Of a stretch of 64,000 bases of DNA, positions 1-64,000 are shown one piece after another. The notes under the pieces are model-generated. The model worked only from the letters and a program-made list of their open reading frames with translations, had not been told where the DNA came from and did no database searches. The number at the start of each line of letters is the position of its first letter. Within the stretch, counting starts at the first letter, position 1. A program made the translations under genes and the position numbers. The DNA is from Friedmanniella luteola (GTDB taxonomy: Bacteria; Actinomycetota; Actinomycetes; Propionibacteriales; Propionibacteriaceae): NCBI RefSeq assembly GCF_900105065.1, contig NZ_LT629749.1, positions 2,356,001 to 2,420,000 on the forward strand, written 5' to 3'.

Positions 1-638
<638 letters not shown>

Positions 639-682
639 AGGCTGTCCCTCACCTCGACGGTGGGCTCAGTCTAGGTGCAAGG

Positions 683-1765
683 TCAGGGCTGCTCGGCCGC
701 GTGGCGCACGACGACGACCTGGTCGCCGGTCTCCAGCTTGGCCACCGTCGGGTCGTAGAAGCGGCGCAGCGTCCGGTTGCGGACCACGGCGATCACCCGC
801 TCCCCCTCCACCTGGCCCGGGTTCAGCCCGACCTCGTCGCGGGTCACCTGCCGCTCGCCCACCTCGAGCCCCTCGCGGGAGGACAGCAGGTCCTCGATCA
901 CGGTGCCCAGGTTGGGGCTGGTGGCCGACAGCCCCAGCAGCCGGCCGACGGCCTCGGAGGAGGTGATCACCGCGTTCGCCCCGGACTGGCGCAGCAGCGA
1001 GGCGTTGTCCTCCTCGCGGACGGCGACCACGACGTGCGCGCTGGGGTTGAGCTGCCGGACGGTCAGGGTGACCAGGATCGCGGAGTCGTCGCGGTCGAGG
1101 GTGATGATCACCTCGCGCGCCTTGATGATCTCGGCCCGGCGCAGCACCTCCCGCCGCGTCGCGTCGCCCTCGATGGCGGCGTAGCCGCGGATGTTCGCGT
1201 CGGACACCGCGGTCCCCCGGCCGTCGATCACGACGATCTGCGCCGGGTTGCAGCCGTTCGCCTCCAGGGTGTCGACGGCGCTGCGGCCCTTGGTGCCGTA
1301 GCCGACCACGACGACGTGGTTGCGCATGTGCTTCCTCCAGCGGGAGTCGAGAAAGATGCGCCGGCCCTCGTTGGCCAGCACCTGCAGCGTCGTCCCGACC
1401 AGCAGGACCAGGAACATGATGCGCAGCGGCGTCACGAGGACCGCGTTCAGGATCCGCGAGTGCGGGGTGATCGGGGTGATGTCGCCGTAGCCGGTGGTCG
1501 TGATGGTGACGGTGGCGTAGTAGATGGCGTCGACCAGGGTGACCTCGCCGTCGTGGCTGTCGGTGTAGGCGTTCCGGTCGAGGTACACGAGCAGCACGAT
1601 GAACGCCACCAGCAGGAGCGCCAGCACCCCGCGGCGGGCCAGCTCGACCAGCGGCGACGTGGTCCGGGCCGGCAGGCTGACCAGGGCGTCGTGGGTCCAC
1701 GGCCGCTGGCCGCGCTGCCGCCGCGAGATCAGCGACGGGGTGCTGCCGGTCGCCCGCGAGCTCAT
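683..1765 (-). CDS. Potassium channel with RCK (TrkA-N/TrkA-C) domains
   Basis: A 360-residue two-TM ligand-gated K+ channel subunit of the MthK/Kch type. Transmembrane helices are at about 46-62 and 106-130, with the pore filter TTGYGD at 90-95 between them. A cytosolic RCK domain starts with the nucleotide-binding VVVVGYGTKG near 150, and a TrkA-C-like domain fills about 275-355. The start ATG at 1765 overlaps the apt stop by 4 bases (ATGA), so the two are probably translationally coupled. It sits between apt and relA, where relA usually follows apt or secF directly. The ion is inferred from the filter; the RCK ligand is unknown. Confidence 0.9.
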   Translation of the reverse strand: MSSRATGSTPSLISRRQRGQRPWTHDALVSLPARTTSPLVELARRGVLALLLVAFIVLLVYLDRNAYTDSHDGEVTLVDAIYYATVTITTTGYGDITPITPHSRILNAVLVTPLRIMFLVLLVGTTLQVLANEGRRIFLDSRWRKHMRNHVVVVGYGTKGRSAVDTLEANGCNPAQIVVIDGRGTAVSDANIRGYAAIEGDATRREVLRRAEIIKAREVIITLDRDDSAILVTLTVRQLNPSAHVVVAVREEDNASLLRQSGANAVITSSEAVGRLLGLSATSPNLGTVIEDLLSSREGLEVGERQVTRDEVGLNPGQVEGERVIAVVRNRTLRRFYDPTVAKLETGDQVVVVRHAAEQP

Positions 1766-2292
1766 GCCGCTCCGCTGGTCAGCACGGCGGACACGCGCTC
1801 GAGACCGTGCTCGGCCAGCAGCGCCCGCCCGGGCAGGAAGGCCAGCTCCAGCAGCACCGAGACGCCGACCACCTCGGCCCCCAGCCGGCGCACCAGGCCG
1901 GCGGCCGCGACCGCGGTGCCCCCGGTGGCCAGCACGTCGTCGACGACCAGCACCCGGTCGCCCGGCCCGACGGCGTCGGCGTGCAGGGCCAGCGTCTCCT
2001 CGCCGTACTCGAGAGCGTACGAGACCTCGACCGTCTCCCGGGGCAGTTTGCCGGGCTTGCGGGCCGGGACGAACCCCACCCCCAGGGCCAGCGCGACCGG
2101 CGGGCCGAACAGGAAGCCGCGGGCCTCGAGCCCGACCACGACGTCGACCGCGTCCGGTGCCGCGGCCACCAGCCCGTCGACCGCGGCGGCCAGGCCCCAC
2201 GCCGAGGCCAGCAGCGGCGTCACGTCCTTGAACACCACGCCGGGACGCGGGAAGTCGGGCACGTCGACCACGAGGGACGCCAGGTCGACCAT
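1762..2292 (-). CDS. apt: Adenine phosphoribosyltransferase
   Basis: Purine salvage: adenine plus PRPP gives AMP. The protein has 176 residues, the usual length. Features seen are the FPRPGVVFKDVTPLL N-terminal segment (14-28), the EARGF loop (56-60) and the PRPP-binding VLVVDDVLATGGT (114-126). The ATG start lies 10 bases after the secF stop and the gene overlaps the channel gene by 4 bases, so it belongs to the sec-apt-rel transcription unit, the common actinobacterial arrangement. Confidence 0.95.
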   Translation of the reverse strand: MVDLASLVVDVPDFPRPGVVFKDVTPLLASAWGLAAAVDGLVAAAPDAVDVVVGLEARGFLFGPPVALALGVGFVPARKPGKLPRETVEVSYALEYGEETLALHADAVGPGDRVLVVDDVLATGGTAVAAAGLVRRLGAEVVGVSVLLELAFLPGRALLAEHGLERVSAVLTSGAA

Positions 2293-2302
2293 CGGCGTGT
2301 CC

Positions 2303-3466
2303 TCAGCTCCGGCGCTGGCTGCGCGGCTTGTGCTGCGGCTGCGGCCGCTTGGCCGCGCCCTCGCTGATGGGCCGGACGGGCACCGAGCCCGCGGCCGCCC
2401 GCGTCACGGTCAGGGCCGGCGCACGGCCGGCGCCGACCGAGACGTTGTCCGCCGCCTCGTCACCACGCCCTCGGGCGCCGTCCTTGGCGCGGCGCGCCGC
2501 CACCCGGGCGGCCAGCTTCTGCATCTCCGGGCTCCGCTCCTTGATCTGCGCCAGCAGCGGGGTGGCGATGAAGATCGAGGAGTAGGCGCCGGAGACCATG
2601 CCGACGAACAGGGCGAGCGCCAGGTCCTTGAGGGGCCCCTCGCCGAGGATGAACGCACCGGCGAACAGCAGGGCCGCCACCGGCAGGACACCGATGATCG
2701 TCGTGTTGATGGAACGGACCAGCACCTGGTTGACGGCCAGGTTCGCGGCCTCGGAGTAGGTGCGGGTGCTGCTGCTGCGCAGGTCGCGGACGTTCTCCCG
2801 GACCTTGTCGAACACCACGACGGTGTCGTACAGCGAGTAGCCGAGGATGGTGAGCACCCCGATCAGCGTCGCCGGGGTGACGGTGAAGCCCACCAGGGCG
2901 TAGATGCCGATCGTCAGCAGCAGGTCGTGGCCCAGGGCCACCAGGGCCGCCGCGGACATCGCGCCGTCCCGGAAGTAGATCCAGATCATCAGCCCGACGA
3001 GGACCAGGAAGACGACGAGGGCGATCAGCCCGCGCTCGGTGATCTGGTCACCCCACGACGCGCCGATCAGGTTGTAGGCGACCTCGTCGGTGGCGACGCC
3101 GGCCTCCTCGCCGATCGCCGCCCGCACCACCGGGACCTCGCTGGTCGCGTCGAGGGTGCGCGTCTGCACGCGCACCTGGTCGCTGCCGATGGTGTTGATG
3201 GTGGTGTCGTCGAGGTCGGGGAGCCCCGTCCGCTCCAGCGCCGAGCGCATGCCGTCCACGGTCTGGCTGTTCACCGTGGTGCTGGCGCGGAAGTCGGCCC
3301 CGCCGTCGAACTCGATCCCGAAGTCCAGCCCGCGCAGGGCGAGCGCGCCGATCGAGATCAGCAGGAGGACCGCCGAGAGGGCGTACCAGCGGCGGCGGCG
3401 GGCGATGAACTCGTAGGAGACCTCACCGGTGTACAGCCGGTGCCCGAGATCGCTGAACTTCGACAT
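2303..3466 (-). CDS. secF: Protein translocase subunit SecF
   Basis: Membrane partner of SecD in the SecDF complex, which uses the proton gradient to help SecYEG export proteins. It has 387 residues with one N-terminal helix, a short extracytoplasmic domain (about 50-150) containing the FGIEFDGGADFRAS segment, and five C-terminal helices with the SLYDTVVVFDKVREN motif. The C-terminal ~80 residues form a basic, Pro/Ala/Arg-rich cytoplasmic tail, longer than in E. coli SecF. The ATG overlaps the secD stop by one base (TGATG), implying coupled translation. Confidence 0.95.
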   Translation of the reverse strand: MSKFSDLGHRLYTGEVSYEFIARRRRWYALSAVLLLISIGALALRGLDFGIEFDGGADFRASTTVNSQTVDGMRSALERTGLPDLDDTTINTIGSDQVRVQTRTLDATSEVPVVRAAIGEEAGVATDEVAYNLIGASWGDQITERGLIALVVFLVLVGLMIWIYFRDGAMSAAALVALGHDLLLTIGIYALVGFTVTPATLIGVLTILGYSLYDTVVVFDKVRENVRDLRSSSTRTYSEAANLAVNQVLVRSINTTIIGVLPVAALLFAGAFILGEGPLKDLALALFVGMVSGAYSSIFIATPLLAQIKERSPEMQKLAARVAARRAKDGARGRGDEAADNVSVGAGRAPALTVTRAAAGSVPVRPISEGAAKRPQPQHKPRSQRRS

Positions 3467-5229
3467 CAGGACTTCTCTCCAGGGGTCGCGGCCGGCGAGG
3501 CCGTCGTGCCGACGGCGTGCGTGCCGGCGCTGCGGGCGGCCGAGGCGGCCGACCCGGCGCGGCGGGTCCGCACGCCGGGCAGGGCCTTCACGCCGAGGTG
3601 GCTCGGGTCGAGCCCGGACAGCCGGTGGCCGCCGCCGAAGAACTTCGTCCGGGCCAGCAGCGTCATCAGGGGTTTGGTGAACAGGAACACGACCAGCACG
3701 TCGATCAGGGTGGTCAGGCCGAGCGTGAACGCGAAGCCCTTCACCGAGCCGATGGCCAGGATGAACAGGATGATCGCGGAGAGCATGGACACCGCGTCCG
3801 CGATCAGCACCGTCTGCCGGGCCCGGCGCCAGCCGGTCTCGACGGCGGTCCGCAGGCTGCGGCCGTCGCGGACCTCGTCGCGGATCCGTTCGAAGTAGAT
3901 GACGAAGCTGTCAGCGGTCACGCCGATCGCGACGATCGCGCCGGCGATGCCGGGCAGGTTGAGCGCGAAGCCCACCGAGCTGCCGAGCAGCACCATGCAG
4001 GCGTAGGTGATGATCGCGGCCACCACCAGCGAGGCGATGACGACGATGCCGAGCCCGCGGTAGTAGAGGAAGCAGAACCCGACCACCAGGACCAGCCCGA
4101 CGAGACCGGCGATGAGGCCCGCGTGCAGCTGCTCACCGCCGAGGGTCGCGGAGACGTTGGAGACCTCGGAGACCTCGAAGGCCAGCGGCAGGGCGCCGTA
4201 CTTCAGCACGTTGGCCAGGTCGGTGGCGCTGGCCTGGGTGAAGCTCCCGGAGATCTCCGCCTGCCCGCCCGGGATGGCCGAGCTGACCGACGGGGCCGAG
4301 ATGGTCTCGCCGTCCAGCACGATGGCGAAGCGGTTCTGGGGGTCGGTCCGCTGGGCCAGCTGCCCGGTGATGTTCTCGAAGGCGGTGCCGCCCTCGGAGT
4401 TGAAGGTGAGGTTGACGACCCACTGGATGCCGTTCTGCGGGATGCCGGCCGTGGCGCCCGTCAGCGTGTCGCCCTGGATCAGCGTCGGGCCCAGCAGGTA
4501 CTTCTCGGTGCCCTCGCGGTTGCAGGAGAACAGCGGCTGGTCGGAGACGTCGACCTGGTCACCCGCCTGGTCGCAGGTGAAGGCTGCGAAGTCGGCGGTG
4601 TCGGCGTCGCTCGGCTGGTAGTTGATCGCCTCGTCGGGCGGGGTGCCCTGACCCTCGGCGGTGGGCCGGGGGGTCGACGGGGCCGGCGGGGCGGTCGGCA
4701 GCCCGGGCAGCGGCCGGTTGTTCCCGGTGGGCGTGGCGCCGGCCTGCGGGGTCGCGCTGGGCGCCGTCGAGGGGGCCCCGGCGGACGCGCCGTCGCTGGG
4801 CTCGCCGCTGGGCGCCGCGCTCGGCTGCTCGCCGGGGGTGACGGGCGGAGCGACCTGCTCGGCGGAGTAGACAGCCCGGAAGCGCAGCACCGCCGTCTGG
4901 CCGACCTGCTCGACGAGCCGGTCCTCCTGGACGTTGGGGACGCTGACGATGATCTGCTTGTCGCCGGCCGTCGTCACCTCGGACTCGCCGACGCCGAGGC
5001 TGTCGACGCGGTTCTGGATGATCGTCCGCGCCTCTTCGAGGCTGGTCTTGTCGACGGCGCCGGTGCCCGAGGTGTTCTGCGCCGTCAGGGTGATGGTCGT
5101 GCCGCCCTGGAGGTCGAGGCCGAGCTTGGGGGTCCAGGTCTTGCTCAGACCCATCAGGCCGACCAGCGCGACCACGAGGGCCAGGAGGACGATGAGGGTG
5201 CGGCCGGGTCGGCCACTCTGTGCTGCCAC
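3466..5229 (-). CDS. secD: Protein translocase subunit SecD
   Basis: Larger SecDF subunit, 587 residues. It has an N-terminal helix (11-29), the P1 motif LGLDLQGGT (37-45), a large extracytoplasmic domain, then five helices with the GVTADSFVIYFERIRDE segment typical of SecD. Residues about 127-200 are a low-complexity Pro/Ser/Ala/Thr insertion inside the extracytoplasmic domain, probably a flexible linker. The start is GTG at 5229; an AAGGAA element lies about 10 bases upstream. It is transcribed with yajC (50 bases upstream) and secF. Confidence 0.94.
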   Translation of the reverse strand: MAAQSGRPGRTLIVLLALVVALVGLMGLSKTWTPKLGLDLQGGTTITLTAQNTSGTGAVDKTSLEEARTIIQNRVDSLGVGESEVTTAGDKQIIVSVPNVQEDRLVEQVGQTAVLRFRAVYSAEQVAPPVTPGEQPSAAPSGEPSDGASAGAPSTAPSATPQAGATPTGNNRPLPGLPTAPPAPSTPRPTAEGQGTPPDEAINYQPSDADTADFAAFTCDQAGDQVDVSDQPLFSCNREGTEKYLLGPTLIQGDTLTGATAGIPQNGIQWVVNLTFNSEGGTAFENITGQLAQRTDPQNRFAIVLDGETISAPSVSSAIPGGQAEISGSFTQASATDLANVLKYGALPLAFEVSEVSNVSATLGGEQLHAGLIAGLVGLVLVVGFCFLYYRGLGIVVIASLVVAAIITYACMVLLGSSVGFALNLPGIAGAIVAIGVTADSFVIYFERIRDEVRDGRSLRTAVETGWRRARQTVLIADAVSMLSAIILFILAIGSVKGFAFTLGLTTLIDVLVVFLFTKPLMTLLARTKFFGGGHRLSGLDPSHLGVKALPGVRTRRAGSAASAARSAGTHAVGTTASPAATPGEKS

Positions 5230-5279
5230 GGGGAGGAAGGTTCCTTGCTACGCGAGACCGAGCGGGGAGGGTCGGTCGA

Positions 5280-5738
5280 TCAGCTGGGGCGCTTGGGGTC
5301 GGCCCCCGCCGACGGGTTCTGCCACTCGACGTCCTGGGCGACGGCGGTGGAGCCGTCGCGGTCGCCGGGGGCGGTGCCGAGGTCGGAGGTGGTCTCGCGC
5401 GGGGCGAGGCCGTCGGCGTCGGTCAGCACCTCGTCGTCGTCGAGGAGGTCGTCCTCGTCGGTCACGGTGTCCTCGTCGGCCTCGGTGACGGCCCGGACGA
5501 TGGCCTGCTTGAGCACGGTCAGCTCGACGCCGGGCGAGATCTCGAGGACGGCCTGACGGTCGCCCAGGGAGACGATGGTGCCGAAGAGCCCGCTGCCCAG
5601 CAGCACGCGGTTGCCCGGCTGGAGGCTGTTGAGCGTGTTCTGCACCGCCTGCTGACGCTTCTTCTGGGGGCGCAGGATGAGGAAGTAGAACGCGAACACC
5701 ATCAGCGCGATCAGGATCAGGGTCGAGTAGTTCTGCAT
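5280..5738 (-). CDS. yajC: Preprotein translocase accessory subunit YajC
   Basis: Small SecDF-associated membrane protein of 152 residues. A single N-terminal helix (about 5-22) is followed by the diagnostic LRPQKKR and a small YajC fold (NTLNSLQPGNRVLLGSGLFGTI). The C-terminal ~65 residues are strongly acidic (runs of Asp/Glu at about 88-108) and disordered, an extension often seen in actinobacterial YajC. It is the first gene of the secDF-apt-rel run. A TAGAGT -10 element on the minus strand at 5861-5856 would give a leader of about 110 bases. Confidence 0.93.
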   Translation of the reverse strand: MQNYSTLILIALMVFAFYFLILRPQKKRQQAVQNTLNSLQPGNRVLLGSGLFGTIVSLGDRQAVLEISPGVELTVLKQAIVRAVTEADEDTVTDEDDLLDDDEVLTDADGLAPRETTSDLGTAPGDRDGSTAVAQDVEWQNPSAGADPKRPS

Positions 5739-5855
5739 GGCTCCAGCATCCGTCGGGGCACCCAGCGCGCGGGCTGCGCACCGGTCGGGGTCGTCGGGTC
5801 GAGATGGCCGACCGAAGTCGGGTCGAGCCGGCCGGCGCGCGGCGCCGACCGACGT

Positions 5856-5861
5856 ACTCTA
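5856..5861 (-). promoter_or_regulatory. Candidate -10 element upstream of yajC
   Basis: Minus-strand TAGAGT fits the actinobacterial -10 pattern TANNNT and lies in the 146-base gap between ruvB and yajC. No convincing -35 is visible. It would start a separate yajC-secD-secF-apt transcript with a leader of about 110 bases. Confidence 0.4.
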
Positions 5862-5884
5862 CCCACTCGGGACCCCCGGGCGCC

Positions 5885-6946
5885 TCAGCCGAACAGGTCG
5901 GGAGCGGTGTCGGGACCGCTCGCCCCGCCCGGGACGGCCAGTCCCAGGTGCCGCCAGGCCGCCGGTGTCGCCACCCGTCCGCGCGGGGTCCGCATCAGGA
6001 ACCCCTGCCGCACCAGGAAGGGCTCGGCGACCTCCTCGACGGTCTCCCGCTCCTCCCCGACGGAGATCGCGAGCGTCGACAGCCCGACGGGTCCGCCCCC
6101 GAACCGGGTGCACATGGCGCGCAGCACGGCCCGGTCCAGCCGGTCCAGTCCGAGCTCGTCGACCTCGTAGAGCTCGAGTGCCGCCCGGGCCAGGGCGGGG
6201 GTGATCCGGCCGTCCGCCCGGACCTGGGCGTAGTCGCGCACCCGGCGCAGCAGCCGGTTGGCGATCCGGGGGGTGCCGCGGGAGCGTCGGGCGATCTCGG
6301 CCGCGCCGGCGGCGTCGAGCCGCGCCTCGATCAGCTCGGCCGAGCGGTGCACGATGTGCTCCAGGGCCGCGGTGTCGTAGAAGTCGAGCTGCGCGGTGAA
6401 GCCGAACCGGTCCCGCAGCGGGCCGGGCAGCAGCCCGGCGCGGGTGGTGGCCCCGACCAGGGTGAAGCGCGGGATCTCCAGCGGGATGGCGGTGGCGCCC
6501 GGGCCCTTGCCCACCACGACGTCGACCCGGAAGTCCTCCATCGCCAGGTAGAGCATCTCCTCGGCGGGGCGCGACATCCGGTGGATCTCGTCGAGGAAGA
6601 ACACCTCGCCCTCGGTGAGCCCGGACAGGATGGCCGCGAGGTCGCCGGCGTGGGTGATGGCCGGGCCGCTGGAGATGCGCAGCGGGGCCCCCATCTCCCC
6701 CGCGATGATCATGGCCAGCGTCGTCTTGCCCAGCCCGGGCGGCCCGGAGAGCAGCACGTGGTCGGCGACGGTGCCGCGGTGCCGGGCCGCCTCCAGCACC
6801 AGGCCCAGCTGGTCGCTGACCCGCGGCTGGCCCTCGAACTCGGCCAGCGACGTCGGGCGCAGCGCCGACTCGGCGGCCCGCTCGTCAGCGTCGGCCACGG
6901 GCTGGACGAGCGAGCCCAGGTCCTCCGTCTCGTCGGCGGCGTTCAC
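5885..6946 (-). CDS. ruvB: Holliday junction branch migration DNA helicase RuvB
   Basis: AAA+ motor of the RuvABC resolvasome, 353 residues. It has the Walker A GPPGLGKT and Walker B with sensor (FLDEIHR), the [19 protein letters not shown] segment, and a C-terminal winged helix that ends in the usual RTPRGR...HLGL region. The start is GTG at 6946, 4 bases after the ruvA stop. The short N-terminal extension before the [11 protein letters not shown] motif is normal in actinobacteria. Confidence 0.96.
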
Positions 6947-6950
6947 GCGC

Positions 6951-7556
6951 TCACCCCCGCGCCAGGGACTGCAGGGCGGCCCGCATCAGGACGGCGACGG
7001 AGGTGTCCGGGTCGGCGGCGACCAGCGGCTCCACCTCCGAGCAGGCGGCGTCAGCGTCCTTCTCCGACCAGCCGAGGCCGACGAGGCCGCGGGCCACCTG
7101 GTCGCGCCAGACCGGCTGGACGACGGCGCCGGTGTGCGGCTCGGCCGACAGCCCGACCGCGTTGATCTTGTCCTTGAGCTCGATGACCATCCGCTGGGCA
7201 CCCTTGCGGCCCACCCCCGGCACCTTGCAGAGCTGGACGAGGTTCTCGCTGGCGATCGCGGCGCGCAGCTGGTCGGGCGGCAGCACCGCGAGCGCGGCCT
7301 GTGCGAGCTTCGGCCCGACGCCGGTGGCGGTCAGCAGCAGCTCGAAGAACTCCCGCTCGTCGGCGGTGGCGAACCCGTACAGGGTGAGCGAGTCCTCGCG
7401 GACGACCAGCGAGGTGGCGAGCGTCGCCCGCTGGCCCACCCGCAGGCCGGCGACCGTGCCGGGGCTGCAGAGGGTGAGCACGCCGAGCCCGCCGACCTCG
7501 ACGACGGCGGAGGTGGGACCGACCTGCAGGACGGTGCCGCTGAGGGAGGCGATCAC
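6951..7556 (-). CDS. ruvA: Holliday junction branch migration complex subunit RuvA
   Basis: Junction-binding tetramer that loads RuvB. It has 201 residues: an OB-fold N-terminus starting VIASLSGTV, helix-hairpin-helix motifs ([15 protein letters not shown] and [19 protein letters not shown]), and a C-terminal RuvB-binding domain from about 150. The start is GTG at 7556, sharing GTGA with the ruvC stop. This start matches the family N-terminus exactly; longer in-frame extensions are not supported. Confidence 0.95.
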
Positions 7557-8164
7557 GGGGCTCCTCGGAACTGGCGGGTCGGGGATGTCCGGGCCTGGGT
7601 GGTCTGGGCGGTCCGGGCCTGGAGGTGGGCGCGGCGCTGGCGGGCGGACTGGAGGGCGGCGGCCTCGACGGCGGCCTCGACGCGGGCGGTGGCCCCGCCG
7701 CGCCAGATGTGGCAGATGGCGAGCGCGAGCGCGTCGGCGGCGTCCGCCGGCTTGGGGGCGGCGGTGAGCCGGAGGATGCGGGTGACCATGGCGCCCACCT
7801 GCTCCTTGCCCGCGCGGCCCGAGCCGGTGATCGACGCCTTGACCTCGCTCGGGGTGTGCAGGGCGACCGGCAGGCCGTGCCGGGCCGCGACCAGCATGGC
7901 GATCCCCGCGGCCTGCGCGGTGCCCATCACCGTGGCCACGTTGTGCTGCGCGAAGACCCGCTCGACGGCGACGGCGTCCGGTCGGTGCTCGCGCACCCAC
8001 GCCTCCACCGACTCCTCGAGCTGCACCAGCCGCCGGGCGGTCTCCAGCGTCGGCGGGGTGCGGGTGACGCCCACGGCGACCAGGGTGGGCGGACGCCCGG
8101 GCACGCCGTCGACGACGCCGAGGCCGCAGCGGGTCAGCCCGGGGTCGATGCCCAGCACGCGCAC
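7553..8164 (-). CDS. ruvC: Crossover junction endodeoxyribonuclease RuvC
   Basis: Holliday junction resolvase, 203 residues. Acidic catalytic residues are recognisable: Asp in [10 protein letters not shown] near the N-terminus, Glu in [10 protein letters not shown], and the C-terminal [12 protein letters not shown] segment. It is first in ruvCAB and overlaps ruvA by 4 bases. A minus-strand TAGGGT at 8227-8222 could be its -10 element, with a leader of about 50 bases. The Arg/Gln-rich tail after residue ~175 is not conserved. Confidence 0.95.
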
Positions 8165-8221
8165 GGCGTCACTCCTCGTCCGGGCGGCGCCCGGTCCTCG
8201 CGTCGAACAGGTGTTCGCTTG

Positions 8222-8227
8222 ACCCTA
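8222..8227 (-). promoter_or_regulatory. Candidate -10 element of ruvCAB
   Basis: Minus-strand TAGGGT, 57 bases before the ruvC start, in the gap after yebC. No clear -35 was seen, so it is tentative. Confidence 0.35.
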
Positions 8228-8267
8228 CGAGGCGGGGCCGGGTCGGCCCGGACGGCGCGCCGTGCGC

Positions 8268-8296
8268 CCTTCGACGGGCTCAGGGAGCGGGCGACG
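8268..8296. repeat. Degenerate copy of the CTTCGACGGGCTCAGG-type repeat
   Basis: The yebC-ruvC gap contains CCCTTCGACGGGCTCAGGGA followed at once by GCGGGCGACGGGCTC. It resembles one arm of the intact inverted repeat at 53718-53756 (TTCGACAGGCTCGGGG) and may be a decayed member of the same dispersed family. It could help end yebC transcription, but no strong stem forms here. Confidence 0.35.
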
Positions 8297-8305
8297 GGCT
8301 CGGCG

Positions 8306-9067
8306 TCAGCTGATCGACGCGAGGACCTCGTCGGAGGCGTCGAAGTTGGCGTAGACGTTCTGGACGTCGTCGGAGTCCTCGAGGGCGTCGATGATCTTCA
8401 TGACCTTCTCGACGGTCGGGGCGTCGACCTCCTGGGTGAACTCCGGGACGAAGGAGACCTCGGCGGAGTCGTAGTCCAGGCCGGCCTCCTGGACCGCGGT
8501 CCGCACCCGGACGGTGTCGGCGGGGTCGGAGATGACCTCGAAGCTCTCCCCCAGGTCGTTGACCTCCTCGGGGTCGGCGTCCAGCGTCGCCTCGAGGACG
8601 TCGTCCTCGGCCAGCGTCCGGTCGCCCTGCTGCTTCGGGACCACGACGACGCCCTTGCGGCTGAACACCCGGGCGGTCGAGCCGGAGTCGGCCATCGTGC
8701 CCCCGTTGCGGGTCACCGCGACGCGGACCTCGGAGGCGGAGCGGTTCCGGTTGTCGGTCAGGCACTCGATGAGCATGGCGATGCCGGCGGGTCCGTAGGC
8801 CTCGTACATGAGCGTCTCGTAGTCGGCGCCGCCCGACTCGGCCCCGGACCCACGCTTCACCGCGCGGTCGATGTTGTCCTTCGGGACGGAGGTCTTCTTG
8901 GCCTTCTGGATCGCGTCGAAGAGCGTCGGGTTGCCGTCGACGTCACCGCCGCCGAGACGGGCGGCGACCTCGATGTTCTTGATCAGCTTCGCGAACGACT
9001 TGGCCCGGCGCGCGTCGACGACGGCCTTCTGGTGCTTGGTGGTTGCCCACTTGGAGTGTCCCGACAT
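8306..9067 (-). CDS. YebC/PmpR (TACO1) family protein
   Basis: A 253-residue member of the YebC family. The family was long annotated as transcriptional regulators and is now linked to translation of difficult proline stretches. It starts [14 protein letters not shown], the family signature, and continues with [16 protein letters not shown] and [10 protein letters not shown]. It is full length. Members next to ruvCAB are the usual context. The ATG start coincides with the expected transcription start of the -10 element at 9080-9075, so the mRNA is probably leaderless. Confidence 0.93.
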
Positions 9068-9074
9068 GGGGGCG

Positions 9075-9080
9075 ATTCTA
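9075..9080 (-). promoter_or_regulatory. Leaderless promoter of yebC (-10 TAGAAT)
   Basis: Minus-strand TAGAAT ends 7 bases before the yebC ATG, so transcription should begin at or next to the start codon. A GCTGAC 16 bases further upstream is a possible weak -35. Confidence 0.6.
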
Positions 9081-9204
9081 AGGCCAGGCGCCGAGAGTCA
9101 GCACTACCGAGCCCGACCGACGCGAGGGCGGCCGACAAGACCTGACCTCCACCGGGGCGGCCAGGAGCCCCCTCCGCGTCCGAGCGGAGCGAGGACGGAC
9201 ACGA

Positions 9205-11565
9205 CTACCGGGGGATCTGCCACCGCGGCGTGGAGGGCTTGGTCTTCCACGCGACGATCGACCACTGGCTCTTCCCGGCGGCGCGCATCAGCGGGATGTC
9301 GGGGCTGACGGCGACGGGGTGGCCGACGGTCTGCAGCATCGGCAGGTCGGAGTGGGAGTCGGCGTAGGCGAAGCTGCGGGTCAGGTCGACCCCGTGCAGC
9401 GAGGCGTAGTGCTTGAGCCACGCCGCCCGGGACTCCCCCACCAGCGGCGGCCGGGCCAGGAAGCCCGTGCAGCGGCCGTCGGCGTCGGTGGCCAGCTGGG
9501 CGGCCACGATGACGTCGAAGTACTCCCGCAGCGGCCGGGTGAGCGTCTCGACGGCGCCGGTGATGAGGATGGTGGTGTGCCCGGCGGCGCGGTGCTGCTC
9601 GATCCGCTCCAACGCCTCCGCGGAGACCCGGCTGAGGATCGCCGGGGCCATCGTCGTGTCGACCCGGTGCTCCAGCTCGGCCAGGTCGAGGCCGCGGTAG
9701 CGGCGGTAGACCGCCCGCAGGAAGTCGCCGCGGTCCCGCTGCTCGGCCAGCAGGTAGCCGGGCAGCCGGCGGGCGACCTGCCCGACCTCGGCCACCTGGC
9801 CCGCCGGGGACAGCTCGGGCAGGCGCGACCACAGGTACTGCTCGACCACGTTGGTGGACATGATGGTGCCGTCCAGGTCGAAGATCGCGACGGCCGAGGC
9901 GCCGGCCGTGTCCTTGCTGAGGTCCTTCATGGTGCTGGGCCGGGACCCGCGCTTGTTCCGCAGGGCGTCCATCCGGCGCACCGACGTGGTGATCGAGGGG
10001 CAGTGCACGTCCTCGATGTAGGTCTTCCAGTCGTAGACCGCGGTGTCGAAGGCGAACGCCTCGACGTCGTCGGGGTGCAGCGAGCGGGTCAGGGCCAGCG
10101 TCGCGTCGTCGACGAAGTGCAGCTCGGACTGGGCGTACTCGTTGTAGAGGCCGTGGTAGCGCCGCAGGAAGTCCAGCCGGCGGCGGAACTTGTCGAGGCT
10201 GCGGGCGGCCTGCCGGGTCCGGTCCGAGCGCGGCGCCCGGGCCAGCAGCCGCTCGGCGAGGGAGTGCGCGAGCTCCGAGCTCGCCAGCAGCCGGCCGACC
10301 GAGGAGGAGCCCGGGAAGTCCCACTCGGGCAGCGGTTCGCCCGGCTTGGCCGTGCGCTCCAGCGGGTGCTCGGTGAAGTAGTGCCGGATCAGCTCGTAGA
10401 TCCCCGCGATGGTCAACGGGTTCCGGGCGCCGGAGCTGACGTGGTAGAACTCCGGGCGGCCGACCGTCGGGGCGGTGGCGCAGACGGCGATGATCGCGTT
10501 GACGACGAGGTCGCACGGCACGATGTCGAGCACCGAGTCCGGCGAACCGGGGAACTCGGGCAGCTCGCCGCGGCCGTAGGCCAGGATCAACGGCTCGGCC
10601 ATCTTGAAGCCCTCGATCCACCCCGGGTAGGGGTGCGCCCAGGACGACTCGACGATGGCCGGCCGGACCACCGAGACGCGGATCTCCGCCCCCAGGTCGG
10701 CGACCACCCGCTCGCCGAGGGCCTTGGTGAAGGTGTAGACGTCGGTCCAGCCGAGCGAGCGGGCCCGCTCGGTGCCCGCGCGGACGAGCTCGGCCTGCAC
10801 CCACTCGGTGCGGCGGCGCTCGGTGTCGGCCGCCGTGGTCAGGTAGCCGGCGCGACGGTGCTGGCGCTCGGCCTCCTTGCGCAGCGTGGTCAGCCGGTCG
10901 GGCATCCGGGACTCCGCCTCGACGAGCTCCCGCATGGCGAGCCCGGCCGCGGTCTCGGCCGCGTAGTCGACGCTGTGCTCCTGCGGCCCCTCCGGGATGG
11001 CGCCGCGGCGGCGGCCCGCCGTGTAGGCGGTGGAGATGTGCACGTAGTGCGGGACGCGGACGGCACGGCCGTCCTCGTCGCGGCAGGCCTCGATCATCCG
11101 CTCCATCAGGGCCTTGGTGCCCACCACGTTGGTGGTGAAGGCCTGGTCGATGGGCGGGTCGAAGGAGACGTCGCCCGCGCAGTGCACGAGGACGTCGAGG
11201 TCGCGCGGCAGCGCCGGCACGTTCGGCAGGTCGCCCTCGATGACCTCGATGCGGGCGTCGACCAGCGCCTCGGCGCCGCCCGCCGCGTCGCGCACGTCGG
11301 CGAAGATCGCCTTCTTGACCAGGGAGACGACGCGGTCGCGGGCCGAGGCCGAGCCCTTGCGGCGGACCAGGACCGAGGGCCGGGTGTCCGGCAGCTCGGT
11401 GAGGATCTTCCACAGCAGCTGCTCGCCGATGAAGCCGGTGACGCCGGTCATGACGATCTTCTGCCCCGCCAGCAGGTCCCGCAGCCGGCCGTCGAGCCGG
11501 GGGGCGGGGTGGTCGGCGTCGCGCACCACGGTCGGTCGGCTGGACGTGTCGGCAGCAGCCGTCAT
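9205..11565 (-). CDS. Fatty acyl-CoA reductase-like SDR fused to HAD-IB phosphatase
   Basis: A 786-residue two-domain protein. The N-terminal part (about 30-480) is an extended SDR of the fatty-acyl-CoA reductase/male-sterility type: nucleotide-binding TGVTGFIG at 40-47 and catalytic YTFTK further on. The C-terminal part (about 558-775) is a HAD-IB hydrolase: FDLDGT at about 562-567, LITGA near 668 and YADSHSD near 735. Similar fusions are known in actinobacteria; a lipid role (reducing acyl-CoA, or handling a phosphorylated lipid) is inferred and the substrate is unknown. The start ATG at 11565 overlaps the hisA stop by 4 bases, so it shares the hisA transcript, in the place where hisF normally follows. 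Confidence 0.8.
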
Positions 11566-12326
11566 GGGGTCGGTTCCTCGGGGGTGGCGAGCGGCAGCGA
11601 GGCGGCCCGGAGAGCCTCCTCGATGGTGAAGTTGCCGACGTACAGGGCGGTCCCGATGATCGCGCCCTCGACGCCGACCGGGACGAGGTCGCGCAGCGCC
11701 ACCACGTCCTCGAGGCTGGAGATGCCGCCGCTCGCGACCACGGGGGCGTCGGTGCGGGCGCAGACGTGCCGCAGCAGCTCCAGGTTGGGCCCGCTCAGCA
11801 TGCCGTCGGAGGCCACGTCGGTGACCACGAACCGGGCGCAGCCGGCCCGGTCGAGCCGGTCCAGGGTCTCGTCGAGCTCCCCGCCCTCCGAGGTCCAGCC
11901 GCGGGCGGCGAGCCGGGTGCCGCGGACGTCGAGGCCGATGGCGATGCGGTCGCCGTGCGCGGCGATGATCTCCTCGCACCACGCGGGGCGCTCGAGGGCG
12001 GCGGTGCCGATGTTGACCCGGCGGCAGCCGGTGGCCAGGGCCCGCTCGAGGGTCTCGTCGTCGCGGATGCCGCCCGACAGCTCCACCTGCAGGTGGAGGT
12101 GGGAGACGATCTCGGCGATGATCTCGGCGTTGCTGCCCCGCCCGAACGCGGCGTCCAGGTCGACCAGGTGGATCCACTCCGCGCCAGCGTCCTGCCAGCG
12201 CTGGGCGGCGGCCCGCGGGTCCCCGAACACCTTCTCCGAACCGAGCCGGCCCTGCACCAGCTGCACCGCCTGGCCGCCGGAGACGTCGACGGCGGGCAGC
12301 AGGACCAAGGGGCTCTGCGAATTCAC
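11562..12326 (-). CDS. hisA: Phosphoribosyl isomerase HisA/PriA
   Basis: ProFAR isomerase of histidine synthesis, 254 residues in a (beta/alpha)8 barrel. Catalytic aspartates are D14 ([10 protein letters not shown]) and D174 (TDVASDGM), and W144 in the RGW loop matches the actinobacterial PriA type, which can also do the TrpF step. Dual activity is inferred from lineage and that Trp. The start is GTG at 12326, six bases after a TAGGGT -10 element, so hisA has its own leaderless promoter. hisB and hisH lie about 9-10 kb away, beyond the sialoglycan cassette; hisF is not in the window. Confidence 0.92.
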
Positions 12327-12332
12327 CCGACG

Positions 12333-12338
12333 ACCCTA
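12333..12338 (-). promoter_or_regulatory. Leaderless promoter of hisA (-10 TAGGGT)
   Basis: Minus-strand TAGGGT followed by 6 bases and the hisA GTG. It explains how hisA and the downstream reductase/HAD gene are expressed although separated from hisDCBH. No clear -35. Confidence 0.6.
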
Positions 12339-12387
12339 CCGGAGGAGCGACCACGCCCCGGCCACGTCCCGGCGGCCCCGCACCCGG

Positions 12388-13425
12388 TCAGCAGGCGACG
12401 GCAGCGAGCCCGAAGCGGCTGCGGGCCGAGGCGCTGACAGCCCCGAGGAAGCGCTCCGAGTTCGGCGTGGTGCCCGCGGTGTACCAGCGGTCGTCGATGT
12501 CGCAGACCAGCAGCTCGGCCGGGGTGTCGGCCAGCACCAGCGGCAGCGTGTGCACGACGGTGGACGGGAAGCTGATCACCCGCCGGGCCAGCACGCCGAG
12601 GCGGGCCGCGATCTCCAGGGGCAGGTCGGGCCGGACGACGGTGACGCCGAGGCCCTCGATCCGGGCCAGCTTGGCGTCGGACTCCTTGCGGTGGGCGAAG
12701 TAGCGGTCGACGGCGTACTGCTCGACGAGGCTGGCGACCCCGCCGAGGTAGGCGTCGGCGTCCACGACGCCGGTCTCGACCAGGGAGGTGCCGATGAGGT
12801 CGGAGCCCAGCTTCACCTCGGGGACCGGGAAGCGGGAGCGCACCCAGGCGAAGGTGTTGCGACCGACGTGGGCCCGGGGCAGCTCCACGTCGAGGCTGGT
12901 GAACAGCGCGAGGCGGCAGCCCGACTCGGGGCTGATGCGGCGGCGGACCGAGCCGGAGATCTGCTCGCGGGCGAAGTGGCTGATCTGCCGGCGGTGCCCG
13001 GGGGTGGCCACGCTGTGCCAGCGGGCGAGGTGCTCACCGGCGACCCACTGCCGGGCGAACTCGAGGGTGGCGGTGCCGTCGTCGACGATCACCACCTCGG
13101 GCGCGCGGCTGATGCTCATCACGACCTGCAGGACGCCGGAGAACGGGTCGCCGATCACGAGGCGCTCGACGCCGGAGAGCTCGCTGGCCAGCGAGCGGAC
13201 GGTGCGGGCCGTGGCCGCCCCGCCCAGCCGCGGCTCGTGCCAGAGGACCTCGAGGCCGTCCTCCCGGGCCAGCGCGGACATCGCCCGCAGCTGGCGGCGG
13301 GTGGCCTCGTTCGTGGGGGCCAGCACGATGACCGTGAGGTCGTCCCGGGGCTCGCCGGCCTGGTGGGCCCACTCGACCACGTTCAGCAGCTGGGCGGGGC
13401 TCTCCACCAGGGCCGACGAGCGCAC
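12388..13425 (-). CDS. Putative sialyltransferase/polysialyltransferase-like glycosyltransferase (GT52-like)
   Basis: A 345-residue protein that I assign only tentatively. It has an alternating strand/helix GT-B look, VIVDDGTATLEFA at 112-124, YFAHRKES at 242-249 (resembling the HP[RK]E region of GT52 and bacterial polysialyltransferases) and SFPSTVVHTLPLVL at 285-298 (resembling their Ser-rich acceptor loop). No signal peptide. The start is GTG at 13425, sharing bases with the end of neuB (stop 13430-13428 lies just before it), so the two genes form one unit. Proximity to a sialic acid synthase supports transfer of a sialic acid-like sugar. It could instead use another nucleotide sugar. Confidence 0.55.
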   Translation of the reverse strand: MRSSALVESPAQLLNVVEWAHQAGEPRDDLTVIVLAPTNEATRRQLRAMSALAREDGLEVLWHEPRLGGAATARTVRSLASELSGVERLVIGDPFSGVLQVVMSISRAPEVVIVDDGTATLEFARQWVAGEHLARWHSVATPGHRRQISHFAREQISGSVRRRISPESGCRLALFTSLDVELPRAHVGRNTFAWVRSRFPVPEVKLGSDLIGTSLVETGVVDADAYLGGVASLVEQYAVDRYFAHRKESDAKLARIEGLGVTVVRPDLPLEIAARLGVLARRVISFPSTVVHTLPLVLADTPAELLVCDIDDRWYTAGTTPNSERFLGAVSASARSRFGLAAVAC

Positions 13426-13427
13426 GC

Positions 13428-14363
13428 TCAGCTGCCCGTGCTGGCGAGCTGCGGCTCGGCCCCGGACTGCACGCGGCGCAGCTTCTTCATGGCGGCGAGC
13501 TCGCCGTCGTAGATCTTCTTGACCCCGTCGCCGAGGGACTCGGTGATGATCCGGACGTCGCGGACGAGGCGCTGCAGGCCGGGAGGCTCCACGGAGGCGG
13601 ACTGGTCCGAGCCCCACATGGCGCGGTCGAGGGTGATGTGCCGCTCGACGAACACGGCGCCGAGCGCGACGGCGGCCAGCGTCGTCTGCAGGCCCGTCTC
13701 GTGCCCGGAGTAGCCGATCGGCACGTTCGGGAACTCCGACTGCAGCGTGTGGATCATCCGCAGGTTCAGCTCAGCCGGCTTGGCCGGGTAGGTGCTCGTG
13801 GCGTGGCACATGACGATGTTCTCACTGCCCAGCACCTCCACCGCGTGGCGGATCTGCTTCGGCGTCGACATCCCGGTGGACAGGATGATCGTCCGGCCGG
13901 TGGCGCGGAGCCGGCGGAGCAGCTCGTCGTCGGTCAGCGAGGCGGAGGCGACCTTGTGCGCCGGCACGTCGAACTGCTCGAGGAAGTCCACCGCCTCGAC
14001 GTCCCACGGGGAGGCGAACCAAGCGATGCCGCGGTCGCGGGCGTGGGCGTCGATCTGGCGGTAGTCGTCCTCGCCGAACTCGACGCGGTGCCGGTAGTCG
14101 ATGTAGGTCATCCGGCCCCACGGGGTGTCCCGCTCGATGTCCCACTGGTCGCGGGGGGTGCAGATCTCGGGCGTGCGCTTCTGGAACTTGACGGCGTCGC
14201 AGCCGGCGGCGGCGGCCTGGTCGATGAGCGCGAAGGCGTTCGCGAGCTCACCGTTGTGGTTGATGCCGATCTCGCCGGTGATGTACACCGGGTGGCCCGG
14301 TCCGACGACGCGGTCGCCGAGGCGCCGCGTCGGTCCCTGGAGCAGTGCTGAGGAGGTGGTCAT
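13428..14363 (-). CDS. neuB: N-acetylneuraminate synthase-like protein (NeuB family) lacking the SAF domain
   Basis: Condenses an N-acetyl-mannosamine-type sugar with phosphoenolpyruvate to give a nonulosonic (sialic) acid. The 311 residues cover the TIM barrel: GEIGINHNGEL (30-40), DAVKFQKR (56-63), ASPWDVEAV, KVASASLTDDELL, ILSTGMST, MCHATSTYP, IGYSGHE and FVERHITLDR. The protein stops at the linker where other NeuB proteins continue about 40-60 residues into the antifreeze-like SAF domain, which closes the active site of the partner subunit. The start ATG is placed by a leaderless -10 element. Whether the product is Neu5Ac, legionaminate or pseudaminate cannot be told. Confidence 0.85.
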   Translation of the reverse strand: MTTSSALLQGPTRRLGDRVVGPGHPVYITGEIGINHNGELANAFALIDQAAAAGCDAVKFQKRTPEICTPRDQWDIERDTPWGRMTYIDYRHRVEFGEDDYRQIDAHARDRGIAWFASPWDVEAVDFLEQFDVPAHKVASASLTDDELLRRLRATGRTIILSTGMSTPKQIRHAVEVLGSENIVMCHATSTYPAKPAELNLRMIHTLQSEFPNVPIGYSGHETGLQTTLAAVALGAVFVERHITLDRAMWGSDQSASVEPPGLQRLVRDVRIITESLGDGVKKIYDGELAAMKKLRRVQSGAEPQLASTGS

Positions 14364-14369
14364 GGGCGC

Positions 14370-14375
14370 ACGCTA
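14370..14375 (-). promoter_or_regulatory. Leaderless promoter of neuB (-10 TAGCGT)
   Basis: Minus-strand TAGCGT followed by six bases and the neuB ATG at 14363. The same hexamer and spacing precede the FUSC gene at 44456. Confidence 0.6.
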
Positions 14376-14506
14376 GGGAGCGTTTCTGGCGGGACGGGCG
14401 ATGGCACCTGAACGGCAGGCGAACATCCGACGGAGTCCCGGAGACACCGGCCCCGACGGGGCTCGGGGGCGGTACCCGGCCGCCGGCACCGTGACCCGGC
14501 GGTCTG

Positions 14507-14535
14507 TTGGCGTGACACACGCCTGCCCGTAACCG
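14507..14535 (+). promoter_or_regulatory. Candidate promoter and palindrome upstream of the GT42-GT8 gene
   Basis: TTGGCG (14507-14512), a 17-base spacer and TAACCG (14530-14535) could form a plus-strand promoter. A perfect palindrome GGCGTG-ACA-CACGCC (14509-14523) overlaps the -35 and spacer and is a candidate repressor operator. The 232-base divergent region 14364-14595 holds nothing else I can name. Confidence 0.4.
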
Positions 14536-14595
14536 CCCATTCACCTGGGCTCGCCAGCATGCGTGCACTACGTCCGTCGACGAAAGCCGAGCTCC

Positions 14596-16566
14596 ATGCC
14601 GCCCATGCGAACCGCCTCCCTCACCGAGCAGCCGGGTGAGCGGGAGATCGCCTCGTTCGCCCCCCTCGTCCACCGGCCGCTCGTGATCGCCGGCAACGGA
14701 CCCTCCGCCGCCGTGCCCCCGCAGCACCGGCTGCCCGCCGACCCCGTCGTCTTCCGGATGAACTGGTTCTTCCTGGAGAGCCACTACCACTTCGGCAGCC
14801 ACGTCGACGCCTGGTTCTTCTCCGTGCCGAACCAGACGCTGGAGGAGACGCTCGCCCAGGAGATCCGGAGCGGCCGGTACACGGTCGACCGGCTGCTGTC
14901 CCCCATGCAGCTGCCGTCCGGACGGGACGGGGACGGCTGGGGGAACCAGCTCCTCGACGTCGACGTCGTGCAGCAGGACCACTGGGCCGTGGTGGCGCGG
15001 CACCCCCGGCTGGCCCGCCGGTTCATGAGCCGCCCCGGGCTGCCGACGACCGGGCTGCAGGCGCTCGGCTTCGCCCTGGCGGTGGGTTTCCGCGAGGTGT
15101 ACCTGTCCGGCATCGACCTGTACGAGTCGGCGGAGGCCCGCTACGGCTACACGGTCACCGACCAGGTCGCGGCCGCGCTCACCGCCAAGGACATCACCCC
15201 CGGCTACGAGAGCGCGCACTCGATCGACACCGACCTCGCCTTCCTGCAGGCCTGCCTGACGGAGTTCCCCGACGCCCGCGTGCACAACCTCAGCGAGTCG
15301 GTGAACCTGTCGGTCTACCTCGGCACCGCCCCGGAGCAGGTCGAGGGCCCCGACCTGGCGGCCGGCAGCACGGCGCACCTGGGCGAGCCCAAGGACCGCG
15401 TCGTGGCCACCCTGGCCGGCGCGCCCGGCGCCGACCCGGTCGTGGTCACCGCGCCCCGCGACCGCCGGCTGTGGCAGGAGGTCGACGGCCGCCGGTGCGC
15501 CTACGTCACCGTCGTCTCCGGCAACTACCACCACGGCGCCCGTGCGCTGGCCGGCTCGCTGCGCCGGGTGAGCGACGTCCCGCTGCTGGCCCTGGCCACC
15601 GCGGACGCCGACCGGGTCGCGCTGGCCGCCAGCGACATCCACGTCATCGACGTCCCGGAGATCCGCAACCCCAACACCAGCCAGCGGTTCCAGCAGCGCT
15701 TCCAGCACACCTACACCAAGCTGAACGTCTTCCGCCTCGACTTCCTGGACCGGCTGGTCTACCTGGACAGCGACACCGTGGTGCGGAAGAACATCGACGA
15801 GCTCTTCGCCGGTCACGGGTTCGCCGCCGCCCCCGACTCCGGCTTCGACCGGGCCAGCAGCCGGGAGTTCAACTCCGGCGTGCTCGCCCTCGAGCCCTCG
15901 CACGCGCAGTTCTGCCGGATGCTCGACGCGCTGGCCGCGACCCCCTCCCGCGACGGCGGGGACCAGGGCTTCCTCAACAGCTTCCTGGACACGTGGGAGG
16001 CACTGCCGGTGGAGTACAACACCACCAAGCGGGTGTTCGCCCACCACCCCGCGCTCTACACCGACGCCGACGTCAAGGTGCTGCACTACGTCGGCAACAA
16101 GCCCTGGGACCCGCTGCGCGACCCCGCGCACGACCGGTACGCCGAGCTGGACCGCGACTGGCTGGACTGCCTCGAGGCCTGGGAGCTGCGCGAGCTGGTC
16201 ACCGACCTGCGCGCCGTCGCCTCCGCCCAGGCGCGGGAGGACGCCGGGCTCCAGGTCTCGGGGGGCTCCTCGCTCTCGCCGTTCCGGCAGGCCCAGAAGC
16301 TGAACGCCAAACGGCGGTTCGCCCAGGCCGAGGAGGTGCTCCGGGACGCCTGGCGGACCAAGGAGGCCACCCCGGCCGAGCTCCGCGAGCTGGCCCGGGC
16401 GCTGCGGGCGCAGGGCCGCCACTCCGAGGCCGTCGCCACGCTGCGGACGGCCGCCCGGCTGGCCCCGGAGTCGATGGCCGTCACCCGGGAGCTGCAGGCC
16501 GCCCGGGCCCGGGCGGTCGTGCAGACGCTCCGCCGGCTCAACGCGAAGGTCGTGGGACGTGGCTGA
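14596..16566 (+). CDS. GT42 sialyltransferase fused to GT8 glycosyltransferase
   Basis: A 656-residue fusion. Residues ~28-245 match the GT42 (Cst-I/Cst-II) sialyltransferase fold: VIAGNGPS (30-37, CMP-sialic acid binding), VVFRMNWFF (51-59), YLSGIDLY (169-176), and AHSIDTDLAFL (207-217), whose H208 aligns with the catalytic His of Cst-II. Residues ~301-510 are a GT8 (glycogenin/LgtC-like) domain with the metal-binding DSD (391-393), FNSGVL and HYVGNKPW (497-504). The last ~100 residues look TPR-like. No signal or membrane segment, so it acts in the cytoplasm. I chose the ATG at 14596; an in-frame GTG at 14563 is possible and neither has a good ribosome site. It should add two different sugars, one probably a sialic acid. 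Confidence 0.83.
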   Translation: MPPMRTASLTEQPGEREIASFAPLVHRPLVIAGNGPSAAVPPQHRLPADPVVFRMNWFFLESHYHFGSHVDAWFFSVPNQTLEETLAQEIRSGRYTVDRLLSPMQLPSGRDGDGWGNQLLDVDVVQQDHWAVVARHPRLARRFMSRPGLPTTGLQALGFALAVGFREVYLSGIDLYESAEARYGYTVTDQVAAALTAKDITPGYESAHSIDTDLAFLQACLTEFPDARVHNLSESVNLSVYLGTAPEQVEGPDLAAGSTAHLGEPKDRVVATLAGAPGADPVVVTAPRDRRLWQEVDGRRCAYVTVVSGNYHHGARALAGSLRRVSDVPLLALATADADRVALAASDIHVIDVPEIRNPNTSQRFQQRFQHTYTKLNVFRLDFLDRLVYLDSDTVVRKNIDELFAGHGFAAAPDSGFDRASSREFNSGVLALEPSHAQFCRMLDALAATPSRDGGDQGFLNSFLDTWEALPVEYNTTKRVFAHHPALYTDADVKVLHYVGNKPWDPLRDPAHDRYAELDRDWLDCLEAWELRELVTDLRAVASAQAREDAGLQVSGGSSLSPFRQAQKLNAKRRFAQAEEVLRDAWRTKEATPAELRELARALRAQGRHSEAVATLRTAARLAPESMAVTRELQAARARAVVQTLRRLNAKVVGRG

Positions 16567-18082
16567 CATCACCGAGCAGGACCCGACGGCAGCGCGGGAC
16601 GGGTCGGGCGGCGCTCCCGCGCGCAAGCTGCGGCTCTTCCACTTCGACATCAAGACGCTGGGCAACTACGGCGACACCCTGCTGTTCGAGGCCGTCCGCC
16701 AGGTCTTCAACGGCTTCGGCGACGGGCGCTACTTCGAGGTGACCGACGCCCGCCCGCTGCGCGACCCGGTCGGCCCGGCGCTGGTCCGGCACATCAACGA
16801 GCACGCCGACGCCGTCGTCGTCGGCGGCGGCGGGCTGTTCCTCCGCGACACCAACGCGAACTCCCGCTCGGGCTGGCAGTGGAACATCTCGCTGAACCTG
16901 CTCCGCCAGATCGAGAAGCCGCTGATCATCTTCGGCGTCGGCAACAACCGGTTCATCGACCAGGAGGACTTCGCGCCCCCCTTCGTCGAGCACCTCAACC
17001 TCGTGATGGAGAAGTCGGTCTTCTTCGGGCTGCGCAACACCGGCTCGGTCGAGACGATCAGGCCCTACCTGGAGCCGTCGAGCCGGGACCGGGTGGAGTT
17101 CCAGCCCTGCCCGACGACCCTGTCCTCCTACCTGTTCCCCGACCTGTGGCGGCCCGAGCTGCCCGACGAGCGACGGCTGGCCCTGCAGATGATCGTCGGC
17201 AAGCGCCAGGAGCGGGCCGGCTTCTCCGCCGACGCCATCTACACCGACGTGCTGGAGGTGGCCCGGCGGCTCAAGGGCGACGGCTGGACCCTCGAGAGCG
17301 TCCCGCACGCGCGCGCCGACCTCGGCTTCGCCGAGCGGGCCGCCGCGGCGGGGCTGGTGGACTCGGAGGTGCGGCTGTTCAACGACCCCGACGGCCTCTA
17401 CAAGGGCGTCGAGCACTTCGCCGGCCTGCCGTTCATCCTGGGCACCCGGGGCCACGCCCAGATGGTGCCCTTCGGCATGGGCTCCATCCCGCTGTCGCTG
17501 CTCGTGCACCACAAGACGGGCTACTTCGCCCGCGACATCGGCCACCCCGAGCTGACCGTCGACCCCCGTCAGGACGGATTCGTCGACCGGCTGCACGCGG
17601 CCGTCAACGAGGCGGCCGAGCACCGGGTGGCCCTGCGGGCGGAGCTGGCCGAGGCCCGCGCCGGCTTCTTCGCCCAGACCCTGGACAACCTGGCCAGCAT
17701 CTACCAGCGGATCACCGGCACGACGGTGGTCCCCAGCCACACGCCCTACCCGCCCCTGGCCCGGGGGCTGGCCGCGCGCGCCTTCCTGCAGGGCGTCCAC
17801 CGCGACACCGCCGACGGCCGCGTCCGCAGCCTGACCGCCGACCTCGCCGCCGCCCGGGAGCAGGTGCCGTCCGGTCTCGACGGGCCGTCCTGGCTCCGTC
17901 GGCGCGCCCGGGAGGCCGTCGCCGCCGGCGACCTGGCGACGGCGCGCACCCTCTGGCGCGCGCTCGACGCGGTGGTCGACGACGGCACCGGCCGCGCCCC
18001 CCGGCCGCGGTGGGACTCGGGCGCCCTCCGGCTGGTCCCCGCGCCGCTGCTGGAGGCGGCCCGGGACCTGCGCCGCCGGTGA
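16559..18082 (+). CDS. Polysaccharide pyruvyl transferase family protein
   Basis: A 507-residue member of the family that transfers pyruvate ketals, or related groups, to glycans (PF04230-like). It has GNYGDTLLFEAVRQVF at 35-50 and VVVGGGGLF at 86-94, both typical of the GT-B-like fold, then IIFGVGNNRF, and FILGTRGHAQMVPFGMG near 303, matching the C-terminal substrate loop. Residues beyond ~390 are a helical extension of unknown role. The GTG start overlaps the preceding gene by 8 bases. The donor (phosphoenolpyruvate) and acceptor are inferred from the family; in this context it probably decorates the sialoglycan. Confidence 0.75.
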   Translation: MADITEQDPTAARDGSGGAPARKLRLFHFDIKTLGNYGDTLLFEAVRQVFNGFGDGRYFEVTDARPLRDPVGPALVRHINEHADAVVVGGGGLFLRDTNANSRSGWQWNISLNLLRQIEKPLIIFGVGNNRFIDQEDFAPPFVEHLNLVMEKSVFFGLRNTGSVETIRPYLEPSSRDRVEFQPCPTTLSSYLFPDLWRPELPDERRLALQMIVGKRQERAGFSADAIYTDVLEVARRLKGDGWTLESVPHARADLGFAERAAAAGLVDSEVRLFNDPDGLYKGVEHFAGLPFILGTRGHAQMVPFGMGSIPLSLLVHHKTGYFARDIGHPELTVDPRQDGFVDRLHAAVNEAAEHRVALRAELAEARAGFFAQTLDNLASIYQRITGTTVVPSHTPYPPLARGLAARAFLQGVHRDTADGRVRSLTADLAAAREQVPSGLDGPSWLRRRAREAVAAGDLATARTLWRALDAVVDDGTGRAPRPRWDSGALRLVPAPLLEAARDLRRR

Positions 18083-19110
18083 GCACCCGGACCCCGGCGG
18101 CCCGTCGGCTGCGGGCCGCCCGTCGGCTGCTGACGGGCCGGCTCGAGGACCGGCTGGCCGGCACCCTGGACCGCCGGGTGCGCCTCGAGGTCGCCCGGCG
18201 GCTGGCCGAGCTCGGTCCGCTCGGCGAACGGCTGGACGCGACCGTGCGGCGGGTCGACGGCCTGCTCGACGAGGCGGCCGTGCTGGCCCTGGTCCACCGC
18301 GAGGTCGCGCGGCAGGCCGAGGTGGACCGTCCGGACCCGGGCCAGCGCGACCGGGACTTCACCGCCGGCCTGGTGCTGGGCGCCGGCCGGCCTGACGACC
18401 GCACGCTGAGCGCGGCCCTCGTCGAGGACCTGCGGGCGGAGATCCGCGCCGTCAGCGGGGTCGAGGACGTCGAGGTGCCGTTGCGGCGCGCCTACCGGGC
18501 GCTGCTCGACCACGAGAGCCGTGGGCTCGGCCGGATCGCCGGGACCACCCCCAACATCCTCGGCAAGCTGGTCGTGCCCACCCTGCTGGCGCCGCCGCCT
18601 GGCCCGGTGCTGGAGATCGGCACCCTCTTCGGTCTGTTCTCCTCCGCCCTGGTGCGCCAGCTCCAGGCCGTCGGGGAGTTCCGCACCCTGACCGTCGTCG
18701 ACCCGTTCGCGGGCACCCAGGTGCAGGACGGCCGGCCCGGCCGGCGCGACCGGACCGGCACCCCGGTCAGCGAGGAGGTGGCCCGCCGGAACCTCACGAC
18801 GCTGGGCCTGCGCGCCGAGGAGGTCCGGCTGGTCCGCGGCTACTCGGGGGACGAGGAGGTCCGGCGGCAGGTGGCGGAGCAGAGCTACGCCGTCGTCGTG
18901 GTGGACGGCGACCACGCCGCCGACGGGGTCTACCGGGACCTGCGGTGGGTGCAGGACGTCGTCGCCCCCGGCGGGGTGGTCGTCCTGGACGACTGGGGCG
19001 ACCCCGGCTGGCCCGGCGTCGAGGCGGCCGGCCGGCGCTACCTGGCCGACGGCGGACGCCTCGAGCTGGTCGGGGTCGTCGCGACCTCGGCCTACCTCCG
19101 GCGGCCCTGA
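18079..19110 (+). CDS. Class I SAM-dependent methyltransferase
   Basis: A 343-residue protein. A charged helical N-terminus (1-150) is followed by a Rossmann methyltransferase domain: motif I VLEIGTLFG (177-185), LTVVDPF (acidic SAM-ribose site), VVVVDGDHAADGVYRDL near 278 and GGVVVLDDWG. It resembles the Methyltransf_24 class often found in glycan clusters. The start GTG overlaps the previous stop (GTGA), placing it third in a plus-strand operon with the GT42-GT8 and pyruvyltransferase genes. Its target is unknown; sugar O-methylation is a reasonable guess. Confidence 0.75.
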   Translation: MSTRTPAARRLRAARRLLTGRLEDRLAGTLDRRVRLEVARRLAELGPLGERLDATVRRVDGLLDEAAVLALVHREVARQAEVDRPDPGQRDRDFTAGLVLGAGRPDDRTLSAALVEDLRAEIRAVSGVEDVEVPLRRAYRALLDHESRGLGRIAGTTPNILGKLVVPTLLAPPPGPVLEIGTLFGLFSSALVRQLQAVGEFRTLTVVDPFAGTQVQDGRPGRRDRTGTPVSEEVARRNLTTLGLRAEEVRLVRGYSGDEEVRRQVAEQSYAVVVVDGDHAADGVYRDLRWVQDVVAPGGVVVLDDWGDPGWPGVEAAGRRYLADGGRLELVGVVATSAYLRRP

Positions 19111-19150
19111 GCCGGTACCCCGTCGGTGGGCCGCCGGCCGGACGTGCCGC

Positions 19151-20425
19151 TCAGGAGCGGACCGCCCCGCGGCGGCGGTGCTGGAGCTCGGCGACGGCCC
19201 GGGCCGCCACCGGGCGGCAGCGTCGCAGGCCGCGCGCGACCGGTCGGTACAGCACCGGGGGCAGCAGGTCGCGGGGCCGCAGCGTCCGCGGAGGCGTCGG
19301 GACCGCGGCCACGGCTTCCTGGGCGCGGTGGTAGACCGCGGCGCTGCGGAAGTAGTCCGAGGCCCGGACGGCGCGAGCGGGTCGCTCCCCGGAGTCCAGC
19401 AGGGCCTCCACCCGGTCGGCGACGACCGCGGTCGCGCCCTGCGCGCGCGGGAAGAAGTAGCCGGCGAGCCAGGCCGGGTCGGCCTCCCCCAGCCGGTCGT
19501 CGGTGATCTCGGCCCAGGTGCGGAGCAGGCCGCTGTCGAGGAAGACGTGGTTGCCGAAGCGCTCGTGCACGCCGAGGTCGAGGACCAGGGCCACCCGGCA
19601 GCCGTGGTCGAGCGCCTCCAGGCACGCCGTCGAGGACATGGTGACCAGGAGGTCGACGTCGGGCAGCAGCTCGGCGATCGGGGTGTGGTCGATGCGGAAG
19701 TTCGGCGGCAGGTCCTCCTCCGCCAGCAGCACCGCCGGGTGGTGCTGCATCCGGTGCAGGGTGTCCTCCTCGGGGCGGTGCCGCGGCTTGAGGACCACCT
19801 CGCGGTCGGGGTGCGCCCGCGCGTACGCGACGGCGCCGGCGTACAGGAAGCGGCGGTCCGCCTCCGTCGACGGCACGGTGGGCTGGTCGGCGAGCAGCAG
19901 CCGGCGGACCGGCGTCCGCCGCGGCGGGGCGGGCTCGGAGCTGAGGAACGGCAGGCCGGCCAGCAGCAGGTTGTCGGCGGGCATCTGCAGGGCGCGGGCC
20001 GTCCGCTCGAAGTGCTCCAGGTCGCGGCCGGAGTTCACGGCCACCACGTCGGAGCCGCAGCGGTCCAGGTAGCCGCCGGTGATCCGGTCGATGATGATGC
20101 CGACCCAACCGGTCACCACCACCGGACCGGGCCCGGCGACCGCGGCGGTCCGGGCGGCCAGGTCGAAGACGAACCCCTTGGTGAACGGCCCCGAGAGGCT
20201 GCACACGACCACGTCGGCGGCGACCGCGCGGTCGAGCAGCTCCGACCAGGTGACGTGCTCGACGGCGGTGAACCCCGCGTCGGCGATCTGCCCCGGGGAG
20301 AGCGCGCTGCGGACGTCGGGAACCACCACCTCGGAGGTGAACCCCCGGCGCTCGAGCTCGTCGCGGATGCGGGCGCACCACTTGAGCTGGGAGTCGAAGG
20401 CTGCCACGAAGAGCGCGCGTCGCAT
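19151..20425 (-). CDS. Putative GT-B glycosyltransferase of the DUF6716 kind
   Basis: A 424-residue protein beginning ALFVAAFDSQLKWCARIRDEL, with a split Rossmann-like pattern: VVVCSLSGPFTKGFVFDL, VVVTGWVGIII, then LLLADQPTVPSTEADRRFLY, VVLKPRHRPEEDT and LLVTMSSTACLEALDHGCRVALV in the second half. That second half resembles CDP-glycerol/capsule-type transferases. I recognise it only as a conserved actinobacterial glycosyltransferase-like family; donor and acceptor are unknown. It faces the methyltransferase gene (convergent, 40 bases apart) and is co-directional with the his genes. Its -10 element TAGCGT (20463-20458) includes the stop codon of the upstream gene. Confidence 0.6.
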   Translation of the reverse strand: MRRALFVAAFDSQLKWCARIRDELERRGFTSEVVVPDVRSALSPGQIADAGFTAVEHVTWSELLDRAVAADVVVCSLSGPFTKGFVFDLAARTAAVAGPGPVVVTGWVGIIIDRITGGYLDRCGSDVVAVNSGRDLEHFERTARALQMPADNLLLAGLPFLSSEPAPPRRTPVRRLLLADQPTVPSTEADRRFLYAGAVAYARAHPDREVVLKPRHRPEEDTLHRMQHHPAVLLAEEDLPPNFRIDHTPIAELLPDVDLLVTMSSTACLEALDHGCRVALVLDLGVHERFGNHVFLDSGLLRTWAEITDDRLGEADPAWLAGYFFPRAQGATAVVADRVEALLDSGERPARAVRASDYFRSAAVYHRAQEAVAAVPTPPRTLRPRDLLPPVLYRPVARGLRRCRPVAARAVAELQHRRRGAVRS

Positions 20426-20457
20426 CGGGGTCCGTTCTGGGGGGAGCAGGACCGCCG

Positions 20458-20463
20458 ACGCTA
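20458..20463 (-). promoter_or_regulatory. Candidate -10 element of the DUF6716-like gene
   Basis: Minus-strand TAGCGT whose TAG is also the stop codon of the HAD-DUF952 gene. It would give a leader of about 25 bases. The cassette gene could therefore be expressed separately from the his operon. Confidence 0.45.
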
Positions 20464-21450
20464 GGCACGCGTGGTGAACGGAGGGCCAACGCGCCGTGAC
20501 GTGTTGCCGTCGGCGCCGCCGTACGGGTGCACGGCGACGACCTCGTCCACCGGCAGCGGGCCGTAGAGGTGCGGGAACGGCCCGGCCCCGAGGTCCTCCA
20601 CGACGACCGGCACCGACAGGGTGCGGGCGTCAAGCTCCAGGACCACCAGCGCGTCGTCGGGCAGGTCGGCGTACTTCCGGGCGCGGGTGCCGGCCACCTG
20701 GTCGGCGAAGCCGGCGTGCACGAAGCCCTCCGACTCGTAGGTGCCGGTGCGTCCCGACCAGGGGTAGGCACCGTCCGCCAGGGCCCGCCGCCAGACCCGG
20801 TCCTCGGTCAGGTGCAGCACCGGCTCGTCCGGCACCGCCCGGGGGCCCAGCAGGCCGAGCTGCTCCAGGTCGGCCCGGAAGCGCTCGGCGCCGGTGAAGT
20901 GCAGGCCGGTGAGCCCCAGCGCCGTGGCGGCCTCGACGTTGGCCGGGGAGTCGTCGACGAACACGCAGCCGGCCGGGTCCAGGGCGAACCGTTCCAGCGC
21001 GAGCCGGAAGATCGCCGGGTCGGGCTTGGCCAGCCGCTCCTCCCCCGAGACGAGGACGCCGGTGAAGCGCCGGAGCAGGCCGAACCGCTGCCGGGCGACG
21101 GGGAAGGTCTCCGCCGACCAGTTGGTGAGCGCCGCGCAGGTGACGCCGGCCTGCTGCAGCTCGGCCAGCACCGCCCCGGTCCCGGGCACCAGGCCGGTCA
21201 GGGTGCGGTCGAAGTTCTGCCGGTAGGCGCGGACGGCCGCCGCGTCCTCGGGGAACCGGGTCAGCAGCTCGGCCTCGACGTCGGCGAACGGCCGGCCCGC
21301 GTCCGCCGCGCGGTTCCAGGTGCCGAAGTCGGTCCTGGTCAGGAAGTCGGCGACCTCCGCGGGCGGGAGCACCCCGGCGTAGGCGCCCGCGGGCTCCCAG
21401 CCGACGACGACCCCGCCGAGGTCGAACAGCACCGACGGGGCGGCCGTCAC
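20461..21450 (-). CDS. HAD-superfamily hydrolase fused to a DUF952 domain
   Basis: 329 residues. Residues 1-205 form a HAD-IA phosphatase: LFDLGGV with nucleophile D10, ALTNWS near 110, LAKPDPAIF near 140, and VFVDDSPANVEAA near 166. Residues about 210-325 match DUF952: VLHLTEDRVWRRAL, SEGFVHAGFADQVAGTRARKY, LVVLELDART and FPHLYGPLPVDEVVAVHPY. Both domains usually occur as separate proteins. The GTG start lies 10 bases after the hisH stop, so it is expressed with the his genes. A link to histidine synthesis, for example a histidinol-phosphate phosphatase substitute, is possible but unproven. Confidence 0.82.
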   Translation of the reverse strand: MTAAPSVLFDLGGVVVGWEPAGAYAGVLPPAEVADFLTRTDFGTWNRAADAGRPFADVEAELLTRFPEDAAAVRAYRQNFDRTLTGLVPGTGAVLAELQQAGVTCAALTNWSAETFPVARQRFGLLRRFTGVLVSGEERLAKPDPAIFRLALERFALDPAGCVFVDDSPANVEAATALGLTGLHFTGAERFRADLEQLGLLGPRAVPDEPVLHLTEDRVWRRALADGAYPWSGRTGTYESEGFVHAGFADQVAGTRARKYADLPDDALVVLELDARTLSVPVVVEDLGAGPFPHLYGPLPVDEVVAVHPYGGADGNTSRRVGPPFTTRA

Positions 21451-21460
21451 CGGCGGGCGC

Positions 21461-22108
21461 TCACAGCGTGGCGACCCAGTTGCGGAGGAGGGCGGTACCC
21501 GCCTCGCCCGACTTCTCGGGGTGGAACTGGGTGGACCACAGCGGGCCCTCCTCGACGGCGGCGACGAAGCGGTCGCCCTCGTGCTCGGCCCAGGTGACGG
21601 TGCGCCCCGGCGTCTCCGCCAGCATCCGCACCCCGTAGGAGTGCACGAAGTAGAACCGCTCGTCCTCGATGCCCGCGAAGAGCCCGCTCCCCGCGGGCGG
21701 CTCGACGGTGTTCCAGCCCATGTGCGGCAGCCGCTGCACGGCGAGCTGCTCGACGAGGCCCGGCCAGACGGCGCAGCCCGGGGCGCGGACGCCGTGCTCG
21801 ATGCCGGCGTCGAACAGCACCTGGTGGCCGACGCAGATGGCCAGCGTCGGGCGGCCCTCGGCCACCCGACGGGCGATCAGACCGGGGCCGCCGACGTCGG
21901 TCAGCCCGGCCATGCAGGCGGCGAAGGCTCCCACACCGGGGACCACGAGCCCGTCGGCGGCCAGCGCCTGCTCCGGGTCGGCGGTGACCACCACGTCGGC
22001 CCCCGCGTGCGCGACGGCGCGCTCCGCCGACCGCAGGTTGCCCGAGCCGTAGTCGAGGACGACGACCCGCTTCCGGCCGTCGGCACGCCCAGCGGTCGGG
22101 GTGCTCAC
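21461..22108 (-). CDS. hisH: Imidazole glycerol phosphate synthase glutaminase subunit HisH
   Basis: Class I glutamine amidotransferase that supplies ammonia to HisF, 215 residues. Nucleophile C92 lies in [11 protein letters not shown], the general-base His and Glu lie in FHPEKSG, and the [10 protein letters not shown] segment is at 57-66. GTG start at 22108 overlapping the hisB stop by 4 bases. Its partner hisF is not in the window. Confidence 0.95.
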
Positions 22109-22752
22109 AGCGTCCCCTTCGTGCTGGGGACCCCGGTCACCCGGTCGTCGGGGGCGATGGCGTCCCGCAGGGCGCGGGCCACGGCCTTGAACTGGGCCTC
22201 GACGATGTGGTGCGGGTCGCGGCCGGCGACCAGGGTCAGGTGCAGGCAGAGGTGGGCGTGGAAGGCCAGCGTCTCCATGACGTGCCGGGTCAGGGAGCCG
22301 GTGTAGGGGACGCTGTCGCGCTCGCCGGGCCCCGCCGGGGTGCCGCCCCCGATCCGGGCGAACGCCTGCCCCTCGGGCTCGCCGGTGTGCACGCAGTAGG
22401 GCCGGCCCGACACGTCGACGACGGCCTGGGCCAGTGCCTCGTCCAGCGGCACCAGGGCGTCGCCGAACCGGCGGATCCCGCGCTTGTCGCCCAGCGCCTC
22501 CCGCAGGGCCTGGCCGAGCACGATGGCGGTGTCCTCGACGGTGTGGTGCGCGTCGATGTGCAGGTCCCCGGTGCTCTCGACCTCGAGGTCGATGAGGGAG
22601 TGCCGGGCCAGTGCGGTGAGCATGTGGTCGTAGAAGCCCACGCCGGTGGAGATCTTGGACTCCCCGGTCCCGTCCAGGTCCAGGCTGAGCCGGACGAGGG
22701 ACTCCGACGTGATCCGCTCGATCGTGGCGGTGCGGGGGCGGCGCTCGGTCAT
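22105..22752 (-). CDS. hisB: Imidazoleglycerol-phosphate dehydratase
   Basis: 215-residue monofunctional dehydratase with no N-terminal HAD phosphatase domain. It shows the metal-binding repeats [13 protein letters not shown] and [16 protein letters not shown], then FHAHLCLHL and [12 protein letters not shown] near the C-terminus. The ATG at 22752 overlaps hisC by 4 bases. Because HisB here lacks the phosphatase, histidinol phosphatase must be a separate protein. Confidence 0.96.
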
Positions 22753-23909
22753 CGGGGGCCTTCCTGGGGGTCGGTCGCGGGGGCGGCGCGGGACGCGTCG
22801 GGCGTCGCCAGCACCTCGGCGAGGGCGGTGGTGAAGGCGGCCATCTCGGCCGGGGTGCCGGCGGAGACCCGCAGCCAGCCCGCGGGCCCGGTCTCGCGGA
22901 TGAGCACGCCCCGGTCGAGCAGCGCCTGCCAGACGGCGTGCCGGTCGGCGAACCGGCCGAAGAGCACGAAGTTCGCGTCGGACTCCGCCACCTCCAGCCC
23001 TTGGCGCACGAGCCAGCGGGCGACGTCGTCGCGGGCCACCCGCAGCTGGTCGACGGCGGCGAGCATCTCCGGCGCGTGGGCGAGCGCCACCCGGGCGACG
23101 GCCTGGGTGAGCGCCGAGAGGTGGTAGGGCAGCCGGACGACGCGGAGGGCGTCGACGAACGCGGGTGCGGCGGCCAGGTAGCCGAGGCGGCCGCCCGCGA
23201 AGGCGAAGGCCTTGGACATGGTGCGGCTGACGGCGAGCCGTGGGTACGCCGGCAGCAGCTCCAGCGCGCTGGGCGTACCGGTGCGCGCGAACTCGACGTA
23301 GGCCTCGTCGACGACGACGACGCCCGCCGTCGCGTCGCAGATCGCGCGCACCGTGGTCAGGTCGACGGCGGTGCCGGTCGGGTTGTTGGGGCTGGTGACG
23401 AGGACGACGTCGGGGGCGTGCTCGGCGATCGCGGCGACGGCCGCGTCGGCGTCGATGCGGAAGTCCGCCGTCCGCGGGACGGTCACCCAGGCGGTGTGGG
23501 TGTTCCGGGCGTACTCCGGGTACATCGAGTAGGTCGGCGCGAAGGACAGCACCGTGCGGCCCGGTCCGCCGAAGGCCTGCAGGACGTGCGTCATCACCTC
23601 GTTGCTGCCGTTCGCCGCCCAGAGCTGCTCGGCGGCCAGGCCGTGGCCGAGGTAGGCCGCCAGGTCCGCGCGCAGCGCCAGCGCGTCGCGGTCGGGGTAG
23701 CGGTTCACCGAGCCGGCGGCCCGGGCGACGGCCGTGGCGATCTCGGCGACCACGGACGGGCTCGGCGGGTACGGGTTCTCGTTGACGTTGAGGCGGACGG
23801 GGACGTCCAGCTGCGGCGCACCGTAGGGCTCCTCCCCCACCAGCTCCGGCCGCAGCGGCAGCTCGGCCAGCGTGGGCGTCGCCGTGCCGGTGACCGTCGG
23901 GGCGCTCAT
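22749..23909 (-). CDS. hisC: Histidinol-phosphate aminotransferase
   Basis: PLP-dependent class I/II aminotransferase, 386 residues. It has [12 protein letters not shown] (40-51), SPNNPTGT (173-180), DEAYVEF (201-207), the PLP lysine K233 in [17 protein letters not shown] and a C-terminal RVSAGT. The start ATG at 23909 overlaps the hisD stop by 4 bases. Confidence 0.95.
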
Positions 23910-25237
23910 CGGACGGTGCCCGCGCCGCGGGGGAACCGCCGGCTGACCGCTGCACCGTGAGCGGGCAGGTTCTCGGCGTCGGCGAACACCTCGACGTGCC
24001 GGGCCACCGCCGCCAGCGCGTCCTCGGTGTAGCTGACGACGTGCACCGCCTTGAGGAAGCTCTTGACGTTCAGCCCCGAGGAGTGGCAGGCGCAGCCGGC
24101 CGTGGGCAGCACGTGCGTGCTGCCGGCGGAGTAGTCGCCGAGCGACACCGGCGACCACGGCCCCACGAAGATCGCGCCCGCGTTGCGCACCCGGGCGGCG
24201 ACCGCCGCCGCGTCGCGGGTCTGGATCTCCAGGTGCTCGGCGGCGTAGGCGTCGACGACCTCCAGGCCCTGCTCGACGTCGTCCACCAGGATGACGGCCG
24301 ACTGCTGGCCGCCGAGGGCGGTGCGGACCCGGTCGGCGTGCTTCGTGACGTCCACCTGCTCCTGGAGCTCGCGCTCGACCGCCGCGGCGAGGTCCGGGGC
24401 GTCGGTGACCAGGACCGCGGCGGCCATCGGGTCGTGCTCGGCCTGGCTGACGAGGTCGGCGGCCACGTGCACCGGGTCGGCGGAGGAGTCGGCCAGCACG
24501 GCGATCTCGGTGGTGCCGGCCTCGGAGTCGATGCCCACCCGGCCCTTGAGCAGTCGCTTGGCCGCGACGACGTAGATGTTGCCCGGCCCGGTCACCAGGT
24601 CGACGCGCGGGCACAGCCCGGGGACCCCGTAGCCGAACATGGCGACGGCCTGCGCCCCGCCGACGGCGTAGACCTCCTCGACGCCCAGCAGGTGGCACAG
24701 CGCCAGGATGCTGGGGTGCGGCAGCCCGCCGAACTCGCGCTGGGGCGGGGACGCGACGGCGATCGACTGCACGCCCGCGACCTGGGCCGGCACCACGTTC
24801 ATGATCACGCTGGACGCCAGCGGGGCCAGCCCACCCGGGACGTAGAGCCCGACGCGGCGGACCGGGATCATCCGCTGGGTGACCTGCGCGCCCGGTGCGA
24901 CCTGCACGTCGACGGCGCGTTCGCCCAGCTCGGCCTCGCTCACCAGCCGGCGCCGCCGGGTGGACTCCTCGAAGGCCGCGCGGACGTCGGGGTCGAGTCC
25001 GTCGAGGGCGGCGGCGAGCGCCGCCGCCGGCACCCGGAACGACGGCGGGACGACGTGGTCGAAGCGCTCGGAGTACTCGGCCAGGGCGATGGCGCCCCGC
25101 GTGGCCACGTCGTCGCAGATCGGCCGCACCACCTCCACGGCCGCCGCGACGTCGAAGACGGCGCGCGGCACCACCGTGGCGTAGTCCAGCCGTGTCCCGG
25201 CCGCCAGGCGGCCCCGCAGGTCGATCGTCCTCAGCAC
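23906..25237 (-). CDS. hisD: Histidinol dehydrogenase
   Basis: NAD- and zinc-dependent oxidation of histidinol to histidine, 443 residues from the start chosen. Motifs: [41 protein letters not shown] with the catalytic Glu-His pair, and the C-terminal [20 protein letters not shown]. An ATG at 25246 would add three residues. The GTG at 25237 is preferred because a TAGGAT -10 element ends seven bases before it, and the resulting VLRTIDLRG is the usual HisD N-terminus. First gene of hisDCBH. Confidence 0.95.
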
Positions 25238-25244
25238 GCCCGCC

Positions 25245-25250
25245 ATCCTA
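25245..25250 (-). promoter_or_regulatory. Leaderless promoter of the hisDCBH operon (-10 TAGGAT)
   Basis: Minus-strand TAGGAT overlaps the upstream ATG candidate and ends seven bases before the GTG at 25237. Transcripts starting here could not use the ATG, which fixes the start codon. Confidence 0.55.
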
Positions 25251-25347
25251 CGGAGCGGCTCCGACAGCCCCGCCGGGTTCTCAGCGCCGTCAGCGGGCCC
25301 CGCTAGGCTCAGCCGGCTCCTCCCCCACCCCTCACGACAGGACCGCC

Positions 25348-26115
25348 ATGACCTTCCCGGGCGTCGGCACGCTCGTCAACGTCGCCACCGTGCTCGCGGG
25401 GTCGGGCCTCGGCCTGCTGCTCGGTCACCGGCTGCCCGCGCGGACCCGGGACACCGTCACCGACGGGCTCGGCCTGGTCACCCTGCTGATCGGCGGGCTG
25501 TCGGCCGCCTCGGTGGGCTCCGCCGTGCTGGCCGACGTCGTCGGGAGCTCGGCCCCGGTGCTGATCGTGCTGGGCTCGCTGCTGCTGGGCGGCATCGTCG
25601 GCTCGCTGGTGGACGTCGAGCGGCGCCTGGAGGACCTCGGCGGCTGGATCCGGAGCCGGCTCGGCCGCCGTGACGGGCTGGTCGAGGGGCCGCACGCGCA
25701 GGCGCGGGAGCGGTTCATCGAGGCCTTCGTGTCCTCGTCGCTGGTGTTCTGCGTCGGCCCGCTGACCATCCTGGGGTCCCTGTCCGACGGCCTCGGGCTG
25801 GGCGCCGAGCAGCTGTACCTGAAGGCCACCCTCGACGGCTTCGCCGCCATCGCCTTCGCCGCCTCCCTGGGCGTCGGCGTGCTGGCCTCGGCCCTGACGG
25901 TCGCCGTCGTGCAGGGGCTGCTGACCGTCGTCGGTCTGGTGGTCGGGGACGTCCTGCCCCCCGCGCACCTCGACGCGCTGACGGCGACGGGCGGCCTGCT
26001 GCTGCTCGGCGTCGGGCTGCGGCTGCTGCGGATCCGCCAGGTGCCGGTGGGCAACCTGCTGCCGGCGCTGCTCGTCGCCCCGCTGCTGGTCGCGCTCGTG
26101 GCGGCGTCCCGGTGA
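25348..26115 (+). CDS. DUF554 family membrane protein
   Basis: 255-residue polytopic membrane protein matching DUF554 (YdfK-like). It begins [22 protein letters not shown] and has about 6-7 hydrophobic helices, with [27 protein letters not shown] and [21 protein letters not shown], the family signatures. Function unknown, probably transport. The start ATG at 25348 has AGGA about 7 bases upstream, and a TAGGCT -10 element (25304-25309) precedes it. It shares 4 bases with the azlC-like gene. Confidence 0.85.
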
Positions 26116-26828
26116 GCGCGCCGGCCTCCGCCGACGCGCCCGACGAGGCCGCGGACCGCCGGTCGGTGCTGCGGGCGGCGCTGGGCATCGGCCTGTACGC
26201 GGGGGCCTTCGGGGCCTCGTTCGGCGCCGTCGCGGTGGGCTCGGGCCTCAGCGTCGGGCAGGCGATGGTGCTCAGCCTGGTGATGTTCTCCGGCGCCTCC
26301 CAGTTCGCCTTCACGGGGGTGGCGGCCGCCGGGGGCTCGACGGTCACCGCGGTGGCGGCCGCCCTGCTGCTGGGGCTGCGGAACGCGTTCTACGGCGTGA
26401 CGCTCACCTCGGTGCTGGCCCCGCGGGGGCTCGCCCGGTTGTGGACCGCGCACTTCGTCATCGACGAGACGACGGCGATGGCGGTCGGCCAGCCGGGCGT
26501 CCGGCTGCAGCGCTACGCGTTCTGGTCGACCGGCCTCGTGCTGTGCGCGCTGTGGCAGCTGGGCACGCTGGCCGGGGCGCTCGCCGGCGGGGTCGTCGAC
26601 CCGTCCGACCTCGGCCTCGACGCCGCCGGGCCGGCCGTCTTCCTCGCGCTGCTGTGGCCCGGGCTGAAGCGCGTCGAGGCGCGCTGGGTGGCCGTCGCCG
26701 GCGCCGCCGTCGCGCTGGCCCTCGTGCCGGTCGCCCCCGAGGGCGTGCCCGTGCTGGCCTCGGCCGGCGTCGCCGTGCTGGCGGGGCTGCGACCCGGCCC
26801 CGGGGAAGGGCCGGAGGCGACGTCGTGA
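26112..26828 (+). CDS. azlC: AzlC family branched-chain amino acid exporter large subunit
   Basis: 238 residues. It contains the AzlC segments GASFGAVAVGSGLSVGQAMVLSLVMFSGASQFAF, LLLGLRNAFYGVTL and HFVIDETTAMAVGQ, and several hydrophobic helices. With AzlD it exports branched-chain amino acids (azaleucine resistance). GTG start overlapping the DUF554 stop; azlD overlaps its end. The transport role is from the family; the substrate was not tested. Confidence 0.88.
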   Translation: MSAPASADAPDEAADRRSVLRAALGIGLYAGAFGASFGAVAVGSGLSVGQAMVLSLVMFSGASQFAFTGVAAAGGSTVTAVAAALLLGLRNAFYGVTLTSVLAPRGLARLWTAHFVIDETTAMAVGQPGVRLQRYAFWSTGLVLCALWQLGTLAGALAGGVVDPSDLGLDAAGPAVFLALLWPGLKRVEARWVAVAGAAVALALVPVAPEGVPVLASAGVAVLAGLRPGPGEGPEATS

Positions 26829-27136
26829 CCGCGCTCTGGGTGGCCCTGCTGGTCGCCGCCGTCGGCAGCTACCTGACCAAGCTGGCCGGGCTGTCGCTGC
26901 CGGAGTCGGTGCTGGCCCACCCCCGGGTCCAGCGGGTGGCGGCCTTCCTGCCGGTCGCCATGCTCGCCGCGCTCGTCGCCGTCCAGCTGGTCGACGGCGG
27001 CGGTCGCTACGCGGTCGACTGGCGCGTGCTGGTGGGGGTGGCCGCCGCCGTCGTCGCGCTGCTGCTGCGCCGCGGGTTCCTCGTCGTGTTCCTCACCGCC
27101 ATCGCCGTGACCGCGCTGCTGCGGCTGCTGACCTGA
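26825..27136 (+). CDS. azlD: AzlD family small membrane protein
   Basis: 103 residues, almost entirely four hydrophobic helices: ALWVALLVAAVGSYLTKLAG, VAAFLPVAMLAALVAVQL, VLVGVAAAVVALLLRRGFL and VVFLTAIAVTALLRLL. This is the small partner of AzlC, which is encoded immediately upstream and shares a GTGA overlap. A GC-rich hairpin follows the stop codon. Confidence 0.88.
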   Translation: MTALWVALLVAAVGSYLTKLAGLSLPESVLAHPRVQRVAAFLPVAMLAALVAVQLVDGGGRYAVDWRVLVGVAAAVVALLLRRGFLVVFLTAIAVTALLRLLT

Positions 27137-27139
27137 GCG

Positions 27140-27161
27140 CTCCCGCCGGCGGCTGCGGGAG
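27140..27161 (+). terminator. Hairpin after azlD
   Basis: CTCCCGC (27140-27146), an 8-base loop and GCGGGAG (27155-27161) form a seven-pair GC stem just after the azlD stop. No U-tract, as is usual in high-GC actinobacteria. Confidence 0.5.
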
Positions 27162-27264
27162 ACCGGCCACCGGCGCCGCTGTCGACGGAGGTCTCCTCGC
27201 CGTTAGCGCGGGCCCTGCCCGGGTACTGGTCCGTGAGGAGCAGGACCGAGCTGAGGAGGTACGG

Positions 27265-28410
27265 ATGCAGGCGATGGTCTACCGCGGGCCCTACAAGATC
27301 CGGGTCGAGGAGAAGGACATCCCGCGGATCGAGCACCCGAACGACGCGATCATCAAGGTGGCCCTGGCGGCGATCTGCGGGTCCGACCTGCACCTCTACC
27401 ACGGGCTGATGCCGGACACCCGGGTCGGCCACACCTTCGGCCACGAGTTCATCGGCGTGGTGCACGAGGTGGGCCCGTCGGTGCAGAACCTGCAGGTCGG
27501 CGACCGGGTCATGGTGCCCTTCAACATCTACTGCGGCTCCTGCTTCTACTGCGCGCGCGGCCTCTACTCCAACTGCCACAACGTCAACCCGAACGCCACC
27601 GCGGTCGGCGGGATCTACGGCTACTCCCACACCACGGGGGGTTACGACGGCGGCCAGGCCGAGTACGTGCGGGTGCCGTTCGCCGACGTCGGACCCGCGA
27701 AGATCCCCGCCTGGCTGACCGACGAGGACGCCGTGCTCTGCACCGACGCCCTGGCGACGGGCTACTTCGGCGCCCAGCTGGCCGACATCGTCGAGGGCGA
27801 CGTGGTGGCCGTCTTCGGGGCCGGGCCGGTCGGCCTCTACGCCGCCGCCTCGGCCTGGCTGATGGGCGCCGGCCGGGTCATCGTCATCGACCACCTCGAC
27901 TACCGGTTGGAGAAGGCGCGCACCTTCGCCCACGCCGAGACCCGCAACTTCGCCGAGTTCGACGACATCGTCGTGGAGATGAAGAAGACCACCGGCTGGC
28001 TGGGGGCCGACCGGGTGATCGACGCGGTCGGCGCCGAGGCTGACGGGAACTTCCGCCAGGTGCTCACCGGCACCAAGCTCAAGCTGCAGGGCGGCTCCCC
28101 GGTGGCGCTGAACTGGGCCATCGACAGCGTGCGGAAGGGCGGGACGGTCTCCGTCGTCGGCGCCTACGGCCCGGTGCCGAACATGGTCAAGTTCGGCGAC
28201 GCCCTGAACAAGGGCCTGACGATCCGCGGCAACCAGACGCCGGTCAAGCGGCAGTGGCCGCGGCTGCTCTCCCACATCCAGAACGGCTACCTGAAGCCCA
28301 GCGGGATCGTCACCCACCGGCTGCCGCTGGAGCACATCGCCGAGGGCTACCACATGTTCTCGGCGAAGCTCGACGGCTGCATCAAGACGCTCATCGAGCC
28401 CGGCGCCTGA
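27265..28410 (+). CDS. Zinc-dependent alcohol dehydrogenase
   Basis: Medium-chain dehydrogenase/reductase, 381 residues. Catalytic zinc ligands are C38 and the H60/E61 pair; the structural zinc site is C90, C93, C96 and C104 (CGSCFYCARGLYSNC). The Rossmann motif is VVAVFGAGPVGLYAAA. It resembles the glutathione-independent formaldehyde/alcohol dehydrogenase-like group used in threonine or polyol oxidation; the substrate is not predictable. The start ATG has a very strong ribosome site, GAGGAGG, seven bases upstream. It is followed after 12 bases by a small membrane-anchored protein gene. Confidence 0.88.
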   Translation: MQAMVYRGPYKIRVEEKDIPRIEHPNDAIIKVALAAICGSDLHLYHGLMPDTRVGHTFGHEFIGVVHEVGPSVQNLQVGDRVMVPFNIYCGSCFYCARGLYSNCHNVNPNATAVGGIYGYSHTTGGYDGGQAEYVRVPFADVGPAKIPAWLTDEDAVLCTDALATGYFGAQLADIVEGDVVAVFGAGPVGLYAAASAWLMGAGRVIVIDHLDYRLEKARTFAHAETRNFAEFDDIVVEMKKTTGWLGADRVIDAVGAEADGNFRQVLTGTKLKLQGGSPVALNWAIDSVRKGGTVSVVGAYGPVPNMVKFGDALNKGLTIRGNQTPVKRQWPRLLSHIQNGYLKPSGIVTHRLPLEHIAEGYHMFSAKLDGCIKTLIEPGA

Positions 28411-28422
28411 GGAAGGACCCTG

Positions 28423-28995
28423 ATGACCTACACCGCCGACCACCCGCCCCTGCCCGAGACCCCCGAGCAGCTGCGTGCCCGCATCCCCGGCTGGGGGGCC
28501 GACCTGGACCCCGCCGACCGGCCCGCGTTCCCGCGCGAGCAGTTCGACCCGGCCGCCAGCGGCGCGCACTGGGACTTCCCCGAGCGCCAGCCCGAGCTCG
28601 CGCCGCGCGAGCGGTCCATCGAGCACGGGATGCTGCCGCCCGTCTTCGGCACAGCCCAGCCGACGCACGGCGTCTCCGGGGCCATCCGGAAGTACGCCTA
28701 CCGCCGGTTCGGCGAGGGCCGGTCCGCCCACTGGCTGCTGCTCATCGCCGCCGACCGCGTCGACGCCACGGGGGCGCACCTGCGCTCCTTCGCGTCGCTG
28801 CGGCCGGACAACCCGGTCACCGAGACGGGCGTGCTCAGCGAGGCGCGCCGGCACGGCCTGAGCTCACGTGCGGGGCACGACCGGGCCGACGTCAACCACC
28901 AGTGGCTCGACCCCGTCGTGGTGGCCGGGCCGTGGGTGGCCGCCGGTGCGCTCGGCTGGGTGGCCCTGCGCGCCGTCCGCCGACACCGGTCCTGA
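28423..28995 (+). CDS. Conserved hypothetical protein with C-terminal membrane anchor
   Basis: 190 residues of no recognised family. The N-terminal two thirds are soluble and proline/acidic rich (EQFDPAASGAHWDFPERQPEL, then SIEHGMLPPVFGTAQPTHGVSGAIRKYAYRRFGEGRSAHWLLLIAADRVDA in pieces). One helix lies at about 163-182 before a basic RAVRRHRS tail. AAGGA sits about 6 bases before the ATG. Linked by 12 bases to the zinc dehydrogenase, it may be a membrane partner of that enzyme. Confidence 0.6.
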   Translation: MTYTADHPPLPETPEQLRARIPGWGADLDPADRPAFPREQFDPAASGAHWDFPERQPELAPRERSIEHGMLPPVFGTAQPTHGVSGAIRKYAYRRFGEGRSAHWLLLIAADRVDATGAHLRSFASLRPDNPVTETGVLSEARRHGLSSRAGHDRADVNHQWLDPVVVAGPWVAAGALGWVALRAVRRHRS

Positions 28996-29028
28996 CCACG
29001 GGCCCGCGCGCCCCGCGTGAGGTCCTGT

Positions 29029-29064
29029 GAGGAGTCCGACCGCGACCACCCGGTCGAACTCCTC
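29029..29064. terminator. Bidirectional hairpin between convergent genes
   Basis: Arms 29029-29042 (GAGGAGTCCGACCG) and 29051-29064 (CGGTCGAACTCCTC) pair over 14 positions with one mismatch around an 8-base loop. It lies between the 3' ends of the plus-strand small protein gene and the minus-strand deoC gene. Confidence 0.6.
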
Positions 29065-29096
29065 ACCACTCGTCCCGACCACCGCGGTCCGGGAGG

Positions 29097-29798
29097 TCAG
29101 TACCCCGCCGCGCCCTCGGCCGGGTCGGAGCCCAGCAGGGCGCGGGAGCCGGAGACGCCGAGCCGGGTGGCGCCGGCCGCGACCATCCGGCGGGCGTCGT
29201 CGAGGGTGCGGACCCCGCCGGAAGCCTTGACGTGCGCGCGGTCGCCCACCGTCTCGGCCATCAGCCGGACGGCGTGCTCGGTCGCCCCGCCGGAGGGGTG
29301 GAACCCGGTGGAGGTCTTGACGAAGTCCGCGCCCGCCTCGACCGCGGCCCGGCAGACCCCGACGATCTCCTCGTCGCTCAGCGCCGCGGCCTCGATGATG
29401 ACCTTGAGCACGGTCGGAGCCGGCACGGCGGCCCGGACGCTGGTGACGTCGGCCTGCACCGCGTCGAAGTCGTGCGCCTTGGCGGCGCCCACGTCGATCA
29501 CCATGTCGATCTCGTCGGCCCCGGCCGCGACCGCCTGCGCCGCCTCGGCCGCCTTGGTCGCCGAGGTGTGCTTCCCGCTCGGGAACCCCGTGACCGCCGC
29601 GATCTTGAGGCCGCTGCCCGCCGGCACGGCGAGGGGCAGCATCGACGGCGAGACGCACACCGAGTAGGTGCCGAGCGCGACCGCCTCGGCGACCAGCGCC
29701 TCGACGTCGGCGACCGTGGCCTCGGGCTTGAGCAGGGTGTGGTCGATCAGCCGCGCGACCGCGGCCGGGGTGAGCTCGGGGATGCGGTTGTCGGTCAT
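29097..29798 (-). CDS. deoC: Deoxyribose-phosphate aldolase
   Basis: Cleaves 2-deoxyribose 5-phosphate to acetaldehyde and glyceraldehyde 3-phosphate. 233 residues in a TIM barrel. The Schiff-base lysine is K161 (FVKTSTGF) and the second active-site lysine is K191 (VKASGGVR); [10 protein letters not shown] (96-105) carries the conserved aspartates. GGAAGG lies seven bases before the ATG. It is the last gene of a catabolic operon with a SorC regulator, a FGGY kinase and a polyol-type dehydrogenase, so it may act on a deoxy or pentose-type intermediate there. Confidence 0.92.
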
Positions 29799-29892
29799 GG
29801 GCGTGCCTTCCGTCGGTGCTGCTGCGTCTGGGCTTGATCGGTCCGGGGTGGACCGGTCCGGGGGTGCACGGGCATCGTCCCGCGTCGCCGCC

Positions 29893-30843
29893 TCAGGCCG
29901 CGCTCAGGGCACGGCGGGCCGCGTCCTCGTCGGTGACCAGGACCGAGCAGAGGCCGCTGGTCAGGGCGGCGGCGATGACGGCCGCCTTGGCGGGGCCGGA
30001 CGCGACGGCGATGGCCTGGCCCGCGCCGCGGAGGTCGTCGAGCGTCAGGCCGACGGTGCGGGCCTCGACCTCCGCGTCGGCCACGTGCCCGTCCGCGGTG
30101 ACGTAGTGGCCGAGGACGTCGCCGCAGGCTCCGGCCGCCCGCAGCCGCTCGAGCTCGGCGGCGGTCACCGCCCCGCTCTGCACCAGCACGGAGTCGGGGC
30201 TCAGCGCGCCGAGGGAGAACAGCAGGGCGTCCGCCGCGCGGGCGCGGGCCAGGGTGTCGCGGACCGAGGACTCGGCGTACAGCGCGGTCCGGGTGCTGGC
30301 GTGCTCGACGATCGCCGGGAGCGGCAGCAGGGTGGCGCGGCCGTTGCCGCTGCGGGCGATGCTCAGGGCCACGTCGGCCGCGGTCGTGGGCCGCACGGAG
30401 CGGCTCACGCTGCCGTTGACCTGGACGACCTCGAGCCCGGTGGTCCAGCCGGCGGGCAGCACGGCCGCCACCTCCTGGAGGGTGTTGCCCCACGAGACGC
30501 CCAGCGTGCGGAGCGCCCGGCCGCGGCTGCGCAGCAGGTCGGCAGCGGCCAGGGCGACGTGGGTGCTGCCGGCGGCCGGACCGCTCGGGGTGGGCACGAC
30601 GACGCAGTCCCGCAGCCCGAACCGGGCCCGCAGCTCGGCCTCGAGGTCGCGGCGCCGGGCGCGCGGGTGCACGACGGTGATCTGCACGATCCCCTCGGCG
30701 CGGGCCTCCTCCAGCAGCCGGCCCACCTTCCAGCGGGTGAGGTGCAGCTCGTGGCCGATGTCCTCCTGGGTGCGGCCCTGCTCCCAGTAGCGCTGCGCGA
30801 CGTCCAGCAGCAGCGTCGTCCGGTCCGGCGTCGGGGTGCTCAC
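29893..30843 (-). CDS. SorC/DeoR-type sugar-binding transcriptional regulator
   Basis: 316 residues. An N-terminal helix-turn-helix (about 22-46, [23 protein letters not shown]) is followed by a SorC sugar-phosphate effector domain with [27 protein letters not shown] and [13 protein letters not shown]. Its GTG start overlaps the kinase stop by 4 bases. It probably controls its own operon through the palindromes near 33473-33505; the inducer is presumably a phosphorylated sugar made by the kinase. Confidence 0.88.
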
Positions 30844-32360
30844 CGGGCCGCCAGCCGGTCGACCGAGGCGTGCATCAGCGGGGTCAGGGCCTGCATCAGC
30901 CCGACGTAGTCGGCGTAGGTCTGCCGGTAGAGCGCGTGCCGCCCGGCGTCCGGGGTCAGGGTGCGGGTCCGGGGCGCGTGGGCCGCCGCACCCTCGTCGA
31001 GCCCGGCGACCAGACCCGCGCCGGCGGCGCCGATCACCGCGCAGGCCCGCAGGGTCAGGTTGTCGCCGTCGACGATCTCGACCTCCCGGCCCAGCACGTC
31101 CACGGTGACCTGCTGCCAGAGCCGGTTCTTCTCGATGCCGCCGGAGAAGACCAGCCGGCCGCAGGCGACGCCGGCCCGCTCAAAGGACTCGACGACCCCC
31201 CGGGTGCCGCAGGCGACCGCCTCGACGGCGGCCCGGTACAGCTCCTCCCGCGTCGTGCCAAGGGTGAGCCCGACGACGGCGCCGCGCAGCCGGGCGTCGC
31301 GGTACGGCGTCCGGTTGCCCATGAAGGTGTCCAGGGCCAGCAGCCCGTGGGCGCCGGCCTCGACGCGCGAGGCGCCCTCGACGAGGGCGGACAGGTCCTC
31401 CCGGGCGACGCCCATGATGCCCTCGCCGGCCCAGGTCAGCACCGAGCCGCTGGTCACCTGGCCGCCCTCGACCAGCCACTTCGTGGTCCGCAGGGCGTGC
31501 GGGTAGGGCCCCCAGATCTCGGTGGTCTCGGTCGGCTCGTCGACCTCGGCGACGATCGCCGAGGAGGTCCCCGACACCAGGGAGACGACGTCGTCGGACG
31601 CGCCGCAGGAGAGCAGCGAGACGTGCGCGTCGATCCCCCCGACCACGACCGGGGCGCCCGGTGCGGTGCCGAAGAGGTCGGCCGCCTCCCGGGTCAGGGG
31701 CCCGGCGACCGACCCGACGGGACGGATCTCGTCGGGCAGCCGCTCGACCAGGTCGGCGACGCCGAGGTCGGCGTACAGCGCGACCGGGAAGGCGCCGCGC
31801 AGGCCGTCGTAGTTGTACTTGCAGACGGCGTTCATCTGCGACCCGACCCAGCGGCCGGTCAGCCGGAACGTCAGGTAGTCCAGGGCCTCGACGACGCGCG
31901 CCGCCCGCGCCCAGGTCGCCGGCTCGTTCTCCTTGAGCCACACGGCCTTGGGCAGCAGCCACTCGGACGCGTCCGAGCCGCCCGACCACGCCAGCACCGG
32001 GTGGCGCTCGGCCAGCGCGGCCGTCCGCGCCGCCTGGGCCGAGGCCCGGGAGTCCATCCACAGGATCGCCGGCCGCAGCGGCCGCCCGTCGGCGTCGAGG
32101 ACGGCGACGGTCGAGGCCGTGGTGGCGGAGGCGACGGCGAGGACCGGCCCGGCGGCCCGGCAGGCGTCGGTGGCCAGCAGGGTGCGGGCCGCGTCGACGA
32201 CGGCGGACCACCACGCCTCCGGGTCCTGCTCGGCCCAGCCCGCGCGCGGGAAGGTGGTGGCGTAGGGCCGGTGCACCGAGCCGAGGGCGGTGCCGTCCTC
32301 GGTGAAGGCCCCGACCCGGGCGCCCTCCGTGCCGAGGTCGAGGGCCAGCAGCAGGCCCAC
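30840..32360 (-). CDS. FGGY-family carbohydrate kinase
   Basis: 506 residues, xylulokinase/ribulokinase-like. Features: the N-terminal phosphate loop LLALDLGTEGARVG (3-16), ILWMDSRA (99-106), the catalytic Asp D244 in VVGGIDAHVSL, VSLVSGTSSAIV, and the C-terminal FSGGIEKNRLWQQVTVDVLG ATP-site segment. Substrate class (pentulose, polyol or deoxy sugar) cannot be read. GTG start two bases after the stop of the dehydrogenase gene. Confidence 0.88.
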   Translation of the reverse strand: MGLLLALDLGTEGARVGAFTEDGTALGSVHRPYATTFPRAGWAEQDPEAWWSAVVDAARTLLATDACRAAGPVLAVASATTASTVAVLDADGRPLRPAILWMDSRASAQAARTAALAERHPVLAWSGGSDASEWLLPKAVWLKENEPATWARAARVVEALDYLTFRLTGRWVGSQMNAVCKYNYDGLRGAFPVALYADLGVADLVERLPDEIRPVGSVAGPLTREAADLFGTAPGAPVVVGGIDAHVSLLSCGASDDVVSLVSGTSSAIVAEVDEPTETTEIWGPYPHALRTTKWLVEGGQVTSGSVLTWAGEGIMGVAREDLSALVEGASRVEAGAHGLLALDTFMGNRTPYRDARLRGAVVGLTLGTTREELYRAAVEAVACGTRGVVESFERAGVACGRLVFSGGIEKNRLWQQVTVDVLGREVEIVDGDNLTLRACAVIGAAGAGLVAGLDEGAAAHAPRTRTLTPDAGRHALYRQTYADYVGLMQALTPLMHASVDRLAAR

Positions 32361-32362
32361 GC

Positions 32363-33415
32363 TCAGCCCGCGTTCGGGACGAAGATCACCTTGGAGGAGT
32401 GCTCCGACCGGGCCCCGAGCTTCTGCATCATCTCGGGCAGGGCGGCCAGCGGCAGCTCGTGGGTGATCATGAACTCCCAGCGCAGCTCACCGCTCGCCAT
32501 CTTGGCCGCGGCGACCCGCCACTCGTCGCCGGGGAACGGCGCCGAGAACGAGTTCCAGGAACCGTGCAGGGTGACCTCGAGCCGCAGGAACTGGTTCCAG
32601 GTCTCCTTGGCGAGCTCCACCGGCGCGTGCGGGATGCCGACGAAGACCGCGTGGCCCTTCGGTCCCACCAGCCGGGCCGCCATGTCCGCGGTGACCGGGA
32701 CCCCGGCCGACTCGAGCACGACGTCGAAGCCGCGGCCGGCCACCGCTCTGGCCTCGTCGAGGGTCTGGACGGCGTGGTCGGCGCCCGCCTCGCGGGCCAT
32801 CGCCGACTTCTCCTCGCTCAGGTCGATCGTGACCACCTCGGCGGCCCCGTGCAGCCGGGCCCACTGGACCGCGAACAGCCCGATCGGGCCCGCGCCGACC
32901 ACGAGCACCCGGTGCCCGGCCCGCAGGCCGGTCTTCCAGAGCGCGTGCAGGGCGATGGCGGCCGGGTCGAGCATCGCGGCGGCCCGGGGGTCGAGGCCCT
33001 CCGGCATCGGCAGCAGGTTGCCGACGGGCGAGACGACGTACTGCGCGTACGCGCCGTCGCTGCGGCTGCCGAAGTAGTCGTAGTCCTCGCAGAGCCCGAA
33101 GTCGCCACGGACGCAGAAGTCGCAGTGCCGGCACGGGATCAGCGGCGGCACCGAGACGAGGTCGCCCGGGCTGAAGCCGGTGACGCCCTCCCCCAGGGTC
33201 TCCACGTGGGCGGAGAACTCGTGGCCGCAGATGATCGGCATGACGTAGCCGCCGTTGCGGAGCATCCGGGGGATGTCGGAGCCGCAGACGCCGCAGGCCG
33301 CCACCTTGAGCAGCACCTCGCCCGCCCCCGGGGTCGGCACGGGCACCTCCTCGACGCGGATGTCGCCGGGGGCGTGCATCACGGCGGCGGTCATCGAGCT
33401 GGGCAGGTCCGGCAC
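32363..33415 (-). CDS. Zinc-dependent polyol/sugar-phosphate dehydrogenase
   Basis: 350-residue medium-chain dehydrogenase, closest in look to galactitol-1-phosphate 5-dehydrogenase and sorbitol dehydrogenase. Catalytic zinc: C44 and H65/E66; structural zinc: C95, C98, C101, C109. The NAD site is VLVVGAGPIGLFAVQ (170-184), followed by VVTIDLS with an Asp that favours NAD over NADP. I chose the GTG at 33415 because GAGGAG lies five bases upstream; a start at 33478 would add 21 residues with no family support. First gene of the kinase-SorC-deoC operon. Confidence 0.87.
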   Translation of the reverse strand: MPDLPSSMTAAVMHAPGDIRVEEVPVPTPGAGEVLLKVAACGVCGSDIPRMLRNGGYVMPIICGHEFSAHVETLGEGVTGFSPGDLVSVPPLIPCRHCDFCVRGDFGLCEDYDYFGSRSDGAYAQYVVSPVGNLLPMPEGLDPRAAAMLDPAAIALHALWKTGLRAGHRVLVVGAGPIGLFAVQWARLHGAAEVVTIDLSEEKSAMAREAGADHAVQTLDEARAVAGRGFDVVLESAGVPVTADMAARLVGPKGHAVFVGIPHAPVELAKETWNQFLRLEVTLHGSWNSFSAPFPGDEWRVAAAKMASGELRWEFMITHELPLAALPEMMQKLGARSEHSSKVIFVPNAG

Positions 33416-33446
33416 GGGGTCTCCTCGAGGCTGGGGCGGTCCTCCG

Positions 33447-33475
33447 ACGCTAACGGGCTCCGCACGGCCCGGCAA
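33447..33475 (-). promoter_or_regulatory. Promoter of the polyol catabolic operon
   Basis: Minus-strand TTGCCG (33475-33470), a 17-base spacer and TAGCGT (33452-33447). It predicts a leader of about 25 bases before the GTG at 33415, containing the GAGGAG ribosome site. Confidence 0.6.
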
Positions 33476-33505
33476 CATCTGTTGGCCTCTTTGCTCAGAT
33501 GAGCA
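33473..33505. promoter_or_regulatory. Two adjacent palindromes, candidate SorC operator
   Basis: TGCTCAGATGAGCA (33492-33505) has 6-base arms, and CAACATCTGTTG (33473-33484) has 5-base arms; their cores CAGATG and CATCTG are inverted copies. The first lies upstream of the -35 and the second overlaps it, as expected for a SorC-family regulator that bridges two sites. Confidence 0.5.
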
Positions 33506-33537
33506 CCCGCGCCTCGAGGCGCGTGGTCGCCCCGGGC

Positions 33538-34248
33538 TCAGCCCGGGCTGACGTCGGCGACCACCGCGGTGGCCACCTCGTCGAGGCCGCGGCGCTGGCT
33601 CGACGCCGCCGCGGTGAGCAGGGCCAGCGCCTCGTCGGCCGGGCAGCGGTGGGCGGCCATCACCACCCCGGTGGCCTGCGCCACGGCCGCCTGGGCGCGC
33701 AGGCCCCGGTGCGCCGGCGTGGTCGGACGGGGTCGGGTGGGCCGCAGGGCGTCGACCGCGACGTGCACCAGCGCCTCGACCAGCGCCACCGGGGGCCGGG
33801 ACAACGGCTCGGCACCCGTGCCGTAGAGGGTCAGCGCCAGCCGCTCCGCCCGGGGTGCGGGCAGGCTGACGGCCAGGACCTGCTGGACGCCCAGGGCCTC
33901 CGCCACCCGGGCGAAGCCGGGGGTCCAGGCGCCGTCAGCCGGGGTCAGGGTGACGGTCCGGCCGCCCGTCAGCGCGTCCAACGAGGGCCCGCCCCCCCGG
34001 GTCCGCTGCTGCTCGTCGAGCAGGGCGGCGCCGGGGCCGGTCGTCGTGAGGGTGTGCAGCCGGCCGTCGCGCAGGACCGTCACCGACACGGCCAGGACGC
34101 CGGGGGCCACGTGCCGGGCGAGATCGGCGACCCGCTCGAGGACGGGGTGCCGGGCGGCCGGTCCAGGAGGGCCGGCCGCGGTCGGTCGGGCGGGGACCGG
34201 ACCCGGTGCGGCCTCGGGCGCCGGCGGTGGCAGATCGGGCTGGGTCAC
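33538..34248 (-). CDS. GAF-ANTAR domain RNA-binding antiterminator-like protein
   Basis: 236 residues. A Pro/Ala-rich leader (1-35) is followed by a GAF-like sensor domain (about 36-165) and a C-terminal ANTAR domain (about 178-232: AVAQATGVVMAAHRCPADEALALLTAAASSQRRGLDEVATAVV). ANTAR proteins bind paired RNA hairpins to prevent termination. GTG start at 34248. No typical ANTAR double-hairpin target was identified nearby. It stands alone between the polyol operon and plus-strand genes. Confidence 0.83.
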   Translation of the reverse strand: MTQPDLPPPAPEAAPGPVPARPTAAGPPGPAARHPVLERVADLARHVAPGVLAVSVTVLRDGRLHTLTTTGPGAALLDEQQRTRGGGPSLDALTGGRTVTLTPADGAWTPGFARVAEALGVQQVLAVSLPAPRAERLALTLYGTGAEPLSRPPVALVEALVHVAVDALRPTRPRPTTPAHRGLRAQAAVAQATGVVMAAHRCPADEALALLTAAASSQRRGLDEVATAVVADVSPG

Positions 34249-34517
34249 GACGCATCCTCGGGAGAACGGGACCGGCCGCGGCGGCGCGCGCCACGGGCTG
34301 CGCGGGCCGCTGCCTGACCCAGGACCGGTCCCGGGGTGCGGGGCTCGTCCGCCGCCTCACGGACGGCCACAGGGCCGTCAGCCTACGCCGGGGGCGCGAC
34401 GACCCGCCACCGCACGAGCCCGCCGACGTCTCCGCGACCGCTACCCTGGGGCGGTCGCGCGGTACCCGCCGCGCCCCGGTCGACGCCGCCTGGACCGCAC
34501 CCGCTCAGGAGCAGACC
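34249..34517. other. Intergenic region between divergent genes
   Basis: 269 bases between the ANTAR gene and the phosphatase-like gene. A TACCCT (34442-34447) is a weak plus-strand -10 candidate. Nothing else is recognisable. Confidence 0.3.
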
Positions 34518-34976
34518 ATGGCCACCCTCACCGCACCGCCGACGGGCCGTCGGCCCCGCGTGCTCTTCGTCGGCCCGGACGCCGGCTCGACCCAGATCGC
34601 GGCCGGCGTGCTGCGCCAGGTGACCGGGGACGCCGTCGTCGTCGGCACCTCCGGCACCCGGCCCCCGGACCCGAGCCGGCGCACCGACGAGATGCTCGTC
34701 GCCATGGGTCTCGACCCCGCCGACGAGCGGCTGCTCAGCGCCGGCTCGCTGCGGGCCGCCGACCGGGTCGTCGTGCTCGGAGCCGAGGTGGACGTGGCCC
34801 GGCTGCCCGGTCCCCGCTACGAGCGGTGGGACCTGGAGACCGACGACCTGCTGACGCGGGTGGAGGCGCTGGCCGACGAGCTCACGGCGGCACCGGTCGT
34901 CGAGGCGCCCACCACCCTGCGGGCGCGGGTGCGGGCCTGGGCGCCGGTCCTGCGCCGTCGTCTCCGGCGCCGGTAG
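34518..34976 (+). CDS. Low-molecular-weight phosphatase-like protein without the catalytic loop
   Basis: 152 residues with the fold pattern of LMW protein tyrosine phosphatase/arsenate reductase: RPRVLFV strand, VVVGTSGTRPPDPSRRTDEMLVAMGLDP (matching the AGTxPxxxxxP region) and RVVVLGAEVDVARLPG followed by RYERWDLE (matching the D-P loop region). The N-terminal loop reads FVGPDAGSTQIA where active enzymes have CxxNxxRS, so both catalytic Cys and Arg are missing. It is probably not a phosphatase. The start ATG has AGGAGC nine bases upstream. Confidence 0.65.
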   Translation: MATLTAPPTGRRPRVLFVGPDAGSTQIAAGVLRQVTGDAVVVGTSGTRPPDPSRRTDEMLVAMGLDPADERLLSAGSLRAADRVVVLGAEVDVARLPGPRYERWDLETDDLLTRVEALADELTAAPVVEAPTTLRARVRAWAPVLRRRLRRR

Positions 34977-34982
34977 CGGCGG

Positions 34983-35468
34983 ATGGCGAAGAACCGTGCG
35001 GGCGGCACCCCGGCCACCGTGGCCCTGGCGCGAGCCGGGGTCGCGCACAGCCTGCACCCCTACGCCCACGAGGACGGCACGTCGCACTACGGGGACGAGG
35101 CGGCCGCGGCCCTCGGCGTGCCCCCGGGGCGGATCTTCAAGACGCTGCTCGCCGACCTGGGCGGCGAGCTGGTCGTGGCGGTCGTCCCGGTGGCCCGGCA
35201 GCTCGACCTCAAGGCGCTCGCTGCCGCGCTCGGCGCCAAGAAGGCGACGATGGCCGACCCGGCCGCCGCGACACGGAGCACGGGGTACGTGCTGGGCGGC
35301 ATCTCCCCGCTCGGGCAGCGGACCCGGCTGCGCACCGTCGTGGACCGCTCCGCCGGGGACTTCCCCACCGTCTACGTCTCGGCGGGCCGGCGCGGGCTGC
35401 AGGTGGAGCTGGCCCCCGACGACCTCGCGCGGATGACGGGGGCGGTCACGGCGGCGATCGGCCACTGA
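34983..35468 (+). CDS. ybaK: Cys-tRNA(Pro)/Cys-tRNA(Cys) deacylase YbaK
   Basis: 161 residues. It clears cysteine mis-loaded onto tRNA-Pro. It shows TPATVALARAGVAHSLHPYAHE, FKTLLADLGGELVVAVVPVARQLDLKALAAALGAKK with the key lysine in FKTL, GGISPLGQR, and the C-terminal VSAGRRGLQVELAPDDL. Full length. It begins six bases after the phosphatase-like gene. Confidence 0.93.
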   Translation: MAKNRAGGTPATVALARAGVAHSLHPYAHEDGTSHYGDEAAAALGVPPGRIFKTLLADLGGELVVAVVPVARQLDLKALAAALGAKKATMADPAAATRSTGYVLGGISPLGQRTRLRTVVDRSAGDFPTVYVSAGRRGLQVELAPDDLARMTGAVTAAIGH

Positions 35469-35475
35469 GCGGTCG

Positions 35476-35501
35476 CCCGCCGAGCGCGCCCGGCCGGCGG
35501 G
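35476..35501. terminator. Possible hairpin between convergent genes
   Basis: CCCGCCG (35476-35482) can pair with CGGCGGG (35495-35501) across 12 bases, between the ends of ybaK and the minus-strand membrane protein gene. Confidence 0.35.
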
Positions 35502-35504
35502 ACG

Positions 35505-36094
35505 TCAGCCGTTCTCGACCACCGGCCGGCTCTCCTCGAGGGTCTCCGGCACACCGGCGGGATCCTCGTCGTCCTCCTCGCGACCCAGCGACGAGCCCAG
35601 CAGCACGGGCACCACGGCCAGGAACGGCCAGACCAGCAGCGACGCCGGGGCCCGCAGCTCCAGCGCGACGGGGACGACGTCCCCGGCGGCCGCCCGCGCC
35701 AGCCGCGGGTTGAACTCACCGGGGCCGAGCGCGGTCCCCACCCACCAGGCCAGCAGTCCGGCCGCCACCGCGACGACGACCACGAGCAGCACCAGCGGCC
35801 AGCCGAGCGCGCGCAGCCGGCGCCAGGCCACCAGCCCCACCAGCAGCCCGACGACGGCCCCCAGCAGGCAGAACCAGGCGTCGGAGCCGACGACCGCCGT
35901 CAGCCCGCGCTCGCTGGTGGCGGCGCCGCCGTCCGCGCCGACCGTGTAGGTGGGCAGGTCGACGACCGCCTCCCAGGCCACCCCGGCCAGCGCCCCGAGC
36001 CCCAGCGCGAGGGCGACGAAGGCCACCACCGCCACCGGACCGGCCGGCCGCACCCGGTGCGCCGGACGGGCGGCGGCGGTCGCCGGGACGTCGC

Positions 36095-36098
<4 letters not shown>
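35505..36098 (-). CDS. Four-helix membrane protein, DUF2567-like
   Basis: 197 residues with four hydrophobic segments (about 21-43, 72-90, 100-122 and 153-172), a small extracytoplasmic stretch after the first, and an acidic C-terminus. The order GxxWE, SDAWFCLLGAVVGLLVGLVAW and GLLAWWVG resembles the actinobacterial DUF2567 family, but I hold this loosely. The GTG start overlaps the dnaE stop (tca at 36095-36097), so it is cotranscribed with dnaE. Function unknown. Confidence 0.6.
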
Positions 36099-39673
<3,575 letters not shown>

Positions 39674-39963
39674 GTTCTCGATCGACCTCCAACTCGCTGC
39701 CCTGCCCGCTTCCGCCGCCGCCTGCACGGGCCCTCCGGGGAGGGACCGCCGGCCGACCGGCAAGCGCCTACAGTAGTCGCTCGGCGCTCCCGGCCGGGCC
39801 ACGGCACGCGCGCTCCGAGGACTCCGCCGACCGGCCCTGCCGGTGCTCCCCAGCATGCCCGGCGGCACCGACAGTTCTTCCGCCGGGCGACGGCGCCCTC
39901 GCCCGCTCCCGTCCCGCCCCGTCCCGCCCCGTCCCGCCCGCCGACCGACCCGGAGGACCACCC
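39674..39963. other. Divergent region between dnaE and the amidotransferase gene
   Basis: 290 bases. ACAGTA (39770-39775) reads TACTGT on the minus strand, a possible dnaE -10, and overlaps TACAGT (39769-39774) on plus. The right end holds a 10-base tandem repeat (39911-39940) and GGAGG seven bases before the GTG at 39964. Confidence 0.4.
39911..39940. repeat. Tandem 10-base repeat, three copies
   Basis: GTCCCGCCCC repeated three times in a row, the last copy ending in G. It sits about 10 bases before the ribosome site of the amidotransferase gene, where copy-number change by slippage could alter expression. Confidence 0.7.
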
Positions 39964-40770
39964 GTGACCCACCCCGTCCTGCCGCCGACCGGCCCCCGGG
40001 TCGCCGTCGTGCAGCACACCGCGGTCTGCCCGCCCGGCCGCGTCGGCGACTGGCTCACCGCCGCGGGCTGCCGGCTGGAGGTCTTCCACTGCTCGGCCGG
40101 CGACGGCCTGCCTGCCTCCCTCGCGGCGTACGACGGGTTGGTGGTGCTGGGCGGGGAGATGGGCGCCTCCGACGACGCCGCCCACCCGTGGTTGCCCGGC
40201 ACCCGGGCGCTGCTGCGCGCCGCCGTCGACGACGGCACCCCCACCCTGGCCGTCTGCCTCGGCCTCCAGCTGCTGGCGGTGGCCTGCGGCGGTCGGGTCG
40301 AGCCGGCGACGACCGGTCCGCAGACCGGCGTCCGCGCGGTGGAGCCGGAGGCCGCCGCCGCCGACGACCCGCTGCTCGGCCCGGTGCCCGTCGGCGCGCC
40401 GGCCGTGCACTGGAACAACGACCTCGTGGTCGAACCGCCGCCGGGCGCCGTCGTGCTCAGCCGGTCCGCGGGGACGGTGCAGGCGCTCCGGCTGGGCGCG
40501 GCGGCCTGGGGCGTGCAGTTCCACCCCGAGGTCGACGTCGCCACCCTGCGGCTGTGGGCCGACGCCGACGTGGCCGCCGGGCTGCTCGACGCCGACCGCG
40601 CGGCGCGACGGCTCGCCGACGTCGCCACCGCCGACCCCGTGCTGGTGCGCACCTGGCGCGCCCTGACCGACCGGTTCGCGGAGCAGCTGCGGGTGGCCGG
40701 CGCCCGCCGCGCCGGCCCGCCGCAGCGCCCGGCGGGCGTCGGCTTGGGAATTGGCGGCGGGACTCCGTAG
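39964..40770 (+). CDS. Class I glutamine amidotransferase (GMP synthase-type GATase)
   Basis: 268 residues. A single amidotransferase domain: YDGLVVLGGEMGASDDAAHPWL, nucleophile C98 in LAVCLGLQLLAVACGG, and the His/Glu of VQFHPEVD. It resembles the stand-alone GATase1 proteins linked to GuaA-like or glutathione/polyamine metabolism; the acceptor is unknown. GTG start with GGAGG seven bases upstream. Its last bases contain the promoter of the next gene. The ~55-residue tail after the catalytic Glu is basic and less conserved. Confidence 0.83.
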   Translation: MTHPVLPPTGPRVAVVQHTAVCPPGRVGDWLTAAGCRLEVFHCSAGDGLPASLAAYDGLVVLGGEMGASDDAAHPWLPGTRALLRAAVDDGTPTLAVCLGLQLLAVACGGRVEPATTGPQTGVRAVEPEAAAADDPLLGPVPVGAPAVHWNNDLVVEPPPGAVVLSRSAGTVQALRLGAAAWGVQFHPEVDVATLRLWADADVAAGLLDADRAARRLADVATADPVLVRTWRALTDRFAEQLRVAGARRAGPPQRPAGVGLGIGGGTP

Positions 40771-40773
40771 GGT
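40744..40773 (+). promoter_or_regulatory. Promoter of the secreted phosphoesterase gene
   Basis: TTGGGA (40744-40749), an 18-base spacer and TAGGGT (40768-40773), overlapping the last codons of the upstream gene. It gives a leader of about 48 bases. Confidence 0.5.
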
Positions 40774-40827
40774 TCGGCCCAGACCATCGCGTGGGGCCGG
40801 GGGGCCCAGCCTTTCTCAGGAGCCGGC

Positions 40828-42174
40828 ATGACCTCTGGCCACACCCCCCGTCCGCGCGCGCGCCGGCTGCTCGTCGGCGCCGCCCTGCTGGCCCTGCTCG
40901 CCGGCGGGCTCGGCGCGGCCGGCTCGTCGACCGGACCGGCCCCGGCCGTGGCGGCCACCACCGCCGGCGCCCTGGTCCCGCGCCCCGACCACGTCGTCGT
41001 CGTGGTGATGGAGAACAAGAACCGCACCAGCGTCATCGGCAGCGCGCAGGCGCCCTACGTCAACGCGCTGGCCGCGCGCGGCGCCAACCTGTCCCAGTCC
41101 TACGGCGTCACCCACCCCAGCCAGCCCAACTACGTGGCCCTGTTCTCCGGCGGCCAGCAGGGGGTGACGACGAACGCCTGCCGCGACCTGGGGGCCACGG
41201 CGAACCTGGGCAGCCAGCTGCGGAGCGCGGGCCTGACCTTCACCGGCTACGCCGAGTCGCTGCCCGCGGCCGGCTGGACCGGCTGCCGCCAGGGCGACTA
41301 CGAGCGCAAGCACAACCCGTGGGTCGACTTCTCCAACCTGCCGACGAGCGTCAACCAGCCGTTCAGCGCCTTCCCGGAGAACTACGCCGACCTCCCCACG
41401 GTCAGCTTCGTCACCCCGAACATGTGCCACGACATGCACAACTGCTCGGTGGCCACCGGCGACACCTGGCTGCAGAAGAACCTCGACGGCTACGCCCGCT
41501 GGGCGATGACGCACAACAGCCTGCTGGTGGTCACCTTCGACGAGAACGCGGGCGGCACGGTCAACCAGATCGCGACCGTCGTCGTCGGCCAGAAGGTGCG
41601 GCCCGGGCTGTACGCCGAGTGGATGAACCACTACACCCTGCTGCGGACCCTCGAGGACGCCTACGGCCTCGCCCCCCTCGGCTTCGCCGCCCAGGCCACG
41701 CCGCTGCGGACGATCTGGACCACCGCCCCGAAGCCGCGCACCGGCGCCAGCAACGGCACCTTCGAGGGCGGCCTGGCCTCCTGGGCGTCGTCGGGGAAGA
41801 CGACCACCTCGGTGAACAACGTGCACGGCGGCGAGCGCGCGGGCCGGGCCGGCGCCCTCACCGCCACCCGGGGTGACTCGATCCTCAGCCAGACCTTCGT
41901 GGTGCCGGCCGGCAGGAGCCGGCTGTCGGTGTGGTGGCAGGGCCGCTGCTCGGACACGGTGGGCAAGGCCTGGGCGACCGTCGTGCTCAAGCGGAACACC
42001 TCGTCGACGAAGTCGACGCTGCTGCCCCGGACCTGCGCCCGCAAGGGCGCCTGGACCAAGGTGGGCGTGCGGGTGACCCCGGGGCACTCCTACACGCTGC
42101 AGCTGGTCAACCACGACGACGGGGCGGCCGCGACGCCGAACCGGACCTACTTCGACGACGTCACCCTCAGCTAG
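40828..42174 (+). CDS. Secreted acid phosphatase/phospholipase C-type phosphoesterase
   Basis: 448 residues with a Sec signal peptide (1-44: basic RPRARR, hydrophobic LLVGAALLALLAGGLGAA, cleavage near AVAA). The PF04185-like catalytic domain (about 53-300) has VVVVMENKNRTSV with the metal-binding Glu/Asn, SYGVTHPSQPNYVALFSGG, FVTPNMCHDMHNCSVATGDTWL and VVTFDENAGG. From about 310 a C-terminal beta-sandwich (SNGTFEGGLASW to YFDDVTLS) looks carbohydrate-binding. Exported; likely frees phosphate from extracellular esters. AGGAG lies about six bases before the ATG. Confidence 0.85.
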   Translation: MTSGHTPRPRARRLLVGAALLALLAGGLGAAGSSTGPAPAVAATTAGALVPRPDHVVVVVMENKNRTSVIGSAQAPYVNALAARGANLSQSYGVTHPSQPNYVALFSGGQQGVTTNACRDLGATANLGSQLRSAGLTFTGYAESLPAAGWTGCRQGDYERKHNPWVDFSNLPTSVNQPFSAFPENYADLPTVSFVTPNMCHDMHNCSVATGDTWLQKNLDGYARWAMTHNSLLVVTFDENAGGTVNQIATVVVGQKVRPGLYAEWMNHYTLLRTLEDAYGLAPLGFAAQATPLRTIWTTAPKPRTGASNGTFEGGLASWASSGKTTTSVNNVHGGERAGRAGALTATRGDSILSQTFVVPAGRSRLSVWWQGRCSDTVGKAWATVVLKRNTSSTKSTLLPRTCARKGAWTKVGVRVTPGHSYTLQLVNHDDGAAATPNRTYFDDVTLS

Positions 42175-42186
42175 GCGCTGCCCCGG

Positions 42187-43437
42187 ATGTACCTCGCGGA
42201 CGTCACCCGGAGCGCCGGGCTGCGCGGCGGCTCGCTGCGCCGGGTCGCCGCAGGCAACGTCGTGGCGCTCGGCCTGGTCAGCCTGCTCACCGACGTCTCG
42301 TCCGAGATGGTCACCGCGGTGCTGCCCGCGTACCTCGTGCTCGGGCTGCACCTCAGCGTCGCCCAGTACGGCGCGCTCGACGGCCTGTACACCGGCGCCA
42401 CCGCCCTGACCCGGCTGGCCGGCGGCCACCTCGCCGACCGGTTCCGGCGACGGAAGCTGGTCGCGCTGGTCGGGTACGGGCTGTCGGCCGTCTCCAAGCT
42501 CGGCCTGCTGGGCGCCTCCGGGGCGCTGGGCATCGGCGCGGTGATCGCCGCCGACCGGACCGGCAAGGGCCTGCGCACCGCGCCCCGGGACGCGCTGATC
42601 GCCGGCTCGGTCGCCGAGCGGGACCTCGGCCAGGCCTTCGGCGTGCACCGCGCGATGGACGCCGTCGGGGCGTTCCTCGGCCCCGTCGCCGCGCTGGCCC
42701 TGCTGGCCCTGGCCGGCACCGGCGACTACTCCGTCGTCTTCGTCGGCAGCCTCTGCGCCGGTCTGCTCGGCCTGGTCGTGCTGGTCCTGTTCGTCCGGGA
42801 GCCCGCCGCGGTACAGGCCGACCCCGCTCCCGGCGCGGAGCCGGTGCTGAGCGCGCCCGGCCGGGTGCGGGCCCGTGAGCTGCTGCACGCCGGGGCCTTC
42901 CGCCGGCTCTGCGTCGTCGCGGCCCTGCTGGGCCTGGTCACCGTCGGCGACGGCTTCGTCTACCTCGTGCTGCAGGACCGGGACGACCTGCCGGTGCGGG
43001 TGTTCCCCCTGCTCGCGGTCGGCACCAGCCTGGCCTTCCTGCTGCTCGCCGTGCCGCTGGGCCGGCTGGCCGACCGGGTGGGTCGCTGGCCGGTCGTCGT
43101 CGGCGGCTACGGCTGCCTGCTGGGGGTCTACCTGCTGCTCAGCACCGACGCCGGCCCGCTCTGGCTGGTGCTGGCCCTGTACGGCGCGTTCTACGCGGCC
43201 ACCGACGGCGTGCTGTCCGCGCTGGCGGTGCCGCTGATCCCGGAGGCGCTGCGGACGACGGGGCTGGCCCTGCTGCAGACCGGGCAGGCGCTCGCCTACG
43301 TCGTCTCCTCGGTGGTCTTCGGGCTGCTCTGGCAGAACGCCGGGGTGGCGGTCGCCTGCCTGACCGCCGCCGCCGTGGCCGTCCTGCTGCTGCCCTGCTG
43401 CGCCCTGCTGCTGCACCGCCCCGGGCGGGTCCGGTGA
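42187..43437 (+). CDS. Major facilitator superfamily transporter
   Basis: 416 residues with about 12 helices. The loop 2-3 signature reads GGHLADRFRRRKLVA, and a second appears as LGRLADRVGRWPVV. The N-terminal VALGLVSLLTDVSSEMVTAVLPAYL places it in the drug/efflux-like group seen near many actinobacterial exporters. Substrate unknown. It starts 12 bases after the phosphoesterase stop and overlaps the next gene by 4 bases. Confidence 0.85.
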   Translation: MYLADVTRSAGLRGGSLRRVAAGNVVALGLVSLLTDVSSEMVTAVLPAYLVLGLHLSVAQYGALDGLYTGATALTRLAGGHLADRFRRRKLVALVGYGLSAVSKLGLLGASGALGIGAVIAADRTGKGLRTAPRDALIAGSVAERDLGQAFGVHRAMDAVGAFLGPVAALALLALAGTGDYSVVFVGSLCAGLLGLVVLVLFVREPAAVQADPAPGAEPVLSAPGRVRARELLHAGAFRRLCVVAALLGLVTVGDGFVYLVLQDRDDLPVRVFPLLAVGTSLAFLLLAVPLGRLADRVGRWPVVVGGYGCLLGVYLLLSTDAGPLWLVLALYGAFYAATDGVLSALAVPLIPEALRTTGLALLQTGQALAYVVSSVVFGLLWQNAGVAVACLTAAAVAVLLLPCCALLLHRPGRVR

Positions 43438-44408
43438 CCGCGCTCGGCACCCGCGGCCGGGTCCTGGTCGCCGCCGCGTCGGCGCTGGTGCTGCTCGCCG
43501 TCGCCGTCCTCTGGGCCCTCACCCGGTCGGCCGCCGAGGTCGAGGTCGACCCGGCGGCCTCCCTGACCGCCCCGGGCGTCGTCGTCCGGGACACCCGCAC
43601 CGGGCGGCTGGCCGTCGTCCGCCCGGACGGCAGCCGCGGCCAGACGGCCGCCACGTGCTCGCGGGTGCACGCGGCCGGCGGCCGGGCTGTCTGCCTGCGG
43701 CCGGACCCGAGCTCGCCGTCCACCTTCGTGCTCGACGTGCTGGGTCCCGACCTGGCCGTGCAGCGCACGCTGCCGGTCAACGGCGTGCCCACCCGGGCGC
43801 GCATCTCCGCCGACGGCCGGGTGGTGGCCTGGACCGTCTTCGTCTCCGGCGACTCCTACACCAGCTCGGGCTTCTCGACCCGGTCCGGCATCCTCGACCT
43901 CGAGACGGGCGTGCTGACCACCAGCCTCGAGGACTTCAGCGTCAGCGACGAGCAGGGGCGGGCCCAGAAGCCCCCCGCGGACGCCAACTTCTGGGGCGTC
44001 AGCTTCGCCGACGACGACAACACCTTCTACGCGACGATGGCCACCGGCGCGCACTTCTACCTCGTGCAGGGCGACTTCGCCGCGGAGACCGTGACGGTGC
44101 TGGCCGACGGCGTCGAGTGCCCCTCGCTGTCCCCCGACGGCACCCGGCTCGTCTACAAGCGCCGGCTGCCCAACCTCACCTGGCGGCTGGAGGTCTACGA
44201 CCTCGGCAGCGGCCGTCGCACCGCCCTGGCCGAACCTGCCACCGTCGACGACCAGGGCGCCTGGCTGGACGACGCCACGATCGCCTACGGCCGCCTCGAC
44301 CCGGCGACGGGCCAGGTCGGGGTCTGGACGGTGCCCGCCGACGGCTCCGGCGCCCCGGCCCTGCTCGCCGAGGACGCCGAGTCCCCCTCCGGCCGCGTTC
44401 CCGGCTGA
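43434..44408 (+). CDS. Membrane-anchored TolB-like beta-propeller protein
   Basis: 324 residues. An N-terminal helix (about 9-28, VLVAAASALVLLAVAVLWAL) anchors an extracytoplasmic domain. The rest shows repeated blades (ARISADGRVVAWTVF, SFADDDNTFYATM, CPSLSPDGTRLVYKRRLPNLTWRLEVYDL, AWLDDATIAYGRLD), typical of WD40/TolB-like propellers. It probably binds a partner or ligand at the cell surface. Coupled by GTGA overlap to the MFS gene. Confidence 0.78.
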   Translation: MTALGTRGRVLVAAASALVLLAVAVLWALTRSAAEVEVDPAASLTAPGVVVRDTRTGRLAVVRPDGSRGQTAATCSRVHAAGGRAVCLRPDPSSPSTFVLDVLGPDLAVQRTLPVNGVPTRARISADGRVVAWTVFVSGDSYTSSGFSTRSGILDLETGVLTTSLEDFSVSDEQGRAQKPPADANFWGVSFADDDNTFYATMATGAHFYLVQGDFAAETVTVLADGVECPSLSPDGTRLVYKRRLPNLTWRLEVYDLGSGRRTALAEPATVDDQGAWLDDATIAYGRLDPATGQVGVWTVPADGSGAPALLAEDAESPSGRVPG

Positions 44409-44443
44409 GGTCGCCCGGACGGCGCGGTCGTCGGCCCCCGGTC

Positions 44444-44449
44444 TAGCGT
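44444..44449 (+). promoter_or_regulatory. Leaderless promoter of the FUSC gene (-10 TAGCGT)
   Basis: TAGCGT followed by six bases and the GTG at 44456. Identical hexamer and spacing to neuB. Confidence 0.6.
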
Positions 44450-44455
44450 GGGGCG

Positions 44456-45496
44456 GTGAGCGGCTGGCGGGCGGGGGCGGAGCAGCTGGTCCGGGTGGCA
44501 CCGCACGCCGGGGCGCACCGGGTGGCCCTGCGGGTCGGCGTCTCGGTCCTGGTGCCGTTGCTGGTGCTCCAGCTGCTCGGCCGAGCGGAGTGGTCGATCT
44601 ACGCCGCGTTCGGCGCCTTCACCAGCCTGTACGGCCGCAACCGGCTGCACCTGGGCCGGCTGCGGATGCAGGCGACGCTCGCGGGCGCGCTGGTCGCCGC
44701 GGTGACCGCCGGGGTCGTGGTGGGGACGAGCGGCCAGCGGGCCTGGCTCAGCGTCCCGTGCGCGGCCCTGCTCGCCGGCGTGGTCGCCCTGGCCTCCGAC
44801 GCCCAGGACTGGCACCCGCCGGGCCCGCTGTTCGTCGTCTTCGCCTTCACCGCCTGCGCCGCCCTGCCCTCGAGCCCCGCCCAGATGGGGACGGCGGCCG
44901 CCGTCGCCGCCGCGTCCGCCCTCCTCTCGGTCGTGGTCGGGTCGGCGGGCTGGCGGGGCCGGCCGGCGCCGCCGCGCTCCCCCGCCGCACGGTCTCGTGT
45001 GCGGCACCTGCTGGCCGAGCGCCGGGTCCGGCTGCACCTGGTCCGCTACGTCCTCGCCGTGCTGCTCGCCGGCAGCCTGGCCACCGGGCTGGGCATCGGC
45101 CACCCGTACTGGGCCATGGTCTCGGCGGTGGTCCCGATGGCGGCCCGGGACCTGACCGGCCAGCTGGTCCGCGGGGCCCACCGGCTGCTGGGCACCGGGC
45201 TGGGGCTGGGCCTGGCGGCGCTGCTGCTCGCGCTGCCGCTCCGCGGCCTGCCGCTGGTCGCCGTCGTGGTGGTGCTGCAGGTGGGCGCCGAGCTGCTGGT
45301 CGGCCGCAACTACGGGCTGGCCCTGGTCTGCGTCACGCCGCTGGCCCTCCTGCTGGGCCAGCTCGCCGTCGCCCACGCCGCCGGTCCGCTGATCCGCGAC
45401 CGGGCGCTGGAGACGCTGATCGGCGTCGTCGTCGGCCTCCTGCTGACGGTCCTGGTCCGCGAGCGCGGCGCCCACCCCGCGCTCCCGGCCTCCTGA
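44456..45496 (+). CDS. FUSC family membrane protein (aromatic acid exporter-like)
   Basis: 346 residues with two similar halves of hydrophobic helices: EWSIYAAFGAFTSLYGRNRLHLGRLRMQATLAGALVAAVTAGV in the first, and YWAMVSAVVPMAARDLTGQLVRGAHRLLGTGLGLGLAALLLALPL in the second. This duplicated pattern is that of FUSC/YccS/AaeB-like transporters. The substrate is unknown. The GTG start directly follows a leaderless promoter. Convergent with the ycaO gene. Confidence 0.82.
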   Translation: MSGWRAGAEQLVRVAPHAGAHRVALRVGVSVLVPLLVLQLLGRAEWSIYAAFGAFTSLYGRNRLHLGRLRMQATLAGALVAAVTAGVVVGTSGQRAWLSVPCAALLAGVVALASDAQDWHPPGPLFVVFAFTACAALPSSPAQMGTAAAVAAASALLSVVVGSAGWRGRPAPPRSPAARSRVRHLLAERRVRLHLVRYVLAVLLAGSLATGLGIGHPYWAMVSAVVPMAARDLTGQLVRGAHRLLGTGLGLGLAALLLALPLRGLPLVAVVVVLQVGAELLVGRNYGLALVCVTPLALLLGQLAVAHAAGPLIRDRALETLIGVVVGLLLTVLVRERGAHPALPAS

Positions 45497-45529
45497 CCGG
45501 ACGCGCACCGGCCTGGCGGCGCGCGGGGA

Positions 45530-46990
45530 TCAGCCCAGCGGCAGCGTGACCGAGTGCCGCGCCGGCTCCCGGTACAGCGGGTACAGCGGCCCGACCACGC
45601 GGTCCGCGGCGGCGTAGGAGTACCAGACGGGCCCGCCGAGACGCTCCTCGGCCGCCGGGGTCAGCAGCACGCGGTCGGGGTGGCTGGCGCTGGGCCCGTC
45701 CTGGCGGCGGACCAGGTCGAGGTCGGCCTCCAGCAGCCGGCAGGCGTTGACCTCGCCCACCCGGCCGTAGGACAGGGTCTCGACCTCCAGGCCGGGCACG
45801 AGGACCTTGGCCACGCAGACGTCGTCGACCGTCACGGTGCTCGCGAGCACGTCGTGGTCGGCCAGCTGGTCGAGCAGGTGGGCCAGCTGCTCCTCCGGTC
45901 CGGTGACCGGCGGCGCTCCGGTGACGACGTCGTCGTAGCGGACGGTGCGGCTGCGGTCGGGGGCCGTGAGCGTCCGCAGCGCGTCGACGCCGAGGTCGCG
46001 CCAGGCCGTCATCGCCGCGGTCGCCCGCGCCTCGCCGCCCCCGGCGGCGGCCCCCACCGCCGCCCAGTAGGCGGCCGGGCCCAGCGGCCGGGCGCGCCCG
46101 GCCGGGCCGAACATGAAGGTCTTGCGGGCGCGCGAGTTCGCGTACTCCAGCACGGCCTTGGTCAGGCTCGCCTCGGCCGAGGGGTCGGCCGCCTCGCCGC
46201 AGGCCGTCACCTGGATGGCCGCGCCCGGGTCGGGGTCGACACCCATCACGTAGGTCGAGCAGACGCCGAGCTCGGTCCCCGCGTGCTTGAGCACCAGCTC
46301 GAGCCCGGTGGCCTCGAGCTCGGCGACCAGGGCGGCCACGGACGCCGGCAGGCTGTCCTTGGCGATCTCGGGCGAGCGCGCGTCCAGCGCCCGGAAGCGC
46401 AGCCCGTTCGTGTGCCGCTGCAGGATCTCCAGCAGTCCGTGGGCCAGCGGGCGGGTGCCGTCCAGGCCGGCACCGAGGCCGTTGGTGACGGGGGTGAGCA
46501 GCGGGGTGGTCCCCGGCGGCAGCTCGCCGGGCTCACTGGCCACCAGCTCGACCGGGACCAGCACCTCCTCCCCCGTGCGCACGCGGCGCAGCGGCAGCCA
46601 GGTCAGCGGCATCTCCGGGGTCCAGGGGGAGCCGGCCGGCAGGCAGAGCGTCCGGGGGTCGGCCACCCGCTCGGCCCCTTCCGCACCCACGAGCTCCGCG
46701 TACGACCCGGTGCGGGCCCGGGGCCGCAGCTGCTCCACGCCCAGCGCGCCCAGCACGCCCTCGGCGAGCTCGCCGAGGCCACCCCGTCGAGCCGCCGACG
46801 GCGTCCGCCCGTACCCGTTGCCGTGCGCCACCACCCGGCCCTCCGACAGCACCGAGCAGCTGGTGACGGGGACGCCCAGCCGGTCCAGGCTGGTCAGGTC
46901 CAGCTCCACCAGCTCCCCGGAGCGGCGCAGCGTGCGCGCGTAGGCCTCGGCCTCGGGACTGGTGGGCAGGTCGGGGTTCGGGGCGGGCAC
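45530..46990 (-). CDS. YcaO domain protein (stand-alone)
   Basis: 486 residues. YcaO proteins are ATP-dependent enzymes that activate backbone amides, making azolines or thioamides in peptides. Motifs seen: GNGYGRTPSAARRGGLGELAEGV (57-79) and NGLGAGLDGTRPLAHGLLEILQRHTNG (about 168-194), which corresponds to the ATP-binding helix but has QRHT where ERD is usual, then VCVAKVLVPGLE near 400. There is no E1-like partner, precursor peptide, dehydrogenase or TfuA gene nearby, so a RiPP role is not supported. The GTG start directly follows a leaderless -10 element. Confidence 0.78.
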   Translation of the reverse strand: MPAPNPDLPTSPEAEAYARTLRRSGELVELDLTSLDRLGVPVTSCSVLSEGRVVAHGNGYGRTPSAARRGGLGELAEGVLGALGVEQLRPRARTGSYAELVGAEGAERVADPRTLCLPAGSPWTPEMPLTWLPLRRVRTGEEVLVPVELVASEPGELPPGTTPLLTPVTNGLGAGLDGTRPLAHGLLEILQRHTNGLRFRALDARSPEIAKDSLPASVAALVAELEATGLELVLKHAGTELGVCSTYVMGVDPDPGAAIQVTACGEAADPSAEASLTKAVLEYANSRARKTFMFGPAGRARPLGPAAYWAAVGAAAGGGEARATAAMTAWRDLGVDALRTLTAPDRSRTVRYDDVVTGAPPVTGPEEQLAHLLDQLADHDVLASTVTVDDVCVAKVLVPGLEVETLSYGRVGEVNACRLLEADLDLVRRQDGPSASHPDRVLLTPAAEERLGGPVWYSYAAADRVVGPLYPLYREPARHSVTLPLG

Positions 46991-46996
46991 GCCTGC

Positions 46997-47018
46997 ACTC
47001 TAGGTGGGGCTCCCCACC
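46997..47018. promoter_or_regulatory. Leaderless promoter of ycaO and adjacent palindrome
   Basis: Minus-strand TAGAGT (47002-46997), six bases before the ycaO GTG. Touching it, GGTGGGG-CT-CCCCACC (47003-47018) is a palindrome with 7-base arms, a candidate operator in the 47-base divergent region shared with the deacetylase-like gene. Confidence 0.55.
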
Positions 47019-47037
47019 CCTGTGGTCCACTGGGCGC

Positions 47038-47787
47038 GTGAACGCACCGGACACGACGTCTGCCACCGCCGGCCTCTCGGCGGTGGTGCTCAACCACGAC
47101 GCGCGCGGGATCGGGGTGCCGATGCTGCTGCACACCGACGCGTCGCTGGGCCCGGCCCCGGCGGCCGACCGCTTCAGCACCGACGGCTACCTGCACCAGT
47201 CCGCGCTCGGGGAACGGCTGTTCGAGACCGGCGACCTCGGCGGGGAGCGGACCGGCGCCCACCTGCTGGCCCTGAACTTCCACGAGGTGCCTGCGGAGTC
47301 CCGGCGGACGGCCGCCGAGCGGGTCCGGCGGATGCTGGACCTCGGCGAGCCCTACGACCCGGACGGCACGGGCACCGGCCCCCAGATCGCGCTCGCGTTC
47401 TACGACGGCGACGCCGGCACGGCGCTCTGGGCGGCCGAGCTGTGCAGCCGGCTGGACGTCCGGGCCTGGTTCTACCCGCTGCGCTGGACCAGCCTGGAGG
47501 ACGGTCCCCGGGTGACCGACGAGCAGCTGGCCGACATCGCGACCGCGCACGAGCTGGCGTTCCACACCGCCACCCACCGCTCCGCGGTCGAGATCAGCCC
47601 CGAGACGGTGGCGTCCGAGGTGACCGAGGTCGTGGATCGGCTCACCCGCGCGGCCGGCCGGCCGCCCCGGCTGGGCGCGTGGCGGGGCGGGGCCCGGTAC
47701 GACGCCGCCGAGCTCGGCAACCAGGCGATCCGCGACCTCGGGGTGACCCACGTCGTCTCCAACTGGTCCGTGGAACGGATCGGCTGA
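47038..47787 (+). CDS. Polysaccharide deacetylase-like (NodB-fold) protein
   Basis: 249 residues. The NodB region begins LAFYDGDAGTAL (119-130), where active enzymes have F-D-D-G: the first Asp, the catalytic base, is Tyr122, while D123 remains. HELAFHTATH (171-180) keeps the two metal-binding histidines (H176, H180). The C-terminal LGAWRGGARYDA matches the R-x-P motif region. The ~110 residues before the NodB domain are unfamiliar. No signal peptide, so it is cytoplasmic. GTG start. Divergent from ycaO and may be functionally linked to it. It may not be a deacetylase. Confidence 0.72.
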   Translation: MNAPDTTSATAGLSAVVLNHDARGIGVPMLLHTDASLGPAPAADRFSTDGYLHQSALGERLFETGDLGGERTGAHLLALNFHEVPAESRRTAAERVRRMLDLGEPYDPDGTGTGPQIALAFYDGDAGTALWAAELCSRLDVRAWFYPLRWTSLEDGPRVTDEQLADIATAHELAFHTATHRSAVEISPETVASEVTEVVDRLTRAAGRPPRLGAWRGGARYDAAELGNQAIRDLGVTHVVSNWSVERIG

Positions 47788-47910
47788 GGCGCGCGCTGGG
47801 CGCCCCCGCCGGCGCCGGTCCGTTCCGGGGTGAGGATCTTCCGCGCTGCCGTCTCAGCGTGGTAGACCTTGAGCCGCCGGAGCCCCCGCCGCTGGACGAA
47901 GGAGTCCCCC

Positions 47911-49182
47911 ATGGCCACGCCCATCCGCCGTCGCACCCTGCTGGCCGCCGGAGCGGGGGCCGTCGCCGCGGCCCTGCCCACCGCTCCCGCCCTCGCCGGC
48001 CGACGCCCGTCCCGCGGGGTCGGCTTCACGCTGAACGCCGAGGTCCTCGACGGTGGCGAGCAGGTCACCTCCGTGACGCTGGGCACGAGCCGTCTCGGCC
48101 GCGTCGACCCGGCCGGCCTGACCACCCGCACCTTCACCGTGCACGCCAGGGCGACCAGCCCCTTCCCGGTCGGCGCCGACACCATCCTCAGCGAGTACGA
48201 GGGCGAGCGGGAGGTGACCGCCGTGCGGCTCGACCGCCGGGGCGACGTCGTCCTCGAGCTCGCCTCCGGTGAGGGCGTGGCCCGGGCCTCGACCCTCGGC
48301 TACCTGGTCACCCGCGGCCGCAACGTCGTCCTCGACCTCGAGTACACGATCACCCAGAACACCCCGCTGGACCTCCGGGGCCGCCGCCCGGTCACCATCC
48401 CGCGCTTCGTCCAGGGCCGGTTGGTCGACCCCGAGGTCGACGCCTTCCGCCACCGCACCTCCCGCTCGGGCCTGAAGTACCGGCTCTTCTCCCCCGACCG
48501 TCGCGGCCGCGGCCGTCACCGGGCCCGCGGGCGACGCCCGCTGGTGGTCTGGCTGCACGGCGGCGGCGAGGGCGCCTCGCTGCCCGACGGCTACTACGAC
48601 AACGAGACGACGCTGCGGGCCAACCGCGGAGCCCTGGGCTTCGCCACCCCCGAGGCCCAGGCGATCTTCGGGGGCGCCCACGTCGTCGCCCCGCAGAGCA
48701 CCTCGTTCTGGCTGGAGGACGGCGACCGGTTCGCCCCGCAGCTCCGCCGGCTGGTGGCCGAGGTCGTCCGCGACCACGACGTCGACCGGGACCGCATCTA
48801 CCTCGCCGGCTGCAGCAACGGCGGCTACATGACGCTGAAGCTGGAGACGGTCTACCCCGAGCTGTTCGCCGCGGCCGTGCCGATCTGCGGGGTCGTCGAC
48901 TCCTTCCGCGGCAGTGCCCGGCTGATCACCGACGACCAGCTCCGGGCCGTCGAGACCCCCACCTGGCTGGTCGCCGCGGCCGACGACGCCACCGTGCCGC
49001 CCGGGCCCAACACGGTCCACGCGGCCGAGCTGATCCCCGACGCGCGCCTGACGCTGTACGACGACGTCACGTGGGACGGCCACCGGTTCCCGGGGCACTG
49101 GTCGTGGATCTACGTGGCCCGCAACGACCCGCGCCAGGACGGCACGACGATCTGGGAGTGGATGGCCCGCCAGCGGCGCTGA
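47911..49182 (+). CDS. Secreted esterase (Tat signal, Ig-like N-domain, alpha/beta hydrolase)
   Basis: 423 residues. A Tat-type signal peptide: PIRRRTLLAAG (4-14), hydrophobic AVAAALPT, cleavage near ALAG. Residues ~35-190 form a beta-rich Ig-like esterase domain (TLNAEVLDGGEQVTSVTLGT to DLEYTITQNT). From ~195 comes a PHB-depolymerase/feruloyl esterase-like hydrolase: VVWLHGGGEGA (oxyanion loop), nucleophile S302 in GCSNGGYMTLKL, and TWDGHRFPGHWSW with the catalytic His. AAGGAG lies six bases before the ATG. Exported folded; the substrate is a polymer ester or a plant/carbohydrate ester. Confidence 0.85.
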   Translation: MATPIRRRTLLAAGAGAVAAALPTAPALAGRRPSRGVGFTLNAEVLDGGEQVTSVTLGTSRLGRVDPAGLTTRTFTVHARATSPFPVGADTILSEYEGEREVTAVRLDRRGDVVLELASGEGVARASTLGYLVTRGRNVVLDLEYTITQNTPLDLRGRRPVTIPRFVQGRLVDPEVDAFRHRTSRSGLKYRLFSPDRRGRGRHRARGRRPLVVWLHGGGEGASLPDGYYDNETTLRANRGALGFATPEAQAIFGGAHVVAPQSTSFWLEDGDRFAPQLRRLVAEVVRDHDVDRDRIYLAGCSNGGYMTLKLETVYPELFAAAVPICGVVDSFRGSARLITDDQLRAVETPTWLVAAADDATVPPGPNTVHAAELIPDARLTLYDDVTWDGHRFPGHWSWIYVARNDPRQDGTTIWEWMARQRR

Positions 49183-49192
49183 TCTGGGCCAG

Positions 49193-49226
49193 GACGACAG
49201 CCCGGGCCGCGGCCCGGGCTGTCGTC
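49193..49226. terminator. Perfect 34-base palindrome (terminator hairpin)
   Basis: A perfect inverted repeat with 16-base arms plus a self-complementary GC centre, running from GACGACAG to CTGTCGTC, 10 bases after the esterase stop codon. Its position suggests an intrinsic terminator. It has no U-tract. Confidence 0.75.
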
Positions 49227-49286
49227 GTCCCGCACCCCACGGGGCGACCGACGATGAGTCCGGTCGCCGGACCGGGTCTGCCCCGC

Positions 49287-49658
49287 ATGACCACCACCAC
49301 GCACCTGCAGAGCATCGCCGTCCGCGTCGCGGACCAGGACCGGGCCCGCGACTTCTACGTCGACGTGCTCGGCTGCACCCTGAGGACCGACGCCGAGTTC
49401 TGGCCGGGCGCCCGCTGGGTCGAGGTCGTCCCGCCCGGCTCGGCGGTGGGCATCGTGCTGCTCACCGAGGCGGGCGGGATGCCGCTCGGGCTGCGGCTGG
49501 GCACCGCCGACGCGGACGACGCCCACGCGCGGCTCGCCGCCGCCGGGGTCGACGTCGACGACGTCCTCCGGCTGGAGGTGGCCCCGCCGATGTTCACCCT
49601 CCGCGATCCCGACGGCAACCCGCTGGTGCTGATCGAGGACCCCGCGACCGGCTCCTGA
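49287..49658 (+). CDS. VOC (glyoxalase/bleomycin-resistance) family protein
   Basis: 123 residues in a single vicinal-oxygen-chelate unit: IAVRVADQDRARDFYVDVLGCTLRTDAEFWPGARWVEV, then GIVLLTEAGG, and the C-terminal FTLRDPDGNPLVLIED. Small members dimerise and act in many ways. The ATG at 49287 gives the usual N-terminus; an ATG at 49254 would add 11 residues. Flanked by the palindromic terminator upstream. Confidence 0.85.
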   Translation: MTTTTHLQSIAVRVADQDRARDFYVDVLGCTLRTDAEFWPGARWVEVVPPGSAVGIVLLTEAGGMPLGLRLGTADADDAHARLAAAGVDVDDVLRLEVAPPMFTLRDPDGNPLVLIEDPATGS

Positions 49659-49730
49659 CCGCGGACGCGGCGCCACCCGGACATGGCGGTGCGCCCCGCC
49701 CGGAGACCGGACGGGGCGCACCTCGCACGA

Positions 49731-50627
49731 TCAGGTCTTCGAGCCCGACAGCGCGATGCCCTCCACGATCTGGCGCTGGGCCAGGATGAAGATCAGCAGC
49801 AGCGGAGCCGCCGCCAACGTGGTGGCCGCCATCAGCGCACCCCAGTCGGAGGCGTAGGCGCCCTTGAACTGGTTGACCAGCAACGGCAGGGTGAAGTTCG
49901 TGTCCGTGTTCAGGAAGATCAGCGGGTAGAAGAACGAGTTCCACTGGCTCAAGAACACGAAGATCCCCAGCGCCACCATCGGGGTCCGCAGCAGCGGCAG
50001 GATGATGGTGAGGAAGATGCGGACCCGGTTGGCCCCGTCGATGGCGGCCGCCTCCTCCAGCTCGAGCGGGATGCCGCGCACGTACTGCCGGAGCAGGAAC
50101 ACCCCGAACGCGTTGAAGAGGGCCGCCGGCAGGATCAACGCCGCGAGGGTGTCGACGAGCTGCAGCCGGCCCATGATGACGTAGAGCGGGATGATGGTGA
50201 GCTGCTGCGGCACCATCAGGGTGGCCAGGAACACCAGGAACAGGGCGTTGATGCCCGGCACCTTGATCCGCGCGAAGGCGTAGGCCGCCATCGCGCAGGT
50301 CACCACGGACACCACGGTGACCGTGACGGCGACGATCGCGCTGTTCGCGAAGCCCCGGACGAAGTCCGCCCCCTGCAGGGCCGTGCTCCAGTTCTGCAGG
50401 TTCCACGCCTGGGGCAGCAGCTTGGGCGGCTGGGCGAAGATCTCCTCCAACGGCTTGAAGGAGGAGAGGATCATCCAGGCGAACGGCAGCGCCATGAGGA
50501 TGCCGCCCACCAGGAGCAGGATGTGGAGCGGGATCTTGGTCCAGCGGAACGGTCGCTTGTTGTCCGCCTGCTTCTCGTGCTCCGTCGCCTCGAGGGCGCG
50601 GGTCTGGACGTCAGCTGCGATGGTCAT
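49731..50627 (-). CDS. Carbohydrate ABC transporter permease (MalG-type)
   Basis: 298 residues with six helices. The EAA loop is EEAAAIDGANRVRIFLTIILPLL at about 195-217, contacting the ATPase, and LVFLATLMVPQQLTIIPLYVIM marks the MalG group. A cytosolic N-terminal tail of ~30 residues precedes the first helix. The ATG overlaps the MalF-type gene by 4 bases. Last gene of the importer operon. Confidence 0.92.
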   Translation of the reverse strand: MTIAADVQTRALEATEHEKQADNKRPFRWTKIPLHILLLVGGILMALPFAWMILSSFKPLEEIFAQPPKLLPQAWNLQNWSTALQGADFVRGFANSAIVAVTVTVVSVVTCAMAAYAFARIKVPGINALFLVFLATLMVPQQLTIIPLYVIMGRLQLVDTLAALILPAALFNAFGVFLLRQYVRGIPLELEEAAAIDGANRVRIFLTIILPLLRTPMVALGIFVFLSQWNSFFYPLIFLNTDTNFTLPLLVNQFKGAYASDWGALMAATTLAAAPLLLIFILAQRQIVEGIALSGSKT

Positions 50628-51580
50628 TCTGTGTAGTGCACCCATCTCTTCTGGGCGAGCAGCTGCAGGCCGGTGACGGCGAGCAGTGCGAGGAACAGGC
50701 AGACCGCGACCGCAGAGGCCCGGCCATAGCTGAACTCCCGGAAGGCGATCTGCACGATCTCGTAGACGATCGTGCGGGACGCGGCGGGTGCGGTGTCGCC
50801 GAGGAAGACGTAGATGTAGTCGAAGATCTGGAAGGACCCGATGATCGAGGTGATCGTCAGGAACAAGATCGTCGGCGACAGCAGCGGGATGGTGATCTTC
50901 CGCATCTTCTGCCACTCACCGGCCCCGTCGATGTCCGCCGCCTCGTACAGCGACCTCGGCACGTTCTCCAGGCCCGCCATGAACATGACGATCTGGTAGC
51001 CGACGCCCTGCCACACCGAGACGATGGCGAAGGCCAGGATGACGGTCTTCGGGTCCTGCAGCCAGTCCGGCGGGACGATCCCGACCCGGGCCAGGATGCT
51101 GTTGACCGGGCTGATGTCGGGGTTGAAGAGCCAGAGCCAGATGGCGGCCACGGCGACCGACGACGTCACCTGGGGCGCGAAGAACAGGACGCGGTAGAAG
51201 CTCTTGATGCGTCCCACGCGCTGCAGGAAGAAGCCGATCAGGAACCCGAAGATCATCACGCTCGGCACCTGCAGGATGGTGAACCACAAGGTGTTGAGCG
51301 CCGACCGGGCGATCTGCGGGTCGGTGAACACGAACCGGAAGTTGTCCAGACCGGCCGAGGTCATCGGGTTGAAGCCGTCCCAGTTCACGAAGGCCAGCAC
51401 GAAGGCGAAGATCAGCGGGCCGACGAGGAAGACGATCAGCCCGACGAGCTGCGGACCCAGGAAGGCCAGCCCGTACAGCGCGTCCTTCCGCCGGGCGCGC
51501 TTCTGGCCGGCCGTGACCCGCGTCGCCATCGGCCGCTCAGCCAGCCCCTGTTGAGGAGGCGGCTTGACGAGGGTGGCCAC
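50624..51580 (-). CDS. Carbohydrate ABC transporter permease (MalF/UgpA-type)
   Basis: 318 residues with six helices. LYGLAFLGPQLVGLIVFLVGPLIFAFVLAF starts the membrane part, and the EAA loop is YEAADIDGAGEWQKMRKITIPLLSP. GTG start three bases after the solute-binding protein gene. Forms the heterodimeric channel with the MalG-type permease. No ATP-binding subunit is encoded here, so it must share an ATPase such as MsmK/MsiK made elsewhere. Confidence 0.92.
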   Translation of the reverse strand: MATLVKPPPQQGLAERPMATRVTAGQKRARRKDALYGLAFLGPQLVGLIVFLVGPLIFAFVLAFVNWDGFNPMTSAGLDNFRFVFTDPQIARSALNTLWFTILQVPSVMIFGFLIGFFLQRVGRIKSFYRVLFFAPQVTSSVAVAAIWLWLFNPDISPVNSILARVGIVPPDWLQDPKTVILAFAIVSVWQGVGYQIVMFMAGLENVPRSLYEAADIDGAGEWQKMRKITIPLLSPTILFLTITSIIGSFQIFDYIYVFLGDTAPAASRTIVYEIVQIAFREFSYGRASAVAVCLFLALLAVTGLQLLAQKRWVHYTE

Positions 51581-51582
51581 GG

Positions 51583-52944
51583 TCAGCCCTTGCCGTTCAT
51601 GAGGTTGGCGGCCTTCGTGGCGAACGTCTTGTAGTCGGGCTTCTCGAGGACGAGGGCCTGGAGCTTCGCCTGGTAGCTGCTGGCGACCTCCGGGTTCTCC
51701 ACCAGCACCTGCGGCGTGGTGTAGCCCTTCTTGGCGACCTGGCTGAAGAAGGCGCCGTGCGCGGGCAGGTTGCCCTCGGTGACCACCTCGTCGATGCCGT
51801 CGACGCAGGGCACGGCGTTGCCGCCGCCCGACAGCCGGAACTTCTGGCCCTCCTTGCTGACGAAGTCGCCGGCGAACCTCGTCGCCGTGGCCACGTCCTT
51901 GGACTTGGAGTTGACCGACATGGCGGCGCAGTAGACCGCGGTCTCGGAGATGTCCTTGCCCGACTCCGACGGCAGCGGGGCGATGTCGTACTCGAAGTTC
52001 TTGAGCTTCTTGACGTTCGGCAGGATCCAGCGGCCGAACTGGACCGTGGCCACCTGGCTGGCGTAGAACAGCGCGTCGCCGTTCTGGCCCTTGGGCAGCG
52101 CACCGGTGAAGGTGATCGTCTCGTCGCCCAGGTGCTGGAAGAGCCAGTCCAGGACCTCGAGGGCCTTGGGGTCGGTGTCGAAGATGACCTTGCCGGTGTC
52201 GTCGAACGCCTTGCCGCCGAAGGTGGTGATCCAGCCGCAGATGTCGAACCAGGAGGTCTCCCACAGCATGCCGCGCTTTCCGCTGGCCTTGACCTTCGTC
52301 AGCAGGTCGTCGAGGGCCGCCTGGTTCCAGGTGCCGGCGTCCTGCATGGCCGCCGGGTCCTGGGTGACCCCGGCCTCGGTGAGGAGCTTCTTGTTGAACC
52401 AGAACACCTTCGGGTTGCAGTCGACCGGCAGGCCGTAGACGCCCGTGGTGCCGTCCTTCTTGACCCACTTCATCAGGCCCGGGTAGATGTCGGCCTCCTT
52501 GATGGCCGCGTCCGGCGAGTTGAGGTACTCGCTCAGGTCGATGACCTGCCCGGACTCGATCACCTTGGCCATCAGGTTGTCCCCGACGTAGAACGCGTCC
52601 GGCCCGGCCGCGCCGGCGAGCTGGGTCACGATCTTCTGCGCGTAGGGCTCCACCACCGTCTGGTAGGTGATCTTGGTGCCGCTCTTGCTGGCGTAGTCGG
52701 TCGAGTACTTCTTGAAGCGCTCGGCCTCGCCGGGGTTCGCCCAGCTGGCCCAGGTGACGGCGCCGCCGGTCTTGCCGGCCCCCCCACCACCGCCGCTGGA
52801 CTGCGGTCCGCCCGAGCTCCCGCCGCCGCAGGCCGCCAGCACTGAGCCCGAGCCCGCCAGCCCCACGCCGGTGAGGGCGGTGGTGCTGAGGAAGCGCCGA
52901 CGGGAGATGTTGGGCTTGGAAGCCCCGGATGACATGTCGATCAC
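51583..52944 (-). CDS. Extracellular sugar-binding lipoprotein of an ABC importer
   Basis: 453 residues. Twin-arginine type signal SRRRFLSTTALTG, then lipobox LAAC with the lipidated Cys at about residue 38, then a Gly/Ser linker and a type I solute-binding fold (TYQTVVEPYAQKIVTQLAGAAGPDAFYVGDN). I chose the GTG at 52944: AAGGAGGA gives a seven-base spacing there, whereas it touches the ATG at 52950 and is too far from the ATG at 52935. Ligand is a sugar or oligosaccharide, not specified further. First gene of the operon, under a promoter with a CRP-type site. Confidence 0.9.
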   Translation of the reverse strand: MIDMSSGASKPNISRRRFLSTTALTGVGLAGSGSVLAACGGGSSGGPQSSGGGGGAGKTGGAVTWASWANPGEAERFKKYSTDYASKSGTKITYQTVVEPYAQKIVTQLAGAAGPDAFYVGDNLMAKVIESGQVIDLSEYLNSPDAAIKEADIYPGLMKWVKKDGTTGVYGLPVDCNPKVFWFNKKLLTEAGVTQDPAAMQDAGTWNQAALDDLLTKVKASGKRGMLWETSWFDICGWITTFGGKAFDDTGKVIFDTDPKALEVLDWLFQHLGDETITFTGALPKGQNGDALFYASQVATVQFGRWILPNVKKLKNFEYDIAPLPSESGKDISETAVYCAAMSVNSKSKDVATATRFAGDFVSKEGQKFRLSGGGNAVPCVDGIDEVVTEGNLPAHGAFFSQVAKKGYTTPQVLVENPEVASSYQAKLQALVLEKPDYKTFATKAANLMNGKG

Positions 52945-53007
52945 GAACATTCCTCCTTGAATGTGGGTGCAGCAGAACGCGACCGCGCGGGCGCGGCCGG
53001 TGGGATG

Positions 53008-53036
53008 ATCCTGTGACCACGTTCACAAGATGTCAA
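53008..53036 (-). promoter_or_regulatory. Promoter of the sugar ABC importer operon
   Basis: Minus-strand TTGACA (53036-53031) matches the -35 consensus perfectly. A 17-base spacer leads to CAGGAT (53013-53008) as the -10. The spacer contains the CRP-type site. Leader of about 60 bases with an AAGGAGGA ribosome site. Confidence 0.65.
53012..53027. promoter_or_regulatory. CRP/GlxR-type binding site
   Basis: TGTGACCACGTTCACA: exact TGTGA-N6-TCACA, the consensus of E. coli CRP and of actinobacterial cAMP-responsive GlxR/Crp. It lies between the -35 and -10, so binding should block polymerase rather than activate. Confidence 0.7.
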
Positions 53037-53146
53037 TCACCTCCGCCACACGCAGCCCTCGCGCATCATCGATCGACCGGGCGGCGTCTCGACGCGGGCA
53101 GAACCAGACCCCCGGGCCAGGCCCGAGCCCGCCGGGATCCGGGCCG

Positions 53147-53674
53147 TCAGGACGCGGTCAGGTCCACCAGCCGGCGGACCGTGCGCAGGTTCCGCACGGT
53201 GGCGCTCACCCCGAGGACCTTGGCGAAGGCGGCCGCCAGCTTGCTGTCCGCCTGTCCGTGGCCGTAGAGCACGTAGACCTCCTGGCCGTGCACGAGCACC
53301 GGCTCGTCGGCGGTGGCGAGGGCGAGGAGCCGTTCCGCCGTCCCGTCCGGCGCCGGCCCGGCCAGGAAGGCGATCGTCACCCGGCTGGGGTCGCCGTCGG
53401 GGAACGGGTTGGCCGCCAGCGCCGCGTCCAGCTGGGCGACCGTCCGCACCACCACGTCGGCGTGCAGCCCGAAGCCCTCCTCGATCCCCTGCTCCAGCCG
53501 CTGGCGGAGCGTCTCCGCGTCCTCCTCGGTGCCCAGCAGCAGGTTGCCGCTGTTGATGTGGGTGGCGACGTCGCGGTAGCCGAGGCCCTCGGCCATCGCC
53601 CGCAGCGCCGGCATCGCCACCCGCTTCGCCGTGCCGACGTTGATGCCCCGCAGCAGGGCGACGTGGGTGGTCAT
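53147..53674 (-). CDS. DUF1697 family protein
   Basis: 175 residues. The family signature is clear: HVALLRGINVGTAKRVAMPALRAM, DVATHINSGNLLL, ANPFPDGDPSRVTIAFLAGP, and a C-terminal FAKVLGVSATVRNLRTVRRLVDL. Function unknown across the family; a nucleic-acid or enzyme role is sometimes suggested but not shown. Monocistronic, between the importer promoter and the narK end. Confidence 0.88.
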   Translation of the reverse strand: MTTHVALLRGINVGTAKRVAMPALRAMAEGLGYRDVATHINSGNLLLGTEEDAETLRQRLEQGIEEGFGLHADVVVRTVAQLDAALAANPFPDGDPSRVTIAFLAGPAPDGTAERLLALATADEPVLVHGQEVYVLYGHGQADSKLAAAFAKVLGVSATVRNLRTVRRLVDLTAS

Positions 53675-53717
53675 GCCCCCATCCTCCCGCCCGCGGCCCG
53701 GGCTGTCCCACCACGCG

Positions 53718-53756
53718 CCCCGAGCCTGTCGAAGGGGCCTTTCGACAGGCTCGGGG
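53718..53756. repeat. Inverted repeat of the GAGCCTGTCGAA family, likely narK terminator
   Basis: Arms CCCCGAGCCTGTCGAA (53718-53733) and TTCGACAGGCTCGGGG (53741-53756) pair perfectly over 16 bases around a 7-base loop. GAGCCTGTCGAA hairpins are a dispersed repeat in many actinobacteria. Just beyond the narK stop, so it probably also ends that transcript. Confidence 0.75.
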
Positions 53757-53764
53757 ACCGGGGG

Positions 53765-55147
53765 TCAGACCAGGTTGAGCCGACCGGCGCGCGGGCGGAT
53801 GAAGACGGCCCAGGTGACGACGAAGCAGAGGGCGTAGAACGCGATGAAGGTGAGGTACGCCCCGTCGCCGTTCTTCAGGGTGAGGAACGACTGCCGGAAA
53901 GCCAGGTTGACCAGCACGCCGCCGAAGGCGCCGATGGCCCCGGCCAGGCCGATGAGGGCGCCGGACCGCTTGGTGGCGAGCCGGGCGGCGAGCCCGCCGT
54001 CCTCCCCCGCCCGCTCGGTCGACATGAGGGCCTTGGCCGTGAAGATGGCCGGGATCATCTTGTAGACCGAGCCGTTCCCCACCCCGCTGAAGACGAAGAG
54101 CATCACGAACCCGACCAGGAACAGCGGCAGCGAGTTCTGCTGCGAGGCCACCAGCACCACGGCGGCCCCGGCCGCCATGGCCACGAAGTTCCAGAACGTG
54201 ACCACGGAGCCCTTGTAGCGGTCGGCCAGGGCCCCGCCGACGGGGCGGATCAGCGAGCCGAGCAGCGGGCCCAGGAACGTCAGGGCCGCGGCCCGGACCG
54301 GCACCGGGAACTGCTCGGGGAACTGCACCAGCAGCACCTGCCCGAAGGCGAAGCCGAAGCCGATGAAGGAGCCGAAGGTGCCGATGTAGAGCAGGGAGAT
54401 GACCCAGGTCTCCGAGTGCCGGGCGACCTCGCGGATCGCCCCCTTCGCGTTGCTGTTCTGGGTCAGGTTGTCCATGCCCAGGTAGGCGCCCAGGGCGGCG
54501 AGCACGATCAACGGCAGGTAGATCGCCACCATGGTGCGGGGGTGCGAGGCCCCCAGCGTCGCCAGCACCAGCAGCCCGACCAGCTGCACCACCGGGACCC
54601 CGAGGTTGCCGCCGCCGGCGTTGACCCCCAGGGCCCAGCCCTTGAGCCGCAGCGGGTAGTAGGCGTTGATGTTGGTCATCGAGGAGGCGAAGTTCCCGCC
54701 GCCCACCCCGGCGAACAGGGAGATGACCAGCAGGGTGCCGAACGAGACGCCGGGCTGCAGGAAGATCGCGATCAGCACGCAGGGCACGAGCAGGAGCAGC
54801 GCCGAGACGATGGTCCAGTTGCGGCCGCCGAAGGTGCCCACGGCGAAGGTGTAGGGGATCCGCAGCGCTGCGCCGACCAGCGTCGGCAGCGCGGTGAGCA
54901 GGAACTTCTGCGCGGGGTCGAACCCGTAGTCGGGGCCCAGGAACAGCACCAGGACCGACCACAGGCTCCAGACCGAGAAGCCGATGTGCTCGCTGGCCAC
55001 CGAGAAGACCAGGTTGCGGCGGGCGACGGCCTTGCCGGTGCTGTTCCAGAAGTCGGGGTCCTCGGGGCGCCAGTCGTCGATCCAGCGCCGGCCGATCTTG
55101 CGGTGGGACCCCGTCAGGGTCGGGTCGAGGTCTCTCACGGTGGTCAT
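53765..55147 (-). CDS. narK: Nitrate/nitrite MFS transporter NarK-type
   Basis: 460 residues with about 12 helices. NNP-family signatures: GVGGGNFASSMTNINAYYPLRLKGWALGVNAGGGNLGVPVVQL, and a second nitrate motif GVGNGSVYKMIPAIF. It imports nitrate or exports nitrite for the reductases encoded upstream in the same direction. The ATG at 55147 has AGGAG six bases before it; an in-frame GTG at 55195, overlapping the nirD stop, would add 16 residues and is less likely. Confidence 0.92.
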   Translation of the reverse strand: MTTVRDLDPTLTGSHRKIGRRWIDDWRPEDPDFWNSTGKAVARRNLVFSVASEHIGFSVWSLWSVLVLFLGPDYGFDPAQKFLLTALPTLVGAALRIPYTFAVGTFGGRNWTIVSALLLLVPCVLIAIFLQPGVSFGTLLVISLFAGVGGGNFASSMTNINAYYPLRLKGWALGVNAGGGNLGVPVVQLVGLLVLATLGASHPRTMVAIYLPLIVLAALGAYLGMDNLTQNSNAKGAIREVARHSETWVISLLYIGTFGSFIGFGFAFGQVLLVQFPEQFPVPVRAAALTFLGPLLGSLIRPVGGALADRYKGSVVTFWNFVAMAAGAAVVLVASQQNSLPLFLVGFVMLFVFSGVGNGSVYKMIPAIFTAKALMSTERAGEDGGLAARLATKRSGALIGLAGAIGAFGGVLVNLAFRQSFLTLKNGDGAYLTFIAFYALCFVVTWAVFIRPRAGRLNLV

Positions 55148-55191
55148 GGGCGGCTCCTGCCGGACGGGGGTCGGGGTGTCGGGGTGGGGGC

Positions 55192-55521
55192 TCACGGCGT
55201 CACGACCAGCTCGTCGCCGTCGAGCCGCACGGCGTAGCGGCGCAGCGGCTCGGCCCCGGTGGTCGAGCAGCCGGTGGCCAGCTCGAAGGCGTTCAGGTGC
55301 AGCGGGCAGAGGACGACCTGCTCGTCCAGCTGCCCGTCGGCGATCGGCCCGCCGCGGTGCGGGCAGACGGCGGAGAGGGCGTGCAGCCGGCCGCTCCGCA
55401 GCCGGAAGACGGCGACCTGCTCGCCGTCGACGTCGAAGGTCCGGCCCTCCCCGACCGGGATCTGCGCGACCGGGCCCAGCCGGTGCTCGCGGGTGCTGGG
55501 GGTCAGCGTGCCCGCGCTCAC
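55192..55521 (-). CDS. nirD: Nitrite reductase small subunit NirD (Rieske type)
   Basis: 109 residues. Rieske [2Fe-2S] ligands are complete: C53-x-H55 (CPHRGGPIADG) and C72-x2-H75 (CPLHLNAFEL). Many NirD proteins lack these ligands, so this one probably carries a cluster. The GTG start overlaps the nirB stop by 4 bases. Works with NirB to reduce nitrite to ammonium. Confidence 0.92.
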   Translation of the reverse strand: MSAGTLTPSTREHRLGPVAQIPVGEGRTFDVDGEQVAVFRLRSGRLHALSAVCPHRGGPIADGQLDEQVVLCPLHLNAFELATGCSTTGAEPLRRYAVRLDGDELVVTP

Positions 55522-58103
55522 CAGGCACCCCCCAGCAGCTCCTCGGCGCGGCCGGCGGGCACCCGGGGCAGCACCTCCAGCGGCAGGGCCGTGCGGAACT
55601 GCCCCGGCGTCAGCGGCTCCCGGCCCTGCGTCCACGGGTCGACGTGGGTGTCGGCGTGCAGCTGGACGGCCGCGTCGAGACGCTCCGCGATGCCCTCGGA
55701 GTCGTCGACGACGACCGACCGGATGTGCTCGATGCCCACCCGCGGCACCCACGCGTAGGTGCGCTCCAGCCAGTTGGCGCTCTCCCGGTAGTACTGCAGG
55801 AACCGGCCGGTGAGCAGGTGCGCCTCGTCGGCGGTGTCGACGGTGCAGAGCAGGTCGCCCTTGCGGATGTGCGCCCCGGCGGCGCCGCCGACGTAGAGCT
55901 CCCAGCGGCCCCCCTCGATGGCCACGATGCCGACGTCCTTGCAGAGCGACTCCGCGCAGTTGCGCGGGCAGCCCGAGACGGCGAGCTTCATCTTGGCCGG
56001 GGACTCCATGCCCTGCATGCGGGTCTCGATCTCCACGCCCAGCTTGGTCGAGTCGCCGGTGCCGAACCGGCAGAACTCCTGGCCGACGCAGGTCTTGACG
56101 GTCCGGAACGACTTGCCGTACGCGTAGCCGGACGGCATGTCGAGGTCGGCCCAGACGCCCGGCAGGTCCTCCTTCTTGATGCCCAGCAGGTCGATCCGCT
56201 GGCCGCCGGTCAGCTTGACCATCGGGACCTGGTACTTCTCGGCGACGTCGGCGATCCGGCGGAGCTGCTCGGGGGTGGTGACGCCGCCCCGCATCTGCGG
56301 GACGACGGAGAAGGTGCCGTCCTTCTGGATGTTGGCGTTCACCCGGTCGTTGATGAACCGGGCGTCGGACTCCTCGACGTACTCCTCGCCCCACATCATC
56401 TTGAGCAGCGAGGACAGGCCCATCTTGGACTTGGCGTCCTCCGCGCCGTCCGGGGCGAGGGCGGCGAAGACGGCCGACGGGCTCATCAACCGCTGCTCCC
56501 GGATGATCTCCATCATCGGCGCCTTGGCCATCGGGATGCCCGGCACGTAGTAGCTGGCGGCGGGGTCCTCCTCGACGGCGCCGCCGGCCGCGTGCTCCAC
56601 CAGCTGGGCCACCAGGCCCTTGCAGGTCCCGCAGCCCTTGCCGGCGCGGGTCTTGTCCATCACGCCGGAGACGGTCTTGCAGCCGCCGGCCACGCAGTCG
56701 GTGATCGTCTTCTTGCTGACGCCGTTGCAGTTGCAGACCTGGGCGTCGTCCGCCAGCTCGGCGACGCCGACCTCCTCGGCCGGTCCGCCGAGGTCGAACA
56801 GCAGGCCGGCCCGCTCCTCGGGCAGCGGCAGGCCGCGGTCGAACGCCTGCTGGAGGAAGGCGACCTTGCGGCTGTCGCCGAGCAGGGTGGCGCCGACGAC
56901 CTTGCCGTCGCGGATGACGACCGACTTGAACACCCCGCGCTTCGGCTCGGAGAAGACGATGTGCTCGTCGGTGTCGCGCTCGGGCTCGGTCAGCCCCATC
57001 GAGGCGACCTCGACCCCGGCGACCTTGAGCTTGGTCGCGGTCCGCGAACCGAGGTAGGCGGCGTGGGGGTCGGCCCCGGTGAGCACGTCGGCGAGCACCA
57101 CGGCCTGCTCCCAGAGCGGCGCCACCAGCCCGTACACCTGGCCGCGGTGCTGGACGCACTCCCCCACGGCGAAGACGTCGTCGTCGTCGACGGTGCGCAG
57201 CTGGTCGTCGACGACGATCGCGCGCTCGACGGTGAAGCCGCTGGTGAGGGCGACGTCGGTGTTGGGACGGATGCCGGCGGCCACGACGACCAGGTCGCAC
57301 TCGATCTCCGAGTCGTCCCGCAGCCGGACGCCGCGGACCCGGTCGGGCCCCCACACCGCGACCACCCGGTTGTTGACCTCGAGGCCGATGCCGAGGTCGG
57401 CCATGCTGCGGCGCAGCACCTCGCCGCCCTCACGGCCGAGCTGGGCGTTCATCAGCCAGCGCCCGGAGTGCACGACGTCGACGGCCAGGCCGTGGCTCTG
57501 CAGCCCGCGGGCCGCCTCCAGGCCCAGCAGCCCCCCGCCGATGACGACGGCCCGGTGGTGGTCGTCGTGGGTGGCGTGCTCGACCATGCTGCGGGTGTCG
57601 TCGATGGTGCGGAAGGCGAAGATCCCGGGCAGCAGCCGGCCGGGCGCACCGGTCGTCGGGGCCTGTCCCGGCTCGGTCGAGGGGTCCAGCCAGGCGCCGT
57701 CCATCGGCGGCATGAACGAGCGGCTGCCGGTGGCGATGACCAGCTGGTCGTAGGGGGTGACCTGGCCGTCGTCGGAGAGCACCACGTGCGCGTGCCGGTC
57801 GATCCGGGTGACCCGGACCCCGGCGTGCAGGGTGATGGCGTTCTCCTCGTACCAGGACAGGGCGTTGAGGTAGATGCTGCCCTCGGCCTCCTCGCCGGAG
57901 AGCACGTGGCTGAGCATGATGCGGTTGTAGTTGCCGTAGGGCTCGTCGCCGAACATGGTGATCGAGAACAGCTCGGCGCCGCCTCGGGCCAGCACCTCCT
58001 CCACCGCGCGGGCCCCGGCCATGCCGTTGCCGATCACGACGAGGCGCCGCTTCTCACCGGGAGCGGCTCCCGGGGTCAGCGGGCGGTGCACCGTGCTCGT
58101 CAT
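55518..58103 (-). CDS. nirB: Assimilatory nitrite reductase [NAD(P)H] large subunit
   Basis: 861 residues. FAD domain with LVVIGNGMAGARAVEEV (21-37); NAD domain VVIGGGLLGLEAARGL; BFD-type [2Fe-2S] domain with C457, C459, C491 and C494; then two nitrite/sulfite reductase half-domains. Siroheme-[4Fe-4S] ligands are C672, C678 (CVGQEFC), C712 and C716 (CPRNC). Reduces nitrite to ammonium with six electrons from NAD(P)H. The siroheme is made with help from the CysG-like protein encoded across the divergent region. Overlaps the nitrate reductase stop by one base. Confidence 0.95.
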   Translation of the reverse strand: MTSTVHRPLTPGAAPGEKRRLVVIGNGMAGARAVEEVLARGGAELFSITMFGDEPYGNYNRIMLSHVLSGEEAEGSIYLNALSWYEENAITLHAGVRVTRIDRHAHVVLSDDGQVTPYDQLVIATGSRSFMPPMDGAWLDPSTEPGQAPTTGAPGRLLPGIFAFRTIDDTRSMVEHATHDDHHRAVVIGGGLLGLEAARGLQSHGLAVDVVHSGRWLMNAQLGREGGEVLRRSMADLGIGLEVNNRVVAVWGPDRVRGVRLRDDSEIECDLVVVAAGIRPNTDVALTSGFTVERAIVVDDQLRTVDDDDVFAVGECVQHRGQVYGLVAPLWEQAVVLADVLTGADPHAAYLGSRTATKLKVAGVEVASMGLTEPERDTDEHIVFSEPKRGVFKSVVIRDGKVVGATLLGDSRKVAFLQQAFDRGLPLPEERAGLLFDLGGPAEEVGVAELADDAQVCNCNGVSKKTITDCVAGGCKTVSGVMDKTRAGKGCGTCKGLVAQLVEHAAGGAVEEDPAASYYVPGIPMAKAPMMEIIREQRLMSPSAVFAALAPDGAEDAKSKMGLSSLLKMMWGEEYVEESDARFINDRVNANIQKDGTFSVVPQMRGGVTTPEQLRRIADVAEKYQVPMVKLTGGQRIDLLGIKKEDLPGVWADLDMPSGYAYGKSFRTVKTCVGQEFCRFGTGDSTKLGVEIETRMQGMESPAKMKLAVSGCPRNCAESLCKDVGIVAIEGGRWELYVGGAAGAHIRKGDLLCTVDTADEAHLLTGRFLQYYRESANWLERTYAWVPRVGIEHIRSVVVDDSEGIAERLDAAVQLHADTHVDPWTQGREPLTPGQFRTALPLEVLPRVPAGRAEELLGGAW

Positions 58104-60709
58104 CAGTGCTCCACCAGCCCGAGGTCGACGACGACGGTGCCGCTGACGCCGAGCGGGGCGACCAGGCGCAGCTCGACCACGGAGCCGCCCTCGATGTCCT
58201 CCACCACGCGGAGCGGGACGTGCACGCCGTCCCTCGCGCCCATCGGGAAGTAGCGCATCGCGACGCCGTCCCGCATGAGCACGACGGTCACCAGCTCGTC
58301 GCTGGAGTTGCCGCCCCGGAAGTAGAGGGCCTGGCTCACCACCCCGTCGGGGACGACGTGGCTGAGCTCGGGGCTGATCGGCACCGGCTTGTCGAGACCG
58401 GCACCCTCGAACGGGAAGATCCCTTGCAGGAAACGGTTCTGGCTGATCATCGGGGGGTCCTCACGTCGGCGGGGCTGGGGGCGTCGGGCGGTGGTCGTGG
58501 TCGGGGAGGTCCGGGAGGCCGTCCTCCCGCTCGGGGCGAGCGGCTGGGTGGGCGCGGCGTGCACCGTGCGCGGCGGCGGCGTGGTCAGCAGGTGGTCGTC
58601 GTCGGGCGAGCCCACCCGCTCGGCCCGGACGGCGCAGGCCTTGAAGGCCGGCATCCTCGACAGCGGGTCCAGGGCGGGGTTGGTCAGGGCGTTCGCAGCC
58701 GAGGCACCGCCCCAGTGGAAGGGGACGAAGACCACGTCGGGGCGGATGTCGGTGCTGAGGCTCGCGCGGAAGGTGGCGGCCCCGCGGCGGGTGGTCAGCC
58801 GGACCACGTCGGCCGTGCCGATGCCCAGCGTGCGGGCCAGGTCCGGGTGCAGCTGGACCTCGGGACCGACGGCGGACTGGGCGGTCGCCGGGTGCCGGCG
58901 GGTCTGGGTGCCGCTCTGGTAGTGCGCCATCAGCCGGCCGGTGGTCAGCACGTGCGGGAAGGCGGCGTCGGGGCTCTCGTCGGGGGCCCGGTATTCGACG
59001 CGCACGAAGCGGGCCCGGCCGTCGGGCGTGGGGAAGCGGTCGGCGAAGAGCCGGGGACTGCCCGGGTGGTCGGGCTGGCCGTCCGGCGTCGCGGGGCAGG
59101 GCCAGAAGACGCCCTGCTCGGCGTCGACGCGCTCGTAGCTGATGCCGGAGTAGTCGGCGAGCCCGCCGGCGCTGGCGCGTCGGAGCTCGTCGAAGACCTC
59201 GCGCGGCTCGGTGGAGAAGTGCTGCCCGCGGCCGAGCCGCTCCGCCAGCTCCTTCATCAGGTGGAGGTCGTCGTGCACCCCGACGGGCGGGCGCAGCGCC
59301 TGCCGGCGACGGATGACCCGGCCCTCGAGGTTGGTCATGGTGCCCTCCTCCTCCGCCCACTGGGCCGTGGGGAAGACGACGTCGGCCAGCTCGGCGGTCT
59401 CGGACAGGAAGATGTCGGAGACGACCAGCAGGTCGAGGGCGGCCAGCCGGTCGCGGACCCGGTTCACGTCGGGGGCGGAGACCACCAGGTTCGACGCGAG
59501 CACCAGCAGGGCCCGGACACCGCCGGGGGTGCCGAGGCGGTCGAGCATCTCGAAGGCCGAGAGCCCGGGCTGGGGCAGCTCGTCGGGGTCGACGCCCCAC
59601 ACCGCGGCCACGTGCGCGCGGTCAGCCGGGTCGGCCAGCTTGCGGTACCCGGGCAGCTGGTCGGCCTTCTGGCCGTGCTCCCGCCCGCCCTGGCCGTTGC
59701 CCTGGCCGGTGATCGTGCCGTAGCCCGAGAACGGCCGGCCGGGCAGCCCGAGGGCGAGGGCGAGGTTGATCCAGGCCTGGGCGGTGTCGGTGCCGCTGCT
59801 GTGCTGCTCGGCCCCGCGCGCGGTCAGCACCATCGCGGTCGGGGCCTCGGCCAGCGCGTGCACCGTCCGGCGCAGGTCGGCGACGGGCACGCCGGTGATC
59901 CGCTCCACCCGGTCGGGCCAGGACGCGCTGACGCCGGCCCGGACCGCCGCGAAGCCGGTGGTCCGCGTCGCGACGTACTCCTCGTCGACCAGGCCGTCCT
60001 TGACCGCCAGGTGCAGGAGCCCGTTGGCCAGGGCGAGGTCGGTGCCGGGCAGCGGCGCGAGGTGCAGCGAGGCGCCGCGGGCCGTCGCGGTGGCCCGTGG
60101 GTCGACGACGACGTGGGTGGCCCCGGCAGCGCGGCCGGCGTCGAAGAACTGCATGGCGGGCGGCATGGTGGCGGCCGGGTTGGAGCCCACCAGCAGCACG
60201 GCCTGCGCCCGGGCGACGTCCGCGAGCGGGAAGGGCAGCCCGCGGTCGAGCCCGAAGGCCCGGTTGGAGGCCGTGGCCGCCGAGGACATGCAGAAGCGGC
60301 CGTTGTAGTCGATCATCGCGGTGCCCAGCGCGACCCGGGCGAACTTGCCGAAGGTGTAGGCCTTCTCGTTGGTCAGCCCGCCGCCGCCGAAGCAGCCGAC
60401 GGCGTCCCGCCCGTGCGCGGCCTGCAGCCGGACGAGCTCGGCGGCGACGAGGTCCAGCGCCTCGTCCCAGCCCGCCGCCCGGAACGGGCTGGTCCGGTCC
60501 CCCGGCACGGTGCGGACCAGCGGGCTCAGCAGCCGCTGCGGGTGGTCGAGCAGTCCGGCGGCGTTCCACCCCTTCGAGCACAGCCCGCCGAGATTGGTGG
60601 GGAAGTCCGGCTGCGGCTGCAGCGTCGCCGGCCGGTCCCCCGCCACCACTGAGATCCCGCACTGCAGCGAGCAGTACGGGCAGTGCGTCGAGGTCGGGGC
60701 GGAGGCCAC
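58103..60709 (-). CDS. narB: Assimilatory nitrate reductase catalytic subunit fused to a C-terminal 115-residue module
   Basis: 868 residues. The first ~690 are a Mo-bisMGD nitrate reductase of the NarB/NasA type: [4Fe-4S] cysteines C10, C13, C17 and C44, then DYNGRFCMSSAATASNRAFG near the molybdenum, VLLVGSNPAATMPP, GTMTNLEGRVIRRRQAL, and a C-terminal MopB domain with HVLTTGRLMAHYQSGTQTRR. A Pro/Arg-rich linker (~690-753) runs without a stop into a 115-residue beta-rich domain (754-868, MISQNRFLQGIFPFEGAGLDKP to VVVDLGLVEH). That domain has its own ATG at 58450 with TGAGGA seven bases upstream, so it may also be made separately. GTG start. Confidence 0.9.
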   Translation of the reverse strand: MASAPTSTHCPYCSLQCGISVVAGDRPATLQPQPDFPTNLGGLCSKGWNAAGLLDHPQRLLSPLVRTVPGDRTSPFRAAGWDEALDLVAAELVRLQAAHGRDAVGCFGGGGLTNEKAYTFGKFARVALGTAMIDYNGRFCMSSAATASNRAFGLDRGLPFPLADVARAQAVLLVGSNPAATMPPAMQFFDAGRAAGATHVVVDPRATATARGASLHLAPLPGTDLALANGLLHLAVKDGLVDEEYVATRTTGFAAVRAGVSASWPDRVERITGVPVADLRRTVHALAEAPTAMVLTARGAEQHSSGTDTAQAWINLALALGLPGRPFSGYGTITGQGNGQGGREHGQKADQLPGYRKLADPADRAHVAAVWGVDPDELPQPGLSAFEMLDRLGTPGGVRALLVLASNLVVSAPDVNRVRDRLAALDLLVVSDIFLSETAELADVVFPTAQWAEEEGTMTNLEGRVIRRRQALRPPVGVHDDLHLMKELAERLGRGQHFSTEPREVFDELRRASAGGLADYSGISYERVDAEQGVFWPCPATPDGQPDHPGSPRLFADRFPTPDGRARFVRVEYRAPDESPDAAFPHVLTTGRLMAHYQSGTQTRRHPATAQSAVGPEVQLHPDLARTLGIGTADVVRLTTRRGAATFRASLSTDIRPDVVFVPFHWGGASAANALTNPALDPLSRMPAFKACAVRAERVGSPDDDHLLTTPPPRTVHAAPTQPLAPSGRTASRTSPTTTTARRPQPRRREDPPMISQNRFLQGIFPFEGAGLDKPVPISPELSHVVPDGVVSQALYFRGGNSSDELVTVVLMRDGVAMRYFPMGARDGVHVPLRVVEDIEGGSVVELRLVAPLGVSGTVVVDLGLVEH

Positions 60710-60881
60710 GACCTCATCGTGCGCAACCGCTGTTAAGCCCAGGGGCGCGCGACGTTACGGCCGCTTCACCGTTCTCTCACATCTCGCGACCCGGTCAGTG
60801 AGGTGATGAGTAGAGGGCCCTGGACCGCGACCGGACCACCGCCGCTCTCGGCGGTCGTGGCGGAGAGCGCGTCCGGACGGG

Positions 60882-60922
60882 GCGAGGACGGACGACCACC
60901 GCAGCGAGGACAGACGAGCACC
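60882..60922. repeat. Direct repeat GCGAGGACGGACGACCACC, two copies
   Basis: Copies at 60882-60900 and 60904-60922 differ at two positions. The first 12 bases, GCGAGGACGGAC, also occur at 9189-9200 beside the reductase/HAD stop codon. Confidence 0.45.
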
Positions 60923-60926
60923 CCGT

Positions 60927-60953
60927 GTTACTCGAGGGAAACGTGGGAGTAAC
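60927..60953. promoter_or_regulatory. GlnR-like binding site
   Basis: GTTAC-N6-GAAAC-N6-GTAAC: three of the four half-boxes of the actinobacterial GlnR nitrogen-regulator site, with the right 6-base spacings. Lies at about -49 to -23 relative to the start expected from TAGGGT (60964-60969), placing it to control the cysG-like and NnaR-like genes. Confidence 0.6.
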
Positions 60954-60963
60954 CGGGCCTGCC

Positions 60964-60969
60964 TAGGGT
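60964..60969 (+). promoter_or_regulatory. Candidate -10 element of the cysG-nnaR operon
   Basis: TAGGGT just downstream of the GlnR-like site. Leader of about 70 bases before the ATG at 61045. No independent -35; the GlnR site would take its place. Confidence 0.5.
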
Positions 60970-61044
60970 GCTGACCGGCGCCGGGGGCGTCCGGGGCGGC
61001 CGAGCCCCGGGGGCGGCCACGTTCCCAGGAGGGCAGGTCCGGGC

Positions 61045-62151
61045 ATGCAGATCGACGTCGACGTCAGCGGGCGCAAGGTCGTGGTCTTCGGGACCCTCGC
61101 CGGGAGCCGGCGGGTGGTGCGCCGCTGGACGGCGGCCGGGGCCCGCGTCACCGTGGCGGTGCCCGGGCTGCTGCCGGCCCCGACGCCCCGGTCGGACGGC
61201 GTGCGCGTCGTCCCGCAGCCGGAGCCCGACGACGCCCGCGGCCTGCTGCGGCTGGTGGGGCCGGCGTGGTCGGTGGTCGTCGTCGACGTCGTCCCCGAGC
61301 TGGCCGAGCGGGTCACGGCGCTGGCCGGCCACCTGCGCCTCCTCGTCCAGCACGAGACGCCGGCGCTCGCCGGCGGCCGGGTGACGCTGGTGGGCGGCGG
61401 CCCGGGCAGCACCCGGCTGCTCACGCTCGAGGCGGTGCAGGCGCTGGCCGAGGCCGACGCCGTGCTGTACGACCGCCTCGCCCCGACCGACGACCTGCCC
61501 GCCCTCGCCCCCGGCGCCGAGCTCGTGGACGTCGGCAAGCGCCCCTACCACCACCCGGTCAGCCAGCACTCGATCGAGGTGCAGCTGGTGGCCCGCGCCC
61601 GGGCCGGGCAGTCGGTGGTCCGCCTCAAGGGCGGCGACGCCTTCGTCTTCGGCCGGGGTGGTGAGGAGATGCTGGCCTGCATCGAGGCGGGGGTGCCGGT
61701 CCGTCTCGTGCCCGGCCTCTCCAGTGCCCTGGCCGTCCCGGCGGCGAGCGGCATCCCGGTCACCCACCGCGGGCTCAGCCACGCCTTCACCGTGATCTCC
61801 GGCCACGTGCCGCCGGCGGCCGAGGAGCTCGCCGCCCTGGTCCGGCTGGGCGGCACGGTGGTGGTGCTGATGGGGATCGCCAACCTGGAGCAGATCGTCG
61901 CCGGGCTGTGCGCGGCCGGCCTGGATCCCGCGGTGCCGGCCGCCGTCGTCGAGCGGGGTTTCTCCGCCTCCCAGCGCAGCACGTTCACCACGGTCGGGCG
62001 GCTGCCCGCGGAGGTGCGGCGGCTGGACCTGGGCTCGCCGGCGGTGGTCGTCATCGGAGCGGTCGTCGACGTTGCCCCGGCGGCCGGCCGGACCGGTGAG
62101 CTGCTGGCCGCGCTCGACGCGGTGGCCCCGGCCGGGGTGCGCGAGCGGTGA
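61045..62151 (+). CDS. Uroporphyrinogen-III C-methyltransferase with degenerate CysG N-domain
   Basis: 368 residues. Residues ~110-350 are a complete SUMT: VTLVGGGPGSTRLLTLEA (113-130), YDRL (142-145), VDVGKRPYHHPVSQHSIEVQLV, VVRLKGGDAFVFGRGGEE and VPGLSSALAVPAASGIPVTHRGL. It makes precorrin-2, the first step to siroheme. The first ~105 residues resemble a siroheme synthase N-domain, but the GxGxxA of the NAD site reads FGTLAGS and the domain is short, so dehydrogenase/chelatase activity is doubtful. Supplies NirB with siroheme precursor. Confidence 0.88.
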   Translation: MQIDVDVSGRKVVVFGTLAGSRRVVRRWTAAGARVTVAVPGLLPAPTPRSDGVRVVPQPEPDDARGLLRLVGPAWSVVVVDVVPELAERVTALAGHLRLLVQHETPALAGGRVTLVGGGPGSTRLLTLEAVQALAEADAVLYDRLAPTDDLPALAPGAELVDVGKRPYHHPVSQHSIEVQLVARARAGQSVVRLKGGDAFVFGRGGEEMLACIEAGVPVRLVPGLSSALAVPAASGIPVTHRGLSHAFTVISGHVPPAAEELAALVRLGGTVVVLMGIANLEQIVAGLCAAGLDPAVPAAVVERGFSASQRSTFTTVGRLPAEVRRLDLGSPAVVVIGAVVDVAPAAGRTGELLAALDAVAPAGVRER

Positions 62152-63290
62152 CGGGGACCTCGGGGGCGGCAGGGCCGGCAGGACGGGTCGACCAGCTGAG
62201 CGGGTTCCGGATCGGGGTCACCTCCGACCGGCGCTCGCAGGACCTGATCACCGCGCTGGAGCGCCGCGGCGCGCAGGTCGTGCACGCGCCGGCGCTGAAG
62301 ATCGCCAACAACGACCAGGACGCCACGCTGCTGGCGGAGACGCGGGAGCTGATCCGGCACCGGCCGGAGGTCGTGCTGGTGACCACCGGCTACGGGATGC
62401 GGCGCTGGTTCGAGGTGGCGGACGCCGCGGGCCTGGGGGCCGAGCTCACCGACGTCCTCGAGCAGGCGCAGATCTTCGCCCGCGGCCCCAAGGCGGTCGG
62501 GGCGGTCCGGGCGGCGGGCCTGGAGGACGCGCAGGCGACCGACCTGGACACGACCGCCTCGCTGGTCGACGTGGTCGCCGACCGCGACCTGACGGGGCGC
62601 CGGGTGGCGATCCAGCTGCACGGCTACACCGACGAGGTGCAGCTGGCCCGGCTGCGCGAGCTGAGCGCCGACGTCCTCACCGTGACCCCCTACCGTTGGG
62701 TGCAGCCTCCGGCCACCGACCGGCTCCCCCGGCTCATCGAGTCCGCGGCGCGCGGCCAGCTGGACGCCGTCGTCTTCACCAGTGCCCCCGGGGCCGTCGC
62801 GACGCTGGAGACGGCCGAGGCGCTGGGGCTGCGCACCGCCCTGGTGCGGGCGCTGTCGGGTGAGGTGCTGGCCGCGGCGGTCGGCCCGGTGACCGCCGCG
62901 CCGCTGCGCTCGGCCGGGATCGAGCCCGTCGTCCCCGAGCGGCACCGCCTCGGCGCCCTGATCCGGCTGGTCTGCGAGCAGCTCGGCGGGCACCGGGTGG
63001 AGCGGTACCGCAGCGGCGGCGTGCTCGTGGAGGTGCGCGGCCGGCAGGTCAGCGTCGACGGCCGCGCGGTCGCGCTCGGCCCGAACGCCCTCGCGCTGTT
63101 CAAGACGCTGGCCCGCTCGGAGACCGTGGTGTCCCGGACCGAGCTGATCGACGCGCTCCCCGAGGTGCTCGACGACCACGCCCTCGAGGTGGCGATGAGC
63201 CGGCTCCGCCGGAGCCTCGACGTGCCCGGGCTGATCAGCACCGTCGTCCGCCGCGGCTACCGGCTGAACGCCTTCCGCGAGCACGGCTGA
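62148..63290 (+). CDS. nnaR: HemD-like domain fused to winged-helix DNA-binding domain, NnaR-type nitrate regulator
   Basis: 380 residues. Residues ~18-270 form a uroporphyrinogen-III synthase-like domain (GFRIGVTSDRRSQDLITALERRGAQVVHAPAL, VVFTSAPGAVATLETAEALG, AVGPVTAAPLRSAGIEP). Residues ~283-378 are an OmpR/PhoB-type winged helix (GNALALF-like PNALALFKTLARSETVVSRTELIDAL, VAMSRLRRSLDVPGLISTVVRRGYRL). This architecture is that of NnaR, which in Streptomyces and mycobacteria acts with GlnR on nitrate/nitrite genes. GTG start overlapping the methyltransferase stop by 4 bases. Whether it still makes uro'gen III is unclear; the symbol rests on architecture and context. Confidence 0.85.
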   Translation: MTGTSGAAGPAGRVDQLSGFRIGVTSDRRSQDLITALERRGAQVVHAPALKIANNDQDATLLAETRELIRHRPEVVLVTTGYGMRRWFEVADAAGLGAELTDVLEQAQIFARGPKAVGAVRAAGLEDAQATDLDTTASLVDVVADRDLTGRRVAIQLHGYTDEVQLARLRELSADVLTVTPYRWVQPPATDRLPRLIESAARGQLDAVVFTSAPGAVATLETAEALGLRTALVRALSGEVLAAAVGPVTAAPLRSAGIEPVVPERHRLGALIRLVCEQLGGHRVERYRSGGVLVEVRGRQVSVDGRAVALGPNALALFKTLARSETVVSRTELIDALPEVLDDHALEVAMSRLRRSLDVPGLISTVVRRGYRLNAFREHG

Positions 63291-63372
63291 GCCTCCCGAC
63301 CCGTCCCGGGAGACGCCGACGGCTCCACATGGGCCTCGAGCGGACGCGGAGCGCCGTCGACTCCTGACCTCG

Positions 63373-63434
63373 CTGCACCCTCACGGTGGTCCTGCACCCC
63401 CTCGCCGGGGTGCAGGACCACCGTCAGGGTGCAG
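63373..63434. repeat. Long imperfect hairpin repeat
   Basis: Arms of 28 bases (63373-63400 and 63407-63434) pair with a single mismatch (63382/63425) around the 6-base loop CTCGCC. Each arm carries TGCACCC and CTGCACCCC around a GGTGGTC core. It lies between the convergent nnaR and small membrane protein genes; a bidirectional terminator or a dispersed repeat. The rest of the 258-base gap 63291-63548 shows nothing. Confidence 0.7.
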
Positions 63435-63548
63435 GAGCGCGGGTCATCCACAGATCTCCTCGCGTCACCGCCCTCGCGGTTTGTCGAGTGGTCGGCTCGA
63501 TGCGCAGCTCGGCCTCCAGCGCTGCCTCGGGCTGGGCGCCGAAGCGGC

Positions 63549-63770
63549 TCAGCTGGGCGGACCGTCGTCGTCGCGGTCGTAGAAGACCAGCCAGCCCACG
63601 TGGACCCCGTAGAGCAGCAGCAGGAACCCGACCACCGCGCCCACGGTCGTCGCGATCGGCGGACCGACCTCGTGGGCGCTCAGCACCAGGGCGACGGCCA
63701 TCAGCGAGCAGCCCGCGATGACCGCACGGCTGCAGCGGCGCTTGCGGCGGCCGACCTCCGCGGCGTCCAT
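63549..63770 (-). CDS. Small two-helix membrane protein
   Basis: 73 residues: a basic start (GRRKRRCSR), helix 1 at about 16-32, helix 2 at about 40-63 (ATTVGAVVGFLLLLYGVHVGWLVFY) and an acidic DRDDDGPPS tail. Positive-inside reading puts the N-terminus inside. The ATG at 63770 is fixed by a leaderless TACCGT -10 element six bases upstream; a longer ORF reaching 63860 is not supported. Function unknown. Confidence 0.65.
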   Translation of the reverse strand: MDAAEVGRRKRRCSRAVIAGCSLMAVALVLSAHEVGPPIATTVGAVVGFLLLLYGVHVGWLVFYDRDDDGPPS

Positions 63771-63776
63771 GCCCCG

Positions 63777-63782
63777 ACGGTA
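63777..63782 (-). promoter_or_regulatory. Leaderless promoter of the small membrane protein gene (-10 TACCGT)
   Basis: Minus-strand TACCGT followed by six bases and the ATG at 63770. Confidence 0.5.
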
Positions 63783-63850
63783 GTCGCGGGCCCCGCCCCG
63801 GCCCGGCCGGCCGACGGCGCCGTCCGCGACCCACCGGGTAGACAAGGGGC

Positions 63851-64000
63851 ATGACACCACCTGAGTACCCGGCGGCCTGGGACGAGAAGTACACGGACCC
63901 GCAGCTGCGGCTCCGGCTGAAGGACGAGGTCGTGGCCGGCGACAAGGGCGGCAAGCCCGGCCAGTGGAGCGCCCGGAAGGCCCAGCTGCTCGCCGCGGAG
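63851..64000 (+). CDS. Conserved KGGKPGQWSARKAQLL protein (DUF5872-like), cut by window edge
   Basis: Only the first 50 residues are present: MTPPEYPAAWDEKYTDPQLR, then LRLKDEVVAGDKGGKPGQWSARKAQLLAAE. The YTDPxLRxxLKxEVxxxDKGGKPGQWSARKAQ block is a conserved short motif of small bacterial proteins of unknown function (DUF5872-like), often thought nucleic-acid binding. AAGGGG lies five bases before the ATG. TAGACA sits six bases upstream of that and may be a weak promoter element. Confidence 0.7.
   Translation, partial: MTPPEYPAAWDEKYTDPQLRLRLKDEVVAGDKGGKPGQWSARKAQLLAAE

Follow-up and report, generated by a model that had tools for sequence, protein, structure and literature searches.

The capsule polymerases SiaD-W/Y of Neisseria meningitidis W and Y have a hexosyltransferase of family GT4. 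According to the available parts of the papers describing them, this activity shares one chain with a sialyltransferase and the product is a hexose-nonulosonate copolymer (PMC8600345, PMC5811610); the sialyltransferase is placed in GT97 in the available text of PMC5811610. The protein described here is a fusion of the same kind, but it combines GT42 with GT8, comes from a monoderm organism, and likely handles Kdn as its nonulosonate. What is known of Kdn teichulosonic acids is mainly their chemical structures in actinobacterial walls, and the enzymes that polymerize them are not assigned in the accessible portions of the sources (PMC6801904 and others). As far as the available description extends, the Kdn teichulosonic acid pathway of Streptomyces coelicolor (SCO4873-SCO4882) likewise concerns an actinobacterial Kdn-hexose wall polymer. 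Sinorhizobium K-antigens, to which the rkp-3 loci belong, follow a Hex-Kdx pattern in the accessible part of PMC1403797, and this pattern is common in the genus, with exceptions such as HH103, in the corresponding part of PMC4881576. In the openly licensed literature, we recognized no description of a GT42-GT8 fusion or of a teichulosonic-acid polymerase.

The fusion lies in a 64,000-nucleotide stretch of the Friedmanniella luteola genome, analyzed as a whole and referred to below as the window; its features are collected in Table 1. Of 77 pattern matches in a scan of genome contigs, 12 proved to be relatives, each a full-length fusion with 53 to 56% identity, and the 12 named loci come from the genera Promicromonospora, Isoptericola, Cellulosimicrobium, Krasilnikoviella, and Myceligenerans of the Promicromonosporaceae.

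Table 1. Features of the fusion gene and its surroundings (window positions)
Feature	Coordinates	Strand	Evidence or remark
GT42-GT8 fusion, 656 aa	14596..16566	+	ORF list, Pfam, phmmer, alignment
GT42 (CST-I) domain, residues 30-246; N34, N56, T152, Y176, Y183, H208	14683..15333	+	Pfam, PDB phmmer, Foldseek, conservation
Glycogenin-like GT8 domain, residues 302-511; DSD 391-393, DGGDQG 453-458, H497, G500, P503, W504	15499..16128	+	Pfam, phmmer, Foldseek, conservation
Weak TPR-like tail, residues about 567-633	16294..16494	+	Sub-cutoff Pfam/NCBIfam matches, alignment
Polysaccharide pyruvyltransferase	16559..18082	+	PF04230, E 2e-14; start overlaps fusion stop by 8 bases
Methyltransferase	18079..19110	+	Methyltransf_24, E 4.1e-16; start overlaps pyruvyltransferase stop
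NeuB-family nonulosonate synthase	13428..14363	-	PF03102, E 4.9e-79; only one in genome
Conserved protein O2	12388..13425	-	No Pfam or PDB match; retained in congeners without the fusion
DUF6716 putative glycosyltransferase	19151..20425	-	Profile match, E 1.6e-77
Exchanged cassette	14426..19201		In G413 (L053 7722-11199): methyltransferase, GT2, and alpha-2,8-polysialyltransferase

Domain architecture and active-site residues

The N termini of the homologues align with the ATG at 14596 and not with the upstream GTG at 14563, and the protein is the sole PF06002 match in its own 4.72-Mb genome. The original prediction, a GT42 sialyltransferase and a GT8 domain in one chain, was borne out. PF06002 (CST-I) matched residues 30-246 (E 3e-12, 47 bits against a cutoff of 25) and Glyco_transf_8 matched residues 358-505 (E 9.1e-12, 45.5 bits against 24.3), both above the curated cutoffs, and phmmer and Foldseek agreed. 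On the sialyltransferase half, Pfam recognized CST-I/GT42 and no other glycosyltransferase family; the fusion appears to resemble SiaD-W/Y in its way of working, and we do not place it in GT97. Among PDB sequences, phmmer matched residues 26-215 to the Pasteurella multocida sialyltransferase 9c08 (E 3e-13), with Cst-II (E about 2e-11) and Cst-I as further relatives of the GT42 half, and residues 302-511 to glycogenin-1 (E 1.8e-21), glycogenin and the Skp1 alpha-galactosyltransferase being the best PDB relatives of that region. The second half had been likened to LgtC; it is indeed a GT8 domain, but glycogenin was the best match, and none of the 30 PDB chains with E<=1 carried the name LgtC. 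Similarly, weak matches to the proposed TPR-like tail were seen, but all Pfam matches (about residues 571-633) were under the cutoff, the best reaching 20.4 bits against 23.5, and the tail is missing from the Sinorhizobium/Ensifer relatives in the alignment.

AlphaFold2 gave a poor model of the full-length fusion from 13 sequences (pLDDT 57.3, pTM 0.40) and a barely better one of the GT42 domain alone (pLDDT 61.2, pTM 0.61). All 16 Foldseek matches of the low-confidence domain model at E<=0.001 were GT42 enzymes, with TM scores of 0.43 to 0.50. The 50 matches listed for the low-confidence full-length model comprised Cst-I/II and the sialyltransferase from Pasteurella on one side and glycogenins with a single Skp1 galactosyltransferase on the other, and the TMt values against Cst-I/Cst-II were 0.58 to 0.66. 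Superposition on Cst-II had been chosen beforehand as a point on which the GT42 assignment could fail, and it did not fail there: Cst-II was the best match of the low-confidence full-length model, with a target-normalized TM of 0.63.

All five motifs that had been picked out (VIAGNGPS at 30-37, YLSGIDLY at 169-176, H208, DSD at 391-393, and HYVGNKPW at 497-504) are at the predicted residues. Across 16 aligned fusions from two phyla, N34, N56, G172, D174, Y176, Y183, and H208 of the GT42 half and D391, D393, D456, Q457, H497, G500, P503, and W504 of the GT8 half were invariant, and K502 was kept in 14. The columns matching Cst-II N9, N31, Y156, Y162, and H188 were constant in all 16. In Cst-II, His188 is presumably the catalytic residue and tyrosines 156 and 162 presumably serve the phosphate; the counterparts would be H208, Y176, and Y183, the pairing of H208 with H188 being set by alignment. 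Residues 30-246 thus belong to the same sequence family as Cst-I/Cst-II and 9c08, match their fold in the low-confidence models, and have their catalytic residues, but those enzymes are single-domain proteins in the matched PDB entries, whereas the fusion adds GT8 and differs at three positions. Cst-II Q32 is replaced by W in every fusion, N51 by A in 13 and S in 3, and S132 by T in 13 and Q in 3.

These replacements would fit a protein in which one half alone is used catalytically and the other is an acceptor-binding relic, as would the frequent use of separate enzymes to build wall polymers with sulfo and pyruvyl decorations. Such a division is improbable, because the key residues of both halves are constant in 16 of 16 sequences from two phyla. 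The proximity of the GT8 half to glycogenin likewise invites the idea of protein glycosylation or of a glycogenin-like, self-glucosylating primer. The fusion differs from glycogenin, however, in its junction with a sialyltransferase and in lacking the conserved acceptor tyrosine, the corresponding column (about F481) varying among relatives, with alanine in L010. The gene context is throughout that of polymer synthesis, and a primer function is accordingly a most improbable one.

The nonulosonate locus and its exchangeable cassette

The nonulosonate genes are embedded in the histidine operon (window 11562-25246), with hisH (21461-22108), hisB, hisC, and hisD on one side and hisA (11562-12326) on the other; the same insertion place is used in the congeners G413 and G436. 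Adjoining hisA, at 9205-11565, is a gene for a protein resembling Male-sterility/fatty acyl-CoA reductases (NAD_binding_4) with a HAD domain, and a HAD hydrolase with a DUF952 domain (20461-21450) still flanks the locus in G413, G436, and G515. The genome's single CTP_transf_3 protein, a NeuA fused to a HAD phosphatase, is encoded about 141 kb from the locus. The window NeuB has 311 amino acids, and its PDB matches to the 349-amino-acid meningococcal enzyme end near residue 271-273 of the latter; a C-terminal part, presumably of SAF type, seems to be missing.

Comparison with congeners separates two kinds of genes. G413 DNA is 90% identical to the window over 9156-14425 and 79 to 87% identical from 19202 on, with different genes between. 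The polysialyltransferase of its cassette matches PF07388 (E 3e-20), and its cassette methyltransferase is 32% identical to that of the window. G413 gave no PF06002 match and retains NeuB (97%), O2 (92%), and DUF6716 (73%); G436 retains all three and has neither cassette, and G515 retains NeuB and O2. On this comparison, the constant part is nonulosonate synthesis and the exchanged part comprises the polymerizing and decorating genes. Because the cassette is swapped for one with a polysialyltransferase, the fusion would fill the slot of a nonulosonate polymerase, and the swap is the strongest argument that it does that enzyme's work. Together with the domain matches, the Foldseek results on low-confidence models, and the adjoining NeuB, it supports the originally predicted role in building a sialic-acid-type (nonulosonate) glycan.

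Within the fetched 10-kb flanks of the 12 named loci, DUF6716 and O2 were each found in 8, NeuA-HAD in 7, an ABC permease group (O9) in 7, O4 in 6, and the O13 sulfotransferase group in 5. NeuB was within these flanks in 8 of the 12, which counts against a copolymerase. Relatives of the pyruvyltransferase (57 to 62%) occur in nine loci, weaker ones in two, and none in L008; orthogroup O0, in which the fusion and pyruvyltransferases were merged, was left out of the counts. The O13 member of L007, the one tested, matches Sulfotransfer_1 (E 3.9e-23). O4 gave no Pfam match at 0.01, and its PDB search returned only one capsid chain (E 0.85), which is chance; we take it to be a putative sulfotransferase from a P-loop-like motif.

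The S. meliloti pSymB fusion adjoins genes for NeuA, NeuB, DUF6716, a Capsule_synth protein, and an ABC permease, in line with Sinorhizobium rkp-3 K-antigen loci and their Hex-Kdx polymers as given in the accessible part of PMC1403797. It differs in having no TPR tail and is 38% identical to the fusion of the window. Gene context was read in two of the three fusion-bearing plasmid records, and, at 1e-4, nothing in the 41-kb stretch of the Ensifer adhaerens plasmid matched NeuB, NeuA, or pyruvyltransferase, which counts against a copolymerase. So does a tblastn comparison at 1e-4, in which the window, L016, and L017 yielded neither a sulfotransferase-like gene of the Promicromonospora citrea type nor an exporter of the Wzm/Wzt type; the sole permease match in the own genome (31%) lies far off at 4.66 Mb. 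Beside NeuA in L016 (12988-14111) is a second DUF6716-like stretch, in two pieces with 43 to 44% identity to the P. citrea protein, to which the DUF6716 protein of the window is less close (31%).

O2 and DUF6716, retained where the fusion is missing, might build the chain or its linker themselves, which likewise counts against a copolymerase. The retained genes also suggest another division of labor, in which O2 and/or DUF6716 would make a backbone such as poly-Kdn and the fusion would add a Kdn-hexose branch or end cap. Each of the three congener loci read has O2 and NeuB but not the fusion, and two of them (G413 and G436) have DUF6716 as well; O2 and DUF6716 frequently accompany the fusion in the named loci, as counted above. 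Against a side-chain or cap enzyme, the alternative cassette of G413 encodes an enzyme of the polysialyltransferase family, that is, of a polymerase type, and the structure reported for P. citrea is an in-chain Kdn heteropolymer in the available part of PMC6801904. We regard this arrangement as unlikely, though still worth weighing beside a polymerizing fusion.

Kdn as the probable sugar and the predicted polymer

NeuB was found once in each of 15 carriers (14 genomes and one plasmid record, the Ensifer records lying outside this set), compared with a base rate of 73 of 197 genomes in the own family. NeuC (TIGR03568) was over its cutoff in none of 13 carriers, a set that leaves aside G205 and S. 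meliloti; six of them, including the own genome and P. citrea, had no match at all, and the other seven had NeuC-like matches of 54.6 to 85.1 bits against a cutoff of 235.9, which are probably WecB-type epimerases. The gene combination of a Kdn teichulosonic acid, NeuB and NeuA without NeuC, is the one found. If NeuC is lacking, the simplest product would be Kdn made from mannose-6-phosphate, and the presence of NeuB in the absence of NeuC favors Kdn over Neu5Ac, so that the sugar is more likely Kdn. The window NeuB scored under the NCBIfam cutoffs for both Neu5Ac synthase (239.4 against 399.65) and pseudaminic synthase (205.2 against 340.25). NeuA is fused to a HAD phosphatase in the own genome, P. 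citrea, and S. meliloti, and the HAD half matches KdsC-type phosphatases and also 3e81/4hgo, which we take to be a Kdn-9-phosphate phosphatase. Since 3ewi, from an N-acylneuraminate enzyme, was also matched (E 3.2e-13), the fused NeuA is weak evidence for Kdn and no proof of it.

The GT42 family is best characterized for Neu5Ac transfer in Campylobacter and Haemophilus, which would favor a Neu5Ac-bearing glycan that imitates an animal host, like the lipooligosaccharide of those genera. Several observations make such mimicry very improbable: the NeuC result, donor-pocket positions that appear to differ from those of Cst-II, carriers that are by name environmental or plant-associated genera, and the Kdn polymer reported for the carrier species P. 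citrea in the available part of PMC6801904. The emphasis on host mimicry with which the protein was first presented found no support, as Kdn is likelier and Kdn or Hex-Kdx polymers are reported in these free-living groups; mimicry is not needed to explain the fusion.

We favor, with a probability of about 60%, a bifunctional nonulosonate-hexose (Kdn/hexose) transferase that polymerizes a teichulosonic-acid-like surface polymer. The GT42 half, inverting and metal independent by family, would transfer the nonulosonate, most likely Kdn, from a CMP donor onto hexose, and the GT8 half, retaining and with a DxD motif, would extend the chain, in alpha linkage, by a UDP-activated hexose, with glucose or galactose the most likely sugar. 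The two halves would alternate at the growing end to give a hexose-Kdn chain, which the adjoining pyruvyltransferase and methyltransferase, and in relatives sulfotransferases as well, may decorate. CMP-Kdn would be supplied by the NeuB of the locus and the distant NeuA-HAD protein, and the product would be a negatively charged, teichulosonic-acid-like wall or capsule polymer. The activity of both halves, their alternation, Kdn and the identity of the hexose, the acceptor, the export route, and the wall location are all inferred parts of this scheme.

Retaining GT8 enzymes yield alpha-Glc, and inverting GT42 enzymes acting on CMP-beta-Kdn yield alpha-Kdn. One carrier, P. citrea ATCC 15908 (L004), is presumably the same type strain as 665T. 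Its locus encodes the fusion, NeuB, NeuA-HAD, three PS_pyruv_trans proteins (one just under the cutoff), and two O4 proteins, putative sulfotransferases by motif, and additionally GT2 and DUF6716. The wall polymer of 665T is given in the available part of PMC6801904 as ->6)-aGlc-(1->6)-aGlc3SO3-(1->4)-a-7,9Pyr-Kdn-(2->. The anomers of this polymer fit the GT8 and GT42 mechanisms. Counting against a copolymerase, the repeat requires three transfers, whereas the fusion has two sites. The fusion is nevertheless a concrete candidate polymerase that matches a chemical structure in one carrier species, so that the proposal can be tested with one enzyme and two nucleotide sugars. If true, it would represent a second, unrelated route to a hexosyltransferase and a sialyltransferase in one capsule polymerase, and it might serve to synthesize heteropolymers containing Kdn or sialyl units.

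Distribution and spread of the fusion

The fusion is rare among the relatives of its host. The whole protein is present in 1 of 197 genomes of the own family, six others matching GT8 only, and PF06002 in 1 of 391 genomes of the order. In the phylum, PF06002 was found in 3 of 396 genomes, two above the cutoff and the third, G093, below it at 18.8 bits; a GT42 enzyme therefore cannot be the general solution for Kdn teichulosonic acids. G205, which by its kinship label shares the phylum of the own genome but neither its order nor its family, carries the fusion at 57% identity, and PF06002 occurs in 1 of 21 genomes of the family of G205. Of 14 plasmid records matched, three (one from S. meliloti, two from E. 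adhaerens) cover 78 to 79% of the query at 36 to 38% identity.

YebC identity to the own copy falls from 98% in G413 through 66 to 68% in eight Promicromonosporaceae genomes to 51% in G205, whereas fusion identity is flat at 53 to 57% across Promicromonosporaceae and G205. This flatness, the congeners without the fusion, and the Sinorhizobium copies lead us to infer that the fusion has spread horizontally. In the fusion tree, the placement of the window's copy is not firm (84/65 support). A phage or prophage origin was considered and rejected, with no match in 50,697 phage records; among viral contigs, there was no relative of the GT42 domain, and four loci matched GT8 only.

More broadly, and tentatively enough that we would sooner bet against it than for it, GT42-GT8 fusions may constitute a family, so far undescribed, of single-chain polymerases for nonulosonate-hexose copolymers that monoderm actinobacteria and rhizobia have in common. 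The fusions would sit on exchangeable cassettes, which take the place of polysialyltransferase cassettes at a fixed locus. A Gram-positive wall polymer would then change serotype in the manner of capsules and, if this is true, would exemplify serotype-like switching outside of capsules.

Two further GT8 arrangements were seen. On pSymB of S. meliloti ml28 (L041 2441-7661), three integrase genes separate the pieces of a second GT42-GT8 relative. The congeners (L022, L024, and L025) have an unrelated, stand-alone GT8 beside an apparent FAD oxidoreductase.
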